Below, piece by piece: positions 1 through 37,616 of a stretch of DNA of 37,616 nt (position 1 is the first letter of the stretch; the number at the start of each line of letters is the position of its first letter). The notes below the pieces were generated by a model, which made no database searches, was not told the origin of the DNA, and saw nothing but the letters and a program-made list of their open reading frames with translations. Where the stretch lies: assembly GCA_017433295.1 (NCBI GenBank), contig JAFRHL010000018.1, positions 1 through 37,616 on the forward strand, in the 5' to 3' direction. The stretch is from Eubacterium sp. Lineage in GTDB: Bacteria; Bacillota; Clostridia; Lachnospirales; Lachnospiraceae. A program made the position numbers and the translations under genes.

Positions 1-186
1 AAAGAGTATGCAAGAAAAGCGAACCGCCGGCATCGTGGTCTATACACAGAAGGGAACAAGATCTGGAATGCAGATGCGGTGGGAGCTTATAATATCCTGA
101 GAAAGTACACATCAACTTCCGGCAGGGAGATCGATATTCCCGTATCCGGGCTGGATAATATAAAGGTAATAAAAGTAGCTGTATAG
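1..186 (+). CDS. tnpB: IS200/IS605-family TnpB, C-terminal end only (5' end outside window)
   Basis: The reading frame is open from base 1 and ends with TAG at 184-186, giving 61 residues. The segment HRGLYTEGNKIWNADAVGAY followed by NILRKY is the usual end of the TnpB/OrfB RuvC-like nuclease; the Asp of NADAVGAYNI corresponds to the last catalytic acidic residue of the RuvC fold. The zinc-ribbon cysteines and the rest of the protein lie upstream of the window, so intactness cannot be judged. TnpB proteins are RNA-guided nucleases that help retain IS200/IS605 elements. The structured right end follows directly, which supports the assignment. Confidence 0.85.
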   Translation, partial: KEYARKANRRHRGLYTEGNKIWNADAVGAYNILRKYTSTSGREIDIPVSGLDNIKVIKVAV

Positions 187-287
187 CCCAAAAGGCAGCA
201 GTAGAGGTGTTATGGACGCACCCAAGATCTGCACGGCGAAGCCGTGTATACTTGATGCTCTGGTAATTCAATTACCGAGTAGTTCAC
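100..287 (+). ncRNA. Candidate TnpB guide RNA (omega/reRNA) region
   Basis: In characterised TnpB systems the guide RNA is made from the 3' end of tnpB and the element's right end, with the guide read from flanking DNA just outside the element. Position and structure match here: the tnpB 3' end, the GC-rich hairpin at 232-246 and the hairpin at 262-276. The 5' boundary is arbitrary because no processing signal was identified. If the element ends near 287, the guide would begin around 288 with ATAGATATATTTTG. This is inferred from family knowledge. Confidence 0.4.
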
Positions 288-321
288 ATAGATATATTTT
301 GTATTGTGAATACTAATGCGT

Positions 322-350
322 TTGACAGGCAATGTCTTGTATAGTAAACT
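322..350 (+). promoter_or_regulatory. Sigma-A promoter for the GG-motif peptide gene
   Basis: A perfect -35 TTGACA (322-327), a 17 bp spacer and a -10 TAAACT (345-350). Transcription would start near 357, leaving a 5' leader of about 44 bases. It lies just outside the insertion-element end. Confidence 0.7.
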
Positions 351-400
351 GAAAGTGTTATATATGTTCATTAAAACTTGATCATGGAAAGGGGAGAAAA

Positions 401-661
401 ATGGCAGCCAAGTCTTTTAAGGAAATTGATGAAGCAGTCCTGCAGGGAGTCAGTGGCGGATATGTCTTTGACACAATGGAAATATGCCGCGAGCCTAACT
501 TTACGAATCGCTTTGAAGTGATCAACAGTACAGGTGAAGTTATTGCGACATCACCGTATTCGTCAACAGCAGAACGTATGGCAATGGAAAAAGGAGAAAG
601 CAGTGAACATTTGAGCTGGGAGCAGCTTCAGAGACTCAGGGAGACTGGAAGTCCTTACTAA
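401..661 (+). CDS. Small GG-leader peptide (86 aa), possible secreted/bacteriocin-like precursor
   Basis: The protein begins MAAKSFKEIDEAVLQGVSGG and then changes character. The hydrophobic-spaced leader ending in SGG resembles double-glycine leaders cleaved by C39-peptidase ABC transporters, with predicted cleavage after residue 20. The remaining 66 residues contain FEVINSTGEVIATS, an Ala/Glu-rich stretch and SWEQLQRLRETG; they look like a small folded domain rather than a Cys-rich or lanthipeptide core. Only one Cys (residue 29) is present. The start is supported by a purine-rich Shine-Dalgarno (AGGGGAGA) and the promoter at 322-350. No transporter, peptidase, immunity or modification gene is visible nearby, so export would need a distant partner. 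The family is not one I can name; function unknown. Confidence 0.7.
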   Translation: MAAKSFKEIDEAVLQGVSGGYVFDTMEICREPNFTNRFEVINSTGEVIATSPYSSTAERMAMEKGESSEHLSWEQLQRLRETGSPY

Positions 662-869
662 TAAAGAAAGCTGAACAGCTGAAATATTCTGGATTTTAAT
701 CGACGGGAAAGGGATTATTTACAAACTTCATCTTGACCCTCGATTATATATTTTAGCTATTATCACAACATAGTGAAAGTATCAGGTTTATTTCCTGTGG
801 CAAAAAAGAATGGTATATTTTTTCGGAATACAATCATACTAATAATTGGAGTATGTAGGGGGGTATGCA

Positions 870-1060
870 TGGAGATTTAACTTAACGATTCTTGATATTT
901 GTCCTGTTCATATTGGAAATTATGTGCTTATAGGTCCCAATGTATCAATACTAACTCCGAGTCATCCGATGAAATGGCAGGAACGCAAGGATAATCGTAG
1001 GGGTAAAGACAGCAAGCGCAGCGAACCTATAACTATTGAGGATAATTGTTGGATTGCCGA
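870..1060 (+). pseudogene. Fragment of a maltose/galactoside-type hexapeptide O-acetyltransferase
   Basis: An open frame (846-1109) contains FNLTILDICPVHIGNYVLIG, then PNVSILTPSHPM and EPITIEDNCWIA. This is the left-handed beta-helix segment of Maa/LacA-type sugar acetyltransferases, including the HP of the active-site loop. The family is normally about 180-200 residues; the N-terminal domain and the final beta-helix turns are missing. After WIA the frame continues as EMYQDYIDGKKRGFQT and stops at TGA 1107-1109, overlapping the next gene's ATG in an ATGA. That tail is not acetyltransferase-like and is probably the C-terminus of a deleted gene that preceded the STAS-kinase gene. The bases between 662 and 845 hold no recognisable feature. 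Confidence 0.7.
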
Positions 1061-1105
1061 AATGTACCAGGATTATATTGATGGAAAAAAGAGAGGATTT
1101 CAAAC

Positions 1106-2293
1106 ATGAAGACACAAATGGAAGACGGAACACTGAAAATATATCCCGTAGGACGAATAGATTCTGTAAACGCGGCAGATCTGGAAAAAGAGTTGTTTGC
1201 TGCTGTTGATGAGGCTTCCTATACTGATATTTTACTAGATGCAGGGGGGCTGGAATATATTTCCTCTGCAGGCCTGAGAGTACTGCTGAAGCTGCGCAAA
1301 CAGGTTGGAAAATCTATCAATATTATAAATGTCTCACCTGAGGTTTATGATATTTTTGAAGTCACTGGATTTTCCGAACTCTTTGATGTAAAAAAAGCCC
1401 TTCGTCAGCTTTCCATCGATGGATGTGAAAAGATAGGTAATGGTGCAACAGCTTCTGTCTATCGTATCAACCCGGAGATTGTTGTCAAGGTATTTAAGCC
1501 AAATGTGGATATTGGCATGGTGGAACGGGAGAACGCCAAATCAAAGGCTGCATTTTTGGCAGGCATCCCCACTGCCATCTCTTTTGATACAGTTAAGGTG
1601 GGCGACTGTTATGGTACAGTATTTGAATTGTTAAATGCTGTTGATCTGCTGAAAATCCTGGAGACAGACCACCGTAACCATTTAGAAAACCACATTGAAG
1701 ACTTCGCAAAAGAAATAAAAAGCCTGCATCAAATCGAGGTGGATCCGGAACAGTTCTACGATGTTCGTAAGACGTCTCTGGCTATGATGCCTAAACTGGT
1801 GGGACTGGTAGGAACGAAAGAAGAGATTGATATTCTGACTCAAATGTATGAGATCATGCCGGAACGTCACACCTTCCTCCATGGTGACTGCCATCCGGGA
1901 AATATTATGATACAGGACGGGAACTACATCTTTATCGATCTGTCATCAGGCGGCATGGGGCATCCCATCATTGACCTGACAAGCATGTGCCTGACATACA
2001 AGATGCCGGCCATGGGGGATGACTACGAAACCAGACATCTGAAATATCCTCATCTTAAGAACTTCAACCGTGACGAAGCCCTGCTGATCTGGAATACTTT
2101 CCTTAAGACCTACCTGGATACCGATGACGAAATGCTGATAAAAAAAGCAGAATGGCAGACCATGGCCTATTCCGCATTACGCATACTCTTCGCTGCAGTT
2201 TCCCTGCCCGGACTCTTTCCCAAAGAAAGACTCCAGGCCTCAAAGCATCTGGCGCTTAAATACTGCGAACATCTCGAACCAATATGCTTCTGA
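1106..2293 (+). CDS. STAS domain-aminoglycoside phosphotransferase-like kinase fusion protein
   Basis: Residues 1-100 form a STAS (anti-sigma factor antagonist) domain; LEYISSAGLRVLL around residue 49 matches the SpoIIAA phosphoserine loop, with Ser54 at the phospho-acceptor position. Residues about 105-395 form a kinase of the APH/choline kinase superfamily, close to the TIGR02172 group: glycine-rich loop IGNGATASVY, Lys128 in VVKVFK, catalytic loop HGDCHPGN (259-266, Asp261) and metal-binding Asp278 in FIDLSSGG. All key kinase residues are present, so it is probably active on an unknown small molecule or protein. The start has a GAGAGGA ribosome site and overlaps the stop of the preceding frame (ATGA), a sign of an old operon whose first gene has been deleted. 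A cytosolic signalling role, perhaps a partner-switch module, is inference. Confidence 0.85.
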   Translation: MKTQMEDGTLKIYPVGRIDSVNAADLEKELFAAVDEASYTDILLDAGGLEYISSAGLRVLLKLRKQVGKSINIINVSPEVYDIFEVTGFSELFDVKKALRQLSIDGCEKIGNGATASVYRINPEIVVKVFKPNVDIGMVERENAKSKAAFLAGIPTAISFDTVKVGDCYGTVFELLNAVDLLKILETDHRNHLENHIEDFAKEIKSLHQIEVDPEQFYDVRKTSLAMMPKLVGLVGTKEEIDILTQMYEIMPERHTFLHGDCHPGNIMIQDGNYIFIDLSSGGMGHPIIDLTSMCLTYKMPAMGDDYETRHLKYPHLKNFNRDEALLIWNTFLKTYLDTDDEMLIKKAEWQTMAYSALRILFAAVSLPGLFPKERLQASKHLALKYCEHLEPICF

Positions 2294-2310
2294 AAAAACT
2301 ATTCATCAGT

Positions 2311-2372
2311 ACCGGGAGAATGCTTCCCGACATTTTGTGCACGCTTTTTCCGGGAAGCATTGTACTGCCGGT
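2311..2372. terminator. Bidirectional terminator hairpin between convergent genes
   Basis: Perfect 11 bp arms AATGCTTCCCG (2319-2329) and CGGGAAGCATT (2351-2361), flanked by a second pair ACCGG (2311-2315)/CCGGT (2368-2372). It lies between the plus-strand STAS-kinase gene and the minus-strand DUF218 gene. T-runs are short, so strength is uncertain. Confidence 0.6.
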
Positions 2373-2377
2373 ATATC

Positions 2378-3268
2378 TCAATGAAGTGGAGGAAGCTTGT
2401 GAATATCATAATTATCATAATAGATCTCAAAGGCGGTATCGATATCCCCGAACAGTTCTATAAGTGCTCCCGCCTGGAACATGGCTGAGAGTGAACCGGA
2501 AGGAGCCTTCCAGGCAGCGTTTGAAATAATCTCAAGCTTTTCATTGCCCGGAGTATTGGCTCTTAAGATTGACTCGGCTTTGAAAAGGAGCTCTCCTGTT
2601 GCGATATGATAGTCGCTCGATACGATCGCAATTTTTTTGACGGATGGGTAGAGTGACGTCAGGATATCGTAGGTGAACAAGGCGTTCTGAGCGGTTGTGA
2701 TGGAATGATCCTCTACAATGATACGCTTCTCATCGATCCCATGTGAGATAAGCCACTTTGCCATCTCACCGGCTTCGGAAACCGCTTTATTATCTTCGGC
2801 TGTGCCACCTCCTGTGCAAACGATATAGGCATTAGGATATTTCTCTGCACTGTTCAGAGCCACTGTTAGTCTTTCTACCAATTCTTCTCTCATCGTCCCG
2901 TCAGGATTCAACTGAAAACCCAGAATTACGATGCATAGTTCATCCGTGTCAGGCAGTCCATCAGGCAAGACGTCATAGTGGAGTGGTTTTCCGAGGTCCG
3001 GAGACATCCAAAGATCCATGATCTTTTCCCAGCGCGCTCCCGCGGAGTGATCTATGGCGGCCAGTTCTGATAACAGCTCGTGGATCCTGTCTTTCGCCTC
3101 ATCCCCATAGCTACCGTAATCTACAGCCATTTCTTCGACGATAGTTTCTATATGCTTGGGATCGTTTGATACTTTTTTTCTGCTATCGCTTTCGCATCCT
3201 GAAAGACTGATCATCAGTACAGATGAAACAATACACAGGATCATTAACCTGATTATTCCATTTTTCAT
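2378..3268 (-). CDS. DUF218 (YdcF/SanA-like) lipoprotein
   Basis: About 296 aa. A type II signal peptide is followed by lipobox LSGC, so the mature protein should be lipid-anchored outside the membrane. The rest matches the DUF218 fold: IVILGFQLNPDG, then the strand-loop CTGGGTAEDN, EAGEMAKWLISHGID, IIVEDHSITTAQNA and IVSSDYHIATG. Family members (YdcF, SanA) are linked to cell-envelope functions, but the enzyme activity of most is unproven. An upstream in-frame ATG at 3274 is only two bases from GAGG; the second ATG at 3268 is eight bases from it and is preferred. The gene converges on the STAS-kinase gene across a terminator hairpin. Confidence 0.82.
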   Translation of the reverse strand: MKNGIIRLMILCIVSSVLMISLSGCESDSRKKVSNDPKHIETIVEEMAVDYGSYGDEAKDRIHELLSELAAIDHSAGARWEKIMDLWMSPDLGKPLHYDVLPDGLPDTDELCIVILGFQLNPDGTMREELVERLTVALNSAEKYPNAYIVCTGGGTAEDNKAVSEAGEMAKWLISHGIDEKRIIVEDHSITTAQNALFTYDILTSLYPSVKKIAIVSSDYHIATGELLFKAESILRANTPGNEKLEIISNAAWKAPSGSLSAMFQAGALIELFGDIDTAFEIYYDNYDIHKLPPLH

Positions 3269-3394
3269 TATCATTACCTCGTTAAGTCATGAACTGCTTA
3301 CTTCCTCTTTTTCATCCATGAAAAGCCCTCCGAACACCCCGGGCCGTTCCCATCTAACATAGTACAATTCCGAAGATATTTCAACACTAGAATA

Positions 3395-3650
3395 TTAATA
3401 ATCGTCCCAGGCATCCTCATCATCTTCGAAGGCATCATATGCATCATCAATATCATCTGGTCACAAACATATATAATCGGTTTGTTTTCTGCTTTGTCGC
3501 TTTCGAGATAAATTATATCACCTGGCCGGGGACAATGCAATTCTTTGCAAATATATTTGAGGTACATATCATCTATTTTCAGGCTGTTTTTCTCGATCAT
3601 GTCAGGGCTGGCAAAAAAGGCCACTCAACTGAATAGCCCCCTTTATTCAT
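3395..3650 (-). pseudogene. Frameshifted small gene with an acidic C-terminus
   Basis: Three reading frames each contain protein-like sequence in series on the minus strand. The first starts at ATG 3650, overlapping the lipoprotein stop as ATGA, and reads MNKGGYSVEWPFLPAL before a stop. The second reads DMIEKNSLKIDDMYLKYICK and later GDIIYLESDKAENKPIIYVC. The third reads DDIDDAYDAFEDDEDAWDDY and stops at 3395. The ATGA coupling and the clean acidic tail suggest an original gene of about 85 codons now broken by two frameshifts. The middle frame alone can be read as a 108-residue ORF running to 3298, but its end then becomes Met-rich and unnatural. No family recognised. Confidence 0.45.
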
Positions 3651-4351
3651 TCTTTTACTTTTGTCATTTTGAACGTGGCGGTAAATGTTTTACCATCCTC
3701 GTTCTCACGCAGTGCCGTCCAGTTCATCCTGTCACCGTCCTTTACGTAGTAAACATAGGTGCCGTCATCTTTGAATTCCCAACGGTGATCCTGACCGTCA
3801 TCGAATACAGAGCCTTCGCTGGTGCAATGACCTTCCCAGGTGCCGAGTATATCGTCACTATAGTCATCGTTGACCTTAATATAAGTTACAATTTCTTCTT
3901 CAATATATGGATCAGTTCCTTCACTCACACGTGTGAATTTCCGATTCGCAGTAAATTCACTGTCATGAATGCTGGTGATAGTTAATTCACGTACAAGCAA
4001 TACTCCATCGGTGTTCGTAGTAATGATAGTTACAACATTACCATTGATATCTACTTCGTTCTTATGATTGTACCTAAATGGAGTTACTCCATCTCTTATA
4101 CGTGATTCACTTATATAAGCTTCTTTAGTTGATACTATATCAAATACATTCTTTTCATCGGTCACTGCGGGCTGCCCGTCAACCTCGGACTTTATCCATG
4201 TTCCAACGATATTCTTTGCAATGTCTGCCTGCGTAACTTCACCCGGAGCAACCCCGCTTTCAGTCTTCTACTCTGCCGCAGGCTGACCGCCGCAGGCACA
4301 AAGCGAAATGACGAGGGTCAGTGCGATCATAAGTCCAATCAGTTTCTTCAT
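3647..4351 (-). pseudogene. Lipocalin-like lipoprotein gene interrupted by an in-frame TAG
   Basis: From ATG 4351, preceded by AAAAGGAGGA, the frame reads a 19-residue signal peptide, lipobox Cys20 (LCAC-GG) and QPAAE, then TAG at 4270-4268. It continues in frame for about 206 codons. Downstream of the stop, DIAKNIVGTWIKSEVDGQPA and ILGTWEGHCTSEG...RWEFKDDGTYVYYV are paired GTW strands typical of small lipocalin-like or calycin-type lipoproteins common in gut Clostridia. Without the stop the product would be 234 aa. An internal ATG at 4165 could give a cytosolic 172-residue fragment but has no convincing ribosome site. A nonsense mutation is the simplest explanation; a sequencing error is possible. 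Confidence 0.75.
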
Positions 4352-4421
4352 TTTGTAAGTATCCTCCTTTTAGATAAATGCAATTGAAATACCGTTTTTC
4401 CTTGCTATTGTATATCTTTTT

Positions 4422-5249
4422 TCAATTCTTTACCCTAACCTTCTTGGTTTTGACTTTAATCTTATCGGTCCAGGCAGTAATATGTTTTTTCCCATTGGAG
4501 AGTCTTAGCCGGAAATAATAGGTCTTCTTCGCCTTAAGATGTTGTATAACTGTCTTTTTTTTCAGATTTTTTATTCTGATCCTTATAGTTTTTGCTTTTT
4601 TGAAATTAGCCTTTGTTGCGTATTGAACTTCCAGAAACTTTGCTTTAGGGTAAACACCCTTTATATGCTTCCGGTAGTTTTTCCAGTTAATCACTACTTT
4701 TCTGCCGGATTTCGCCGAAAATTGAGGCTCATAAGACGGCCATGCTACTCCGTATGCATCGCAACCATTCCCATCGGAATCCCTATAATATACATCTGGA
4801 GCCCTGCACCCTTTATCATAGTAGCTATATGTTTCATTTACTTTATCATCACCGAATACAGCCTCTTTTTTGCTATACGGATCATACCAGTTTGAAAACT
4901 CTGGCTTACCCCTATCCAGATACAGATCACAGGCAATGGTATTCGTAAACATCGTTGCGACACTGCAGCCGAACTTTCCTTCCCACAAAGTGAACTTCTC
5001 AGGCAGTCCTGTTCCCGGACGCGGGTGTATGGGTTCTACTTCCACCTTTTTTATATAGTATTGAGTATGATCCATTGCCGGTCCGTATACTGACATCAAG
5101 TCCGTTATCCTCAAACCTCTATCGTCAATGCTACTTTCTGTGCTTATGTAGCATTCGCGCCGGAACGCACCGCGGAATTTGCAGAAGTGGCTTGTTTTCA
5201 AGGTTTTTGGAGAAAAAAAGAAAGCCAAGCGGCGATAAATCGCACACAA
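4422..5249 (-). pseudogene. 5'-truncated secreted/surface protein with C-terminal FN3-like domain
   Basis: The last 95 residues (from about SGRKVVINWKNYRKHIKGVY) have the FN3-like pattern seen in Clostridia surface proteins: FLEVQYATKANFKKAKTIRI, Lys-rich LKKKTVIQHLKAKKTYYFRL and AWTDKIKVKTKK. The middle part (about residues 38-175), rich in Tyr, Asp and Pro, is not recognised. The first 37 residues are not protein-like: they translate the guaA terminator region in antisense, there is no signal peptide, and MCAIYRR has no ribosome site. The true gene probably lost its 5' end at a junction near 5140. Expression is doubtful. Confidence 0.6.
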
Positions 5250-5255
5250 GGCTTT
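5214..5255 (-). terminator. Rho-independent terminator of guaA
   Basis: On the minus strand AAAGCC (5255-5250) pairs with GGCTTT (5226-5221), with an inner stem GCGAT/ATCGC (5243-5239/5236-5232) and a following T-rich tract. It lies 65-100 bases past the guaA stop. The plus strand also has TTTTTCTTTT after the stem, so it may work in both directions. Confidence 0.75.
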
Positions 5256-5319
5256 TTCTTTTGGCTGTTTTTTGCGGAATCAAAATCGCGCTAATGGACT
5301 TTGCACCGCAATAACAAAA

Positions 5320-6933
5320 TTATTCCATCTCTATCGTCCCCGGCGGCTTGCTGGTGAGATCATAGAATACTCTGTTGACGCCTTTTACTTCATTGATGAT
5401 CCGGCTCATGACCGTCTGCAGCACTTCAAAGGGGATATCCGCCGCTTCTGCTGTCATGAAATCTATGGTCTTTACTGCCCGGAGGGCCACGGCATAATCG
5501 TAGGTCCTCTCATCTCCCATGACTCCCACGGACCGCATATTGGTCAGGGCGGCAAAATACTGGTCCGGCATCCAGGGCGGTCTTACCGCACCGGTACCGC
5601 CTTCTTCCTTCTTCTCCCCCATTCCGGAGCGGCTTTCTCTCCAGGCCCTGGCTGCCTTTCCGATTTCTTCCCGGTAAATGGCGTCGGCGTCCTGAACCAT
5701 GCGGACCTTGTCGGCAGTGATATCTCCCACAATGCGGATACCCAGTCCGGGACCGGGGAAGGGCTGGCGGAATACCAGATACTCAGGTATACCCAGCTTA
5801 AGCCCTGCCTTCCTGACTTCATCTTTAAAGAGATCCCGCAGGGGTTCGATGATTTCCTTGAAATCTACATAATCGGGCAGGCCTCCCACATTGTGGTGGG
5901 ATTTGATGACGGCTGACTCTCCGCCCAGGCCGCTCTCCACCACATCCGGGTAAATGGTTCCCTGCACCAGATAATCCACAGCGCCGATCTTCTTTGCTTC
6001 CTCTTCAAAAACCCGGATAAACTCTTCCCCGATGATCTTCCTTTTACGTTCCGGTTCGTCCACGCCGGCCAGTTTGATATAGAAGCGGTCCTGGGCATTT
6101 ACCCGGATAAAATTCAGATCGTACTCACCTGCCGGACCGAAGACTGCTTCCACTTCGTCTCCTTCATTTTTACGAAGAAGGCCATGATCCACAAACACAC
6201 AGGTAAGCTGCCTGCCCACCGCTTTAGACAGCAGGACTGCCGCCACGGAAGAATCTACACCGCCGGAAAGAGCGCAGAGGACCTTTCCTTTTCCTACCTT
6301 TTTCCGGATGGCTTCGATGGATGTCTCCACAAAGGAATCCATCTTCCAGTCACCGGAGCAATGGCATACATTATATACAAAATTACTGAGCATTTCTTTT
6401 CCCCGAAGGGTATGTAAGACCTCGGGATGGAACTGGATGGCATAAAGATTCTTCTCCCTGTTCTGGGCGGCTGCCACCGGACAGTCCCTGGTGTGGGCGC
6501 AGATGGAGAAACCGGGTGCAACACGGGAAATATAATCAAAATGACTCATAAAACAGCTTGTGGTCTCCTCTACTCCGGTAAAAAGCGGAGACTCGGGATC
6601 CACATATACTTCCGTCTTTCCGTATTCCCGCACCCGGGCCCGTTCCACTTTGCCTCCCAGCAGATGCATCATGAGCTGGGCGCCATAGCATAATCCCAGC
6701 ACCGGGATCCCCAGGTTGAAAAGCTCCCTGCTGTAAGTGGGCGCGTCCTCCTCATAACAACTGTTGGGGCCGCCGGTCAGGATGATTCCCTTCGGATTGA
6801 TCTGCCTGATCTTTTCAATGTCGGTCTTATAGGAGTAGATCTCGCAGTATACATTGCATTCCCTGACCCGCCGGGCAACCAGCTGGTTATACTGACCTCC
6901 GAAATCTATTACTATTACGGTCTCTCTTTTCAA
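5320..6933 (-). CDS. guaA: GMP synthase (glutamine-hydrolysing)
   Basis: Converts XMP to GMP using glutamine and ATP in purine biosynthesis (cytosol). The order is classic: class I glutamine amidotransferase with Cys82 (GLCYGAQ) and His169/Glu171 (FHPE); ATP pyrophosphatase with P-loop SGGVDSS (223-229); and the C-terminal dimerisation domain ending [13 protein letters not shown]. At 537 aa it is longer than the usual 510-525 because of a charged insertion at about residues 429-456 ([16 protein letters not shown] region) replacing the short loop before [21 protein letters not shown]. The start is TTG at 6933, eight bases from GGAGG; no better ATG exists upstream. A 54-base repeat shared with the uvrA leader lies directly upstream. 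Monocistronic, with its own terminator. Confidence 0.97.
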
Positions 6934-6945
6934 TTCCCTTTCCTC

Positions 6946-6999
6946 CCTGTATCAATTGAAATCGCCTCGGTGATTTGGCGCGAATTGCTCGTCAGCTCT
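6946..6999 (-). repeat. Dispersed leader repeat, copy A (upstream of guaA)
   Basis: This 54-base segment matches 14775-14828 without gaps at about 39 of 54 positions, with near-identical ends (AGAGCTGA at one end, CGATTTC-ATTGATACAGG at the other) and a variable middle. Both copies have the same orientation and lie immediately before the ribosome site of a minus-strand gene. Nature unknown. Confidence 0.55.
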
Positions 7000-7016
7000 G
7001 CTGTGTGATATAATAC

Positions 7017-7062
7017 CATGTAATAATTACAATAGTCCATTATAATATGTTATAATAAGAAA
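7017..7062. promoter_or_regulatory. AT-rich divergent promoter region between guaA and the EFR1 gene
   Basis: The segment is very AT-rich and carries two direct TATAAT boxes on the plus strand (7041-7046 and 7051-7056). A -10-like TATTAT lies on the minus strand toward guaA. -35 boxes are weak in both directions, so individual promoters cannot be assigned. No purine riboswitch core was recognised in the guaA leader. Confidence 0.35.
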
Positions 7063-7131
7063 AACTGATGATATTTTATGGTCCCGGTCAGGACTTAAAA
7101 GTTCATCATAGCATTTTTGAGGTAAAGTAGT

Positions 7132-7893
7132 ATGGTTTTGTATTTCAGCGCAACGGGCAACACAGAGTATATCGCAAAAAGCCTTGCCGGAGTTCTGAAG
7201 GATGACTGCCTGAATCTTCTTCCCAGAATAAGAAAACATGATTATTCAGCCCTTTATTCAAAAACTCCTTTTGTGATCTGCTCACCGGTCTATGTCTGTG
7301 AGTTACCCCGCTTTTTAACTGCGTTTCTGAAAAAAACTCCTTTTAAAGGAAACAGGCGGGTATATTTTGTTTTTACCAGCGGGGGGTATGCCGGGATCAG
7401 CGGCATCATCGCAAAAAGGATCTTTGCAAAAAAGCACATGATCTATAAGGGCCGCGCCGAATTCAGAATGCCGGGAAACTATATTGCCAGCAATATGTAT
7501 CCGGCACCGGCAGATGAAGAAATCAAAAAAATCATCCGGGAGTCATCCGCCGGGATCCCGGAGCTGGCAGATTCCATCCGGAAAGGCAGAAGGCTCAAAG
7601 GGCGCCGCATTCAGCTGTGGGAAATACTGGTCACATTGCCCTTTAATCCGGTATGGTGCCTGATAAAACAGCCTACAAAGAAATTTTACGCAACCGACAG
7701 ATGCATTTCCTGCAGAAAATGTGAACAGGTGTGTCCCCTCGGCATTATACATATGAAAAAGGGCAGGCCGGTTTGGGTCAGGAGAACCTGTTCCCATTGT
7801 ATGTCCTGCATTCAGAATTGCCCGGCAGAGGCCATCGAGTACGGAAATATTACTCAGGGGAAGAGACGCTATCTGCTTGGGAAATATTTATGA
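7132..7893 (+). CDS. EFR1-family flavodoxin/ferredoxin fusion protein
   Basis: 253 aa. The N-terminus is flavodoxin-like (YFSATGNTEYIAKSLA, residues about 4-19), with the SPVYVCELPRFL loop expected of FMN-binding EFR1 proteins. The C-terminus carries two 4Fe-4S ferredoxin motifs: CISCRKCEQVCP and CSHCMSCIQNCP. EFR1 proteins are anaerobe electron carriers of unclear physiological partner. A GAGG ribosome site about nine bases ahead supports the ATG. The gene is alone on its strand and its last 44 bases overlap the 3' end of the convergent metallophosphoesterase gene, with no terminator between them. Confidence 0.9.
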   Translation: MVLYFSATGNTEYIAKSLAGVLKDDCLNLLPRIRKHDYSALYSKTPFVICSPVYVCELPRFLTAFLKKTPFKGNRRVYFVFTSGGYAGISGIIAKRIFAKKHMIYKGRAEFRMPGNYIASNMYPAPADEEIKKIIRESSAGIPELADSIRKGRRLKGRRIQLWEILVTLPFNPVWCLIKQPTKKFYATDRCISCRKCEQVCPLGIIHMKKGRPVWVRRTCSHCMSCIQNCPAEAIEYGNITQGKRRYLLGKYL

Positions 7894-8965
7894 TCACATA
7901 TTCCGACCTGGTTCCGGTCTTGAACTGCAGGGCCCAGTCAGATATCCCTGATGTCACAATGAAATCCGTTCCCTTCCTCCGTTCATACCCGTAGACCCTG
8001 TCGTGTACCCCGGACAGCTTACCGGTAATGTTGATCGGAATAAGCTGTCCGCCATGGGTATGCCCCGATAAAACAAGATCCGCGTCCGACGCGGCTTCCG
8101 CCTCATAATCATTGGGCTCATGGTCGAGGACAATTATGTATTTGCCGGTGTCGGCCCCCTCCAGGAGCTGATCCATATTCTGACGCCCTCCCAGCCCCCT
8201 GTCCCTTCTTCCGGCCACATAGAACCTGTCATCTACCAGTTGGCATTCATCCTGCAGAAGGTGGATCCCGTTTTCCTCAAGGATCTGTTTCAATTCCCCC
8301 GCGCTGAAATCACGGCTGTCAAAAAAACCTTCATCATGATTCCCGTAGGCAATCCATACACCGTATTTAAAATCTGCCCCTGCCATGGCCCTGCAGGCCT
8401 TTATCAGGTCAGCCTTACAGGACCAGTCGTCCACAAAATCTCCGCAGATCAGCAGGATGTCCGGATGCTGGGCCTCGATGTTCTTTAACTCTTTTTCAAA
8501 ACCCTCCCCATCAAAGGTTGTCCCCAGATGAGAATCCGCAAACATGGCAATCTTCAGTTCACCCAGATTCTTTTCTGTCTCAAGATAATAATCGGTCTGC
8601 CAGATATTATTGCATTGAAAATATCCCACCAAAAAGAAAAGGAATGTTGCCAGCAAGGCCAGCCATCCCTGCCAGTAAATCCCGGACTCATCTTTCCGGA
8701 TGAAACCGATGATCCTCGCAAAAAATCCGAAAATAAGAAAAAAGAGGATGGTATAGATCAATATGAAGATGGCATTGATCAGAGAGAAGACATAATAACA
8801 GACGGCAAAGGCAGCTCCGGTTATCATTGAGGAAATCAGGATCCTTTTCAGCCTGCTATCTCCCGATACCGACCGGATCCAGCCGAACCGCCCCAGGGCC
8901 GCCACCAGATAAGCAGTCCCAGCTATGAGTAATATTATGATCACTGCCAGAATGATGGTCCACAT
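7850..8965 (-). CDS. Membrane-anchored metallophosphoesterase (YkuE/YaeI-like)
   Basis: 371 aa. About four hydrophobic helices occupy residues 1-120, then a calcineurin-like phosphoesterase domain carries the five metal-binding blocks: MFADSHLG, LLICGDFVDD, YGNHDE, LDHEP and LSGHTHGGQ. The layout matches membrane-anchored YkuE/YaeI-type enzymes, some of which act on lipid substrates; the substrate here is unknown. It is the last gene of a minus-strand run and starts 11 bases after the thioesterase gene, with only a weak GGGGTAA ribosome site, so translational coupling is likely. Its 3' end overlaps the convergent EFR1 gene by 44 bases. Confidence 0.9.
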   Translation of the reverse strand: MWTIILAVIIILLIAGTAYLVAALGRFGWIRSVSGDSRLKRILISSMITGAAFAVCYYVFSLINAIFILIYTILFFLIFGFFARIIGFIRKDESGIYWQGWLALLATFLFFLVGYFQCNNIWQTDYYLETEKNLGELKIAMFADSHLGTTFDGEGFEKELKNIEAQHPDILLICGDFVDDWSCKADLIKACRAMAGADFKYGVWIAYGNHDEGFFDSRDFSAGELKQILEENGIHLLQDECQLVDDRFYVAGRRDRGLGGRQNMDQLLEGADTGKYIIVLDHEPNDYEAEAASDADLVLSGHTHGGQLIPINITGKLSGVHDRVYGYERRKGTDFIVTSGISDWALQFKTGTRSEYVIINISQADSVSSPE

Positions 8966-8976
8966 TTACCCCAACC

Positions 8977-9393
8977 CTATTTCCCTTCTGAGTTAAACAT
9001 AACAGAAAATGCACATTCCGAGACCATTTTCCCGTCCTGTCTTTTCACCTCCACCAGAAAGTTTCCGGTTCTTCTTCCCACCTTCCGGGGATAAACTGAC
9101 GCGGTCAGCACATCCCCCAGTTTACCGGGACGATAGAGATAGATATGTCCGTCCATGGCAACACCCGGCCGGCCGATGTGCTTTAAAGCCATTCCCAGGG
9201 CGGTGTCTGCGATCAGGTACTGGATTCCTGCCTGGATAGTTCCATGCAGGTTCATATGATTCTTCTCCGTGTTCACTACAAGGGAGAGGATGTTGTCATC
9301 ATCAATCACCACCTGACTCATCCCCAGCAGGGACGGCGCCTTCAAATCAGAAAAAGGAGTTTCATAAAATTCTTCAATAGTCATTTTTTTCAT
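8977..9393 (-). CDS. Hotdog-fold thioesterase, PaaI family
   Basis: 138 aa, the usual size for a single hotdog domain. The signature HGTIQAGIQYLIADTALGMA (about residues 50-69) is the PaaI-type helix and active-site Asp region; VAMDGHIYLYRP and the C-terminal VEVKRQDGKMVSECAFSVMF strand complete the fold. Such enzymes hydrolyse acyl-CoA thioesters; the substrate is not predictable. It sits between hflX (14-base gap) and the metallophosphoesterase (11-base gap), in an apparent operon. The first ATG, preceded by AAAGGAA, is used. Confidence 0.87.
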   Translation of the reverse strand: MKKMTIEEFYETPFSDLKAPSLLGMSQVVIDDDNILSLVVNTEKNHMNLHGTIQAGIQYLIADTALGMALKHIGRPGVAMDGHIYLYRPGKLGDVLTASVYPRKVGRRTGNFLVEVKRQDGKMVSECAFSVMFNSEGK

Positions 9394-9407
9394 GGGGAAT
9401 TCCTTTC

Positions 9408-10712
9408 TTATAATCTTACGTACTTTTTATATTTTTTCAAATCCTTCAGCAGGCAGTTCATGGTGATAAGAGTTCCTTCTTCCGTATACTCCACTCCTTT
9501 TACGGTGGCATTCTCGTTAAAATAGGCTACCAGGGACCCTTCCGCATAGGGGATCATCATGGTGCAGTCCACATAATCCCGGTAGATCTTTGACGAGATC
9601 ATGCCCACCAGCTCCTCAAGGCCGGTTCCTTTTCCTGCTGCCATATAGATACTGTCTCCCTGCACCAGGGGTATGCCGGGCAAAGAATCCCGGTCCAGAT
9701 CACATTTATTAAACACATGGATACAGGGGATATGATCCGCGCCCAGCTCCTTTAATGTTTCCTTTGTGACCCTCATATGGTCTTCATGGTGTTCGTCTGA
9801 GTAGTCGATGACCTCCAGAAGAAGGTCTGCGTACTTAACCTCCTCCAGGGTGGAGTGAAATGCCTGGATCAGGTTGTGGGGCAGCTTATTGATAAAACCG
9901 ACGGTATCCGAGAGGAGGAACTCCTTTTTGTCCGGCAGCTCGATCCTGCGGATGGTGGTATCCAGTGTGGCAAAGAGCATGTCCTTTGCCATGACCTTCC
10001 GGTCCTCCTTCCTGCCGTCGTCCTTCTCATAGCGGTCGATCAGGGCATTCATGAGGGTGGATTTGCCGGCATTGGTATAACCCATCAGGGCCACCTGGGG
10101 GATCCCCTGCATAAGGCGTCGTTTTCTCTGAGTATCCCTGTTTTTCTCCACCTCTTTCAGTTCCTTCTTCAATTCGGAAATCCGGTGACGGATCTTTCTT
10201 TTATCAAGCTCCAGCTTAGTCTCTCCCGCCCCCCGGTTGGAAAGGCTTCCGCTGCTTCCTCCCTGACGGCTTAAGACCAGTCCGAGGCCGGTGAGTCTCG
10301 GCAGTTCATACTGGAGTCTGGCGGTCTCCACCTGGATCTGCGCCTCCCGGGTCCTTGCCCTTAATGAAAAGATCCGAAGGATCAGGCTTGTCCGGTCATA
10401 GACGGGTCTTTCGATGATATCTGTAAGGTTTCGCAGCTGCATGGGGGAAAGGGTGTTATCAAAAATAACCACATCTGTCTCCAGCATATGTGCAACTGCC
10501 TTGATCTCATCCACCTTGCCGGTGCCCACGTAGACCCCCGTATTGATCTGGCTGACATTCTGGGTCTCGATGCCCGCCACCTCCATATCACAGGCCTCCA
10601 CAAGACTGGCAAGTTCCTCAAGGGACGATTCAAAGTCCGGATCGTTATTAAGGTTGACACCCACCAGCAGGGCTTTCACAGGTGAATCTTGTAATTTTAT
10701 ATTATCTTCCAT
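9408..10712 (-). CDS. hflX: GTPase HflX
   Basis: 434 aa. The N-terminal HflX domain contains VYVGTGKVDEI and the downstream TREAQIQVETARLQYELPRL and GGSSGSLSNRGAGETKLELD signatures, followed by a long charged helix (about 168-200). The G domain has G1 GYTNAGKST, G2 region TLDTT, G3 DTVGFI and G4 NKCD. HflX binds the 50S subunit and rescues or splits stalled ribosomes, notably after heat stress. It starts 28 bases after the aldo/keto reductase gene with a GGAGAAAG ribosome site, and is probably co-transcribed with uvrBA. Confidence 0.96.
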   Translation of the reverse strand: MEDNIKLQDSPVKALLVGVNLNNDPDFESSLEELASLVEACDMEVAGIETQNVSQINTGVYVGTGKVDEIKAVAHMLETDVVIFDNTLSPMQLRNLTDIIERPVYDRTSLILRIFSLRARTREAQIQVETARLQYELPRLTGLGLVLSRQGGSSGSLSNRGAGETKLELDKRKIRHRISELKKELKEVEKNRDTQRKRRLMQGIPQVALMGYTNAGKSTLMNALIDRYEKDDGRKEDRKVMAKDMLFATLDTTIRRIELPDKKEFLLSDTVGFINKLPHNLIQAFHSTLEEVKYADLLLEVIDYSDEHHEDHMRVTKETLKELGADHIPCIHVFNKCDLDRDSLPGIPLVQGDSIYMAAGKGTGLEELVGMISSKIYRDYVDCTMMIPYAEGSLVAYFNENATVKGVEYTEEGTLITMNCLLKDLKKYKKYVRL

Positions 10713-10740
10713 AAAAAAGCTTTCTCCATATGAACAGGGA

Positions 10741-11902
10741 TCAAAATCTTTTCCTGATGATCCGTGATCCCACTTTGTATACCGGCCCCTCCATACGCTT
10801 TATCACCCTCTCCAGCTCCTTCCTGATGGGAATGCTCTGGGGACAGTGTTTCTCGCATCTGCCGCATTTCCTGCATAGGGAGGCATTGGTGGGTTTTGCT
10901 CTTAATGTGGTGCACATAAAATACTCCCGCATGGCAGTAAACCAGTTGTCGGTATAGGACACATTATAACAGCGGAAAGCGCCCGGAATATCTACCCCGT
11001 AGGGGCAGGGCTGGCAGTATCCGCAGCCGGTGCAGGCCACCTTGATCTTCTCATTGATGGCCTTTCTCACCCGCCTGTACAGCTTCCTGTCCTCCGGCGT
11101 CAGTTCTCCTGCCCTGACAGCACCGGCGATACGGATATTTTCCCTGACCATATCCATGGAATTCATACCGGAAAGCACCACGGAGACCTCCTGCTGATCC
11201 CACAGCCACCTGAGGCCCCATTCCGCCGGGCTCCGCCGGGGAGTGGCCCGCTCGAAGAGCTTCTCGGCTTTGGGAGGAAGGTTATTGACCAGCCTGCCTC
11301 CCCGCAGGGGTTCCATGATGATCACGGGGATCCCCTTCGCCGCCGCATACCGCACGCCTTTCCTCCCGGCCTGACTGTGTTCATCCATATAATTGTACTG
11401 GACCTGGCAGAAGTCCCAGTCATAGGCATCCAGAAGGCGTATAAAGTTCTCCGTGTTGCCATGGTAGGAGAATCCGATATGGCGGATCTGGCCTTTCTCC
11501 TTTTTCTCCCGGATCCACTCCCGGATCCCCAGGCTGCAGAGCTTGTCCCAGATCTGGACATCGGGCAGCATATGCATCAGATAGTTATCTATGTGGTCCG
11601 TCCTCAGCCTTTCCAGCTGTTCCCGGAACAACTTCTCCAGCCCTTCCATGGACTTTATCTTCATATGCGGCATCTTTGAGGCAATGTAAACTTTGTCTCT
11701 CCAGCCGTTATCGGCCAGGATCTTACCCAGAGCAGCTTCACTGCCGGGGTAAATATAAGCAGTATCAAAATAATTCACCCCCATGGGCTATGGCATAACC
11801 GATCTCCCTTTTGGTCTCCTTCATATCGATCCTGGTCCCTTTTCTGGGAAGACGCATACAGCCAAAGCCTAAAATGGAAAGGTCGTTTTTCCTGTGTTCC
11901 AT
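10741..11902 (-). pseudogene. Aldo/keto reductase with C-terminal 4Fe-4S domain, frameshifted near the N-terminus
   Basis: From ATG 11902, preceded by AAAGGAG, the frame reads MEHRKNDLSILGFGCMRLPR and on to EIGYAIAHG, then goes out of frame at a run of five G (11778-11782). The remainder resumes in another frame as VNYFDTAYIYPGSEAALGKI. Removing one G restores a continuous protein of about 386 aa. It is an aldo/keto reductase (catalytic Asp/Tyr in DTAYIY, Lys in VYIASKMPH) with a C-terminal ferredoxin-like part (CTGCGYCQPCP and CRKCGRCEKHCP), as in the Fe-S aldo/keto reductases common in Clostridia. The intact portion alone is 347 aa but lacks the first cofactor-binding strand. A sequencing error is a real alternative to a mutation. 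Confidence 0.85.
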
Positions 11903-11932
11903 GAATACTCCTTTCTATTAGTATTTCATATC

Positions 11933-14767
11933 TTATCCCGGCAGATACTTTTTCAGGTACCTGCCGGTATAGGATCCGGGCACCTTTATGACCTCCTCCG
12001 GGCTGCCGGCGGTCACCACCGTGCCGCCCCCGTCTCCGCCCTCGGGTCCCATATCGATAATATAATCGGCATTTTTAATCACTTCGAGATTATGCTCGAT
12101 GACCACCACGGTGTTGCCTCCTTCGGTCAGGCGCTGCAGAATATCGATCAGTTTATGGACATCGGCAAAATGCAGTCCTGTGGTGGGCTCGTCCAGAACA
12201 TAGATGGTCTTTCCGGTGCTCTGGCGGCTTAATTCAGTGGACAGCTTTACTCTCTGGGCTTCTCCGCCGGATAAGGTGGTGGAGGGCTGGCCGAGTTTGA
12301 TATAGGAAAGCCCCACATCCTTGAGGGTTTTGATCTTGCGGTAGATGGAGGGGACACTTTCAAAGAAATCACAGGCTTCCGCCACGGTCATATCCAGGAC
12401 TTCATAAATATTCTTTCCTTTATATTTTACCTCCAGGGTCTCCCTGTTATACCGCTGGCCGTGGCAGACCTCGCAGGGCACATAGACATCCGGCAGGAAA
12501 TGCATCTCGATCTTGATGATCCCGTCTCCGGCACAGGCCTCACAGCGGCCTCCCTTTTTATTAAAGCTGAAGCGTCCCTTGTTATAGCCTCTGGCCTTGG
12601 CATCTTTGGTCATGGCAAAGAGCTCCCGGATATGGTCGAAAACCCCCGTGTAGGTGGCGGGGTTGGACCGGGGTGTCCGGCCTATGGGGGACTGGTCGAT
12701 ATTAATGATCTTATCCAGCTGGTTTGCCCCGACGATCCTTTTATGCCTGCCGGGCTTGATGCGGGCCCTGTTCAGGACTCCCGCCAGTTTCTTATATAAT
12801 ATCTCATTGACCAGAGAGCTTTTTCCGGACCCGGACACGCCGGTCACACAGGTAAATACTCCCAGAGGAAAATCCACATCGATATTCTTCAGATTATTCT
12901 CTCCGGCCCCTTTGATGGTGAGCCAGCCGGCAGGCTCCCGTCTTGTTTCCGGCACGGGGATCTTCCTCCTGCCGCTTAAATAGTCTCCGGTAATGGAGTT
13001 GGGATTATTCATCAGGTCCTGGGCAGTGCCTGTGGCCACGATCTCGCCTCCGAACTCGCCGGCCTCCGGACCGATATCTACAATGTAATCCGCCTCCCGC
13101 ATGGTATCTTCATCATGCTCCACCACTATGAGGGAATTTCCCAGGTCCCTGAGCCTTTTCAGGGCAGCAATCAGCTTGTCATTATCCCTCTGGTGCAGAC
13201 CGATGCTGGGCTCGTCCAGGATATATGCCACACCCACCAGGCCGGACCCGATCTGGGTGGCCAGTCGGATACGCTGGGCCTCCCCGCCGGAAAGGGTGGC
13301 GGTGGCCTGCATGAGACTTAAATAATCCAGTCCCACATCATTCAGGAAGCCAAGGCGGCCTTTGATCTCCCGCAGGATCAGCCGGCCGATCATCATCTGC
13401 CGGTCCGTAAGTCTGACATTCTCAAAGAACTCCAGGGTCTTTTTCACCGAGAGCCTGGTCAGGTCTGCTATATTATAGTCTCCTATGGTCACCGCCAGGG
13501 ATTCGGATTTCAACCGCTGGCCGTGGCAGATATCGCAGGGGGTCACCGTCATATATTTCTCATATTCCGCCTTCTGACTCTCGGAATGATTCTCCCGGTA
13601 GCGGCGCTGGACATTGCGGAGCAGTCCTTCAAAGGCCACGTCATAGATGCCTTCTCCCCGCCGTCCCTTATAATGGACCTTCACTTCCCGGCCGTCGGTC
13701 CCGTGAATCAGCAAATGCTGTATCTCTTCGGACAGGTCTTCAAAAGGAGTATTCAAATCAAAATTATACTCTCTGGCCAGGGCGTCCAGAATGGACCTGG
13801 TATAGCTTTTCGGATCGGTACAGGACTGCCAGCCCATCACCGCGATGGCTCCGTCGGCTATACTCATGCTCTTATCGGGGATCATCAGGTCAATATCAAA
13901 CTCCATCTTAAATCCGAGCCCGTGGCAGAAGGGACAGGCTCCGAAAGGATTATTAAAGGAAAAACTGCGGGGTTCGATCTCCTCGATGCTGACGCCGCAG
14001 TCGGGGCAGGAAAAGCTCTGGCTGAAGTTCAGGGTCTCCTCTCCCACCACGTCCACCACCAGAAGTCCTCCGGTCAGGTTCATAACAGTCTCAATGGAAT
14101 CGGCCAGTCTCCGCTCTATCCCTTCCCGGATCATCAGCCGGTCCACCACGATCTCTATATTATGCTTCTTATTTTTCTCCAGTTTGATCTCTTCTGAAAG
14201 ATCATAGAGGTGGTCATCAATGCGCACTCTGACATAACCGCTGCGTCTGGCATTCTGCAGGACCTTGACATGCTCTCCCTTGCGGCCCCGCACTATGGGG
14301 GCCAGAAGCTGGATCCTGGTACGGTCCGGCATTTCCATCAGCTGGTCCACAATCTGGTCCACTGTCTGCCTCTCTATCACTCTCCCGCAGCGGGGACAGT
14401 GGGGAATCCCCACCCTGGCATAAAGGAGCCTCAGGTAATCGTAAATCTCCGTCACCGTTCCCACCGTGGACCTGGGGTTGCGGTTGGTGGACTTCTGGTC
14501 TATGGAAATGGCCGGAGACAGGCCCTGGATGTCGTCCACCTCCGGTTTCTCCATCTGTCCGAGAAACTGCCTGGCATAGGAGGAAAGTGATTCCATGTAG
14601 CGCCTCTGGCCCTCCGCGTAGATGGTATCAAAGGCCAGGGAGGACTTCCCCGACCCGGAAAGGCCTGTCAGTACTACAAATTGATTTCTGGGTATATCTA
14701 TATTAATATTCTTCAGGTTATGCTCCCTGGCACCCCTGATGCGAATGTAGTCTTTCTTATTACTCAT
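11933..14767 (-). CDS. uvrA: Excinuclease ABC subunit A
   Basis: 944 aa from ATG 14767 ([20 protein letters not shown]). The frame is open 18 codons further upstream, but that extension is the leader repeat and AGGTGA lies just before 14767. Two ABC ATPase halves are visible: Walker [10 protein letters not shown] and GVSGSGKSS, signatures [12 protein letters not shown] and [12 protein letters not shown], Walker [11 protein letters not shown] and [10 protein letters not shown]. Zinc fingers are CPDCG...CPFCHG in the first half and CEACAGDG...CEVCHGQR in the second. UvrA finds DNA damage and loads UvrB in nucleotide excision repair. It follows uvrB by 81 bases and should share its LexA-controlled promoter. 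Confidence 0.98.
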
Positions 14768-14774
14768 TATTTCA

Positions 14775-14828
14775 CCTGTATCAATGGAAATCGCCCCGGC
14801 GAGCTTGCCCGGGCCCGGCATCAGCTCT
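14775..14828 (-). repeat. Dispersed leader repeat, copy B (upstream of uvrA)
   Basis: This copy pairs with 6946-6999. Its variable middle is a strong palindrome on the minus strand (GAGCT-GAT-GCCGGGCCCGGGC-A-AGCTC), able to form a GC-rich hairpin. It lies between uvrB and uvrA, ending about eight bases before the uvrA start, so it could modulate uvrA translation or protect the RNA. Confidence 0.55.
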
Positions 14829-14848
14829 AGAAACTCACTGACAAAGGG

Positions 14849-16840
14849 CTAAAAATCTCTCAGTGCAATTTTGTACTTCTTCAGTTCGTCCCTCAGCTCT
14901 GCCGCCTCTTCAAAATTCAGCTCTGCCGCTGCCTTATTCATCTTTTTCGTCAGCTGGGCGATCATCTCTTTCAGTTCTTTTTTGTCCATGGACTCCATAT
15001 CCTTCTTAAGCCTTCCGCCGGGCAGAGTATCTTCTTCCTCTTCCCTGGTGATGGAAATGATGTTCCGGACGGCTTTCTTTATGGTTTGAGGTGTGATGCC
15101 ATGCTCCTGATTATAATCCATCTGGATCCGGCGCCGCCGTTCGGTCTCGGTGATGGCGGCCCGCATGGACTCGGTTATGGTGTCCGCGTACATGATGACA
15201 TGGCCGTCCACATTCCGGGCGGCCCGCCCGATGGTCTGGACCAGGGAAGTCTCAGAACGCAGGAAACCTTCCTTGTCCGCATCCAGAATGGCGATCAGGG
15301 TCACCTCGGGAATGTCCAGTCCCTCCCTCAGAAGGTTAATGCCTACCAGCACGTCAAATACACCCATGCGGAGATCCCTGACAATCTCGATCCTCTCCAG
15401 GGTGTCGATATCGGAATGGAGATACTTGACACGGATATCCAGTTCCTTCATGTAGGATGTCAGATCCTCCGCCATACGCTTGGTCAGGGTGGTAACAAGG
15501 ATCTTATTCTTCTTTTCTACTTCTTTATTGATCTCTGTGATCAGGTCATCGATCTGACCCTCCACCGGGCGGACCTCCACCAGGGGATCCAGCAGGCCGG
15601 TGGGACGAATGATCTGCTCTGTCCTGAGCAGTTCGTGTTCATCCTCATATACATTGGGGGTGGCGGATACGAACATCATCTGGTCGATCCGGTCTTCAAA
15701 CTCTCCGAAATTAAGAGGCCGGTTATCCAGGGCCGAGGGCAGGCGGAACCCGTAGTCCACCAGGGTCTGCTTTCTGGACCGGTCTCCGGCATACATGCCC
15801 CTCACCTGGGGGATGGTAATGTGGGACTCGTCCACGATCATCAGGAAATCGTCCCCGAAAAAGTCGATCAGGGTGTAGGGGGCCTGCCCGGGAGCCAGGC
15901 CGGTAAGATGTCTGGAATAATTCTCGATCCCGGAACAGAAACCGGTCTCCTTTAACATCTCCATGTCAAAATTGGTCCGCTCCGCAATCCGCTGGGCCTC
16001 CAGCAGCTTGTCATTGGCCTGAAACCATTCGACCCGGTCGGCAAGCTCTGCCTTGATGGTACCCACAGCCCTCTCAATCTGCTCCTCCGGCACCACATAA
16101 TGGGAGGCCGGGAAAATCACCGCGAAATTCAGGCTGGCCCTGATCTCCCCCGTCAGCACATCCACCTGGGTGATCCGGTCGATCTCATCCCCGAAAAACT
16201 CTACCCGGATGGCATCCTCAAAGGTAGATACCGGAACAATCTCCAGCACGTCTCCCCTCACCCGGAAGCTTCCCCGCTTAAAATCCAGTTCATTGCGGAT
16301 ATACTGGATGTCGATCAGGCGGCGGACCACCTCATCCCGCTCAATCTCCATACCGGGCCGCAGAGAGATCATCATGTTCTCATAGTCATTCTTGCTGCCG
16401 ATCCCGTAGATACAGGAGACCGAGGAGACCACGATCACATCCCGCCGCTCGATCAGGGCCGCCGTGGCACTGTGGCGCAGCTTGTCGATCTCGTCATTGA
16501 TGGAAGAATCCTTCTCGATGTAAGTATCCGTGGAAGGCACATAGGCTTCCGGCTGGTAATAATCATAATAGGAAACAAAATACTCCACCGCGTTATGGGG
16601 GAAAAAAGCCTTGAACTCACTGTAAAGCTGGGCCGCCAGAGTCTTGTTATGGGCCAGGATCAGGGTCGGTTTATTAAGCCGGGCAATGACATTGGCCATG
16701 GTAAAGGTCTTGCCGGAGCCGGTGACACCGAGCAGGGTCTGGAACTGGTTTCCCTCCTCAAATCCCTTAACCAGCTCATCGATGGCCCGGGGCTGGTCCC
16801 CCATGGGGGCAAATTCAGATACTAATTGAAAATGATCCAT
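14849..16840 (-). CDS. uvrB: Excinuclease ABC subunit B
   Basis: 663 aa from ATG 16840 ([20 protein letters not shown]). The frame is open 17 codons further upstream, but GGGAGA lies about six bases before 16840 and the family starts here. Helicase motifs: Walker [14 protein letters not shown], the beta-hairpin [24 protein letters not shown]-like DESH, motif III SATP, and motif [11 protein letters not shown]. The C-terminal UVR domain ([18 protein letters not shown]) that contacts UvrC is intact. UvrB verifies damage and recruits UvrC; no uvrC lies in the window. Promoter and LexA box lie upstream at 16925-16975. Confidence 0.98.
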
Positions 16841-16924
16841 GACACTATCTCCCATCCGATCACGTAATACTTGTTTCCGGGTCTGCCACATACATATAAA
16901 AAACCTGTATGCGTAGTATATTAC

Positions 16925-16954
16925 ATTATAACAAACCTTATTTGAAATGTACAG
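16925..16954 (-). promoter_or_regulatory. Sigma-A promoter of the uvrB operon
   Basis: On the minus strand: -35 TGTACA (16954-16949), 17 bp spacer, consensus -10 TATAAT (16930-16925). The uvrB leader would be about 80 bases. The LexA box lies just upstream of the -35. Confidence 0.65.
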
Positions 16955-16961
16955 AGTTTTT

Positions 16962-16975
16962 CGAATACCTGTTCG
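16962..16975. promoter_or_regulatory. LexA (SOS) operator
   Basis: CGAATACCTGTTCG matches the Gram-positive LexA consensus CGAAC-N4-GTTCG at nine of ten fixed positions. It lies eight bases upstream of the uvrB -35 hexamer, as expected for SOS control of uvrBA. The plus-strand Na/Pi gene starts about 110 bases away on the other side; an effect on it is possible but unsupported. Confidence 0.75.
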
Positions 16976-17082
16976 CTATAAACCCTGTGCTTATGTTTTT
17001 TACATACATTTTATATAGACAAAACATTGATTTTACAATATTCCGATATAATTAATTACAAAAAACAAGACGGAGGGATCAT

Positions 17083-18876
17083 ATGGACATTTTATCAATA
17101 TTACAGCTCTTCGGAGGCGTCGGCCTCTTCCTTTTCGGCATGAGCCTGATGGGATCTTCTCTGGAACTGCTGGCCGGCGGAAGCCTGCAGCAGATCCTGG
17201 AAGCGCTGACCACCAGCAAAAAGAAGGGCGTCGGAGAAATCAAGGGCTGGGCTCTGGGCACCGGCGTCACCGCCATCATTCAGAGCTCGGCGGCAACAAC
17301 CATCATGCTAATCGGCTTTGTAAATGCCGGGATCATGAAGATCGGACAGGCCATTCCCGTTGTCCTCGGGGCAAATGTGGGAAGTACTGCCACAGCCCAG
17401 ATCCTGAGGCTGGGAGACATAGGGTCCGGCAATCTTGTATTAAAGCTTTTAAAGCCCTCTTCCTTTGCGCCCATGCTTGTGGGTGTGGGGGCGTTTATTG
17501 TACTCTTTTCCAAAAAGAAACGCTTAAAAAACATAGCGGGAATCCTGATAGGACTTGGAGTTCTTTTTTACGGGATGACCATGATGGAGCAGGTCTTTGC
17601 TCCACTTAAAGAATCCCCCACCTTCCAGAAAATATTCCTCTCCTTCCAGAACCCGCTTCTGGGAATTGCGGCAGGGCTCTTTATCACCGCTGTGATCCAG
17701 AGTTCCAGCGCCTCTGTCGGTATCCTTCAGGCTCTTTCGGCCACGGGCGCCGTCACCTTCGGGACGGCCATCCCCATCATCATCGGACAGAATCTGGGGA
17801 AATGCATGACCATTCTTCTGGGAGCCATCGGGGCTAACAAGAATGCCCGCCGCGTATCCTTAAGTTATCTTCTCTTTAATGTTTTCGGGGCTCTTTTCTT
17901 CTTTATTGTGATATACGGGCTCCACTATACCATAGGAATCGCTTTTCTCTCCAATCCGGTAAACAGGGGAGATATCGCCAACCTGCACCTTGGCTTTAAT
18001 CTGATCACCAGTCTGATCCTTCTCCCCTTCTCCGGCCAGCTGGCGGGCCTGACGGAAAAGATCGTGGGTACGGAACCGGTGGACGAGGCAGAAAAGGAAT
18101 TTATGAAGCTGGATGACAGACTGCTGCAGACACCCGTGATTGCTCTGGACCAGTGCCGTAATCTCATGGACCAGATGATAGAGCGTATCGAGAAGAATTA
18201 CAAGCTTGCCACAGGACTGATCAGCCAGTATGATGAGGCGGCATTTGCCCTTCTGGATAAAAACGAAAGCTTTGTGGACCGCTGTGAGACAGTCCTGACT
18301 TCCTATATTATAAGAATAGACCGGTCTGTTCTTTCTGAAGATCAGAAATTCATGATCTCGGAGATCCTTAATTCCATCAGCGATCTGGAAAGGATCGGTG
18401 ATTACTGTATGAACATTGCCTATGAGGCTAAAGAAATGGATGAGGATCAGGTCAGCTTTTCTGAAAGCGGATCTAAGGAAATGAATCTGATGATAAAAGC
18501 CGGGAAAGAGACTCTTTCCTGCCTGTTTACAGCCTTCCGGACCAGGGACCGGCTTATGGCCATAAAGGTAGAGCCCCTTTCCGAAACCATCGAGCAGATG
18601 AAGGATATCATGAAGGAACATCATATTATAAGACTGCAGGAGGGTGTCTGCGATGCCAAAAGCGGAGCGACCTTCTTTGACCTGGCCAACTGTTTTGACC
18701 GCATCAGCGCCCATGCAGGAAATGTATCCCTGCATGTGATCAAAAGAATGGAGGCCAACCGGAGCTTTGATGAGATGCACGGTCATGCTCAGGAAATCTC
18801 AGGGGATGATTACATCCGTATTTTTGAAGAATATGAAAAGACATATCTGCTGCCGGTGAGAAACAACGCAGCATGA
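17083..18876 (+). CDS. Na/Pi cotransporter family protein with PhoU-like C-terminal domain
   Basis: 597 aa. The membrane part (about residues 5-320) carries two inverted-topology repeats, each with the diagnostic QSS motif: AIIQSSAATTIMLIGFVNAG and AVIQSSSASVGILQALSATG, followed by VVLGANVGS and IIIGQNLGK. This is the PF02690 Na+/phosphate symporter fold. Residues about 350-570 form a helical PhoU-like domain (SDLERIGDYCMNIAYEA). Related proteins move phosphate inward or outward with sodium; direction here is unknown. The ATG has CGGAGGGA four bases ahead. A TATAAT at 17047-17052 may be its -10, but no good -35 was found. Confidence 0.93.
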   Translation: MDILSILQLFGGVGLFLFGMSLMGSSLELLAGGSLQQILEALTTSKKKGVGEIKGWALGTGVTAIIQSSAATTIMLIGFVNAGIMKIGQAIPVVLGANVGSTATAQILRLGDIGSGNLVLKLLKPSSFAPMLVGVGAFIVLFSKKKRLKNIAGILIGLGVLFYGMTMMEQVFAPLKESPTFQKIFLSFQNPLLGIAAGLFITAVIQSSSASVGILQALSATGAVTFGTAIPIIIGQNLGKCMTILLGAIGANKNARRVSLSYLLFNVFGALFFFIVIYGLHYTIGIAFLSNPVNRGDIANLHLGFNLITSLILLPFSGQLAGLTEKIVGTEPVDEAEKEFMKLDDRLLQTPVIALDQCRNLMDQMIERIEKNYKLATGLISQYDEAAFALLDKNESFVDRCETVLTSYIIRIDRSVLSEDQKFMISEILNSISDLERIGDYCMNIAYEAKEMDEDQVSFSESGSKEMNLMIKAGKETLSCLFTAFRTRDRLMAIKVEPLSETIEQMKDIMKEHHIIRLQEGVCDAKSGATFFDLANCFDRISAHAGNVSLHVIKRMEANRSFDEMHGHAQEISGDDYIRIFEEYEKTYLLPVRNNAA

Positions 18877-18878
18877 TA

Positions 18879-18904
18879 CCGGCAGATCCGTTTTAAGCTG
18901 CCGG
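18879..18904. terminator. Weak hairpin between convergent Na/Pi and ANTAR genes
   Basis: CCGGCAG (18879-18885) and CTGCCGG (18898-18904) form a seven-base-pair stem directly after the Na/Pi stop codon. There is no T-run on either strand, so intrinsic termination is uncertain. Confidence 0.35.
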
Positions 18905-18947
18905 GCAGACGGGGCTTCAGGCCGGGGGATACAGGATACAGCCGGGG

Positions 18948-19526
18948 CTAAGCATCCTCCAGTATTCTCCGGGCCGCCCTCCTTCTGCTGATCCCATTGT
19001 CCATGGCCTGCTTTCCGATCAGCCGGTGGGCCTCGTTTTCAGTCATATGCCTGCTCTCCATCAGGAAGAACTTTGCCTTGTTTACGATCCGCATTTCCTC
19101 CATCTTTTCTTCTGCCGCCTGTCTCTTTTTCTCCAGAGCGTGCATCCTGTCCTGCACAGCATAAAGGTATCTCAAAGCGGTTTCCGTCCGTCCCCGGGGA
19201 GCAGGGTTGGGGATCACGAGGACGCCATGATCCGTAACACGGTCCAGGGCGTTCTTAAATGCATCCGCAGGCACGACAAGAAGGACGGAGGCGCTGCATT
19301 TTTCCGTCACATCTATGGCAAAATCCTCTCCTGTCTCGTCCGGCAGTGGTGCCTTGATCGCCACGAGATCATAGTACCTTTCCAGAATACAGCGACGGGC
19401 CCCTGCCGCGCTTTTTTTCACGTCCACCGTGGCAAAGCCCCGGATGGTCTTTTTCACCGCCTGTTCAAATCCCCTGGAGGAGGATACAATCAATATGGAA
19501 TGGTAGTAGTCATCTTTTTTAGGCAT
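18948..19526 (-). CDS. ANTAR-domain RNA-binding antiterminator with degenerate receiver
   Basis: 192 aa. Residues 8-115 have the receiver fold, but the acidic pocket is ILIVSSS (residues 15-17 Ser) and the phospho-acceptor position is Lys58 (YDLVAIKAPLP), so it cannot be phosphorylated in the normal way. A charged coiled coil (about 125-147) leads to a C-terminal ANTAR domain (about 147-190; VNKAKFFLMESRHMTENEAH, then RRRAARRIL). ANTAR proteins such as AmiR, NasR and EutV bind paired small hairpins in leader RNAs and block terminators; several control nitrogen genes. The gene starts 11 bases after the glutamine synthetase homologue with GAGGAGG. Candidate targets lie upstream of the amt and PEP-binding genes in this same cluster. 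Confidence 0.9.
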   Translation of the reverse strand: MPKKDDYYHSILIVSSSRGFEQAVKKTIRGFATVDVKKSAAGARRCILERYYDLVAIKAPLPDETGEDFAIDVTEKCSASVLLVVPADAFKNALDRVTDHGVLVIPNPAPRGRTETALRYLYAVQDRMHALEKKRQAAEEKMEEMRIVNKAKFFLMESRHMTENEAHRLIGKQAMDNGISRRRAARRILEDA

Positions 19527-19537
19527 AAACTACCTCC

Positions 19538-20713
19538 TCAGATCCTTGTATATGCTTTGATGATCTCCTCCGGAACGATCCCCTGTACAAAGCTGCTCCT
19601 GGCGGCCAGTCCCGCTGCTTCCTTCCTGGAGCCGGGCAGATGGGCCGCCTCATGATCCATCTCCTCTGGAAGCTCCCGTTTCTCTTTTATTCCCAGAAGC
19701 CCGGCATGAATGAGCAGGGCATAGACCAGATAGGGGTTGCCGGAGGCATCCGGACTTCTCAGCTCTGCCCTGGTTCTGCCCTTGAAGGTTTCTATATACA
19801 TCATCCCGGATTCAACGGCACTGGACCAGTTTACCTTATCCGGGGCAGTATTGATGCCGAGCCTGGCATAGGAAGCATCCGTGGGGTTTAAAAAGACGGT
19901 GATATCCCTGATCTTATCGATGATCCCCGCAGCGGCATGGCGTACCACATCATTTCCCTCCCCGTCAACCGCGTAAATGTTGATGTGATAGCCGTTTCCC
20001 GGCTGGTCCGCCAGGGGCATGGGGGAAAAATCAGATACCAGACCGTAGCGGTCGGCGATGGTGCTTACCACCATCTTAAAGGTTGTCATCTGGTCCGCGG
20101 CCTTCAGGGGCCTGGCATAATGGAAATCTATCTCATTCTGTCCGGGGCCGCTTTCGTGGTGGGACCTTTCCGGGGTCAGGCCCATACTTTCTATGGTGAG
20201 AGAAATCTCACGTCTTACATTTTCACATTTATCCAACGGGGCAATATCCATATATCCGGCCTGATCATAGGGGATCCTGGTGGGATTTCCCTCTTCATCC
20301 CTGGTGAACAGATAAAATTCTGTCTCGGTACCGAAGCGGAATTCGATCCCGGCATCCGCCGCTGCCTTCACTGCTTTTTTCAGGATGGCCCTGGTATCAG
20401 ACACATATTCCTCTCCGTCCGGCGTGAACACATTGCAGAACATGCGAAGCACCCTGCCGCTGTCCGGTCTCCAGGGCAGGATGGCCATGGTATCCGGATC
20501 CGGCTTCAGAAAAAGGGCGGCATGGGGGCAATCCTCAAACCCCCTTATTTTTCCGGCATTGATCCTGATGCCGTCTTCAAATGCCTTTTTTATTTCACTG
20601 GTCATGACGGAAATGTTTTTCTGGACGCCAAATGCATCGCGAAAAGCCAGACGGATAAACTTGACGTCTTCTTCTTCAATAAACTTCATCACTTCGTCAA
20701 ATGTATAGTTCAT
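19538..20713 (-). CDS. Divergent, short type I glutamine synthetase homologue
   Basis: 391 aa against about 440 for usual GlnA. The N-terminal beta-grasp (FIRLAFRDAFGVQKNISV) and catalytic blocks GTETEFYLF, ESGPGQNEIDFHY, GNGYHIN and RAELRSPDASGNPYL are recognisable. The segment equivalent to the conserved NRSxxIRIP motif reads SSAVESGMMYIETF, so two substrate-binding arginines appear to be missing, and the C-terminal helical region is shortened. It could be an active specialised synthetase or ligase, or a sensor. It sits 15 bases after carB and 11 before the ANTAR gene; CAGGAGG supports the ATG. An ANTAR gene beside a glutamine synthetase fits nitrogen control. Confidence 0.85.
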   Translation of the reverse strand: MNYTFDEVMKFIEEEDVKFIRLAFRDAFGVQKNISVMTSEIKKAFEDGIRINAGKIRGFEDCPHAALFLKPDPDTMAILPWRPDSGRVLRMFCNVFTPDGEEYVSDTRAILKKAVKAAADAGIEFRFGTETEFYLFTRDEEGNPTRIPYDQAGYMDIAPLDKCENVRREISLTIESMGLTPERSHHESGPGQNEIDFHYARPLKAADQMTTFKMVVSTIADRYGLVSDFSPMPLADQPGNGYHINIYAVDGEGNDVVRHAAAGIIDKIRDITVFLNPTDASYARLGINTAPDKVNWSSAVESGMMYIETFKGRTRAELRSPDASGNPYLVYALLIHAGLLGIKEKRELPEEMDHEAAHLPGSRKEAAGLAARSSFVQGIVPEEIIKAYTRI

Positions 20714-20728
20714 GATGGCCTCCTGTAT

Positions 20729-23700
20729 TTATATGACACTGATCCTGGGGGAAATGTCTTCCAGCACATCCAGCAGTATTTTCACCGTGTCAAGGGAAGT
20801 GAACATGGTAATCCCGTTCATTATAGCACATCTGCGGATCTCCACTCCATCATTATAATGGATTCCCGAGAGAATTGCCCTGGTATTTATGATATAGCTG
20901 ACATAGCCTGCCCGGATGGATCTCAGGATCTCGTCGCTCCCTTCGCTGATCTTTCCCCTTATGCGGGTCCTGATCCCATGGTCCTTTAAAAAGGAGCCGG
21001 TTCCCACCGTGGCCTCAATATTAAATCCCAGTTCGTAAAAACGCCGGATCAGAGGAAGGGCCTCCTCCTTGTCCTCATCCGCCAGGGTAACCATGACCGT
21101 TCCGTATTCCTTCATCCTGACCCCGGATGCCTGCAGAGCCTTGTAAAGAGCCCTGTTAAGACTCCTGTCATATCCGATGGCCTCTCCCGTTGACTTCATT
21201 TCCGGTGACAGGTAAGCGTCCATCCCGTTTAACTTTTCAAAAGAAAATGCCGGCGCCTTTACATACCAGAAATCCTTTTCGGGTCTTATCAGGTCGGCAA
21301 AGCCCTGACTTTCCAGACTCCGGCCCAGCATGACCCTGGTTGCTATCTTCACCAGAGGCACCCCTGTCACCTTGGAGAGGAAGGGCACGCTTCTGGATGC
21401 CCGCGGATTTACTTCTATGATATAAACATTTTCATCATCATCCACAATGAACTGGATATTATAGAGTCCCCGGATGCCGATCCCCAGGCCCAGCTTCCTG
21501 GTATAGTCCCATATCGTCTCCTTCACCCGGCCGGATATGGAAAAGGGCGGATATACGCTGATGCTGTCGCCGGAATGGACTCCGGTACGCTCCACCAGCT
21601 CCATAATGCCCGGCAGAAAAACGCTCTCTCCGTCACAGACCGCATCGATCTCCACTTCCTTGCCCACGATATATTTATCCACCAGGACAGGTCTGTCCTT
21701 GTCCACCTCCACCGCATTTTTCAGGTAATGGACCAGCATATCTTCATTGGCCACGATCTCCATGGCCCTGCCGCCGAGAACGTAGGAAGGTCTTACCAGG
21801 ACCGGATAGCCGATTTCCCCCGCTGCTTTTATGCCATCTTCGATATTTGTGACGGCGATCCCTTCGGGATGGGGGATCCCAAGCTTCCTTATGACATTTT
21901 CAAATGCGTCCCGGTCCTCGGCCTTAAAGATCGCTTCCGTGTCGGTTCCGATGATCTTAACACCCTTCGCGGCCAGGGACTCTGCCAGGTTGACCGCCGT
22001 CTGCCCTCCCAGGGTCGTGATGACTCCCAGCGGCTTCTCCAGGTCCACGATATTCATGATATCCTCCACGGTCAGTGGTTCAAAGTACAGCTTGTCGGCT
22101 GTCGTATAGTCCGTTGAGACCGTTTCCGGATTATTGTTGATCACGATGGCTTCATATCCCATATCGTGGATGGTTTTCACTGCATGAACGGTGGAATAAT
22201 CAAATTCCACACCCTGTCCTATCCGGATGGGACCGGAACCGAGCACGATGATCTTTTTATTCTCTGAGACGATGGACTCGTTCTCCTCCTCATAGGTGGA
22301 GTAGAAATACGGCACATAGCTTTCAAATTCACTGGCGCAGGTATCGATCATCTTGTACACGGGATGTATGTCATATATTCTCCGGAGGGCAAAGATATCC
22401 TCCTCCCGGCAGCCCACAAGCTCGGCGATATAAGAATCGGAAAATCCTTTTCTTTTGGCTTCCAGCAGAAGCTCCTTCTCCAGCACGGGGCCTTCATCGG
22501 GTCTGCGGTTTTTACAGGTCTCCTCCAGTCTGATCTCAAAATCGACGATGATCCGGATCTTATCCAGGAAGAACATATCGATCTTTGTTCTCTGGTAGAT
22601 CTCCTGGGGATCCGCCCCCAGCCACAGAAGCTCTGAAATGGCATAGATCCTGTCGTCGGTTCCTTCTTCGATATATTTAAGGAGCTTTTCTCGGGCCTCT
22701 TTCCTGCCGGCTTCCCCCTCCTTGTCTGAAAGGCTCTTCACATCAAACTTTTCCAGATGAATATGGTTCTTCCCGTCTTCCAGGGACCGGATGGCCTTCA
22801 GCAGGCTCTCCTCCATGGTCCGGCCGACGCTCATGGTCTCCCCGGTGGCCTTCATCTGGGTGGAAAGCACATTGGATGCCAGGGTGAACTTGTCAAAGGG
22901 GAATCTGGGCATTTTTGTTACCACATAATCCAGGGCCGGTTCAAAACAGGCCGGCGTATTGGCAAGGGGGATCTCGTCGAGATTCATGCCCACGGCGATC
23001 TTGGCGGACACCCTGGCAATGGGATAGCCGCTTGCCTTGGACGCCAGGGCCGAGGACCTGGATACTCTGGGATTTACTTCTATCACATAATAATCAAAGG
23101 ATTCCGGATCCAGGGCAAACTGCACATTGCAGCCTCCCCTGATCTCAAGGGCACGGATGATCTTTAAGGCGCTGTCCCGCAGCATATGGTATTCTTTGTT
23201 GGTCAAAGTCTGGCTTGGTGCCACCACAATGGAATCCCCGGTATGGATGCCCACCGGGTCCAGGTTTTCCATGTTGCAGACAGTGATGGCCGTATCATTT
23301 CCGTCCCTTATCACCTCATATTCGATTTCCTTATAACCTTTGATGCTTTTTTCCACCAGAACCTGACCCACCGGGGACATACTCAGGGCAGTTTTCATTT
23401 TTTCCCGCATCTCCCCCGGCTCCAGGGCAAATCCGCCGCCGGTCCCGCCAAGGGTAAAAGCGGGACGTAAAATGACGGGATAGCCGATGGCCCCGGCCGC
23501 CTCCAGCCCTTCTTCTATGCTCTCTGCAATGGCGGAGGGCACGACCGGTTCCTTTAAGCTCTCGCAAAGCTCCTTGAACTCTTCCCTGTTCTCTGCTTTC
23601 CGGATACTCTCTGCGCAGGTTCCCAGAAGCTCTATCTCACACTCATCAAGAACTCCTTTTTCATAGAGCTGGAGGGACAGGTTCAGGCCCGTTTGCCCTC

Positions 23701-23971
23701 CGATTCCGGGAACAACGGCGTCGGGTCTCTCATATCGGCAGATCCGGGCCATGTATTCCAGGGTCAGGGGTTCCATATATACCTTATCCGCTATGGAATG
23801 GTCCGTCATGATGGTGGCCGGATTGGAATTGGCCAGGATCACCTCATACCCCTCCTCTTTCAGGGCAAGGCAGGCCTGTGTCCCGGCATAATCAAACTCC
23901 GCCGCCTGACCGATCACGATGGGGCCGGAGCCTATGACAAGAATTTTTCTAATGTCAGTTCGCTTTGGCAT
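20729..23971 (-). CDS. carB: Carbamoyl-phosphate synthase, large subunit
   Basis: 1080 aa, normal length. Makes carbamoyl phosphate from ammonia delivered by CarA, bicarbonate and two ATP, for pyrimidines and arginine. Both halves show the duplicated start: LVIGSGPIVIGQAAEFDYAG (about residue 11) and IIVLGSGPIRIGQGVEFDYS (about residue 570), each with an ATP-grasp fold (VIEVNPRVSRSSALASKASG and IIEVNPRASRSVPFLSKVTG). The C-terminal allosteric MGS-like domain follows (about 940-1080). The start at 23971 is nine bases from GGAGG and overlaps the end of carA by 17 bases, implying coupled translation. Confidence 0.98.
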   Translation of the reverse strand: MPKRTDIRKILVIGSGPIVIGQAAEFDYAGTQACLALKEEGYEVILANSNPATIMTDHSIADKVYMEPLTLEYMARICRYERPDAVVPGIGGQTGLNLSLQLYEKGVLDECEIELLGTCAESIRKAENREEFKELCESLKEPVVPSAIAESIEEGLEAAGAIGYPVILRPAFTLGGTGGGFALEPGEMREKMKTALSMSPVGQVLVEKSIKGYKEIEYEVIRDGNDTAITVCNMENLDPVGIHTGDSIVVAPSQTLTNKEYHMLRDSALKIIRALEIRGGCNVQFALDPESFDYYVIEVNPRVSRSSALASKASGYPIARVSAKIAVGMNLDEIPLANTPACFEPALDYVVTKMPRFPFDKFTLASNVLSTQMKATGETMSVGRTMEESLLKAIRSLEDGKNHIHLEKFDVKSLSDKEGEAGRKEAREKLLKYIEEGTDDRIYAISELLWLGADPQEIYQRTKIDMFFLDKIRIIVDFEIRLEETCKNRRPDEGPVLEKELLLEAKRKGFSDSYIAELVGCREEDIFALRRIYDIHPVYKMIDTCASEFESYVPYFYSTYEEENESIVSENKKIIVLGSGPIRIGQGVEFDYSTVHAVKTIHDMGYEAIVINNNPETVSTDYTTADKLYFEPLTVEDIMNIVDLEKPLGVITTLGGQTAVNLAESLAAKGVKIIGTDTEAIFKAEDRDAFENVIRKLGIPHPEGIAVTNIEDGIKAAGEIGYPVLVRPSYVLGGRAMEIVANEDMLVHYLKNAVEVDKDRPVLVDKYIVGKEVEIDAVCDGESVFLPGIMELVERTGVHSGDSISVYPPFSISGRVKETIWDYTRKLGLGIGIRGLYNIQFIVDDDENVYIIEVNPRASRSVPFLSKVTGVPLVKIATRVMLGRSLESQGFADLIRPEKDFWYVKAPAFSFEKLNGMDAYLSPEMKSTGEAIGYDRSLNRALYKALQASGVRMKEYGTVMVTLADEDKEEALPLIRRFYELGFNIEATVGTGSFLKDHGIRTRIRGKISEGSDEILRSIRAGYVSYIINTRAILSGIHYNDGVEIRRCAIMNGITMFTSLDTVKILLDVLEDISPRISVI

Positions 23972-25055
23972 TTTCTCTGACCTCCTTCATGAGCTCCGTA
24001 AATTTACTGAAAAGATACCGGCTGTCCTGGGGTCCCGGCGCGCTTTCCGGATGATACTGGACGGAAAAGGCCCTGTCCTTTCTGCTCTCCACACCTTCCA
24101 CCGTATGGTCAAGAAGATTTACATGGGACACCGTAAGCCCGGTTCCGGCCAGAGATGCTTCATCCACCGCATAACTGTGGTTCTGGCTGGTTATTTCTAT
24201 TTTCCCCGTCCTCACATCCTTAACAGGGTGATTCCCTCCCCTGTGGCCGAATTTCAGTTTGTAGGTTTTTGCCCCGTAGGACAGGGCCAGAAGCTGATGT
24301 CCGAGACAGATCCCCAATACCGGCATCTTTCCCCTCAGCTGTTTTAGAGTCTCGATCACTTCCGGCACGTCCGTCGGATCTCCCGGCCCGTTTGAGATAA
24401 AGAGGCCGTCAGGATGCAGGGCAAGGATCTCTTCACTGCCCGTATGGAAGGGAACGATGGTCACATTGCACCTGTGCTGATTGAGCATTCTAACAATATT
24501 CATCTTCATGCCGCAGTCCACCGCCACTACATTATAAAGGGGGTTTGATGTTCTGCTGTACCATTTCTTCCTGCAGCTGCACCTTTTCACCGCGTCATGG
24601 GGAACAGGGGTCCTGGCGATCTCCTCAAGGCCCCGGGCGGCAGTCATTTCCATATCCGTGATAATGCACCTTCTGGAACCCAGGTCCCTGATGCTTCTGA
24701 CCAGCTTTCTGGTGTCAACCCCGGATATACCGGGTACTCCTCCCTCCTCCAGCAGCTCCGGCAATGTCTTTGCCCACCTGAAATTGGAGGGGTTGTCATT
24801 GATATCCCGGACGATCAGGGCCGACGGCGCAATGATCCTGCTTTCAAAATCCTCATCGCAGATACCGTAATTCCCGATCAGGGGGTAAGACATGACCACG
24901 GCCTGGTCCGTATAGGAGGGGTCGGAGACGATTTCCTGATAACCCGCCATGGATGTGTTAAATACGATTTCACAAACCCTTGTACACCTTGCTCCAAAGC
25001 CTGTTCCGGGAATTTCGGTTCCGTCCTCCAGAATCAGCTTTCTGTCAAATTCCAT
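23955..25055 (-). CDS. carA: Carbamoyl-phosphate synthase, small subunit (glutaminase)
   Basis: 366 aa. The N-terminal CarA domain has LEDGTEIPGTGFGA and NTSMAGYQEIVSDPSYTDQ; the C-terminal class I glutamine amidotransferase carries the Cys nucleophile in PVLGICLGHQLLALSYG, SQNHSYAV, and the His/Glu pair in QYHPESAPGPQD. It releases ammonia from glutamine for CarB. It begins 46 bases after the PEP-binding gene; AAAGGAG precedes the ATG. The gap contains no convincing terminator or PyrR/T-box leader, so carAB probably depends on the upstream promoter. Confidence 0.97.
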   Translation of the reverse strand: MEFDRKLILEDGTEIPGTGFGARCTRVCEIVFNTSMAGYQEIVSDPSYTDQAVVMSYPLIGNYGICDEDFESRIIAPSALIVRDINDNPSNFRWAKTLPELLEEGGVPGISGVDTRKLVRSIRDLGSRRCIITDMEMTAARGLEEIARTPVPHDAVKRCSCRKKWYSRTSNPLYNVVAVDCGMKMNIVRMLNQHRCNVTIVPFHTGSEEILALHPDGLFISNGPGDPTDVPEVIETLKQLRGKMPVLGICLGHQLLALSYGAKTYKLKFGHRGGNHPVKDVRTGKIEITSQNHSYAVDEASLAGTGLTVSHVNLLDHTVEGVESRKDRAFSVQYHPESAPGPQDSRYLFSKFTELMKEVRENAKAN

Positions 25056-25101
25056 ATGTATCTTTCTCCTTTGATTATATCGGGGTCCTGCCGACGCTTG
25101 C

Positions 25102-27699
25102 TTAATGGGATGCCGGCGCCTCCCTGAGAATGAGCAGCTTCTCCCTTTTCAGATCGTGGTACAGCCGGCAGCCTCTGCCTTCTGTATCAAATACTTTTAT
25201 GATATCACCTGCATAATTCTTTTCTTCATCCTCGGCAAATTCCTGAGAAATATCAGGAAAATGATCAAGTATCTCCGGCCGCCATATGGTGGTTTTTTCA
25301 TTGGAGAAAACGGCGGTATAGAGTATTTCCGCCTCCACCAGGTCCTGGAAGAAATGACTCCCATAGGATAATTCCGGATTATAACCGGCGGTTTTTTCCT
25401 CCACCTCACATATAACCTCAAATCCGCTGATATCCGCAAAGGTGGTGGGCACACCCAGCTCCGGGGAAGAGGTCCCGATGCGGCCCGGCACGATCAGCAT
25501 CAGCTTTTTTTCTTTTTCCCTGTAGACCCAGTTGATCCTGCGGATAAAGTCCGCGATCCTGGGTTTTTCATTATATGGCATCTCATAATAGGCTTTGGGG
25601 TCAACATATACGATCCTGTCTATGGTAAGATTACGGGACAGTCCCATGGAAGAGCCTTCGCTTTCCAGAATGATCGTATCCTCCGGTATATTCCACGGTA
25701 TGGCGGCAGTCCCGGTATCCTTCAGGGCCTGCAGGGGACGGCACTGGAGAAGGTTGATCAGATACTCCCCGTTATCTGCCAGGTTGATGGTATATTCAAT
25801 GTCCACCGGATGCTCATATTCCTTTTCAAGAGTTCCCATGATCCTCTGCATAAGTCCCATCAGTTCCTTATTCTTTACCAGGCCGGCACAGGAAATAAAC
25901 CGGATATCCCGTCTGGTCCCCCGCTCCCTGAATCTTCTCTCCGCCTCGTAATCATGTTCCAGCAGTGCCTTTGCAAGGTAGGATGGCAGATGGGGCAGCA
26001 GCTCTTTTATATCCAGACGAGTCAGGCAATGTCTGGACACATCCATGGCCTCGACTCTTTTCTGGGAATACTGATGCTTCTCTGCGATCGTTGTGCTGGG
26101 CGAAGCTTCCGGATCCTCCAGGCTCACCAGCCTGGGATAGGACCCCTCCGTGCGGTCAACAGCCGATGTCCCCAGACCCATCACAAGCCTTAACATGCCT
26201 GCGGCCGGGTCTATTTTTGCGAGGAATTTATAGGGACTGTAGGAATAGCCGACCCCTGCGGCGCAGGGCATATAATAAGCCCCGTAGTAGGATCCCGATA
26301 CTCTCTGGATCAGAAGCGACATCTGTTCATCCCTCTGGTCAAGGCCTCTTCTTCTCCGGTAGTCAAGGGCGGAAAGTCCCATGGAGCTGGCATAGACCCT
26401 GCGGACTGCATCCTCGAACTCTTTAAGTCTTTCTTCCAGGGTACCTCTGTTTGCGCAGAATACCGATTCATACTTTCCGGCGAAGGCATTGCCAAATCCG
26501 TCCTCCAGAATACTGCTGGAACGGACTATATAAGGATCCTGGCCATAATATTCCAGAATACTCCTGAAACGATCTTCCATTTCCTCCGAAAACTCTCCCT
26601 TCTTCAGCCGTTCGGACAGCTCCTCCGCAAGGGTAAAATATTCATCTTTCCTTCTCTGCCTGATACGCAGATCCCAGAAGCCGTTATCTACAATATATGT
26701 ATAGTAAACATCAGACCCTATGAAAAATGAATCATGGGGTTCCATGTAAGTATCAATCTCCGGTGCCCTGTTCCTAATGATTGCCCTGGCAAGCAGCATT
26801 CCGCAGGCTTTTCCGCCAACCATTCCCGTTCCGATCATGTGATTGCGGACATTAAAATAATCTTCCGGCTTAAAATGCTCCTTAACCAGGCTGCGCATCT
26901 TTGCATCCCTGGTCATCATGATGCGGCACATGGTACCGCAGGCTTCATCCATATCCATCTGGTTATCATACAGGACCCTGGCTGAATTAAAGAAACGGTC
27001 CCAGGAGTCAATGAACTGTTCCTCCCCTGCCCTTTTATAATTCCCCAGCAGCTGATAAAAACGGCTGGCCCGGACCCCGTCCAGGATCGGCCTGAAGCTT
27101 CCATCCTTTTTGTTGTAAATATGAGGCAGGAACATGGTCTCCGAATTTCTCTCCCAGACCTTGGAAGGCCGGACACAGATCAGATCGCCGTCAGAATATA
27201 CATCCAGAAAGAGCTGGGTCGTATTGGATATTTTTTCGACGGCATGGAAGGAGTGCTTTCCGCGGATAATGGGGAAAAAGGCCACTGTATCCAGGATAAA
27301 AAGAAAAGGACATGTCACACGAAAGAAATTACCCATCATCAGGTCCGTAGCCCAGGCAGTCTGCAGTTCGGACAGGCAGTCAAACACATAAAAAGCATCC
27401 CGGCCTTCTCTCTCAATGATATTGTGGATCTCCACCGTAAATGTTTCAAAGCGGTGTGACAGAGGGATATGATATGTTTTGATCTCAGGACAATCCTCAA
27501 CCAGCGGCTCATGGCTGGCGAACCGGAAATAAATGATATTCCTTTCATCCTTCCTGGCCTGTTCTATGTAGGGGTCTACAAAAAGCTTAAACTCTGAAAG
27601 ATCGGATACCCTCCAGACCACATTGTCCCCCAGCCTGATATGATCGAGTGCCTTATCCATATCAGGGATCCCTGATTTAACACGTTCAAAGGCTGCCAT
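25102..27699 (-). CDS. PEP/pyruvate-binding (PPDK N-terminal) protein with degenerate KaiC-like N-terminus
   Basis: 865 aa from ATG 27699, six bases from AGGAGG; the frame is open 21 codons further but that part is the leader. Residues about 8-190 resemble a RecA/KaiC fold (SGIPDMDKALDHIRLGDNVV, Walker-B-like AFYVFDCLSEL) but lack a Walker A lysine. From about residue 288 comes the ATP-grasp region of PEP synthase/PPDK: MVGGKACGMLLARA and YIVRSSSILEDGFGNAFAGK, continuing to LINLLQCRPLQAL. The phosphohistidine swivelling domain and the PEP-binding barrel are absent, so it cannot run the full PEP synthase reaction. The role is unknown. It heads the run to carAB, the glutamine synthetase homologue and ANTAR, behind a promoter with an attenuator-like leader. 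Confidence 0.8.
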   Translation of the reverse strand: MAAFERVKSGIPDMDKALDHIRLGDNVVWRVSDLSEFKLFVDPYIEQARKDERNIIYFRFASHEPLVEDCPEIKTYHIPLSHRFETFTVEIHNIIEREGRDAFYVFDCLSELQTAWATDLMMGNFFRVTCPFLFILDTVAFFPIIRGKHSFHAVEKISNTTQLFLDVYSDGDLICVRPSKVWERNSETMFLPHIYNKKDGSFRPILDGVRASRFYQLLGNYKRAGEEQFIDSWDRFFNSARVLYDNQMDMDEACGTMCRIMMTRDAKMRSLVKEHFKPEDYFNVRNHMIGTGMVGGKACGMLLARAIIRNRAPEIDTYMEPHDSFFIGSDVYYTYIVDNGFWDLRIRQRRKDEYFTLAEELSERLKKGEFSEEMEDRFRSILEYYGQDPYIVRSSSILEDGFGNAFAGKYESVFCANRGTLEERLKEFEDAVRRVYASSMGLSALDYRRRRGLDQRDEQMSLLIQRVSGSYYGAYYMPCAAGVGYSYSPYKFLAKIDPAAGMLRLVMGLGTSAVDRTEGSYPRLVSLEDPEASPSTTIAEKHQYSQKRVEAMDVSRHCLTRLDIKELLPHLPSYLAKALLEHDYEAERRFRERGTRRDIRFISCAGLVKNKELMGLMQRIMGTLEKEYEHPVDIEYTINLADNGEYLINLLQCRPLQALKDTGTAAIPWNIPEDTIILESEGSSMGLSRNLTIDRIVYVDPKAYYEMPYNEKPRIADFIRRINWVYREKEKKLMLIVPGRIGTSSPELGVPTTFADISGFEVICEVEEKTAGYNPELSYGSHFFQDLVEAEILYTAVFSNEKTTIWRPEILDHFPDISQEFAEDEEKNYAGDIIKVFDTEGRGCRLYHDLKREKLLILREAPASH

Positions 27700-27723
27700 G
27701 TCATTACCTCCTTCCCACCATAT

Positions 27724-27768
27724 CAAAAAAATACAAAAAGGCGCCCCGGAGTTAGTCTCCAAGACGCC
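27724..27768 (-). terminator. Leader terminator (attenuator) before the PEP-binding gene
   Basis: On the minus strand GGCGTCTTGGAG pairs along all 12 positions (including G-U) with CTCCGGGGCGCC around loop ACTAA, followed by TTTTTGTATTTTTTT. It lies between the promoter and the gene's ribosome site, so it would stop transcription unless prevented. The amt stop lies only about 60 bases upstream, so it also ends amt read-through. Confidence 0.8.
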
Positions 27769-27776
27769 ATTGTCTC
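27761..27776 (-). promoter_or_regulatory. Candidate ANTAR-target (antiterminator) hairpin in the PEP-binding gene leader
   Basis: RNA GAGAC-AAUGGC-GUCUU: five base pairs with a hexaloop whose A at position 1 and G at position 4 match the published ANTAR-target rule. Its 3' arm is the 5' arm of the terminator at 27724-27768, so the two structures exclude each other. A canonical second hexaloop hairpin was not found. Confidence 0.55.
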
Positions 27777-27787
27777 TTTAATTTTAA

Positions 27788-27816
27788 ATGATACCTTTTA
27801 ATACTGACCTTGTCAA
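27788..27816 (-). promoter_or_regulatory. Sigma-A promoter of the PEP-binding/carAB/ANTAR run
   Basis: On the minus strand: -35 TTGACA (27816-27811), 17 bp spacer, -10 TATCAT (27793-27788). Start near 27781. The spacer shares TCAGT and AAAAGG with the amt promoter, so the two upstream regions look duplicated. Confidence 0.8.
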
Positions 27817-27829
27817 GGTTTTTCCTCTT

Positions 27830-29590
27830 TTACTCCACATCCTGAAGGGCTGCATAGTTTTCTTCGCCGGTCCGGATCTTGACAACTCTGCTTACAGGAT
27901 ACACAAAGATCTTTCCATCTCCGATCTTTCCGGTATAAAGTGTTCTCTTGGCAGTCTCTATCACGCTGTCAACAGGTATCTTGCTGACCACCACCTCAAG
28001 CTTGATCTTCGGCAGAAGGGACATGTCCATCTCCACGCCGCGGTACATCTGCCCGGCACCCTTCTGAATGCCGCATCCTGTTACCTGGGTCACGGTAATT
28101 CCTGTTACGCCCAGCTCATTCAGGGCCTTCTTGATGCGGTCATAGCGAGATAATTTGGTGATAATGACAACCTTGTTGATTCCTGTATCGAGGCTTGTTC
28201 CCCTTACACTCTCCGAGGAGTTTTCTACGGGTACGGAAGCATTTCTCGCTGCCTGGCTTGCCTTTTCATAGTCTGTTACACCCAGACTTGTGTTCTCATT
28301 TGCCACCATGGCCGAACTTGTCATATCTACGATGGAAAAGCCGGCATAGGCAGAGGCAAGGCCATGTTCCATGACATCCAGTCCTTCTATCTCTTCCTCC
28401 TCTGAAACACGAAGTCCGAAAATGGCCCGGATCGCTGTAAAGACGATGGCCATACCAACTGCCGCCCAGGCTGCGACCGCAAGAAATCCCAGCAGCTGGA
28501 TCCCCAGCAGGTGGAAGCCTCCACCATAAAACAGTCCTTTTAAGCTGTCATTGCCGGGAGCGGTTGTGGTGGCAAAAAGGCCGACCGCGATGGTTCCCCA
28601 TATTCCGTTCATCATATGTACTGCCACCGCGCCCACAGGGTCATCAATGTGAAGCTTGTAATCAAGAAGCCAGACCCCGAAACAGACAAGCAGTCCGGCC
28701 ACAGTTCCGATCAGGGCTGCCCCGAGTGCATCGGTCACATCGCAGGGTGCCGTGATTGCCACCAGTCCGGCCAGGGAAGCATTTAAGCACATGGAAACAT
28801 CCGGTTTTCCGTATTTCAGCCAGGTAAAGATCATACAGGCCACGGTGGCCACCGATGGTGCGATGGTGGTCGTTACAAACACGCTGGCAAGCTGGTCCAC
28901 CGAGGTACATGCAGCCCCGTTAAATCCGTACCAGCCAAGCCAGAGGATAAATACACCCAGTGCTCCTATCACGATGTTATGCCCCGGAAATGCATTTACC
29001 TTAATAATCTTTCCACTTTCGTCCCTTTCAAATTTACCGATCCTGGGTCCTACCATCTTTGCCCCCACCAGAGCGGCAATACCGCCGACCATATGGATGG
29101 CACAGGAACCTGCGAAATCGTGGAAACCCATCTGTGAAAGCCATCCGCCGCCCCAGATCCAGTGGGCCTCAATGGGATAGATCAGGGCTGAGATCACTGC
29201 GGAATATACACAGTAGCTTAAAAACTTTGTACGCTCTGCCATGGCACCGGATACGATGGTAGCCGTTGTGGCGCAGAATACAAGGTTGAACATGAAATTG
29301 GACCAGTCAAAGCTGCCGTAATTTGTAAAAATATCAAATCCCGGCTTCCCAATAAATCCAAAAAGGTCCTCTCCCAGCAGCAGGCCGAATCCCAGCAGTA
29401 CAAAAACAACACAGCCTATACAAAAATCCATAAGGTTTTTCATGAGGATGTTGCCGGCGTTTTTGGCCCTGGCAAATCCCGATTCCACCATGGCAAAGCC
29501 CGCCTGCATCCAGAATACCAGTGCTGCTCCGATCAGAAACCAGACCGCAAAAAGCTCACGATCCAAAGCGCTCATAATTTCTTTACTCAT
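27830..29590 (-). CDS. amt: Ammonium transporter fused to a PII (GlnK-like) domain
   Basis: 586 aa from ATG 29590, seven bases from AAGGAGG (a nearer ATG at 29596 is too close). Residues 1 to about 415 form an Amt channel with about 11 helices and the twin histidines in AGSCAIHMVGG and GAVAVHMMNGIWG, ending EHGLASAYAGF. A Ser/Asn-rich linker (about 420-470) leads to a full PII domain (about 472-586): GITVTQVTGCGIQKG, T-loop with Tyr in YRGVE, LLPKIKLEVVV, TGKIGDGKIFVYPV. PII proteins normally sit on Amt as separate GlnK subunits and close it at high nitrogen; here channel and gate are one polypeptide. It has its own promoter and leader terminator. Confidence 0.95.
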   Translation of the reverse strand: MSKEIMSALDRELFAVWFLIGAALVFWMQAGFAMVESGFARAKNAGNILMKNLMDFCIGCVVFVLLGFGLLLGEDLFGFIGKPGFDIFTNYGSFDWSNFMFNLVFCATTATIVSGAMAERTKFLSYCVYSAVISALIYPIEAHWIWGGGWLSQMGFHDFAGSCAIHMVGGIAALVGAKMVGPRIGKFERDESGKIIKVNAFPGHNIVIGALGVFILWLGWYGFNGAACTSVDQLASVFVTTTIAPSVATVACMIFTWLKYGKPDVSMCLNASLAGLVAITAPCDVTDALGAALIGTVAGLLVCFGVWLLDYKLHIDDPVGAVAVHMMNGIWGTIAVGLFATTTAPGNDSLKGLFYGGGFHLLGIQLLGFLAVAAWAAVGMAIVFTAIRAIFGLRVSEEEEIEGLDVMEHGLASAYAGFSIVDMTSSAMVANENTSLGVTDYEKASQAARNASVPVENSSESVRGTSLDTGINKVVIITKLSRYDRIKKALNELGVTGITVTQVTGCGIQKGAGQMYRGVEMDMSLLPKIKLEVVVSKIPVDSVIETAKRTLYTGKIGDGKIFVYPVSRVVKIRTGEENYAALQDVE

Positions 29591-29609
29591 AGTCATACCT
29601 CCTTGTGAC

Positions 29610-29646
29610 AAAAGAAAAAGCGCCTTGAGAAAACTCTCAGGGCGCC
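29610..29646 (-). terminator. Leader terminator (attenuator) before amt
   Basis: On the minus strand GCGCC-C-TGAGA pairs with TCTCA-A-GGCGC around GTTT, followed by TTTTTCTTTT. It lies within 20 bases of the ribosome site and after the amt promoter, so it serves as a premature terminator for the gene itself. Confidence 0.8.
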
Positions 29647-29660
29647 GTTGCCTTTTACGG
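29645..29660 (-). promoter_or_regulatory. Candidate ANTAR-target hairpin in the amt leader
   Basis: RNA CCGU-AAAAGGCA-ACGG: four base pairs with an 8-base loop containing AAAGGC, similar to the AAUGGC loop in the PEP-gene leader. It lies directly 5' of the terminator and touches its 5' arm. The loop is not a strict hexaloop, so this is weaker than the other case. Confidence 0.45.
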
Positions 29661-29666
29661 TTTCTA

Positions 29667-29695
29667 ATCATAGCCTTTTAAACTGATGTTGTCAA
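29667..29695 (-). promoter_or_regulatory. Sigma-A promoter of amt
   Basis: On the minus strand: -35 TTGACA (29695-29690), 17 bp spacer, -10 TATGAT (29672-29667). Transcription would begin almost at the foot of the candidate hairpin, giving a short leader of about 70 bases. Confidence 0.8.
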
Positions 29696-29757
29696 ACATC
29701 CTTTTGATATCAATATGATACGCAAAATATATCGGGACCTTCCGTACATTCGTTTTT

Positions 29758-30051
29758 TCAGTTCCTGACTATCTTTGTTGACCAGTACAGACACAGGACC
29801 AGAACAACCACAAACACAATTCCCGCAGCCAGCTCGCTCCATATACTGACAACTGCAGCAGCTATGGGAGACAATGCACTGATGGCAACAGCTTTGGCAA
29901 TCATCACTGTATATTGCTTTGGATTTTTGGGTTTAACGGATACCTGGGCACGCCTTGGCAGCATCTTGTAATCCTTTGTTATGGCAAGGAGTGCGGCATA
30001 GAGCAGCAATGCTCCTGCAAAAATCAACATAAGCATACCGGCCGGAGGCAT
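29758..30051 (-). CDS. Small membrane protein of unknown function
   Basis: 97 aa from ATG 30051, preceded by AAGGTGG; an upstream in-frame TTG at 30069 has no ribosome site. Two or three hydrophobic segments (about residues 5-23 and 54-93) flank a basic loop, DYKMLPRRAQVSVKPKNPKQ. No family recognised. It lies 66 bases after the histidine kinase gene on the same strand and may be the last gene of that operon; the amt promoter begins 60 bases further on. Confidence 0.7.
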   Translation of the reverse strand: MPPAGMLMLIFAGALLLYAALLAITKDYKMLPRRAQVSVKPKNPKQYTVMIAKAVAISALSPIAAAVVSIWSELAAGIVFVVVLVLCLYWSTKIVRN

Positions 30052-30117
30052 ATTTTCACCACCTTTCAAAATACGGTTAAACTGTTACAAAAGGGGAATA
30101 AAAGGATTCACCCGTCT

Positions 30118-31365
30118 TTAAAAACGAGAAGGGAATACAACTGTAAATACCATCCTCCCCTCCTTATATCCCGCTGAGATCTTTCCGCGGCTCTCCTTAA
30201 CAAAGCCTTCCGCCATGGCCAGGCCGATACCGTATCCCGCTTGCCGGCTGTTGTGGGAGGTATCTCCCCGGTAGAATCGGTCAAAGAGCCTGGTTAAATC
30301 CACCTTTTCTCCCCCGGCAAAGGAATTTGTTATCTCCAGGACCAGTCCCTTCCTGTGAACTCTTTTCTGCAGGCTGACCGAAACCGACCCTTCCCGGTCA
30401 CAGTATTTTATGGCGTTGTCACACAGGATATTGATCAGCTCGCCGAGATGACTTTCCACGCCTTTTACGGTAAGTCCCGGGACAATGGCAGCTTTAAAAT
30501 TCAGTCCCTTCTGCTCTGCCAGGGTACGAAAATCCCGGACTGTCTTTTCTGTGAGAGCGGAAAAATCCACTTCTTTGATTTCTTCCTTTTCCACCTCCCC
30601 CATCCTGGACAGGGTGATCAGATCAGCCACCAGCCCGTTGAGCCTCTCCACCTGGTTCATAATGCTTCTGGTCCATTCATTTTCCCCCTCCATCATCTCC
30701 AGAACTTCTGTATTGGCTGAAATGATGGCCAGGGGAGTCTTCAGCTCATGGCCTGCATTGGTTATGAACTGCTTCTGGTTTTCCATGTTCCGGATCACCG
30801 GACGAATGGCGCGGCGGGACAGGGCGGATACCACGATCAGGAAAAATCCCAGGCAGGTCAGGCTGAACCAGATTGAGAATTTCCTGAGCTCTTTTACGGA
30901 AGCCAGGTCCCAGGTGCAGTCCATAAACACCATCAGATTGTCTTCATCCATTTCTTTGATCAGATAACAGTAGGACCTGTCCTCTTCATCATGCAGAGCC
31001 CCCTTATCTTTGTTCTGGGACAAGGCATCTGAAACGATCTCCTCTGCCTCTTCATGGGACAGTCCGAAGCTGTGATCCAGATTCATCTTTCTGATACTGT
31101 TATCTTCTTTGTCTGTCCACACACTAAAGTAGATCAGCTGGTGGCGGAGGCTGATGACCCTTTCTCCAAACTGACTGCTGATATCTTTTTTATACTTGTC
31201 CGGCAGTTCTCCCTCATTTTCCGCGATGTACTCCAGTGCTTTATAAGACTGACTTATTGAACTGGAATAAAACATCTGGTTGATCATGACCAGGAGGGTT
31301 ATCATCACGATCAACACTGCCACTCCCGAAATGGCGATAAATTTGTACTGTAGTTTCCTGATCAT
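30118..31365 (-). CDS. Two-component sensor histidine kinase
   Basis: 415 aa. Two transmembrane helices (about 8-30 and 164-182) enclose an extracytoplasmic sensor of about 130 residues. A HisKA domain follows with His206 in FITNAGHELKTPLAIISAN, then the ATPase domain: N box LCDNAIKYCD, F-box region FDRFYRGD, G box GYGIGLAMAEGF. No HAMP domain is obvious. It is encoded 20 bases after its response regulator. Stimulus unknown. Confidence 0.95.
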   Translation of the reverse strand: MIRKLQYKFIAISGVAVLIVMITLLVMINQMFYSSSISQSYKALEYIAENEGELPDKYKKDISSQFGERVISLRHQLIYFSVWTDKEDNSIRKMNLDHSFGLSHEEAEEIVSDALSQNKDKGALHDEEDRSYCYLIKEMDEDNLMVFMDCTWDLASVKELRKFSIWFSLTCLGFFLIVVSALSRRAIRPVIRNMENQKQFITNAGHELKTPLAIISANTEVLEMMEGENEWTRSIMNQVERLNGLVADLITLSRMGEVEKEEIKEVDFSALTEKTVRDFRTLAEQKGLNFKAAIVPGLTVKGVESHLGELINILCDNAIKYCDREGSVSVSLQKRVHRKGLVLEITNSFAGGEKVDLTRLFDRFYRGDTSHNSRQAGYGIGLAMAEGFVKESRGKISAGYKEGRMVFTVVFPSRF

Positions 31366-31385
31366 ACCCTGCTCCCTTTCGTCTG

Positions 31386-32054
31386 TCAGACCACTCTGAT
31401 CATAAAGCTGCCTCCGGCTTCTCCCACGATCTCCACGTCTCCATTGATGGCCTTCAGTTTCTGCCGCAGATAGGATATATAGATCCAGACAATATCCGGG
31501 TTCTCTCCCTCTCCTCTCCAGATCCTCTCAAAAAGTATTTCTGTGGTGTGGTATTTTCCCGGATTCCGCATCAGGTATTCCATCAGTCTTGTCTCTTTGC
31601 TGGACAGTCGGATGGAATTTCCGGCGGAAAGCTCTGAGATCTCCGTATCAAGGCTCACTGAACCCAGTCTGAGCCTGGCCGGCTGAAAAGAGGTATTCCT
31701 CCTGGTCATGGACCGGATCCTGGCCAGCAGTTCCTTCATGGAGAAAGGTTTGGTCAGGTAGTCGTCTGCCCCGGCGTCCAGTCCCACGACCCTGTCGTCC
31801 ACCTCCGCTTTTGCGGTCAGCATAATGACGGGGGTCCTATCCCCACTCTCGCGGATCCTCTTTAAAGCCTCTATGCCATCCATTTCCGGCATCATAATAT
31901 CCATGATCATACAATCGTATGTATGGGCCGCCGCTTTTTCCACCGCCTCCAGTCCGTTGGCAGCCGCTGTCACCTCATAACCCTGATGAGTCAATATGGC
32001 AGTGACCGCCCTGACCAGATCCGGTTCATCCTCGGCAATTAATATTTTTAACAT
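31386..32054 (-). CDS. OmpR/PhoB-family response regulator
   Basis: 222 aa. The receiver has AEDE (8-10), phospho-acceptor Asp52 in MIMDIMMPEMDG, and switch residues T/K in MLTAKAE and DDYLTKPFSMKELLARI. The C-terminal winged helix (about 125-222) ends with the usual DIVWIYISYLRQKL recognition-helix region. It starts 15 bases after the small alarmone synthetase gene and 20 bases before its kinase, so the three are one transcript. Confidence 0.95.
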   Translation of the reverse strand: MLKILIAEDEPDLVRAVTAILTHQGYEVTAAANGLEAVEKAAAHTYDCMIMDIMMPEMDGIEALKRIRESGDRTPVIMLTAKAEVDDRVVGLDAGADDYLTKPFSMKELLARIRSMTRRNTSFQPARLRLGSVSLDTEISELSAGNSIRLSSKETRLMEYLMRNPGKYHTTEILFERIWRGEGENPDIVWIYISYLRQKLKAINGDVEIVGEAGGSFMIRVV

Positions 32055-32069
32055 TTTTATTTCCTTTCC

Positions 32070-32708
32070 TTATACGGAAGCTCCCGGGCTTTCATCGCTT
32101 TCCCGGATCAGGTTTCTGATGGTCTGCATAGTGATATCACAGGAAGCCAGCTCATCGGCACAGCGTTTCAGTTCATTTACCAGCATCTGCTGGTTTGCAA
32201 TGGTTCTTTTATACTTCATCTCATGCTCCAGGCTTGCCCAGCAGTCCATGGCAATGGTCCGCAGCTGGACCTCTATAAAATAGCTGCCCGGTTCTGCTCC
32301 TTCAATATCCCTGAAAGGGGCCAGGTACTCCAGGATCATATGGTAGCTTCGATACCCGTTTTCCTTTGCCTGCCTCACATAATCCTTTTCCTTAACGACC
32401 CGGCATCCGGGCAATTTCCTGAGATAGTCAATATTGGTATAAATATCGTCCACAAAACCGGTGACGATCCGGATCCCGATGGAATCCCTCAGGATCCTGA
32501 GAGCACCATACGGAGACTCTTCCACTCCCTTTCTCCTCAATTTCTCCCGCATACTGTCCTCAGACTTGATCCGGCAGATCAGATGCTCATAAACAGGATG
32601 TCCGGTCTTGATTCTGTTTTCTTCATTATAATTTTTAATTTCATTTACTATATGCTTCATAACCAGAGGAAGGGTCTCCTTCTGGTTTCCGTAGATACTC
32701 TCGGGCAT
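32070..32708 (-). CDS. Small alarmone synthetase (RelA/SpoT domain, YjbM/RelQ-like)
   Basis: 212 aa, the size of stand-alone (p)ppGpp synthetases. The nucleotidyltransferase signature is complete: DSIGIRIVT, KEKDYVRQAKENGYRSYHMI and EVQLRTIAMDCWASLEHEMK-YK, with a C-terminal helical tail. No hydrolase, TGS or ACT domains. It makes pppGpp/ppGpp from ATP and GTP or GDP. Start at ATG 32708 after GGGAGG. It is the first gene of a transcript with the response regulator and histidine kinase; a perfect inverted repeat lies in its leader. Confidence 0.92.
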   Translation of the reverse strand: MPESIYGNQKETLPLVMKHIVNEIKNYNEENRIKTGHPVYEHLICRIKSEDSMREKLRRKGVEESPYGALRILRDSIGIRIVTGFVDDIYTNIDYLRKLPGCRVVKEKDYVRQAKENGYRSYHMILEYLAPFRDIEGAEPGSYFIEVQLRTIAMDCWASLEHEMKYKRTIANQQMLVNELKRCADELASCDITMQTIRNLIRESDESPGASV

Positions 32709-32724
32709 GGATACCTCCCTTTAT

Positions 32725-32743
32725 CTGTCTGTATTTCAGACAG
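32725..32743. promoter_or_regulatory. Perfect inverted repeat in the alarmone synthetase leader
   Basis: CTGTCTG-TATTT-CAGACAG (7 bp arms, 5-base spacer) ends 17 bases before the start codon, next to the ribosome site. It may be an RNA hairpin or a repressor or response-regulator operator; there is no T-run, so it is not a terminator. Confidence 0.45.
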
Positions 32744-32808
32744 TAGCCATATCATAAAAAACAGGAATTATTGATCACTTGATTATATAATATATATGTT
32801 TCTTTTTT

Positions 32809-34506
32809 GTGTCCTCCGGAAACAATTTTTATTACGGCAGGTACTGGATTCCTCACCGGTTCTATGGTAAACTCTGCAGTTTTGAAGCACTGGCCCGGTG
32901 GGAGGATCCGGTTTACGGTCTCATCACACCGGATAAGTTCATTCCCGTCCTGGAACGAAGTCACAAGATCCATCTTCTGGATATCTGTATAATCCGCCAG
33001 GTATGTGCCCGTATGCGAAAAACCTCCGATGCCGGCCTGACTCCCGTTCCCGTATCTGTCAACCTGTCCAAGCTTGATTTTACAATGTGTGACATTTTCT
33101 CTATTGTGGACGACATTGTGACAGAGTATCAGATCCCTCATGATTTCATATATATTGAGATCACAGAGAGCATGACGGCCGAGCACGAGGATCTGATGAA
33201 GACCATCATGAATAAATTTCAGCAGAGAGGTTATCAGGTATGGATGGATGATTTCGGCAGTGCTTACTCTTCTCTGAATGTCCTCAAGGATTTTTTCTTC
33301 CAGGAGCTGAAGCTTGATATGCGTTTCCTCAGCGCCTTCCACCAGAGGTCCCGAAGAATCCTCACGGCAGTCATCCAGATGGCCAAGGAGATTGAGATCC
33401 ATACGCTGGCCGAAGGGGTTGAAACAGAGGAACAGTTCCGCTACCTGCGTAATATAGGCTGCGAAAAAGTGCAGGGCTTTTATTTCGGAAAACCTCTTCC
33501 CTATGAGAAAGCCATGACCCACCTTCAGGATATCGGTATTTCCCTGGAAATGCCCCAGGACCGTAAATACTATGACGATATTGGAAATGTGAACCTGCTG
33601 AGCGCGGTACCCTTCATGACCCGGGAAGAACGTAACGCTCTCACAACTGCCCGGAAGCTTTATACCTTATTCGAAAGAATCACACTGATTGATACAGAAA
33701 AGGATACCATTTCATCCCTGTACGTATCAACCAGGGAGGACCCTGTATCGGGACGGAGAAATGTACACCTTCCTTCGTCTGCGCCAGGGAAATTATGTTG
33801 AGCTGATCCGAAATGTTCACTCGGAAATTCTCACCTTCGGCGAAGATGTGATTGCCGATCTCCCGAACAAGGCATCCGATACCCTTTTCCCGGAAAAGCT
33901 GGTCTGGAAAAACCTGCTGGGCTCCAGTATCATACGCTTTTTCTGGAAAGACAGGGACAGGCGTTTTATAGGCGCCAGCGAAGGCTTCCGGATATCCTGA
34001 CAGGCCTCCTGAACTCCAGGGGAATCACAGAAGAAATCTATGCCTTCCGTGATGAGTATTATCTCCGTAATATAGATTTTGCCCGTTTTCATGTGAGCAT
34101 TGAAGACTTTAGCTCCATCACCCTCTATCTTTCTGTAGGCTACTGCCTTTATTCCGAAACAGAGGACCTGCCCATATCCTACTCTGTATATAAGGTCATA
34201 CCCGGTGATGAGGGAATATGCAATGCCATCATATTCTATGTCAATCATGTCTTCGAAGAAAGAGGCGGCAAAAAGGCCGAAGAATTTGTGGGCCGGACCA
34301 CCAGAGAGTTATTTGATTCACTGGACGAAGGCTGGTATCAAAAGGCCATGCGGGCGGCATTTCACGGGGAGACCATCATTGACAGGCTCTACTATAAGCC
34401 GACGGGAAAACACTACTACATGACAGTCAGCCCTATCATCCAGGAGGGTTTTTGCTGCTTAACCTACCAGGAAATGGATCTGCTTAATAATCTGTCCGAG
34501 AATTGA
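32809..34506 (+). pseudogene. Degraded EAL phosphodiesterase/GGDEF-like/PAS protein
   Basis: Residual frames line up in order. The first (32809-33760) is an EAL domain with all main motifs: FEALARW, VSVNLSKLDF, IEITES, MDDFGSAYSSL, LKLD and AEGVETEEQF. Its N-terminus begins inside the domain with a GTG lacking a ribosome site, so the 5' part is gone. Near 33755 the protein shifts frame (EMYTFLRLRQGNYVELIRNV... to FFWKDRDRRFIGASEGF, a PAS-like segment). Near 33992 it shifts again to DILTGLLNSRGITEEIYAFR, which resembles the start of a GGDEF domain but has no GGDEF motif, then a final PAS-like segment ending LLNNLSEN at 34506. A c-di-GMP turnover protein was probably the ancestor; it is no longer intact. 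Confidence 0.8.
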
Positions 34507-34521
34507 GAGGAAGCACTATTG

Positions 34522-34548
34522 TTAGCACTCTTTCTAAATGAGTGCTAG
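34522..34548. promoter_or_regulatory. CIRCE operator (HrcA binding site)
   Basis: TTAGCACTC-N9-GAGTGCTAG matches the CIRCE consensus (TTAGCACTC-N9-GAGTGCTAA) at 17 of 18 arm positions. It ends seven bases before the -35 of htpG, implying repression by HrcA and heat-shock induction. Confidence 0.92.
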
Positions 34549-34555
34549 TTTTTTC

Positions 34556-34587
34556 TTGACATTCTCCTTCCAAGGTATTAGTATAAT
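34556..34587 (+). promoter_or_regulatory. Sigma-A promoter of htpG
   Basis: Perfect -35 TTGACA (34556-34561) and perfect -10 TATAAT (34582-34587), but with a 20 bp spacer, longer than the usual 17. The start would be near 34594, giving a short leader. Confidence 0.6.
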
Positions 34588-34619
34588 TACAAAACATAAA
34601 TATAAGGAGATGTTATAAT

Positions 34620-36626
34620 ATGGCTAAACAGGGAAGTTTATCAATCAACAGTGAGAATATTTTTCCTATTATAAAGAAATGGCTCTATTCCGATCATGAT
34701 ATTTTTGTCCGTGAGATGGTCAGCAATGGCTGCGACGCCATCACCAAGCTTAGAAAGCTTGCCGTCATGGGCGAGTTTGACGAACCCGAGGGCACTAAGT
34801 ACAAAGTGGATGTGATCATCAGTCCTGAAGAAAAGACCATCCGTTTTATCGATAATGGTATTGGTATGACTGAGGAAGAAGTAGATGAGTACATTAACCA
34901 GATCGCCTTTTCCGGCGCGGAGGCCTTCCTGGCCCAGTACAAGGACAAGGCCAATGAAGACCAGATCATCGGCCACTTTGGTCTTGGCTTCTATTCCGCA
35001 TTTATGGTTGCCGACAAGGTCACCATTGATACCCTTTCCTTTAAAGAGGGGGCTGCTCCTGTACACTGGGAGTGCGGCGGCGGCACCGAATTCTCCATGG
35101 ATGAAGGTGACCGGACCGAGCGTGGTACGGAGATCACCCTCTACCTCAATGAAGACAGCTATGAGTTCTCCAATGAATATCGCTGCCGCGAGGTTCTGGA
35201 GAAATACTGCTCTTTCATGCCTGTTGAGATCTACCTGATCAATGGGGATGCCGAGGAAGAGGAACTCCATGAGGATATCCCGGATGTTGTGGATGTAGAC
35301 CCAGACGAGACAGAACCGGCCGCTGAGAAAGCTGCTCAGGACTCCGCTGAAGAAGATCAGGACCACGAGCTGGATGATGAGATTGATGAGGACGATAATG
35401 AGCTCGAAGATGAGGACGAGGATGAGGACAAAGGCCTCAAACCCATCAACGAGATCCATCCTCTCTGGACCAAACATCCCAATGACTGTACGGAAGAAGA
35501 ATACAAGGATTTCTACCGGAATGTATTCCATGATTACAAGGAGCCCCTCTTCTGGATCCACCTGAATATGGACTATCCTTTCAATTTAAAAGGAATCCTG
35601 TATTTCCCCAAGATCAATACCCAGTATGATACGATCGAGGGCACCATCAAACTCTACAATAACCAGGTATTTATCGCAGATAACATCAAGGAGGTCATTC
35701 CGGAATACCTGCTGCTCTTAAAGGGCTGCATCGACTGTCCGGACCTGCCCCTTAACGTATCCAGAAGCGCCCTCCAGAATGACGGCTTCGTAAAGAAGAT
35801 CTCCAATTATATCACAAAGAAGGTTGGAGAAAAGCTTTCCGGCATGTGCAAGACTGACCGGGAAAACTACGAAAAATACTGGGATGACATTAACCCCTTT
35901 ATCAAGTACGGCTGCATCCGTGATGATAAGTTCAACAAGAAGATGACCGATTATATCATCTTCAAGAACATGGAAGGCAAATATATCACCCTTCCCGAAT
36001 ACCTGGAAGCCGGGAAAGAATCCTATGAGAACAAGGTATTCTATATTACAGACGAGATCGCCCAGTCCCAGTATATCAATATGTTCAAAGAACAGAACAT
36101 GGACGCGGTTTATCTGACCCACCCCATTGACGCCACCTTCATCACCCATTTGGAGCAGAAGAACCAGGATGTGCATTTCATGCGGATCGACTCTGATCTG
36201 ACTGACAACTTCAAGGAAGAACTGGCTGAGGATGAAGTGAAGGAAAAGACCGAAAAGCTGGCTGAGATCTTCAAGAAGGCCACCGGCAAAGAGCACCTGA
36301 TCCTTAAGGTGGAAAAGCTTAAAAATGCGGAGGTATCTTCCATGATCACCGTATCTGAGCAGTCCAGACGTATGGCCGAGATGATGAAAATGTACGGTAT
36401 GGAAGAAAGCATGACCGGCATGGGCGAGCAGGGCGAGACCCTGGTCCTTAATCTGGGAAATGACCTTGTCCAGTTTGTCTTAAACAACGAGGACAACGAA
36501 AACACCGAAACCATCTGCCAGCAGATCTACGATCTGGCCCGGCTGGCCAACCATCCCTTAAAGCCGGAGGAAATGACAGCCTTCGTGGCAAGGTCCAATA
36601 AGATCCTTGGGATACTGGCTAAATAG
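34620..36626 (+). CDS. htpG: Chaperone HtpG (Hsp90)
   Basis: 668 aa, longer than the typical 620-630. The N-terminal GHKL ATPase has VREMVSNGCDAI, DNGIGM, and GHFGLGFYSAFMV; the middle domain has PLFWIHLNMDYPFNLKGILY and the DLPLNVSRSALQ motif with the catalytic Arg; the C-terminal dimerisation domain is intact. Between N and middle domains (about 207-272) is a very acidic linker of some 65 residues, like the charged linker of eukaryotic Hsp90 and unusual in bacteria. In bacteria HtpG folds and stabilises client proteins under stress. AAGGAG lies upstream of the ATG; a CIRCE operator and promoter precede it and a strong terminator follows. Confidence 0.98.
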   Translation: MAKQGSLSINSENIFPIIKKWLYSDHDIFVREMVSNGCDAITKLRKLAVMGEFDEPEGTKYKVDVIISPEEKTIRFIDNGIGMTEEEVDEYINQIAFSGAEAFLAQYKDKANEDQIIGHFGLGFYSAFMVADKVTIDTLSFKEGAAPVHWECGGGTEFSMDEGDRTERGTEITLYLNEDSYEFSNEYRCREVLEKYCSFMPVEIYLINGDAEEEELHEDIPDVVDVDPDETEPAAEKAAQDSAEEDQDHELDDEIDEDDNELEDEDEDEDKGLKPINEIHPLWTKHPNDCTEEEYKDFYRNVFHDYKEPLFWIHLNMDYPFNLKGILYFPKINTQYDTIEGTIKLYNNQVFIADNIKEVIPEYLLLLKGCIDCPDLPLNVSRSALQNDGFVKKISNYITKKVGEKLSGMCKTDRENYEKYWDDINPFIKYGCIRDDKFNKKMTDYIIFKNMEGKYITLPEYLEAGKESYENKVFYITDEIAQSQYINMFKEQNMDAVYLTHPIDATFITHLEQKNQDVHFMRIDSDLTDNFKEELAEDEVKEKTEKLAEIFKKATGKEHLILKVEKLKNAEVSSMITVSEQSRRMAEMMKMYGMEESMTGMGEQGETLVLNLGNDLVQFVLNNEDNENTETICQQIYDLARLANHPLKPEEMTAFVARSNKILGILAK

Positions 36627-36670
36627 AATAAAATAGATCCTTAGTGGCTGTCGCACTAAACAGCCCCCAT

Positions 36671-36716
36671 CCGTCAGGTTTCATGTAATACTACATGGAA
36701 TCCTGGCGGTTTTTTT
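36671..36716 (+). terminator. Rho-independent terminator of htpG
   Basis: CCGTCAGG-TTTCATGTA pairs with TACATGGAA-TCCTGGCGG, followed by TTTTTTTG. Just upstream, two small stems overlap and exclude each other: TTAGTG/CACTAA (36641-36659) and GGCTGT/ACAGCC (36646-36665). The rest of the gap to asnS up to 36797 shows no other feature. Confidence 0.85.
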
Positions 36717-36797
36717 GTTAGAGGGAAACTGCAGGCATAGGGCCCACTTCCCGCGTCCTCCACGGCATAAAACCAACCCTGTAAATCATATTTCATC

Positions 36798-36826
36798 TTG
36801 CACAATCAAAGACTTTATAGTAAACT
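36798..36826 (+). promoter_or_regulatory. Probable sigma-A promoter of asnS
   Basis: -35 TTGCAC (36798-36803), 17 bp spacer, -10 TAAACT (36821-36826), the same -10 as the promoter at 345-350. No T-box leader is possible in the 40 bases between start and gene. Confidence 0.55.
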
Positions 36827-36870
36827 AATGGGTATGTTTATGAGAAAAAGAATAAAAAGGAGCATTTTGT

Positions 36871-37616
36871 ATGGAATTGACATCAATTAAAGATCTTTTC
36901 AGGAACCGTGAGCAATTTCTGGACAAGGAAATCACCATCGGCGGTTGGCTTCGCAGTAAGCGTTCTTCTAAGGCCTTCGGATTCCTGGTGATCAATGACG
37001 GAACATTTTTTGAGCCGCTGCAGGTAGTGTATCATGATAAACTGGATAACTTTTCTGAGATAAACAAGCTGAATGTGGGTGCTGCTCTGATCGTAAGAGG
37101 TACACTGGTTCCCACACCTGAGGCAAAACAGCCCTTTGAGATCCAGGCGGCAGAGGTTTGCATAGAAGGGGCTTCTGCTCCGGACTATCCTCTCCAGAAG
37201 AAACGTCATACCTTTGAATACCTGAGGACCATCTCCCATCTCCGCCCCAGGACCAACACCTTCCAGGCGGTATTCCGGGTTCGGTCTCTCATTGCTTATG
37301 CTATTCATAAGTTTTTCCAGGAGAGAGATTTTGTATATGTTCATACACCCCTGATCACCGGCAGTGATGCGGAAGGTGCCGGCGAGATGTTCCAGGTGAC
37401 TACACTGGATCTTAAGGATGTTCCGAAGGATGCGGATGGCAATGTGGACTTTACAAAAGATTTCTTTAACAAACCGACCAACCTGACGGTAAGCGGCCAG
37501 TTAAACGGTGAGACCTATGCCATGGCTTTCAAGAATATTTACACCTTTGGGCCCACCTTCCGGGCGGAGAATTCCAATACCACCAGGCATGCCGCCGAGT
37601 TCTGGATGATCGAGCC
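36871..37616 (+). CDS. asnS: Asparaginyl-tRNA synthetase, N-terminal part (runs off the window)
   Basis: 248 codons are visible from ATG 36871, nine bases from AAGGAG. The N-terminal OB-fold anticodon-binding domain reads [20 protein letters not shown] and [20 protein letters not shown]. The class II catalytic core begins with [20 protein letters not shown] (motif 1 region), then [20 protein letters not shown] and, near the edge, the motif 2 start [31 protein letters not shown] is the AsnRS-type form. It charges tRNA-Asn with asparagine in the cytosol. The 3' end lies beyond the window. Confidence 0.96.

What the first reader, a model, noticed from the sequence alone, without database searches (positions are those of the whole stretch)
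18948..29700. A self-contained ANTAR antitermination circuit for nitrogen and carbamoyl phosphate
The last gene of a minus-strand run encodes an ANTAR protein. Two genes of the same block (amt-PII at 29590 and the PEP-binding gene at 27699) each have TTGACA-17-TATxAT promoters, then a short leader with a small hairpin (loop core AANGGC) whose 3' arm feeds into a strong terminator. In the PEP-gene leader the hairpin GAGAC-AAUGGC-GUCUU obeys the A1/G4 hexaloop rule and directly excludes the terminator stem. Seen: promoters, hairpins, terminators, ANTAR domain. Known: ANTAR proteins (AmiR, NasR, EutV) antiterminate at such leaders, often for nitrogen genes. Inferred: this protein controls both leaders, and through the second one its own operon with carAB and the glutamine synthetase homologue.
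Basis: partly seen in the sequence, partly recalled or inferred. Interest (0 to 1): 0.78.

Follow-up and report, generated by a model that had tools for sequence, protein, structure and literature searches.

The report
Single-hairpin ANTAR switch for nitrogen genes
Two nitrogen operons in this gut-type bacterium each start with one tiny RNA hairpin that can block a transcription stop signal, and an RNA-binding protein made from one of those operons, encoded beside a glutamine-synthetase-like gene, is the likely switch; the same one-hairpin design recurs across the Clostridia and is simpler than the two-hairpin switch described so far.

Summary
Both leaders exist: 11/12 sigma-70 promoter, one AANGGC hexaloop hairpin, terminator that uses the loop's own GGC. 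One ANTAR gene and two such leaders were found in the genome, all in this block. In relatives the hairpin and the competing terminator both covary (82 matches: 92.5% and 97.4% of cells paired, 0/500 shuffles). Leaders track ANTAR genes: 92/241 ANTAR+ (training genomes left out) against 1/34 ANTAR- family genomes; class-wide 45/143 against 4/146. Downstream genes are mainly GSIII, glutamate synthase, amt/PII and other nitrogen genes. (1) The classical ANTAR target has two hexaloops; here there is one near the transcript's 5' end (upstream hexaloop in 2/191, chance 1.2). (2) The ANTAR gene lies directly downstream of a glutamine synthetase homologue (77/77 testable named loci); the receiver has lost its phospho-aspartate, and in the window this GS has lost catalytic residues. 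I propose that the GS homologue is the glutamine sensor that holds or releases the antiterminator. Binding, direction and signal are untested. New variant of a known kind.

The parts
29667..29695 (-). promoter TTGACA-17-TATGAT of the amt-PII operon
   Evidence: 11 of 12 consensus matches
29641..29652 (-). antiterminator hexaloop hairpin GGC(AACGGC)GCC, loop starting 17 nt after the -10 box
   Evidence: fold -3.8 kcal/mol
29619..29646 (-). intrinsic terminator whose 5' arm starts at loop position G4
   Evidence: fold -16.9 kcal/mol
27830..29590 (-). ammonium transporter fused to PII (586 aa)
   Evidence: PF00909 and PF00543
27788..27816 (-). promoter TTGACA-17-TATCAT of the second operon
   Evidence: 11 of 12
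27761..27776 (-). antiterminator hexaloop hairpin GAGAC(AATGGC)GTCTT, loop starting 16 nt after the -10 box
   Evidence: fold -4.1 kcal/mol
27740..27768 (-). intrinsic terminator, 12 pairs, shares loop GGC and the 3' arm of the hairpin
   Evidence: fold -21.5 kcal/mol
25102..27699 (-). PPDK_N (ATP/PEP-binding) protein, 865 aa, function not known
   Evidence: PF01326; a relative in L059 has its own leader
23955..25055 (-). carA, carbamoyl-phosphate synthase small subunit
   Evidence: TIGR01368 above cut-off
20729..23971 (-). carB, carbamoyl-phosphate synthase large subunit
   Evidence: TIGR01369 above cut-off
19538..20713 (-). glutamine synthetase homologue, 391 aa, catalytic positions changed; proposed sensor
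   Evidence: PF00120/PF03951; below the GlnA equivalog cut-off; residues
18948..19526 (-). pseudo-receiver plus ANTAR antiterminator protein, 192 aa, the only ANTAR gene found in the genome

Best explanation
A nitrogen antitermination circuit. RNA polymerase starts at a strong promoter a few bases before a single hexaloop hairpin. Left alone, the RNA folds into the much stronger terminator, whose 5' arm uses loop bases G4-G5-C6 and the 3' arm of the hairpin, and transcription stops after about 45 nt. When the ANTAR protein is free and dimeric it grips the hexaloop by the flipped-out G4, blocks terminator formation, and amt-PII and the PPDK_N-carAB-GS-ANTAR operon are transcribed, its own gene included (positive feedback from leaky read-through). 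Shown by sequence: promoters, two mutually exclusive covarying helices, single hexaloop, one ANTAR gene found, co-occurrence, GS-ANTAR pairing, receiver and GS with lost key residues. Inferred: that the ANTAR protein binds these leaders; that it is not phosphorylated but held or released by the neighbouring GS homologue acting as a glutamine (or glutamate/ATP) sensor; that read-through rises when nitrogen is short.
For: Covariation of the hairpin in 82 matches of a model that contains only the terminator pairs: 92.5% of cells paired, 87 double-change cells against 29.8 in shuffles, 0/500; terminator 97.4%. Leader against ANTAR presence at E<=1e-3: family 114/265 against 1/34, or 92/241 against 1/34 without the 24 training genomes; class 47/145 against 4/146, or 45/143 without two training genomes. 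Own genome: one ANTAR, two leaders. Gene content: GSIII, GltB, amt/PII, GDH, AsnB, CTP and GMP synthases. GS directly upstream of ANTAR in 77 of 77 testable named loci, 39 of 40 and 15 of 15 testable unnamed ones. EutV contact positions K149, E160, M172 identical in 41/41 and 16/16; Tyr164 is H, Y or F. Phospho-Asp kept in 3/41 and 0/16. Window GS: D50->N, N264->P, E327->T, R339->E, R344->Y; metal/substrate ligands kept.
Against: 98 of 265 ANTAR+ family genomes gave no leader match at E<=0.01 under strict filters. 6 of 34 ANTAR-less genomes matched at E<=0.01; one of them, G254 at 3.5e-4 with a GSIII gene downstream, looks real. 4 of 51 leader+ class genomes lack a detected ANTAR. G098 and, among close relatives, G221 have an ANTAR but no leader match at E<=0.1. 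The amt hairpin has only 3 clean pairs. EutV needs both hexaloops in vivo (PMC3369931 passages), so single-hairpin function goes against the best studied case. In some lineages (L134, L135, L138, L141) the partner GS keeps the catalytic motifs, so a dead enzyme is not a requirement of the pair. No physical evidence for a GS-ANTAR complex.
Confidence: 0.8

Rival explanations
1. The GS homologue is simply a nitrogen enzyme co-transcribed with its regulator; the ANTAR protein is controlled by something else (PII, a kinase, or its own amount).
For: The block carries a PII domain. Some partner GS copies keep catalytic motifs. Adjacency alone does not show contact.
Against: GS-ANTAR pairing is kept (77/77 testable) while the genes before it change, and the GS partner has lost motifs in the window clade and, differently, in L127, L129, L130 and L132. 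The genome has two further GS genes of about 714 aa. The receiver lacks the phospho-Asp in most relatives.
Confidence: 0.3
2. Classical dual-hexaloop ANTAR leaders in which the first hairpin was overlooked.
For: 20 of 117 promoter-anchored sites have a second C(AxxGxx)G hairpin 30-90 nt downstream, so some leaders are tandem. In 41 of 171 leaders the best-scoring promoter lies further up (23-115 nt before the loop), and 20 of 191 have none of 10/12 or better.
Against: Upstream hexaloop in 2 of 191 leaders chosen without regard to promoter, against 1.2 by chance. In 130 of 171 the loop is 9-22 nt after the -10 box. One search also found under 14 nt of room in 117 of 117, but that set was chosen with the loop 9-24 nt after the -10 box, so it says little. 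In the tandems of L043 and L050 each hairpin has its own terminator.
Confidence: 0.05
3. Attenuation without ANTAR: leader peptide, riboswitch, T-box or another antiterminator protein (for example BglG type).
For: The PEP-gene loop AATGGC happens to contain an ATG. G254 and four class genomes have leaders but no ANTAR detected.
Against: The ATG is absent from the amt loop and from most loops (71 of 117 are AAAGGC). The leader before the T-run is about 42 nt from the assumed start. No Rfam match at gathering score in the window. ANTAR co-occurrence is strong. BglG-type sites were dismissed from recall of their size, not tested.
Confidence: 0.05
4. Ordinary terminators between operons that happen to carry a small hairpin; no regulation.
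For: Terminators are common; promoter-like hits in the region do not exceed expectation.
Against: The terminators lie between promoter and gene; 37 hexaloop-terminator units against 0 in shuffles, two alternative covarying helices, and mostly nitrogen genes downstream.
Confidence: 0.02

Closest known systems
NitR of Clostridium saccharobutylicum / C. acetobutylicum (glnA-nitR-gltAB)
   Same: ANTAR protein said to antiterminate GS/GOGAT genes on nitrogen limitation (PMC6316151, one passage read; PMC4676874, one passage). The gene order in this row's name is recalled; the primary paper (PMID 17768251) is not held.
   Different: No single-hexaloop architecture, GS degeneration or GS-sensor role was seen in the passages read; wider regulon here (amt-PII, carAB, GDH, AsnB, CTP and GMP synthases).
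EutV/EutW of Enterococcus faecalis and the dual-hexaloop ANTAR target RNA
   Same: A1/G4 hexaloop, hairpin overlapping the terminator, conserved G4-contacting residues (PMC3369931 abstract and passages; PMC8934654 discussion and passages).
   Different: EutV is phosphorylated and its leaders need P1 and P2; here no P1 was found, the window protein has no phospho-Asp, and no kinase is its neighbour in the operon.
AmiC-AmiR and NasS-NasT
   Same: ANTAR proteins controlled by a partner protein, not by phosphorylation (AmiR: PMC8934654 discussion; NasT: start of the abstract of PMC3795266 in a search listing).
   Different: The partner here would be a glutamine synthetase homologue; the partner step is inferred. 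That AmiC and NasS are solute-binding-like is recalled.
Feedback-inhibited GS binding TnrA/GlnR in Bacillus subtilis
   Same: A glutamine synthetase acting on a nitrogen regulator by direct contact (TnrA: passage in PMC6316151; GlnR recalled).
   Different: DNA-binding target and active enzyme there; RNA-binding target and a GS with lost catalytic residues proposed here.

Membership tests
ANTAR proteins | ANTAR domain PF03861 above the curated cut-off | tested here: met
   51.5 bits against 27.3
ANTAR proteins | RNA-contacting residues of EutV (K149, E160, Y164, M172) | tested here: met
   K152, E163, M175 in 41/41 and 16/16; H/Y/F in place of Tyr164. R142 and R168 of EutV are not kept by the alignment
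Phospho-regulated receiver-ANTAR (EutV, Rv1626 type) | receiver with phospho-acceptor Asp | tested here: not met
   Receiver-like by profile (Rv1626 E=1.4e-19; Response_reg in 37 of 41 relatives at E<=0.1, not in the window protein) but K58 in the window and Asp in 3/41 relatives
Dual-hexaloop ANTAR target RNA | hexaloop with A1 and G4, stem of at least 3 pairs, overlapping a terminator | tested here: met
Dual-hexaloop ANTAR target RNA | second hexaloop P1 upstream with a short linker | tested here: not met
   2 of 191 leaders, 1.2 expected
NitR-type nitrogen antitermination | ANTAR gene next to glnA | tested here: met
   the glnA homologue itself has lost catalytic positions in the window
NitR-type nitrogen antitermination | leaders in front of GS/GOGAT genes | tested here: met
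   in relatives: GSIII, GltB; in the own genome only amt-PII and the car operon
NitR-type nitrogen antitermination | nitrogen-dependent read-through needing the ANTAR protein | not testable with these tools
   needs experiment
Rfam RNA families | match at gathering score | tested here: not met
   0 matches in the window

The most novel reading that the evidence does not exclude
Across Clostridia, nitrogen assimilation is run by an antitermination regulon in which a glutamine synthetase homologue, often degenerate, serves as the glutamine sensor and holds an unphosphorylatable ANTAR protein, released to act at a single hexaloop placed at the very 5' end of the transcript, so that one hexaloop suffices for ANTAR antitermination.
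Probability: 0.4. Interest if true: 0.85.

Novelty: new variant of a known kind. Interest (0 to 1): 0.72.

Why it matters
The 2022 EutV structure paper redefined the minimal ANTAR target as one hexaloop but left open how far single hexaloops are used (PMC8934654 discussion). Here are 191 candidate natural single-hexaloop antiterminators, most of them close behind a promoter, that make the question testable with short RNAs. The GS-ANTAR pair offers a candidate answer to how many gut and rumen Clostridia might sense glutamine for ammonium uptake, GSIII and GOGAT, and a case of an enzyme turned sensor.

Tried and rejected
Carbamoyl phosphate as the signal or phosphodonor: rejected, since the window receiver has no phospho-Asp, and Ramesh et al. 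saw no dimerisation of EutV with it (passage). The kinase/regulator pair at 31365-30118 and 32054-31386 as partner: set aside for the same reason, not tested. Other own-genome R1 matches: 5 listed at E<=10 (150 of 675 candidates scored), of which two are the leaders (both in the training set), one is the opposite strand of the amt terminator, and two (L077, L078) are terminators without the hexaloop. The relaxed scan is less clean than the strict one (55 against 14, 7 and 7). The room test was uninformative because of how its sites were chosen; one search replaced it. NCBIfam gave no hit for the ANTAR protein. Literature: ten searches of the open PMC library; in the listings and passages seen, nothing on a single-hexaloop leader or a GS-ANTAR partnership in Clostridia beyond NitR; subscription papers are not held. 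PMC8632094, PMC8164766, PMC2864571 and PMC3369936 were looked at by passages only.
Full report
What is there. The window is contig C6 of a 2.9-Mb, 91%-complete genome. Named relatives of its ANTAR gene are mostly labelled Lachnospiraceae, Blautia, Eubacterium or Clostridia, many of them rumen or gut assemblies. On the minus strand lie amt-PII (29590-27830), a PPDK_N protein (27699-25102), carA, carB, a 391-aa glutamine synthetase homologue and a 192-aa ANTAR protein. From the second leader to the ANTAR gene the stretch is fully covered by same-strand reading frames, consistent with one operon.

The two leaders. Each has TTGACA-17-TATnAT (11 of 12), then a hexaloop hairpin whose loop starts 17 nt (amt) or 16 nt (PPDK_N) after the -10 box: GGC(AACGGC)GCC at 29652-29641 and GAGAC(AATGGC)GTCTT at 27776-27761. 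The terminators (29646-29619 and 27768-27740) begin inside the loop at G4, so hairpin and terminator cannot coexist. Hairpins fold at -3.8 and -4.1, terminators at -16.9 and -21.5 kcal/mol, so termination should be the default.

Not chance. In the window and 40 neighbourhoods of related ANTAR genes (717 kb) a strict scan (AxxGxx loop, at least 4 pairs, overlapping terminator) found 37 against 0 in two shuffles; a relaxed scan found 55 against 14, 7 and 7. Without asking for pairing or a terminator, promoter plus AANGG gave 166 sites in 183 sequences (2.26 Mb) against 3, 4 and 5 in shuffles; 117 of the 166 form at least 3 pairs. Many of the other 49 may be the AAAGG of the 5' arm itself counted as a loop, which I did not count out.

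Covariation. On 35 leaders (selected by pairing, so biased for the inner three pairs) the 6-pair hairpin is 93.8% paired with 41 double-change cells, 0/500 shuffles. The terminator helix on the same rows is 97.4% paired. A few of the 82 rows are the opposite strand of the same palindromic terminator, and R1 knows the consensus letters of the 5' arm.

Link to the ANTAR protein. The genome search found one ANTAR gene and two leaders; the other three R1 matches at E<=10 are terminators without the hexaloop or an opposite strand. Among 299 family genomes, one per genus, PF03861 is absent from 34; R1 matches at E<=1e-3 in 1 of those 34 and in 114 of 265 with ANTAR (Fisher 8e-7); at E<=0.01, 6 of 34 and 167 of 265. 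Twenty-four of the 265 supplied training leaders; without them 92 of 241 against 1 of 34 (Fisher 9e-6). In an overlapping draw of 291 genomes of the class, 47 of 145 ANTAR+ and 4 of 146 ANTAR- genomes have a leader at E<=1e-3 (Fisher 2.5e-12), or 45 of 143 without two training genomes. With laxer filters 29 of 30 genomes holding a close ANTAR relative had a match at E<=0.1, but only 11 of those 30 are non-training genomes, of which 10 match; of 20 holding a more distant ANTAR, 18 match. G098 has an ANTAR domain and no match. Model E-values are rough, related genomes are not independent, and 98 of 265 ANTAR+ genomes gave no match at E<=0.01.

Regulon. First genes behind 74 leaders (of 86 found, after dropping those with both a poor promoter and a short stem) cluster into glutamine synthetases (29, mainly the ~698-aa GSIII), glutamate synthase or its 364-aa amidotransferase part (20), amt or PII (7), asparagine-synthase-like (6), PPDK_N (2), CTP synthase (2), GDH (2, tandem), an ATP-grasp protein (2, tandem) and three singletons; one had no frame. 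Representatives were named by profile: GSIII_N, glutamate synthase large subunit, NADP-GDH, asparagine synthase B, GMP synthase, CTP synthase, PII. Outside the family, 13 of 17 fetched class leaders lie in front of GSIII, judged by strand and distance of the match. Fifty-five of 121 ANTAR loci (overlapping sets) have a leader upstream in an unbroken same-strand run, although only 78 of the 121 hold 9 kb of upstream sequence: self-control is common.

One hexaloop, not two. The ANTAR target was defined as two hexaloop hairpins, both needed in vivo by EutV (PMC3369931, abstract and passages). Of 191 distinct leaders chosen by hairpin and terminator alone, 171 have a promoter of at least 10/12 within 160 nt; in 130 of these the loop is 9-22 nt after the -10 box, peaking at 14-16, and in 41 the best promoter lies 23-115 nt before the loop; an upstream hexaloop is present in 2 of 191 against 1.2 in shuffles. 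With a start about 7 nt after the -10 box (assumed) the hairpin begins within a few bases of +1. In 20 of 117 sites a second hexaloop hairpin lies downstream. PMC8934654 (discussion section and passages) redefined the minimal binding site as one hexaloop and left its use open; this family is a strong candidate for that use.

The protein. Profile A4 aligns along its length with Rv1626 and EutV; PF00072 is found in 37 of 41 relatives at E<=0.1 though not in the window protein itself. The phospho-acceptor position is K in the window, N in 34 and D in 3 of 41, and D in 0 of 16 distant members. Three positions that hold G4 or plug the loop in EutV (K149, E160, M172) are identical in all; Tyr164 is H, Y or F. 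So this looks like an RNA-binding protein with a pseudo-receiver, as in AmiR.

The GS partner. A GS homologue is directly upstream of ANTAR in 39 of 40 unnamed loci (the miss is cut by a contig end), 15 of 15 testable distant ones and 77 of 77 testable named ones. Against E. coli GlnA, metal and substrate positions E129, E131, E212, E220, H269, R321, E357 and R359 are kept in 51 to 55 of 55, but E327 in 7, N264 in 7, D50 in 33, R339 in 36 and R344 in 34 of 55; the window has N, P, T, E and Y at D50, N264, E327, R339 and R344 (roles of these residues are recalled). Some lineages (L134, L135, L138, L141) keep an intact-looking GlnA, while the window clade and, differently, L127, L129, L130 and L132 have lost motifs. 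The genome has two other GS genes of about 714 aa. The simplest reading is an old glnA-nitR pair in which the enzyme role passed to GSIII in some lineages while the partner role was kept. That the GS homologue binds the ANTAR protein and reports glutamine is my inference, modelled on AmiC-AmiR, NasS-NasT and GS-TnrA.

Known and new. ANTAR control of nitrogen genes, including amt, PII and glutamine synthesis, is known (PMC3369931 passages), and NitR is reported to antiterminate GS/GOGAT genes in Clostridium (review passage in PMC6316151; primary paper not held). New here, as far as ten searches of open papers show, are the start-anchored single-hexaloop design, its spread over Clostridia, and the constant pairing with a GS homologue that has often lost catalytic residues.

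Noticed in passing
L139:1364-1427 (G254:C43): A convincing leader with a GSIII gene downstream in a 99%-complete genome in which no ANTAR domain was found; either a missed ANTAR or another binding protein.
   Followed up: partly
L043:18597-18716, L050:15040-15165, L118, L090, L228, L236: Tandem modules: two hexaloop-terminator units in a row in front of one gene (20 of 117 sites have a second hairpin downstream; the L228 and L236 cases read by eye).
   Followed up: partly
window 29695-29667 and 27816-27788: The two promoter spacers share TCAGTnTTAAAAGG, perhaps a shared origin or an extra regulator site.
   Followed up: no
window 25102-27699; L059:10446-13069: PPDK_N protein with an unassigned N-terminal region of about 290 aa sits in the nitrogen regulon and has its own leader in L059; its role is unclear.
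   Followed up: partly
L227, L229, L233: Divergent leader pairs about 100-200 bp apart, one towards GSIII and one towards the 364-aa glutamate synthase amidotransferase protein.
   Followed up: no
L119:52-1362: Leader in front of a circularly permuted ATP-grasp protein, which is not an obvious nitrogen gene.
   Followed up: no
L113:1501-2147: The first frame found behind this leader encodes an IS200-like transposase, perhaps an insertion behind the leader.
   Followed up: no
window 5320-6933: GMP synthase in the same window has no leader match here, although a relative's guaA does (L103).
   Followed up: partly
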